The position numbers and the translations under genes are program-made. Shown in pieces: positions 1 to 11,483 of a stretch of 11,483 nucleotides of DNA (within the stretch, counting starts at the first letter, position 1; each line of letters starts with the position of its first letter). Source of the DNA: Chitinophagaceae bacterium (GTDB taxonomy: Bacteria; Bacteroidota; Bacteroidia; Chitinophagales; Chitinophagaceae); NCBI GenBank assembly GCA_003456175.1, contig DMPB01000057.1, positions 9,074-20,556 of the forward strand, in the 5' to 3' direction. Under the pieces are notes generated by a model. That model saw nothing but the letters and a program-made list of their open reading frames with translations, had not been told where the DNA came from and did no database searches.

Positions 1-608
1 CCAACATAGAATATTTACAGCAGTTTGGTATTACAGAGGTTGTGGTTAATGTGCATCATTTTGCATCACAAATTATAGACGCTATAACTGCGAATAACGG
101 TTGGGGGAGTACCATAACCATTAGCGATGAAACCGATGCTGTATTGGAAACAGGTGGTGGTTTGCAAAAAGCTACGCATTTACTGCAAAGTGAATCTGAT
201 TTTGTTTTGATGAATGCCGACATGCTTACCAACCTTAACCTCACTGCAATGATTGCTGCACATAAAAAGCAGCAACCGCTGGCAACACTGGCAGTAACAC
301 AGCGCACAAGTAGTAGAGTTTTTTTGTTTGATACGCAGTTAACGCTTTGTGGTTGGCGTAATACTGCAACAGGAGAGGAGAAATTGCCTCGAACAGCAGC
401 AACGTATATGCCGTTAGCATTTAGTGGTGTGCATGTAATAAACAGTGCTATTTTTTCGTTATTAAAGCCCGGAAAATATTCTATGGTAGATGTGTATTTA
501 GCACAAGCAGCAACACATGCTATTCAAGGGTTTGACCACACGGGTGACATATTATTAGATGTTGGAAAGCCTGATGCTTTAGCAAAGGCTGCAACATTGT
601 TTGCCTAA
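1..608 (+). CDS. Sugar-1-phosphate nucleotidyltransferase, MurU-like (5' end outside window)
   Basis: This is the C-terminal part (201 residues visible, frame 3) of an NTP_transferase-family enzyme, which joins a sugar 1-phosphate to an NTP to give an NDP-sugar in the cytoplasm. The reading frame is open from the first full codon, so the GTG at 42 is internal and the N-terminal nucleotide-binding GG loop lies upstream of the window. Visible family marks are the stretch GITEVVVNVHHF, the motif ETGGGL, a metal-binding-type NADMLTNLNL, the FSGVHVINSAIF strand, and a terminal LLDVGKPDAL. ETGGG plus the D-V-G-x-P-x-x-L ending is typical of the MurU/HddC-like group (N-acetylmuramate- or heptose/mannose-phosphate nucleotidyltransferases); the actual sugar cannot be decided here. 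It ends 9 bases before the next gene and is probably its operon partner. I am confident of the family and unsure of the substrate. Confidence 0.85.
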   Translation, partial: NIEYLQQFGITEVVVNVHHFASQIIDAITANNGWGSTITISDETDAVLETGGGLQKATHLLQSESDFVLMNADMLTNLNLTAMIAAHKKQQPLATLAVTQRTSSRVFLFDTQLTLCGWRNTATGEEKLPRTAATYMPLAFSGVHVINSAIFSLLKPGKYSMVDVYLAQAATHAIQGFDHTGDILLDVGKPDALAKAATLFA

Positions 609-617
609 AGAAAATTT

Positions 618-1631
618 ATGATGCGATTTGCATTGGTTGGTTGCGGAAAAATTGGAGAGCGACATGCGAAATACATTCACGAATTCGCATCGTTGGTGGC
701 ATTGTGCGATACAGCAACAGATGCATTACAAACATTTGCACATAAATATCCGCAAGCAACTACTTTCACAGATTTTACTACAATGCTTACGCAAATAGAT
801 GCCGATGTAGTATCTATTTGTACACCGAATGGCGAACATGCTAATCAGGCGCTGGCAGCGTTAGAATCAGGCTTTCATGTGTTGGTAGAAAAACCCATGG
901 CCATACATAGCGCCGATGCTAAGCTAATGATAGCTACAGCAGAAAGGGTTGGTAGAAAGCTGTTTGTAGTAAAACAAAATAGATTTAACCCACCAGTAGT
1001 AGCGGTAAAAAATGCACTCGAAAGTGGTACGCTTGGAAAAATTTTGAGTGTGCAAGTCAACTGCTTTTGGAATAGAAATGAAGCCTACTACAACAATAGC
1101 TGGCGCGGTTCGCAACAATTAGATGGTGGCACTTTGTACACACAATTTAGTCATTTTATTGATTTAATTTATTGGTTAGCAGGCCCTATGCAAGAAGTGA
1201 AGGCGTTTACAAATAATGCACAGCATCAGGGTGTTATTGATTTTGAAGATCAGGGTGTGGTATGTTTTAATACCAATAGCGGTGCGTTAGGTACCATACA
1301 CTTTACAGTAAATGCTTACGCAAAAAATATGGAAGGTAGTATTGCCCTTTTCTGTGAAAAAGGTACTGTAAAAATTGGTGGCCAATATTTAAACGAACTT
1401 GAGTATCAAAGTATCGATAATTTTGTATTTGAAAATTTACCCATTGGTAATGGCCCTAACAATTATGGTGCATACGTAGGTAGTATGAGCAATCACGATG
1501 TACTTTACAAAACATTAGTAACACAGTTTCATCAACCACCGGCTATTATTGCTGGAGCCGATGCATTACATAGTGTAATTGCTATTGAAAAAATTTATGC
1601 AGCGGCAACGTATCAAAAGCATTGCTTATGA
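618..1631 (+). CDS. Gfo/Idh/MocA-family NAD(P)-dependent sugar oxidoreductase, WlbA-like
   Basis: This 337-residue protein has an N-terminal Rossmann fold with the dinucleotide loop GCGKIG (residues 8-13), the family's catalytic-lysine motif EKP (Lys92), then QNRFNPPV (120-127). The C-terminal dimerisation/substrate domain carries the D-GGTLYTQFSHFIDL segment, with Asp169 and His179 in positions typical of the active site. WlbA/WbpB relatives oxidise C3 of UDP-N-acetylglucosaminuronate on the way to 2,3-diamino sugars of surface polysaccharide; length and the segments around Lys92 and His179 fit that group. The following hexapeptide acyltransferase (4-base ATGA overlap) is the partner expected for such a pathway, but the aminotransferase that normally acts between them is not in the window. 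The start is ATG at 618 or the adjacent ATG at 621; no Shine-Dalgarno is seen, as usual for Bacteroidota. Family is certain; the exact substrate is inferred. Confidence 0.9.
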   Translation: MMRFALVGCGKIGERHAKYIHEFASLVALCDTATDALQTFAHKYPQATTFTDFTTMLTQIDADVVSICTPNGEHANQALAALESGFHVLVEKPMAIHSADAKLMIATAERVGRKLFVVKQNRFNPPVVAVKNALESGTLGKILSVQVNCFWNRNEAYYNNSWRGSQQLDGGTLYTQFSHFIDLIYWLAGPMQEVKAFTNNAQHQGVIDFEDQGVVCFNTNSGALGTIHFTVNAYAKNMEGSIALFCEKGTVKIGGQYLNELEYQSIDNFVFENLPIGNGPNNYGAYVGSMSNHDVLYKTLVTQFHQPPAIIAGADALHSVIAIEKIYAAATYQKHCL

Positions 1632-2092
1632 GCATACAATATTCTAATGTAAGTATACACGAATCGGTACAGCATGGTGAGCATGTTACTGTTGTAATGC
1701 CAAGTAATGTATATGGTTGTACGCTTGGGAATCATGTTTTCGTTGGGCCATTCTGCGAAATACAAAAAAATGTAACCATCGGCGATTATACACGTATTCA
1801 AAGCCACAGCTTTATCTGCGAATTAGTAACCATCGGTAGCCATTGTTTTATTGGTCATGGAGTTATGTTTATTAACGATACGTTTAGTGAAGGTGGCCCT
1901 GCTAGAGGCAATAAAAATTTATGGAAAAAAACAACCATAGGTAATCATGTGAGTATTGGTAGTAATGCTACCATATTGCCGGTAGATATTTGCGATGGTA
2001 CTGTTATTGGTGCTGGTGCTGTAGTAACTAAATCTATAACAGTGCCCGGTGTGTACGCTGGTAATCCTGCTAAGTTGTTGCGTAAGTTGTAG
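1628..2092 (+). CDS. Left-handed beta-helix (hexapeptide repeat) N-acyltransferase, WlbB/WbpD-like
   Basis: The 154-residue product consists almost wholly of hexapeptide repeats ([IV]-G-x4 turns such as IGDYTR, IGSHCF, IGNHVS, IGSNAT, IGAGAV), the LbH fold of trimeric acetyl-CoA-dependent transferases. The segment GHGVMFINDTF (76-86) corresponds to the WbpD/WlbB active-site strand with its conserved Asn (here Asn83), and the C-terminus YAGNPAKLLRKL is the standard end of the family. Family members acetylate the 3-amino group of a UDP-amino-sugar uronate; by position this enzyme would act on a product derived from the preceding oxidoreductase. I chose ATG 1628, which overlaps the previous stop as ATGA, over the in-frame TTG at 1622. 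It is the last gene of the operon, and no GC-rich terminator follows, only a short AT-rich convergent gap. Confidence 0.88.
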   Translation: MSIQYSNVSIHESVQHGEHVTVVMPSNVYGCTLGNHVFVGPFCEIQKNVTIGDYTRIQSHSFICELVTIGSHCFIGHGVMFINDTFSEGGPARGNKNLWKKTTIGNHVSIGSNATILPVDICDGTVIGAGAVVTKSITVPGVYAGNPAKLLRKL

Positions 2093-2110
2093 GTAATGAT
2101 ATTGTTTTCA

Positions 2111-2122
2111 TTTACCGTAAGG
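2111..2122 (-). repeat. CCTTRCGGYAAA word, copy 1 (exact CCTTACGGTAAA)
   Basis: Exact copy on the minus strand (TTTACCGTAAGG on plus), in the 56-base gap between the convergent acyltransferase and barrel genes. It is followed on the minus strand by TG, matching the longer form CCTTRCGGYAAATG. An AT-rich palindrome ATACATATGTAT (2124-2135) lies beside it. Confidence 0.8.
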
Positions 2123-2148
2123 AATACATATGTATAATTTTCAGTGTA

Positions 2149-2907
2149 TTATAATTGAAAGAATACGCCCGTGGTAAGCGTACCTGCACCTGTTCTATTA
2201 TTACCCAAACTTTTATCGCTTTGTAGTATCGTAAGGCCAACATTACCACCTCCTGAAATAAATACTTCCCATTGCTTGAATTTGTAACCAATAGTACCGC
2301 CACCTTGTATACCTAACGCATAAGGATTAACACGTGGTTGAATATCTTCTTCGTTGTCGAATACTACAGCATAGGGTAAAAGTGGTTGTGTGTACTGAGC
2401 ATCGTAATACACTTTTGAATTGCCTTTTGAAGTGTTGCGTGCATAGGTTAAAATACCAAAGTAAGGGCCTGCGTTAAAAGTTACACTCCAGTGCTTGCGG
2501 TTAACAATGTGATATTTTGCTAGTGCTGCTACTTCAATGTAATGTAGCACTACTTTGTTATCGAAACGTGTGAACACATACTCGGGTACTTGCACGCCTG
2601 CAGGTATAAAACTTTCGAAACCTACAGTTCTAATTTTTTGGTCGCCATTTTTTTGTCCGCCCTGCGTAGCATAATTGATTTCGCCTTGTAACGATAATAA
2701 TTCACTAATGCGATAGTCGGTAATGATACCGAAATATGGCCCCATGATGCTGCTGTAGCCATAGGCTTGTGAATTATCATTGCCACTCGGATCTTGCAAA
2801 TTAGGCAAACTAATGCCACCCTTTACACCAATTCGCCAGCGGTGTTGTGCCTGTATTTGGGCAACGGTAATGATACTAAGTAGAAGTGTTACATAAAGCC
2901 TGATCAT
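2149..2907 (-). CDS. PorT-family outer-membrane beta-barrel protein
   Basis: This 252-residue protein begins with a clear signal peptide (hydrophobic LYVTLLLSIITVAQIQAQ, cleavage likely after AQA-Q near residue 20) and continues as alternating hydrophobic/polar beta strands. The first strand, WRIGVKGGISLPNL, is characteristic of the Bacteroidota OMP_b-brl_2 / PorT-type barrel; further strands include GPYFGIITDYRISELLSLQGEI and AALAKYHIV, and the chain ends in an aromatic-rich strand TTGVFFQL. Proteins of this group sit in the outer membrane; most have no assigned function, so the PorT label should not be read as proof of a role in the type IX secretion machine. It is convergent with the sugar operon and divergent from the giant T9SS-exported protein. 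I saw no promoter matching the Bacteroidota consensus upstream. Confidence 0.85.
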   Translation of the reverse strand: MIRLYVTLLLSIITVAQIQAQHRWRIGVKGGISLPNLQDPSGNDNSQAYGYSSIMGPYFGIITDYRISELLSLQGEINYATQGGQKNGDQKIRTVGFESFIPAGVQVPEYVFTRFDNKVVLHYIEVAALAKYHIVNRKHWSVTFNAGPYFGILTYARNTSKGNSKVYYDAQYTQPLLPYAVVFDNEEDIQPRVNPYALGIQGGGTIGYKFKQWEVFISGGGNVGLTILQSDKSLGNNRTGAGTLTTGVFFQL

Positions 2908-3162
2908 ACGACCAATTTTGGCTCAAGATACAATATTTAGGCTGCTCGAAGCTTACTTATAGCTGATTTTGAGCATAAGTAGCCATTGTTGTAAAAGACA
3001 GTGTGATGTACCTATAAGACTAAAAAGGGCAATTCTGATCAACAAACTCTGTGAAATGGTTCAATTTTATGTTTCAATATCCGAATAACCATATCATTTA
3101 AACCAATATCATGAAACACAATAATCTATCCTGTCTATTGAGTATTGCTCTAACGTAAGTAA

Positions 3163-3185
3163 TAAGGTGGTATTAAGCCACCTTA
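3163..3185 (+). repeat. Hairpin TAAGGTGG / CCACCTTA upstream of the giant gene
   Basis: A perfect 8-bp inverted repeat (3163-3170 with 3178-3185) encloses a 7-base loop. Its right arm runs straight into a CCTTACGGTAAA copy (3181-3192), so the 5' half of that word is part of the stem. It has no T-tract on the plus side, so it is not a standard terminator; if transcribed it would lie about 85 bases upstream of the start codon at 3270. Confidence 0.5.
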
Positions 3186-3192
3186 CGGTAAA
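3181..3192 (+). repeat. CCTTRCGGYAAA word, copy 2 (exact)
   Basis: Exact plus-strand copy in the leader region of the giant secreted-protein gene. Its CCTTA is the outer part of the right arm of the 3163-3185 hairpin. It lacks the trailing TG. Confidence 0.8.
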
Positions 3193-3269
3193 ACACACCG
3201 CTAAGTGTTTGTGTGTATTGAAATAACCATATCCAAATCCTTTGGCGTAAGCCACTAATCCTCCTTTCT

Positions 3270-6200
3270 ATGAAACCGCATCTTCACATTCATCCTTGGC
3301 TACATGCGAAGCTTGTAGTACAAATCCGAAAAAGTTGTTGGTTACTTGGTATGTATCTTTTATTGGTTGTGCAAAGTGCTGCTGCTGCCGATGGTAGCGA
3401 TATTAGCAGGTTGTATAACCACTTGTTTAGTAGTAGCATGCTACAACAACAGTATGCTCATATGCTGCAATTATACCATGTACCTACCACTTTAGGTAAG
3501 TATTTATTACCCGATGGAACATTACCTAGCCACATGCAAGGTAGTTTCAATGCTCAGGGCTATCGGTTAGCAGCTCAACGTGCCGATGGCAAACTTCGTT
3601 TTGAACAAGTAAGCAATACACCAACAAGTACTGCGGTAGAAAATAATTGTAACGATGGTTGGGATAGTCGTTTTGGCATTAACAATGGTGCCATTGGTTC
3701 TTTATTAGCAGTTGCAGTAGATGGTTCAGGTAATGTATATGTAGGAGGTAGTTTCTCAATTGCAGGTAGTGTTGTAGCCAACAATATTGCTAAATGGAAT
3801 GGCGTAACATGGGAACCACTCGGGGCACAACAAACCATTAATGGTAACGGTGTTAACGGTACTGTAATGGCTATTGCTGCAAGTGGTAGCAAAGTATATG
3901 TAGGTGGTGCATTTAGTATTGCCTACAACAGCATGGCAGTGCAGGTAAGAGCCAACAAAATTGCCGTTTGGGATGGTGTACAGTGGGCAACTTTAGGTAC
4001 CGATGCTACCAATGGTAACGGTGTGAATGGTTTGGTAAATGCCATTGCAGTGAGTGGAAATAAAGTGTTTGTAGGTGGTATATTTACGCAAGTATATAAT
4101 AATGCCAATGCTGCTATCACCGCCAATAACATTGCTGTTTGGAATGGTACTAGCTGGGGTGTTTTAGGTGCTACCGGAACTGCCAACGGTGTGAACGGAG
4201 CAGTGAATGCCCTTGCGGTAAATGGTAATACACTTTGGGTAGGCGGTGCCTTTCGTCAGGCATATCAATCTGGTACAACCTTACAAGTAAATAATATTGT
4301 TGCTTGGAGTGGCACAGCATGGAACCGCTTGGGCACAGGTAATACGCTTACTGGCAACGGCGTGAGTGATATTGTAAATACCATTGCTATTGGTAGTAAT
4401 GGTAAAGTATATGTGGGTGGTAACTTCACTACAGCTTATAATGCTACAGGTGCTGCTGTTACAACCAACTATATTGCTTGTTGGAATGGTAGCTCATGGA
4501 GTGCTCTAGGTACTGGTACCACTGCTACTGGTAATGGTGTTAACAATGCTGTAAAAACAATTGTAGTAGCCGATAGTTTAGTACATGCCGCCGGCGAATT
4601 TACCAATACCTACTGTGGTGTTGCTACATATAACAGACAGCGTATCGCAAGTTGGAATGGTACTACATGGTTGCCCATGGGTGGTGCACAACAAAATGGT
4701 GCCACTGCTGGCATTAACGCTATGTGTGTTAGAAATAGTGAGTTGTTTTTAGTGGGTAATTTTTCTGGAGTGGTAGCAAGTAACGGGCAAACTATTGCAG
4801 CTGGTAAAATTGCAGTTTGGCGTAATAACAGTTGGGACCACGTAGATGCTAATATTCATAATCTTGGTGGTTATGGTTTAAATGGTACTATATACACCGT
4901 AGCTGTTAAAAACAATATCGTATATGTAGGTGGTGAATTTTCAATGGCATATAACAGCAGTAATACAGTGCAAGTGAACAATATTGCCATGTGGGATGGT
5001 GCTCAATGGAAGCCAATTGGTAATGGTGCTAATGGAACTGTTAATACTATTGCTATTCATAATAACGATGTATATGCAGGCGGCTGGTTTAGCAGCGTGT
5101 ACAACACCAACAATCAACAAGTGGTTGCTAATTATATAGCTTGTTGGAATGGTTCTACATGGAGTGCTCTCGGTAGTTCTAATTCATTTCTTGGTAATGG
5201 CGTGAATGGTAATGTTAATACCATAGTTTCTTATGGTAATAATCTCATTGTAGGTGGCAGCTTTTCTAATGCTTACAGTAGTGCAACTAATAACCTTACG
5301 GTAAATAATATTGCTATTTGGAATGGTACAACTTGGCAACGCTTCTGCGGTAACGATGCTGGTAATGGTGTAAATGGTGAAGTGAAACAAGTATTGGTAT
5401 CTAACAACAATGTTTATGTTGCTGGTGCATTTACTACCGCACTAAATGCAAGTAATACTGTTGTAGCCAATCGTATCGCAATGTGGAATGGTACTACCTG
5501 GATTAGCTTTGGTAAGGGTGTTAATGGTACTGCAAATAGCGTTGCGGTTGTGGGCGATAAAGTATATGTAGGCGGTAATTTTTTAAATGCTTCTAATACT
5601 GATAATACAACCGTTAGTTGTAGCAAAATTGCTATGTGGAACGGCTCAGTATGGCAACCACTAGGCGATGCTAGTTTAAACGGATTAAATGGCAATGTTA
5701 TTAGTATGAGTGCCATGGGTAATAACGTATATGTGGGTGGTAACTTCACTACTGCATACGATGTTGCCTCGGCGGTAACTGTGAATCGCATTGCAGTATG
5801 GACTGGCGAAAAATGGACTACTCTTTCTAATGGAGCTAATGCCACAGTCAACAGTATTGTAGCTGTTAATAATCGTGTACACGTTGGTGGTGCATTTAAT
5901 ACAATGGGTTGTAAAATAAGTGCAGCTTATGCCTTGTATTACGAGCCCATAATTTGGCGTGGTGTACAAAGTAACCAATGGAGCGATGCTCGTAACTGGA
6001 GCCCCAACGCAGTACCAGATAGTAATAGTTATGTAATGATTCCTGATACTGCAAATGCTAACGAGCCTGTTATCTCACAATATGCATTTGCATATAATAT
6101 TGCTATTGGCGCAGCTAGAACATTAACGATTAATAATAACGCTTCCCTTACGGTAAAAGGTGTGAAACTGTATAACGATGGTGTTGTAAGAGGTGAAGGT

Positions 6201-8111
6201 TATCTAATGATGAATGCCAGTTTCCCTCAAATGATAACCGGCGTTGGTACAGTACAGAATATTGCAATCAACAATACTGAAAATGTTACCGTACAGTCAG
6301 ATGATACGTTGATAGTAACTGGTAATTACAAACCAATTGCAGGTAGCTTATACGTAAGAGCCAATATAACTTTTACCAGTACTAGTAGTATTGCTAACAC
6401 AAATATTACCGATTACATTAAAGGCAATGTTGTTACAGAACAAGCCATACCAGCAGCCCCAGCACGCCGATACTTGTTTGTGGCAAGTCCTGTACAAGCA
6501 CGTATTGATAGTAGTTGGCAACAAAGCATACACATAACAGGCGAAATTGGTACTTGTGGTACTATTACCGCCAATGGCTTCGATGGTAGTGTAAGTGGTG
6601 CTCCAAGTATGTTAACTTACAATAGTAATGCACTTTTAGGTACACGTTGGCAGTCTGTAGCGAACACCAATAGAACTAGTATACAACCCACAGTTGGGTA
6701 CAAATTATTGGTACGTGGTCATCGTAACGAAGGCTGTACTTTACTAAGCGGTACTAATGTGGCAGCATCGGCGGTAACTTTAAAAGCAGTAGGCACACTT
6801 GCAATGGGCAATGTTGCAGTAACCTTACAACCCAACGATTTCAACTTAGTAGGTAACCCATACATAAGTGCTATTGATTTCAATACTGTTGCTGCACAAA
6901 ATAGTCAACATATTTTTGCGGCTTATTGGATTCAGTATCCGCAGAACAAACCTGGTATTTACACAGTGTACAACGCTGGTACCATGCTTAATAAACCTAG
7001 TGATGTAAGCAATACTAATATTCTTCCTGTTGGGCAGGCATTTACCGTAAGGACAAAAAACACCACAACAAGTATTAGTAATTTCTTTACCGAAAATAAT
7101 AAAGCTAATAGCCTTACGGCAAATAACAACGCACCTGTATGGCAAGGTTTTATAAGAGTTGGGCTACATACTGCTAGTAACGAAGTATTAGACGAAATGG
7201 TAATTCGTTTTAGTAACGATAACACAGTACGTGGTAACGTTATTAATAATTACGATGCACCTGCCATGCAAGAAGCTAACTATCGCATTGCAAGTAAGAA
7301 GCAACAACAAGCAATGAGTATTCAAACACGTGATGCTAGCTATGCGATAGATACAGTAACATTAAATGTGGTAACACTCACACCAGATATTTATATTTTA
7401 AATTTTAGTGATATACAGTTGCCGGCTAATGGTGCATTGTTAATTGATCGTTTCACTAGAACAGAAACAATTGTTACCAATAACATGCAGTATCGTTATA
7501 CAGTTACCAATAATGTAGCGAGCCAGGCCGAAGACAGATTTCAATTAGTATTCCGTAGTGCTAGTGTACTGCCTGTAACATTTACAAGTATCAGTGCAGA
7601 ACGCCAACAAGCAGGTGCTTTAGTAACATGGAGCTTACCCAGCGATGATGATACTAAAACGTACGAAGTACAACGCAGTAACGATGCTCGCAACTATAAT
7701 ACTGTTGGTGTAGTAGCTGCTAATAATAGTCGTGTTGCTGTAAGCTATCAATGGAAAGATATAACGCCCATACAAGGCAAAGTGTACTATCGTATTAAAG
7801 CAGTAGCGCAGAACGATAAAACTACTTTGAGTGCAGTTGTAATGGTACAACAAGTACAACAAAATATAGTATTGCAGTTATATCCCAATCCGGTACAACA
7901 TACGTTGCAGGTAAGTTTTACTAAGCCTATCAACAACAACGTACAAGTAGTGGTGGTGAATGCTAATGGTGCACAGGTAATGATGTTGCCGACAGTGCAG
8001 GTAGCTAATCAGTTGCAGTTGCCAGTAGCCACATTACCGGCCGGGGCATATCATTTGCAAATACAATTGCCCGATGGTACAACTGCAAGTGGCATGTTTG
8101 TAAAGCAATAA
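3270..8111 (+). CDS. Giant secreted protein: 14-unit propeller-type repeat region, FN3-like domain, T9SS type A sorting domain
   Basis: The 1613-residue product starts with a signal peptide that has a long n-region (basic ...QIRKS) and a hydrophobic core LLGMYLLLVV before SAAAA, with cleavage near residue 40. Residues about 138-893 are 13 complete and one partial copies of a roughly 50-residue unit: NGxVxxIAV, VYVGGxFxxAYN, then NxIAxWNGxxW-x-x-LG. This recalls Rax2/DUF5122/Kelch-type beta-propeller blades. From 894 a WRGVQSNQWSDARNW segment opens a beta-rich region common in Bacteroidota surface proteins, with a FNLVGNPY motif near 1194. An FN3-like domain (LPVTF ... VTWS ... YEVQRS ... YYRIKA) follows at about 1434-1525, and residues 1529-1613 are the T9SS type A sorting domain with the LYPNPV motif and a GMFVKQ end. 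The protein is therefore probably exported across the outer membrane and anchored or released; its ligand is unknown. It is Asn/Thr-rich with little charge. ATG 3270 precedes the whole signal; Met28 is a weaker alternative. Transcription ends at the hairpin at 8134-8182. Confidence 0.92.
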   Translation: MKPHLHIHPWLHAKLVVQIRKSCWLLGMYLLLVVQSAAAADGSDISRLYNHLFSSSMLQQQYAHMLQLYHVPTTLGKYLLPDGTLPSHMQGSFNAQGYRLAAQRADGKLRFEQVSNTPTSTAVENNCNDGWDSRFGINNGAIGSLLAVAVDGSGNVYVGGSFSIAGSVVANNIAKWNGVTWEPLGAQQTINGNGVNGTVMAIAASGSKVYVGGAFSIAYNSMAVQVRANKIAVWDGVQWATLGTDATNGNGVNGLVNAIAVSGNKVFVGGIFTQVYNNANAAITANNIAVWNGTSWGVLGATGTANGVNGAVNALAVNGNTLWVGGAFRQAYQSGTTLQVNNIVAWSGTAWNRLGTGNTLTGNGVSDIVNTIAIGSNGKVYVGGNFTTAYNATGAAVTTNYIACWNGSSWSALGTGTTATGNGVNNAVKTIVVADSLVHAAGEFTNTYCGVATYNRQRIASWNGTTWLPMGGAQQNGATAGINAMCVRNSELFLVGNFSGVVASNGQTIAAGKIAVWRNNSWDHVDANIHNLGGYGLNGTIYTVAVKNNIVYVGGEFSMAYNSSNTVQVNNIAMWDGAQWKPIGNGANGTVNTIAIHNNDVYAGGWFSSVYNTNNQQVVANYIACWNGSTWSALGSSNSFLGNGVNGNVNTIVSYGNNLIVGGSFSNAYSSATNNLTVNNIAIWNGTTWQRFCGNDAGNGVNGEVKQVLVSNNNVYVAGAFTTALNASNTVVANRIAMWNGTTWISFGKGVNGTANSVAVVGDKVYVGGNFLNASNTDNTTVSCSKIAMWNGSVWQPLGDASLNGLNGNVISMSAMGNNVYVGGNFTTAYDVASAVTVNRIAVWTGEKWTTLSNGANATVNSIVAVNNRVHVGGAFNTMGCKISAAYALYYEPIIWRGVQSNQWSDARNWSPNAVPDSNSYVMIPDTANANEPVISQYAFAYNIAIGAARTLTINNNASLTVKGVKLYNDGVVRGEGYLMMNASFPQMITGVGTVQNIAINNTENVTVQSDDTLIVTGNYKPIAGSLYVRANITFTSTSSIANTNITDYIKGNVVTEQAIPAAPARRYLFVASPVQARIDSSWQQSIHITGEIGTCGTITANGFDGSVSGAPSMLTYNSNALLGTRWQSVANTNRTSIQPTVGYKLLVRGHRNEGCTLLSGTNVAASAVTLKAVGTLAMGNVAVTLQPNDFNLVGNPYISAIDFNTVAAQNSQHIFAAYWIQYPQNKPGIYTVYNAGTMLNKPSDVSNTNILPVGQAFTVRTKNTTTSISNFFTENNKANSLTANNNAPVWQGFIRVGLHTASNEVLDEMVIRFSNDNTVRGNVINNYDAPAMQEANYRIASKKQQQAMSIQTRDASYAIDTVTLNVVTLTPDIYILNFSDIQLPANGALLIDRFTRTETIVTNNMQYRYTVTNNVASQAEDRFQLVFRSASVLPVTFTSISAERQQAGALVTWSLPSDDDTKTYEVQRSNDARNYNTVGVVAANNSRVAVSYQWKDITPIQGKVYYRIKAVAQNDKTTLSAVVMVQQVQQNIVLQLYPNPVQHTLQVSFTKPINNNVQVVVVNANGAQVMMLPTVQVANQLQLPVATLPAGAYHLQIQLPDGTTASGMFVKQ
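4211..4222 (+). repeat. CCTTRCGGYAAA word, copy 3 (CCTTGCGGTAAA)
   Basis: One-transition variant inside propeller unit 4 of the giant gene, read as xxC-CTT-GCG-GTA-AAT (A-L-A-V-N). It continues into TG, matching the 14-base form. The aligned position of other units (IAV) uses different codons, so the word was not spread by repeat duplication. Confidence 0.7.
5294..5305 (+). repeat. CCTTRCGGYAAA word, copy 4 (exact)
   Basis: Exact plus-strand copy in propeller unit 10, read as xxC-CTT-ACG-GTA-AAT (N-L-T-V-N). It lies at a different place in the repeat unit from copy 3. Confidence 0.8.
6146..6157 (+). repeat. CCTTRCGGYAAA word, copy 5 (exact)
   Basis: Exact plus-strand copy in the beta-rich region after the propeller repeats, read as xxC-CTT-ACG-GTA-AAA (S-L-T-V-K), in the same frame as copies 3, 4 and 7. 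Confidence 0.8.
7041..7052 (-). repeat. CCTTRCGGYAAA word, copy 6 (exact, opposite orientation)
   Basis: Exact minus-strand copy within the giant gene, read on plus as TTT-ACC-GTA-AGG (F-T-V-R). It carries the trailing TG of the 14-base form. It forms an inverted pair with copy 7, 59 bases downstream. Confidence 0.8.
7112..7123 (+). repeat. CCTTRCGGYAAA word, copy 7 (CCTTACGGCAAA)
   Basis: One-transition variant in the giant gene, read as xxC-CTT-ACG-GCA-AAT (S-L-T-A-N). It is inverted relative to copy 6 at 7041-7052. Confidence 0.7.
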
Positions 8112-8133
8112 CAGTAAGGTTTTGTTGATGTTT

Positions 8134-8182
8134 ATAACAAAAGCTATGGGGCGGCCGCAGGCCGCCCCATAGCTTTTGTTAT
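8134..8182. terminator. Bidirectional intrinsic terminator, perfect 23-bp stem
   Basis: Positions 8134-8156 and 8160-8182 are exact reverse complements around a 3-base GCA loop. The GC-rich heart (GGGGCGGCC, containing a GCGGCCGC site at 8151-8158) is flanked by AAAAGC on one side and GCTTTT on the other, giving a T-tract on both strands. It sits between the stop of the giant gene (8111) and the convergent stop of the M23 gene (8195), so it can end transcription from both sides. The right arm's TTTTGTTATC (8174-8183) is repeated in tandem at 8184-8193. Confidence 0.92.
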
Positions 8183-8193
8183 CTTTTGTTATC
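8174..8193 (+). repeat. Tandem 10-base repeat TTTTGTTATC x2
   Basis: The outer right arm of the terminator stem ends in TTTTGTTATC and the same ten bases follow at once (8184-8193), ending just before the M23 stop codon. A related TTTTGTT at 8120-8126 could also pair with AACAAAA (8136-8142) of the left arm. The duplication lengthens the T-rich tail for plus-strand transcripts. Confidence 0.6.
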
Positions 8194-8194
8194 A

Positions 8195-9166
8195 CTAATC
8201 TAAACTTTGGTTAGCTGCTGCAGCCACTTTTAACAACCGATCAAATTGCTCTGGCGATAAATCGTTATAAAAAAAGTAAATCGGATCTACGGGCTTACCA
8301 TTCTTGTGAACTTCGTAATGGCAGTGTGGCCCCGTGCTCTTACCCGTGCTACCAACATAACCAATTACTTCGCCTCGTTTTATTGTTTGTCCGGCACGTG
8401 CTTTAATACGTACCATATGGCCATATAATGTTTCATATCCATAGCCATGGTTAATTACAACATGGTTACCATAGCCGCTACTGTTATAGCCAGCCTCTTT
8501 CACTCTGCCATCGGCGGTAGCATAAATAGGTGTGCCTTGTGGTGCAGTGAAATCGAGGCCTGCATGAAATTTGGTTACCTTGTACACGGGGTCGATGCGG
8601 TAACCGAAACCACTAGCAATACGATTTAGATTTTTATTACTCACAGGCTGAATAGCAGGAATGGCCTTTAATAACCGTTCTTTGTTTTTCACCATACCAG
8701 CAATTTCGCTGTAACTCTTTTCTTGATAAGCAATACGTTTTGAAAGTGTATTCAATTGCTGTGTCATACTGGCTACCATATCGTTCTCAGAAAGTGTAGC
8801 AAGCAAGGCTAGTTCCTTGTTTTTTTCCATGGCTACTAAACGAGCACTATCTGGTATCGGATCGGCTTCAAAAACACTGCGATACACTTCGTTATCACGC
8901 TTCGAAAGCTCATCCATTTGTGCGGTAAGTGCATCTACCTGCTTGCGCAAAATGGTATAATTCTGTTGTAGCTCTTTATTTTGTTGTTTTAGCAACGTTT
9001 CTTGAGGCCGTTCTATGTATTGAAATGCAATGGCTACAATAATAATTGCCGTTACCAATGCTGCTGCTATAAAGCCAAACACACGCAATAATTTTACCCG
9101 AAAGGGTACTTCGAGCTTCTCGTAGCGGAGCGTGTGGGTATTGTAATAATATTTTACTTTTTTCAT
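8195..9166 (-). CDS. Membrane-anchored M23-family (LytM-type) metallopeptidase with coiled coil
   Basis: The 323-residue protein has a short basic cytoplasmic N-terminus (MKKVKYYYNTHTLRYEKL), one transmembrane helix at about residues 27-49, a coiled coil rich in Glu/Gln/Lys over about 56-165, and a C-terminal M23 peptidase domain (about 180-300). All zinc/catalytic residues are present: His201 and Asp205 (FHAGLDF), His250 (LYGHM) and HCH at 281-283. Such enzymes cleave peptide cross-bridges of peptidoglycan from the periplasmic side; with intact residues it is more likely an active hydrolase than an EnvC/NlpD-like activator. I start it at ATG 9166, not at the in-frame ATG 9205. The extra 13 codons would translate a hairpin built from two repeat words, while MKKVKYYYNTHTLRYEKL is the usual family start. 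It is divergent from alaS, an arrangement often seen in this phylum. Confidence 0.92.
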   Translation of the reverse strand: MKKVKYYYNTHTLRYEKLEVPFRVKLLRVFGFIAAALVTAIIIVAIAFQYIERPQETLLKQQNKELQQNYTILRKQVDALTAQMDELSKRDNEVYRSVFEADPIPDSARLVAMEKNKELALLATLSENDMVASMTQQLNTLSKRIAYQEKSYSEIAGMVKNKERLLKAIPAIQPVSNKNLNRIASGFGYRIDPVYKVTKFHAGLDFTAPQGTPIYATADGRVKEAGYNSSGYGNHVVINHGYGYETLYGHMVRIKARAGQTIKRGEVIGYVGSTGKSTGPHCHYEVHKNGKPVDPIYFFYNDLSPEQFDRLLKVAAAANQSLD

Positions 9167-9179
9167 AGCCTTATAAACA

Positions 9180-9191
9180 TTTACCGTAAGG
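9180..9191 (-). repeat. CCTTRCGGYAAA word, copy 8 (exact)
   Basis: Exact minus-strand copy, with trailing TG, in the M23/alaS divergent region. It is the arm of the 9180-9206 hairpin nearest the M23 start codon. Confidence 0.8.
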
Positions 9192-9194
9192 TAG

Positions 9195-9206
9195 CCTTGC
9201 GGCAAA
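9195..9206 (+). repeat. CCTTRCGGYAAA word, copy 9 (CCTTGCGGCAAA)
   Basis: Variant with both transitions, trailing TG present, forming the other arm of the hairpin with copy 8. Further TTGCGG/CCGCAA pieces follow at 9253-9268 and 9280-9285. Confidence 0.7.
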
Positions 9207-9252
9207 TGGTGGTAAAGGTGCTAAATCACAAGCATATTCCGCCACCAAACTC

Positions 9253-9282
9253 TTGCGGTTGCCCGCAAAGACCTTAGTTTTG
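9253..9282 (+). promoter_or_regulatory. Predicted Bacteroidota-type promoter for alaS
   Basis: TTG at 9253-9255 and TAGTTTTG at 9275-9282 are separated by 19 bases and match the Bacteroidota primary-sigma consensus TTG-N19-TAnnTTTG at every fixed base. Transcription would begin near 9289, leaving a leader of about 64 bases before the alaS ATG at 9353. A short inverted repeat TTGCGG/CCGCAA (9253-9258 with 9263-9268) overlaps the -33 element. This is consensus matching by eye only. Confidence 0.55.
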
Positions 9283-9352
9283 CGGCCTTGTAAGTGGTCA
9301 AAGATAACCGCTTGCCCTTTTAACAATACTCTAAAATAATTACTTGGTGTTT

Positions 9353-11483
9353 ATGCTTACCGCAGCCCAAATACGTCAGCAGTTTTTAGATTTCTTCGCC
9401 AGCAAGCAGCACGATGTGGTGCCCAGTGCTCCGATAGTGGTTAAAAACGATCCAACATTGCTTTTTACCAATGCTGGTATGAACCAGTTTAAAGATTATT
9501 TTTTGGGTAATAAAGTGCCCGCCAATCCACGTATTGCTGACACCCAAAAATGCTTGCGAGTAAGCGGAAAGCATAACGATTTAGAAGAAGTAGGTGTAGA
9601 TACTTACCACCATACCATGTTTGAAATGCTGGGCAACTGGAGCTTTGGTAACTATTTTAAAGCTGAAGCAATTGCATGGAGCTGGGAATTATTAACGGAG
9701 GTATACCAACTCGATAAAGATCGACTGTATGTAACCATTTTTGAAGGCGATGAAAAGGAAGGCTTGCCTCGCGATGAAGAAGCCTACAATGAGTGGAAAA
9801 AATGGATTGCAGAAGACCGTATTTTACTGGGCAACAAAAAAGATAATTTCTGGGAAATGGGCGATACCGGCCCTTGTGGCCCATGTACCGAAATACATGT
9901 TGATTGTCGTACCCCTGAAGAAAGAGCCGCTGTTGCAGGGAAAGATTTAGTAAATAATGATCATCCGCAGGTAATTGAAATTTGGAATAATGTATTTATT
10001 CAGTTTAACCGATTGAAAGATGGTTCGTTACAGCAATTGCCCGCAAAGCACGTAGATACTGGTATGGGTTTTGAACGTTTGGTACGTGTATTACAAGGCA
10101 AAACAAGTAATTACGATACCGATGTATTCTCAGGTACTATCAAAGCTATTGAAGGTATCACCAGCCAAACATATACTGCTGGCGATGATAAGCAAAGCGT
10201 TGCTTTTCGCGTATTAGCCGATCATATTAGAGCTATCAGTTTTACCATTGCCGATGGTCAATTGCCTTCTAATACTGGTGCCGGTTATGTTATCAGAAGA
10301 ATTTTAAGAAGAGCTGTTCGCTATTACTATTCGTATCTCGATTATAAGCAACCGTTATTATTTCAATTGGTACCTGTGCTTGCGGCACAATTCGAACGTG
10401 TGTTCCCAGAATTGCATCAACAATTAGATTTTGTAAGTAAAGTGGTTAAAGAAGAAGAAGATGCTTTCTTACGAACACTTGAAAAAGGGTTGAAGCGTAT
10501 CAACGATATACTTGCAACTGAAAAAGCGAGTGGGTCTGGTAGTATTAATGGCAAAGAGGCTTTTGAACTATTCGACACTTACGGTTTTCCGATAGATTTA
10601 ACTCGATTGATTGCACAAGAGAATAATCTTCAGGTAGATGAGCCAGGGTTTGAAGCTGAAATGGCACAGCAAAAAGCACGCAGTCGTGCTGCCACCGCTA
10701 TCGACACAGAAGACTGGGTAACCGTGAACGATGTGGCTAATACCAGTTTTGTTGGGTATCATACCACTGAAACCACTACCAAAGTGGCGAAGTACAGAAA
10801 AGTAAAGGCTAAAGGAAAAGAAGCCTATCAAATTGTGTTAGAAGCAACACCTTTTTATGCTGAAAGCGGTGGCCAAGTTGGCGATAGTGGCACGCTTACT
10901 ATTGATGGTGAAACAATAACCATTTATGATACCAAGAAAGAAAACAACTTGTTTATTCACTTTGCTGACGCTATTCCTGCCGTTCTTAGTGGCAGTGTAA
11001 TTGCACAAGTGAATACTACCAGAAGGCATGAAATTACAGTACACCATAGTGCAACGCATTTAATGCATGCCGCTTTACGTAAAGTACTAGGTACACACGT
11101 GGCACAAAAAGGTAGTTTGGTGAATGAGGAACATTTGCGTTTCGATTTTTCGCATTTTGCAAAACTTACCTCTGAAGAAATTGCACAAGTAGAGGCTATT
11201 GTGAATACAAAGATTCGTGAGAACGTTCCGGTTGTAATTAAAGAAATGAGTAAAGACGATGCCATTGCTATGGGTGCTATGGCGTTGTTCGGAGAAAAAT
11301 ATGCAGATACAGTTCGTGTAGTAGTGATAGATCCCAATTATAGTATTGAACTGTGTGGTGGTACACACGTAGGCAATACCGGCGAACTTGGCTTTTTTGC
11401 TATTAAGCACGAAACTGCAGTAGCTGCAGGTGTACGTAGGGTAGAAGCTGTTTGTGGTGCCGCTGCCGAGCAATACATTATTG
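9353..11483 (+). CDS. alaS: Alanine--tRNA ligase (3' end outside window)
   Basis: An open frame of 710 codons runs from ATG 9353 off the window end. It encodes the class II synthetase that charges tRNA-Ala with alanine in the cytoplasm. The N-terminal aminoacylation domain begins TAAQIRQQFLDFFASKQH and contains TLLFTNAGMNQFKDYFLG, the motif 2 region HHTMFEMLGNWSFGNYF (residues 86-102), GDTGPCGPCTEIH and motif 3 GMGFERL (237-243). The editing domain has its zinc-binding residues His565 and His569 (HSATH) and Cys668 and His672 (CGGTH), so mischarged Ser/Gly clearance should be intact. About 160-170 C-terminal residues (the C-Ala oligomerisation region) would be missing, judged by the usual length of about 870-880. 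No frameshift is visible, and codon use is ordinary for the window. A consensus promoter lies at 9253-9282. Confidence 0.97.
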   Translation, partial: MLTAAQIRQQFLDFFASKQHDVVPSAPIVVKNDPTLLFTNAGMNQFKDYFLGNKVPANPRIADTQKCLRVSGKHNDLEEVGVDTYHHTMFEMLGNWSFGNYFKAEAIAWSWELLTEVYQLDKDRLYVTIFEGDEKEGLPRDEEAYNEWKKWIAEDRILLGNKKDNFWEMGDTGPCGPCTEIHVDCRTPEERAAVAGKDLVNNDHPQVIEIWNNVFIQFNRLKDGSLQQLPAKHVDTGMGFERLVRVLQGKTSNYDTDVFSGTIKAIEGITSQTYTAGDDKQSVAFRVLADHIRAISFTIADGQLPSNTGAGYVIRRILRRAVRYYYSYLDYKQPLLFQLVPVLAAQFERVFPELHQQLDFVSKVVKEEEDAFLRTLEKGLKRINDILATEKASGSGSINGKEAFELFDTYGFPIDLTRLIAQENNLQVDEPGFEAEMAQQKARSRAATAIDTEDWVTVNDVANTSFVGYHTTETTTKVAKYRKVKAKGKEAYQIVLEATPFYAESGGQVGDSGTLTIDGETITIYDTKKENNLFIHFADAIPAVLSGSVIAQVNTTRRHEITVHHSATHLMHAALRKVLGTHVAQKGSLVNEEHLRFDFSHFAKLTSEEIAQVEAIVNTKIRENVPVVIKEMSKDDAIAMGAMALFGEKYADTVRVVVIDPNYSIELCGGTHVGNTGELGFFAIKHETAVAAGVRRVEAVCGAAAEQYII

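What the first reader, a model, noticed from the sequence alone, without database searches (positions are those of the whole stretch)
2111..9206. A 12-14 base word, CCTTRCGGYAAA(TG), occurs nine times on both strands across genes and gaps
Six exact copies of CCTTACGGTAAA (2111, 3181, 5294, 6146, 7041, 9180) and three copies differing only by transitions (4211, 7112, 9195) are present. At about 40% GC, one given 12-mer should occur well under 0.01 times in this length on both strands, so this is not chance. The variable positions 5 and 9 are the symmetric partners of a near-palindrome TTRC-S-GYAA, and all four R/Y combinations are seen. Five copies extend to a trailing TG. Copies lie in three intergenic regions and in one fast-evolving surface-protein gene, and none lies in the other five genes. 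The shape resembles known genome-wide words (Neisseria/Pasteurellaceae uptake sequences, cyanobacterial HIP1, KOPS/matS-type chromosome signals), but the word itself is not one I recognise.
Basis: partly seen in the sequence, partly recalled or inferred. Interest (0 to 1): 0.8.

Follow-up and report, generated by a model that had tools for sequence, protein, structure and literature searches.

The report
Genome-wide self-marking DNA word
One bacterium, probably of the Bacteroidota, has the same 15-letter DNA word written nearly 1,900 times across its chromosome, on both strands and inside genes, while the relatives checked lack it; it looks like a self-recognition tag for taking up kin DNA, a kind of signal so far tied to two other bacterial families.

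Summary
CCTTRCGGYAAA occurs 9 times in the window and 1,879 times in its 3.12-Mb genome, against 0 for the reversed word. In 243 other genomes of the family, one of the same genus, it stays near chance, 0-17 copies each. The full unit is about ACCTTRCGGYAAATG.

Copies are mostly exact (26 off-by-one against 519), equal on both strands, 7.7 times denser between genes than inside them, missing from the 9 most AT-rich windows, and made by substitution where coding copies could be aligned. Two features are unexpected: positions 0 and 9 covary as A-T or G-C (Fisher 1e-49), and same-orientation copies avoid each other within about 750 bp far more than opposite ones do.

Best explanation: a DNA-uptake-type self-recognition word with strand-specific action, in a phylum where my searches found none reported. 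ComEC is present; no pilus secretin was found. A Chi-like recombination signal is the main rival. Function is inferred, not shown. KOPS-like and REP-like readings fail; HIP1-like is weak.

The parts
2111..2122 (-). word copy CCTTACGGTAAA + TG; intergenic, between the hexapeptide transferase gene and the outer-membrane barrel gene
3181..3192 (+). word copy CCTTACGGTAAA (no TG); intergenic, upstream of the 1613-aa gene
4211..4222 (+). word copy CCTTGCGGTAAA + TG inside the 1613-aa gene, read as ALAVN
5294..5305 (+). word copy CCTTACGGTAAA inside the 1613-aa gene, read as NLTVN; by eye it replaces residues of the protein's own repeat without an insertion
6146..6157 (+). word copy CCTTACGGTAAA inside the 1613-aa gene, read as SLTVK
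7041..7052 (-). word copy CCTTACGGTAAA + TG, antisense inside the 1613-aa gene, read as FTVR
7112..7123 (+). word copy CCTTACGGCAAA inside the 1613-aa gene, read as SLTAN; with 7041 it forms a -+ pair 59 bp apart
9180..9191 (-). word copy CCTTACGGTAAA + TG in the gap upstream of the M23 peptidase gene; forms a -+ pair 3 bp from the next copy
9195..9206 (+). word copy CCTTGCGGCAAA + TG in the gap upstream of the M23 peptidase gene
3270..8111 (+). host gene of five copies: 1613-aa repeat-rich protein with a secretion-system C-terminal sorting domain (PF18962) and a Rax2 propeller match (PF12768)

Best explanation
The word is a species-specific self-recognition signal of the DNA-uptake-sequence kind. 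A receptor or translocation step in natural transformation binds ACCTTRCGGYAAATG strictly. DNA carrying it is taken up and recombined preferentially, and that bias has written the word into the chromosome by substitution, wherever genes tolerate it, until there is on average one copy per 1.7 kb. The step is strand-specific: each orientation covers the DNA on one side, so a second copy in the same orientation within about 750 bp adds little while one in the other orientation still adds cover. The A-T/G-C coupling of positions 0 and 9 suggests reading by a symmetric (dimeric) protein surface or of a small hairpin. Shown by calls: abundance, restriction to one genome of those searched, exactness, substitution origin in alignable coding copies, scarcity in AT-rich DNA, strand-specific spacing, covariation. 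Inferred: uptake as the process, the receptor, and the polarity model.
For: 1,879 copies, 931/948 by strand, control 0; 0-17 in 243 relatives. Density about 0.6/kb, against about 0.5/kb for a USS array measured here in another genome (G496: 535+528 in about 2.0 Mb). 275 of 618 sampled copies are intergenic though coding is 90.3% of the sample: 3.08 against 0.40 per kb, and 6.56/kb between convergent, 3.49 tandem, 1.90 divergent genes. Of 299 windows of 2.5 kb, the 9 with GC below 0.33 hold 0 words, the 12 at 0.33-0.36 hold 7, the rest average 1.27-1.88 by GC class. A 14.4-kb word-free stretch at the start of contig C6 has GC 0.294 and carries a phage-type integrase near its end. Published uptake sequences are likewise rarer in newly acquired and constrained coding DNA (PMC7811141, passages). 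Of 16 coding words in genes aligned to the same-genus genome, 9 align with no gap, 3 with one single-residue gap, 3 lie in unaligned gene ends and 1 overlaps an 8-residue gap; none shows a clean 4-5-residue insertion. One spells the same CLTAKEF with other codons. Short +- pairs exist in both systems. ComEC is present with a 697-aa open frame. G000 holds an outer-membrane-type protein 76% identical, over residues 4-283, to one that lies beside a DUF5689 protein in G041; a barrel beside a DUF5689 protein is reported as essential for pilus-free transformation in Riemerella (PMC8459023, passages).
Against: No uptake was or could be measured. No secretin was found, so the known pilus route is not supported, and no receptor was identified; the DUF5689 partner gene was not found in G000, whose assembly is 81% complete and breaks inside the barrel-type gene. 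The off-by-one share (26 against 519 exact) is lower than the 21% reported for kingDUS (PMC3630211). Known uptake sequences act independently of orientation in tests (PMC1939737), whereas spacing here depends on orientation. The USS control does not show the alternation of neighbours seen here: 48 same and 50 opposite, against 191 and 349 in G000 (Fisher P 0.012); for pairs at 150-1000 bp it is too small to tell (17/21 against 76/138, P 0.28). ComEC and a like barrel also occur in the relative that lacks the word.
Confidence: 0.52

Rival explanations
1. A Chi-like signal: an AddAB/RecBCD-type nuclease resecting from a broken end recognises the word on one strand only and switches to repair, so each strand needs its own copies; DNA without the word is degraded.
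For: Predicts strand-specific spacing with independent strands (61 same against 184 opposite pairs below 750 bp) and scarcity in foreign-looking DNA. A PD-(D/E)XK protein with a 1061-aa open frame is present. The USS control does not share the alternation of neighbours.
Against: Known Chi sites are shorter and biased to one replication strand (recalled); here orientation is locally balanced (per-stretch chi2 49.5 for 78 df). It does not explain the pile-up of +- pairs below 60 bp (34 against 8 -+). The relative's protein is 46% identical over 762 aligned positions, yet its genome has only 5 copies.
Confidence: 0.19
2. A binding site for an abundant chromosome-structuring or regulatory DNA-binding dimer, kept by direct selection at each site.
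For: Dyad ACC-N4-GGT with coupled ends (Fisher 1e-49; 5e-21 in intergenic copies alone); few near-misses; weak extra preferences at -12, -1 and +21, about one helical turn apart.
Against: 250 of 817 genes of 100 codons or more carry a copy inside, often with amino-acid differences from G041, costly for a site that could sit in gaps. Divergent gaps, where promoters lie, are the poorest intergenic class (1.90/kb). It does not predict strand-specific repulsion.
Confidence: 0.13
3. A methylation-linked word like cyanobacterial HIP1, created by biased mismatch repair around a methylated core.
For: HIP sites are also lineage-specific, highly iterated and correlated with orphan methyltransferases (PMC4390886, abstract and outline seen). 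The R/Y degeneracy resembles methyltransferase sites (recalled).
Against: HIP1 is an 8-bp palindrome; this word is asymmetric and about 15 long, with AAATG on one side only. Intergenic enrichment and orientation-dependent spacing are not predicted. Methyltransferases were not searched.
Confidence: 0.08
4. A dispersed mobile element of the REP/RAYT or IS200 type, spreading by transposition of a small hairpin.
For: The complementary strand CATTT-ACC-GYAA-GGT can be written as a small hairpin with a 5' foot, as in REP elements (recalled; not folded here); two nearly identical 60-bp inverted pairs lie in L045.
Against: No Y1 transposase found in G000 (genome 81% complete). No conserved sequence beyond weak flanks. 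Alignable coding copies replace, not insert.
Confidence: 0.03

Closest known systems
Neisseriaceae DNA uptake sequence (DUS) and its dialects
   Same: 12-mer scale, about one copy per 1-2 kb, both strands, inside and between genes, inverted pairs, depleted from acquired islands; overlapping dyad-symmetric DUS pairs were taken as a hint of dimer recognition (PMC2346458, PMC3630211, PMC7371117, parts or passages)
   Different: unrelated sequence and host; no secretin found, so no sign of the pilus/ComP route; fewer near-misses; strand-specific spacing; uptake not tested
Pasteurellaceae uptake signal sequence (USS)
   Same: array density and short +- pairs, measured here; intergenic excess (PMC1939737, PMC7811141, passages)
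   Different: sequence; neighbours do not alternate in the control (48 same, 50 opposite); known uptake is orientation-independent (PMC1939737)
Chi recombination signals (recalled)
   Same: strand-specific logic, self marking
   Different: longer, locally balanced in orientation, intergenic-enriched
Cyanobacterial HIP1 (abstract seen)
   Same: lineage-specific iterated word
   Different: not a full palindrome, about twice as long, intergenic-enriched

Membership tests
DNA uptake sequence (DUS/USS) | short word over-represented genome-wide far above chance | tested here: met
   1,879 against 0 for the reversed control; the main form is 1481-fold over an order-3 expectation in a 490-kb sample
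DNA uptake sequence (DUS/USS) | both strands equally, no regional orientation bias | tested here: met
   931/948; per-stretch chi2 49.5 for 78 df
DNA uptake sequence (DUS/USS) | intergenic excess, depleted from acquired DNA | tested here: met
   7.7-fold density ratio; 0 words in the 9 windows of GC below 0.33; one integrase-bearing stretch without words. AT-rich DNA stands in for acquired DNA here
DNA uptake sequence (DUS/USS) | arises by substitution in genes | tested here: met
   16 sites: 9 ungapped, 3 with one single-residue gap, 3 in unaligned ends, 1 overlapping an 8-residue gap
DNA uptake sequence (DUS/USS) | acts independently of orientation | tested here: inconclusive
   function not testable; spacing is orientation-dependent here, and the USS control differs in neighbour alternation
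DNA uptake sequence (DUS/USS) | promotes uptake or transformation of DNA carrying it | not testable with these tools
   needs a culture
DNA uptake sequence (DUS/USS) | type IV pilus with secretin and minor-pilin receptor | tested here: not met
   no secretin PF00263 in G000 or G041; minor pilins not searched; G000 is 81% complete
DNA uptake sequence (DUS/USS) | ComEC channel | tested here: met
   PF03772 match, open frame 697 aa
Chi site | orientation bias along the replication arms | tested here: inconclusive
   no coherence over stretches of up to 20 kb; whole arms not testable in 213 contigs
Chi site | alters the nuclease of the host's RecBCD/AddAB | not testable with these tools
   a PDDEXK_1 protein is present; activity unknown
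HIP1 | palindromic octamer matching a methyltransferase site | tested here: not met
   asymmetric, about 15 long; methyltransferases not searched
REP/RAYT | Y1 transposase (RAYT) in the genome | tested here: not met
   PF01797 not found in G000, 81% complete
KOPS/matS | oriented or confined to a chromosome region | tested here: not met
   copies spread over the sampled contigs and locally balanced in orientation

The most novel reading that the evidence does not exclude
A third, independently evolved DNA self-recognition language, the first in the Bacteroidota, read by a pilus-free outer-membrane uptake machine and acting on one strand at a time: the word has a direction, its ends are read symmetrically (coupled positions 0 and 9), and the chromosome carries two interleaved, separately spaced arrays, one per strand.
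Probability: 0.4. Interest if true: 0.92.

Novelty: new variant of a known kind. Interest (0 to 1): 0.82.

Why it matters
Uptake words are the clearest case of a genome marking its own DNA, and the papers seen here tie them to two proteobacterial families and to pilus machinery. A word of the same statistics in a bacterium without a detected secretin, and absent from its own genus-mate, would show that such a language can arise on another uptake machine and on a fairly short evolutionary branch. The strand-specific spacing and the coupled positions give testable predictions about how it is read, and the word also gives a ready marker for foreign islands in this lineage.

Tried and rejected
KOPS or replication-arm signal: rejected, since orientation is balanced over short distances and even alternates (178 same, 280 opposite neighbours at 150 bp or more). 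Transcription terminator: rejected as the main role; separate GC-rich hairpins followed by T runs lie next to several words and the words lack a T run (read by eye). Insertion element: rejected for the coding copies that could be aligned; for intergenic copies undecided, because the same-genus genome is too diverged to align there. Positions 5 and 9 as a coupled pair: rejected. Sequencing adaptor or assembly artefact: unlikely, since copies sit in frame in genes conserved in G041, with protein-compatible variants. The same word in other species: an inverted-pair pattern over the GTDB 220 collection gave 12 stretches on 11 contigs (two are copies of one repeat); 11 of the 12 hold no word beyond the pair and one (L061) holds one more, so none is an array (the window's own genome may be left out of that scan). 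The own genome has 20 pairs of the main form. In viruses: 0 inverted pairs in IMG/VR; the 15-mer gave 47 stretches, one match each, against 88 for its reversed control. Other words in relatives: one stretch from each of 20 family genomes, of which 15 gave 14 kb or more and 5 were too short, showed no comparable word; 511 kb of G041 showed none. Literature: full-text searches of the held PMC library found no report of this word or of an uptake sequence in Bacteroidota among the listings seen: 0 papers; 20 of 38 listed; 15 of 41; 8 of 8; 2 of 2; 12 of 3,860; 6 of 6; 8 of 25. Most subscription journals are not held.

Gene calls in the samples come from a simple hexamer script; a first, cruder version (66% coding, used) was replaced (89-90% coding), and no coding or intergenic figure from it is used.

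Change made on checking: the best explanation was lowered from 0.55 to 0.52 and Chi raised from 0.17 to 0.19, because the USS control's neighbour counts, first left unweighed, differ from G000; and the range of strand-specific repulsion was cut from 1 kb to about 750 bp, since at 750-1000 bp both kinds of pair are low (28 same, 24 opposite).
Full report
THE OBSERVATION. The window lies in a genome of 3.12 Mb in 213 contigs, 81% complete. The host is probably a bacteroidete, by the secretion-system sorting domain in the window's 1613-aa protein (PF18962; that this domain marks the type IX system of Bacteroidota is recalled). The family was not named by any tool; its size, at least 101 genera with genomes up to 8.8 Mb, suggests Chitinophagaceae (inference).

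GENOME-WIDE COUNT. The genome holds 931 forward and 948 reverse copies, against 0 and 0 for the word read backwards. In 243 other genomes drawn from the family the count is 0-17, about the level of the backward control, and the one held genome of the same genus has 5. A scan of the GTDB 220 collection for a close inverted pair gave 12 stretches on 11 contigs, none an array (the window's genome may be left out there), whereas this genome has 20 such pairs of the main form alone. In a 490-kb sample the 12-mer is 1481 times over an order-3 expectation, and the 14 top-ranked 10-mers and 12-mers listed are all pieces or variants of it. The same-genus genome (51 orthologues at 45% identity or more, mean 66%) has no such word in 511 kb, and 15 usable stretches of other family genomes show none. 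So the word is, in the held data, confined to one species.

ANATOMY. From 269 intergenic copies: T at -1 (57%), A at 0 (78%), CC TT R C GG Y AAA (by selection), T13 (93%), G14 (81%), then weak preferences, strongest C at +21 (46%; 40% in coding copies) and T at -12 (45%; not seen in coding copies). Positions 0 and 9 are strongly coupled: G..C 80, G..T 43, A..C 8, A..T 350 (Fisher 1e-49); in intergenic copies alone 23, 13, 2, 207 (5e-21). The coupling remains in copies with no neighbour within 150 bp. In coding frame 1, where T9 would make a stop, 29 of 32 copies have G..C. The unit therefore contains a dyad ACC-TTRC-GGT with an asymmetric AAATG tail; the other strand reads CATTT-ACC-GYAA-GGT. 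Core positions hardly vary: 26 off-by-one forms at ten positions against 519 exact (both counted with T13), with 4 for the backward control.

WHERE COPIES LIE. In 79 stretches (977 kb, 618 copies) coding is 90.3% of bases, yet 275 copies are intergenic, 11 straddle gene edges and 332 lie in genes: 3.08 against 0.40 per kb. Gaps between convergent genes are richest (6.56/kb), tandem 3.49, divergent 1.90. In tandem gaps the median distance from the upstream stop is 30 bp, with little orientation preference (58 same, 71 opposite). Inside genes one frame dominates (170 of 332, mostly L-T/A-V/A-N/K). Of 16 coding copies in genes aligned to G041, 9 align without a gap, 3 with a single-residue gap, 3 lie in unaligned gene ends and 1 overlaps an 8-residue gap; none shows a clean 4-5-residue insertion. 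In one case G041 spells the same peptide with other codons. The window's own repeat protein shows the same by eye: the word replaces residues of a repeat. So alignable copies in genes arose by substitution. For intergenic copies the comparison failed.

FOREIGN-LOOKING DNA LACKS IT. Of 299 windows of 2.5 kb, the 9 with GC below 0.33 have no word, the 12 at 0.33-0.36 have 7 words, the other classes average 1.27-1.88. The longest word-free stretch in the first sample, 14.4 kb at GC 0.294 at the start of contig C6, has an integrase near its end (PF00589, PF13102). Word-free stretches of 5-9 kb at normal GC also exist, for example in L089 and L036. In IMG/VR the 15-mer is no commoner than its control and always single.

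ORIENTATION AND SPACING. Orientation is balanced within stretches, even under-dispersed (chi2 49.5, 78 df, lower-tail P 0.005). Among all pairs below 750 bp, 61 are in the same orientation and 184 in opposite; at 150-750 bp 48 against 114 (P 2e-7). At 750-1000 bp both are low and alike (28 and 24). Same-orientation pairs are at 0.32-0.61 of the uniform expectation up to 1 kb and reach 0.80 at 1-1.5 kb and 0.90 or more beyond; opposite pairs at 60-750 bp are at 0.58-1.71 by class, and the +- type is 7-fold in excess below 60 bp (34, against 8 of -+). Spacing along one strand is more regular than random (CV 0.73 and 0.75), while all copies together are not (0.98). Each strand thus carries its own array. 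As a control I sought a known uptake word in 321 genomes of the class of G244; one, G496, had an array, with 535+528 copies of AAAGTGCGGT. In its first 100 listed places all 7 pairs below 150 bp are +-; at 150-1000 bp there are 17 same and 21 opposite, which cannot be told from G000 (76/138, P 0.28); but neighbours are 48 same and 50 opposite, against 191 and 349 in G000 (P 0.012). So it shares the short +- pairs and, on this small sample, not the alternation.

MACHINERY. ComEC is present in G000 and G041 (40% identical over 702 aligned positions). No secretin was found in either and no Y1 transposase in G000. A PD-(D/E)XK protein, by its letters also a helicase (read by eye), is in both (46% over 762 aligned positions). 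In Riemerella, a bacteroidete that transforms with no pilus homologues found, a surface protein with choice-of-anchor J and DUF5689 domains and an adjacent outer-membrane protein were essential, with ComEC, DprA, ComF, RecA, a helix-hairpin-helix protein and a DUF1343 protein (PMC8459023, passages). G041 has a DUF5689 protein beside an 862-aa protein whose only Pfam match is a TonB-plug match below the curated cut-off; I take it as an outer-membrane barrel. G000 has this protein at 76% identity over residues 4-283, cut by the end of contig C4; its DUF5689 partner was not found, so a likely receptor locus may lie in the gap. That this protein matches the Riemerella one is inferred from its neighbour, not tested by sequence. 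Choice-of-anchor J matches occur in both genomes (2 in G000, 7 in G041). DprA was not searched.

READING. Abundance, both-strand balance, intergenic excess, scarcity in acquired-looking DNA, substitution origin and short inverted pairs together are the published profile of uptake sequences (PMC2346458, first of three parts read; PMC1939737, PMC3630211, PMC7811141, PMC7371117, passages). What differs is host, missing secretin, strictness, the coupled ends and the strand-specific spacing. The spacing suggests that whatever reads the word works on one strand or in one direction. A polar uptake step and a Chi-like resection signal both predict that. I favour uptake because of the short inverted pairs, the local strand balance and the similarity to USS in density, and leave Chi as the main rival. 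No function was measured.

LIMITS. The genome is 81% complete; the sample is 31% of it; gene calls are from my own script; the same-genus genome is distant; only one other species of the genus is held; the USS comparison is small; AT-rich DNA stands in for acquired DNA. Of the literature, only the held PMC library was searched, and long hit lists were seen in part.

Noticed in passing
L050 5391-6722 and 9659-9799: The start of a gene (MFGNLQERLESAFKNLKG..., ffh-like by recall) is repeated about 3 kb away, with word-free DNA between: possibly an integrated element using this gene as its target.
   Followed up: no
L045 7099 and 12253: Two nearly identical 60-bp segments, each an inverted pair of the word with nearly the same 34-bp spacer, in different flanks: a possible small duplicated or mobile unit.
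   Followed up: no
L190 (G000 contig C184): A run of N is flanked on both sides by the same short peptide-coding sequence (NESAEVN), which looks like an unclosed scaffold overlap; other N runs in G000 may be similar.
   Followed up: no
L071 4267-5349 beside 1595-4183: In the same-genus genome an endonuclease/exonuclease/phosphatase-family gene (PF19580) lies next to the barrel/DUF5689 pair; no match to it turned up in the part of G000 held.
   Followed up: partly
L039, in the stretch shown from 1629: A variant AACCTTACGCAAATG, one base shorter than the word's core, lies beside intact copies; deletion variants were not counted.
   Followed up: no
window 8112-8194: A long GC-rich inverted repeat (GGGGCGGCCGC...) sits between the ends of two convergent genes, probably a bidirectional terminator; similar ones occur near words elsewhere.
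   Followed up: no
L052 5175-5220 and L053 1167-1212 (one contig of an uncultured Clostridia bacterium): Two copies of one inverted repeat that happens to contain the word in both arms; no further words there, so not an array.
   Followed up: yes
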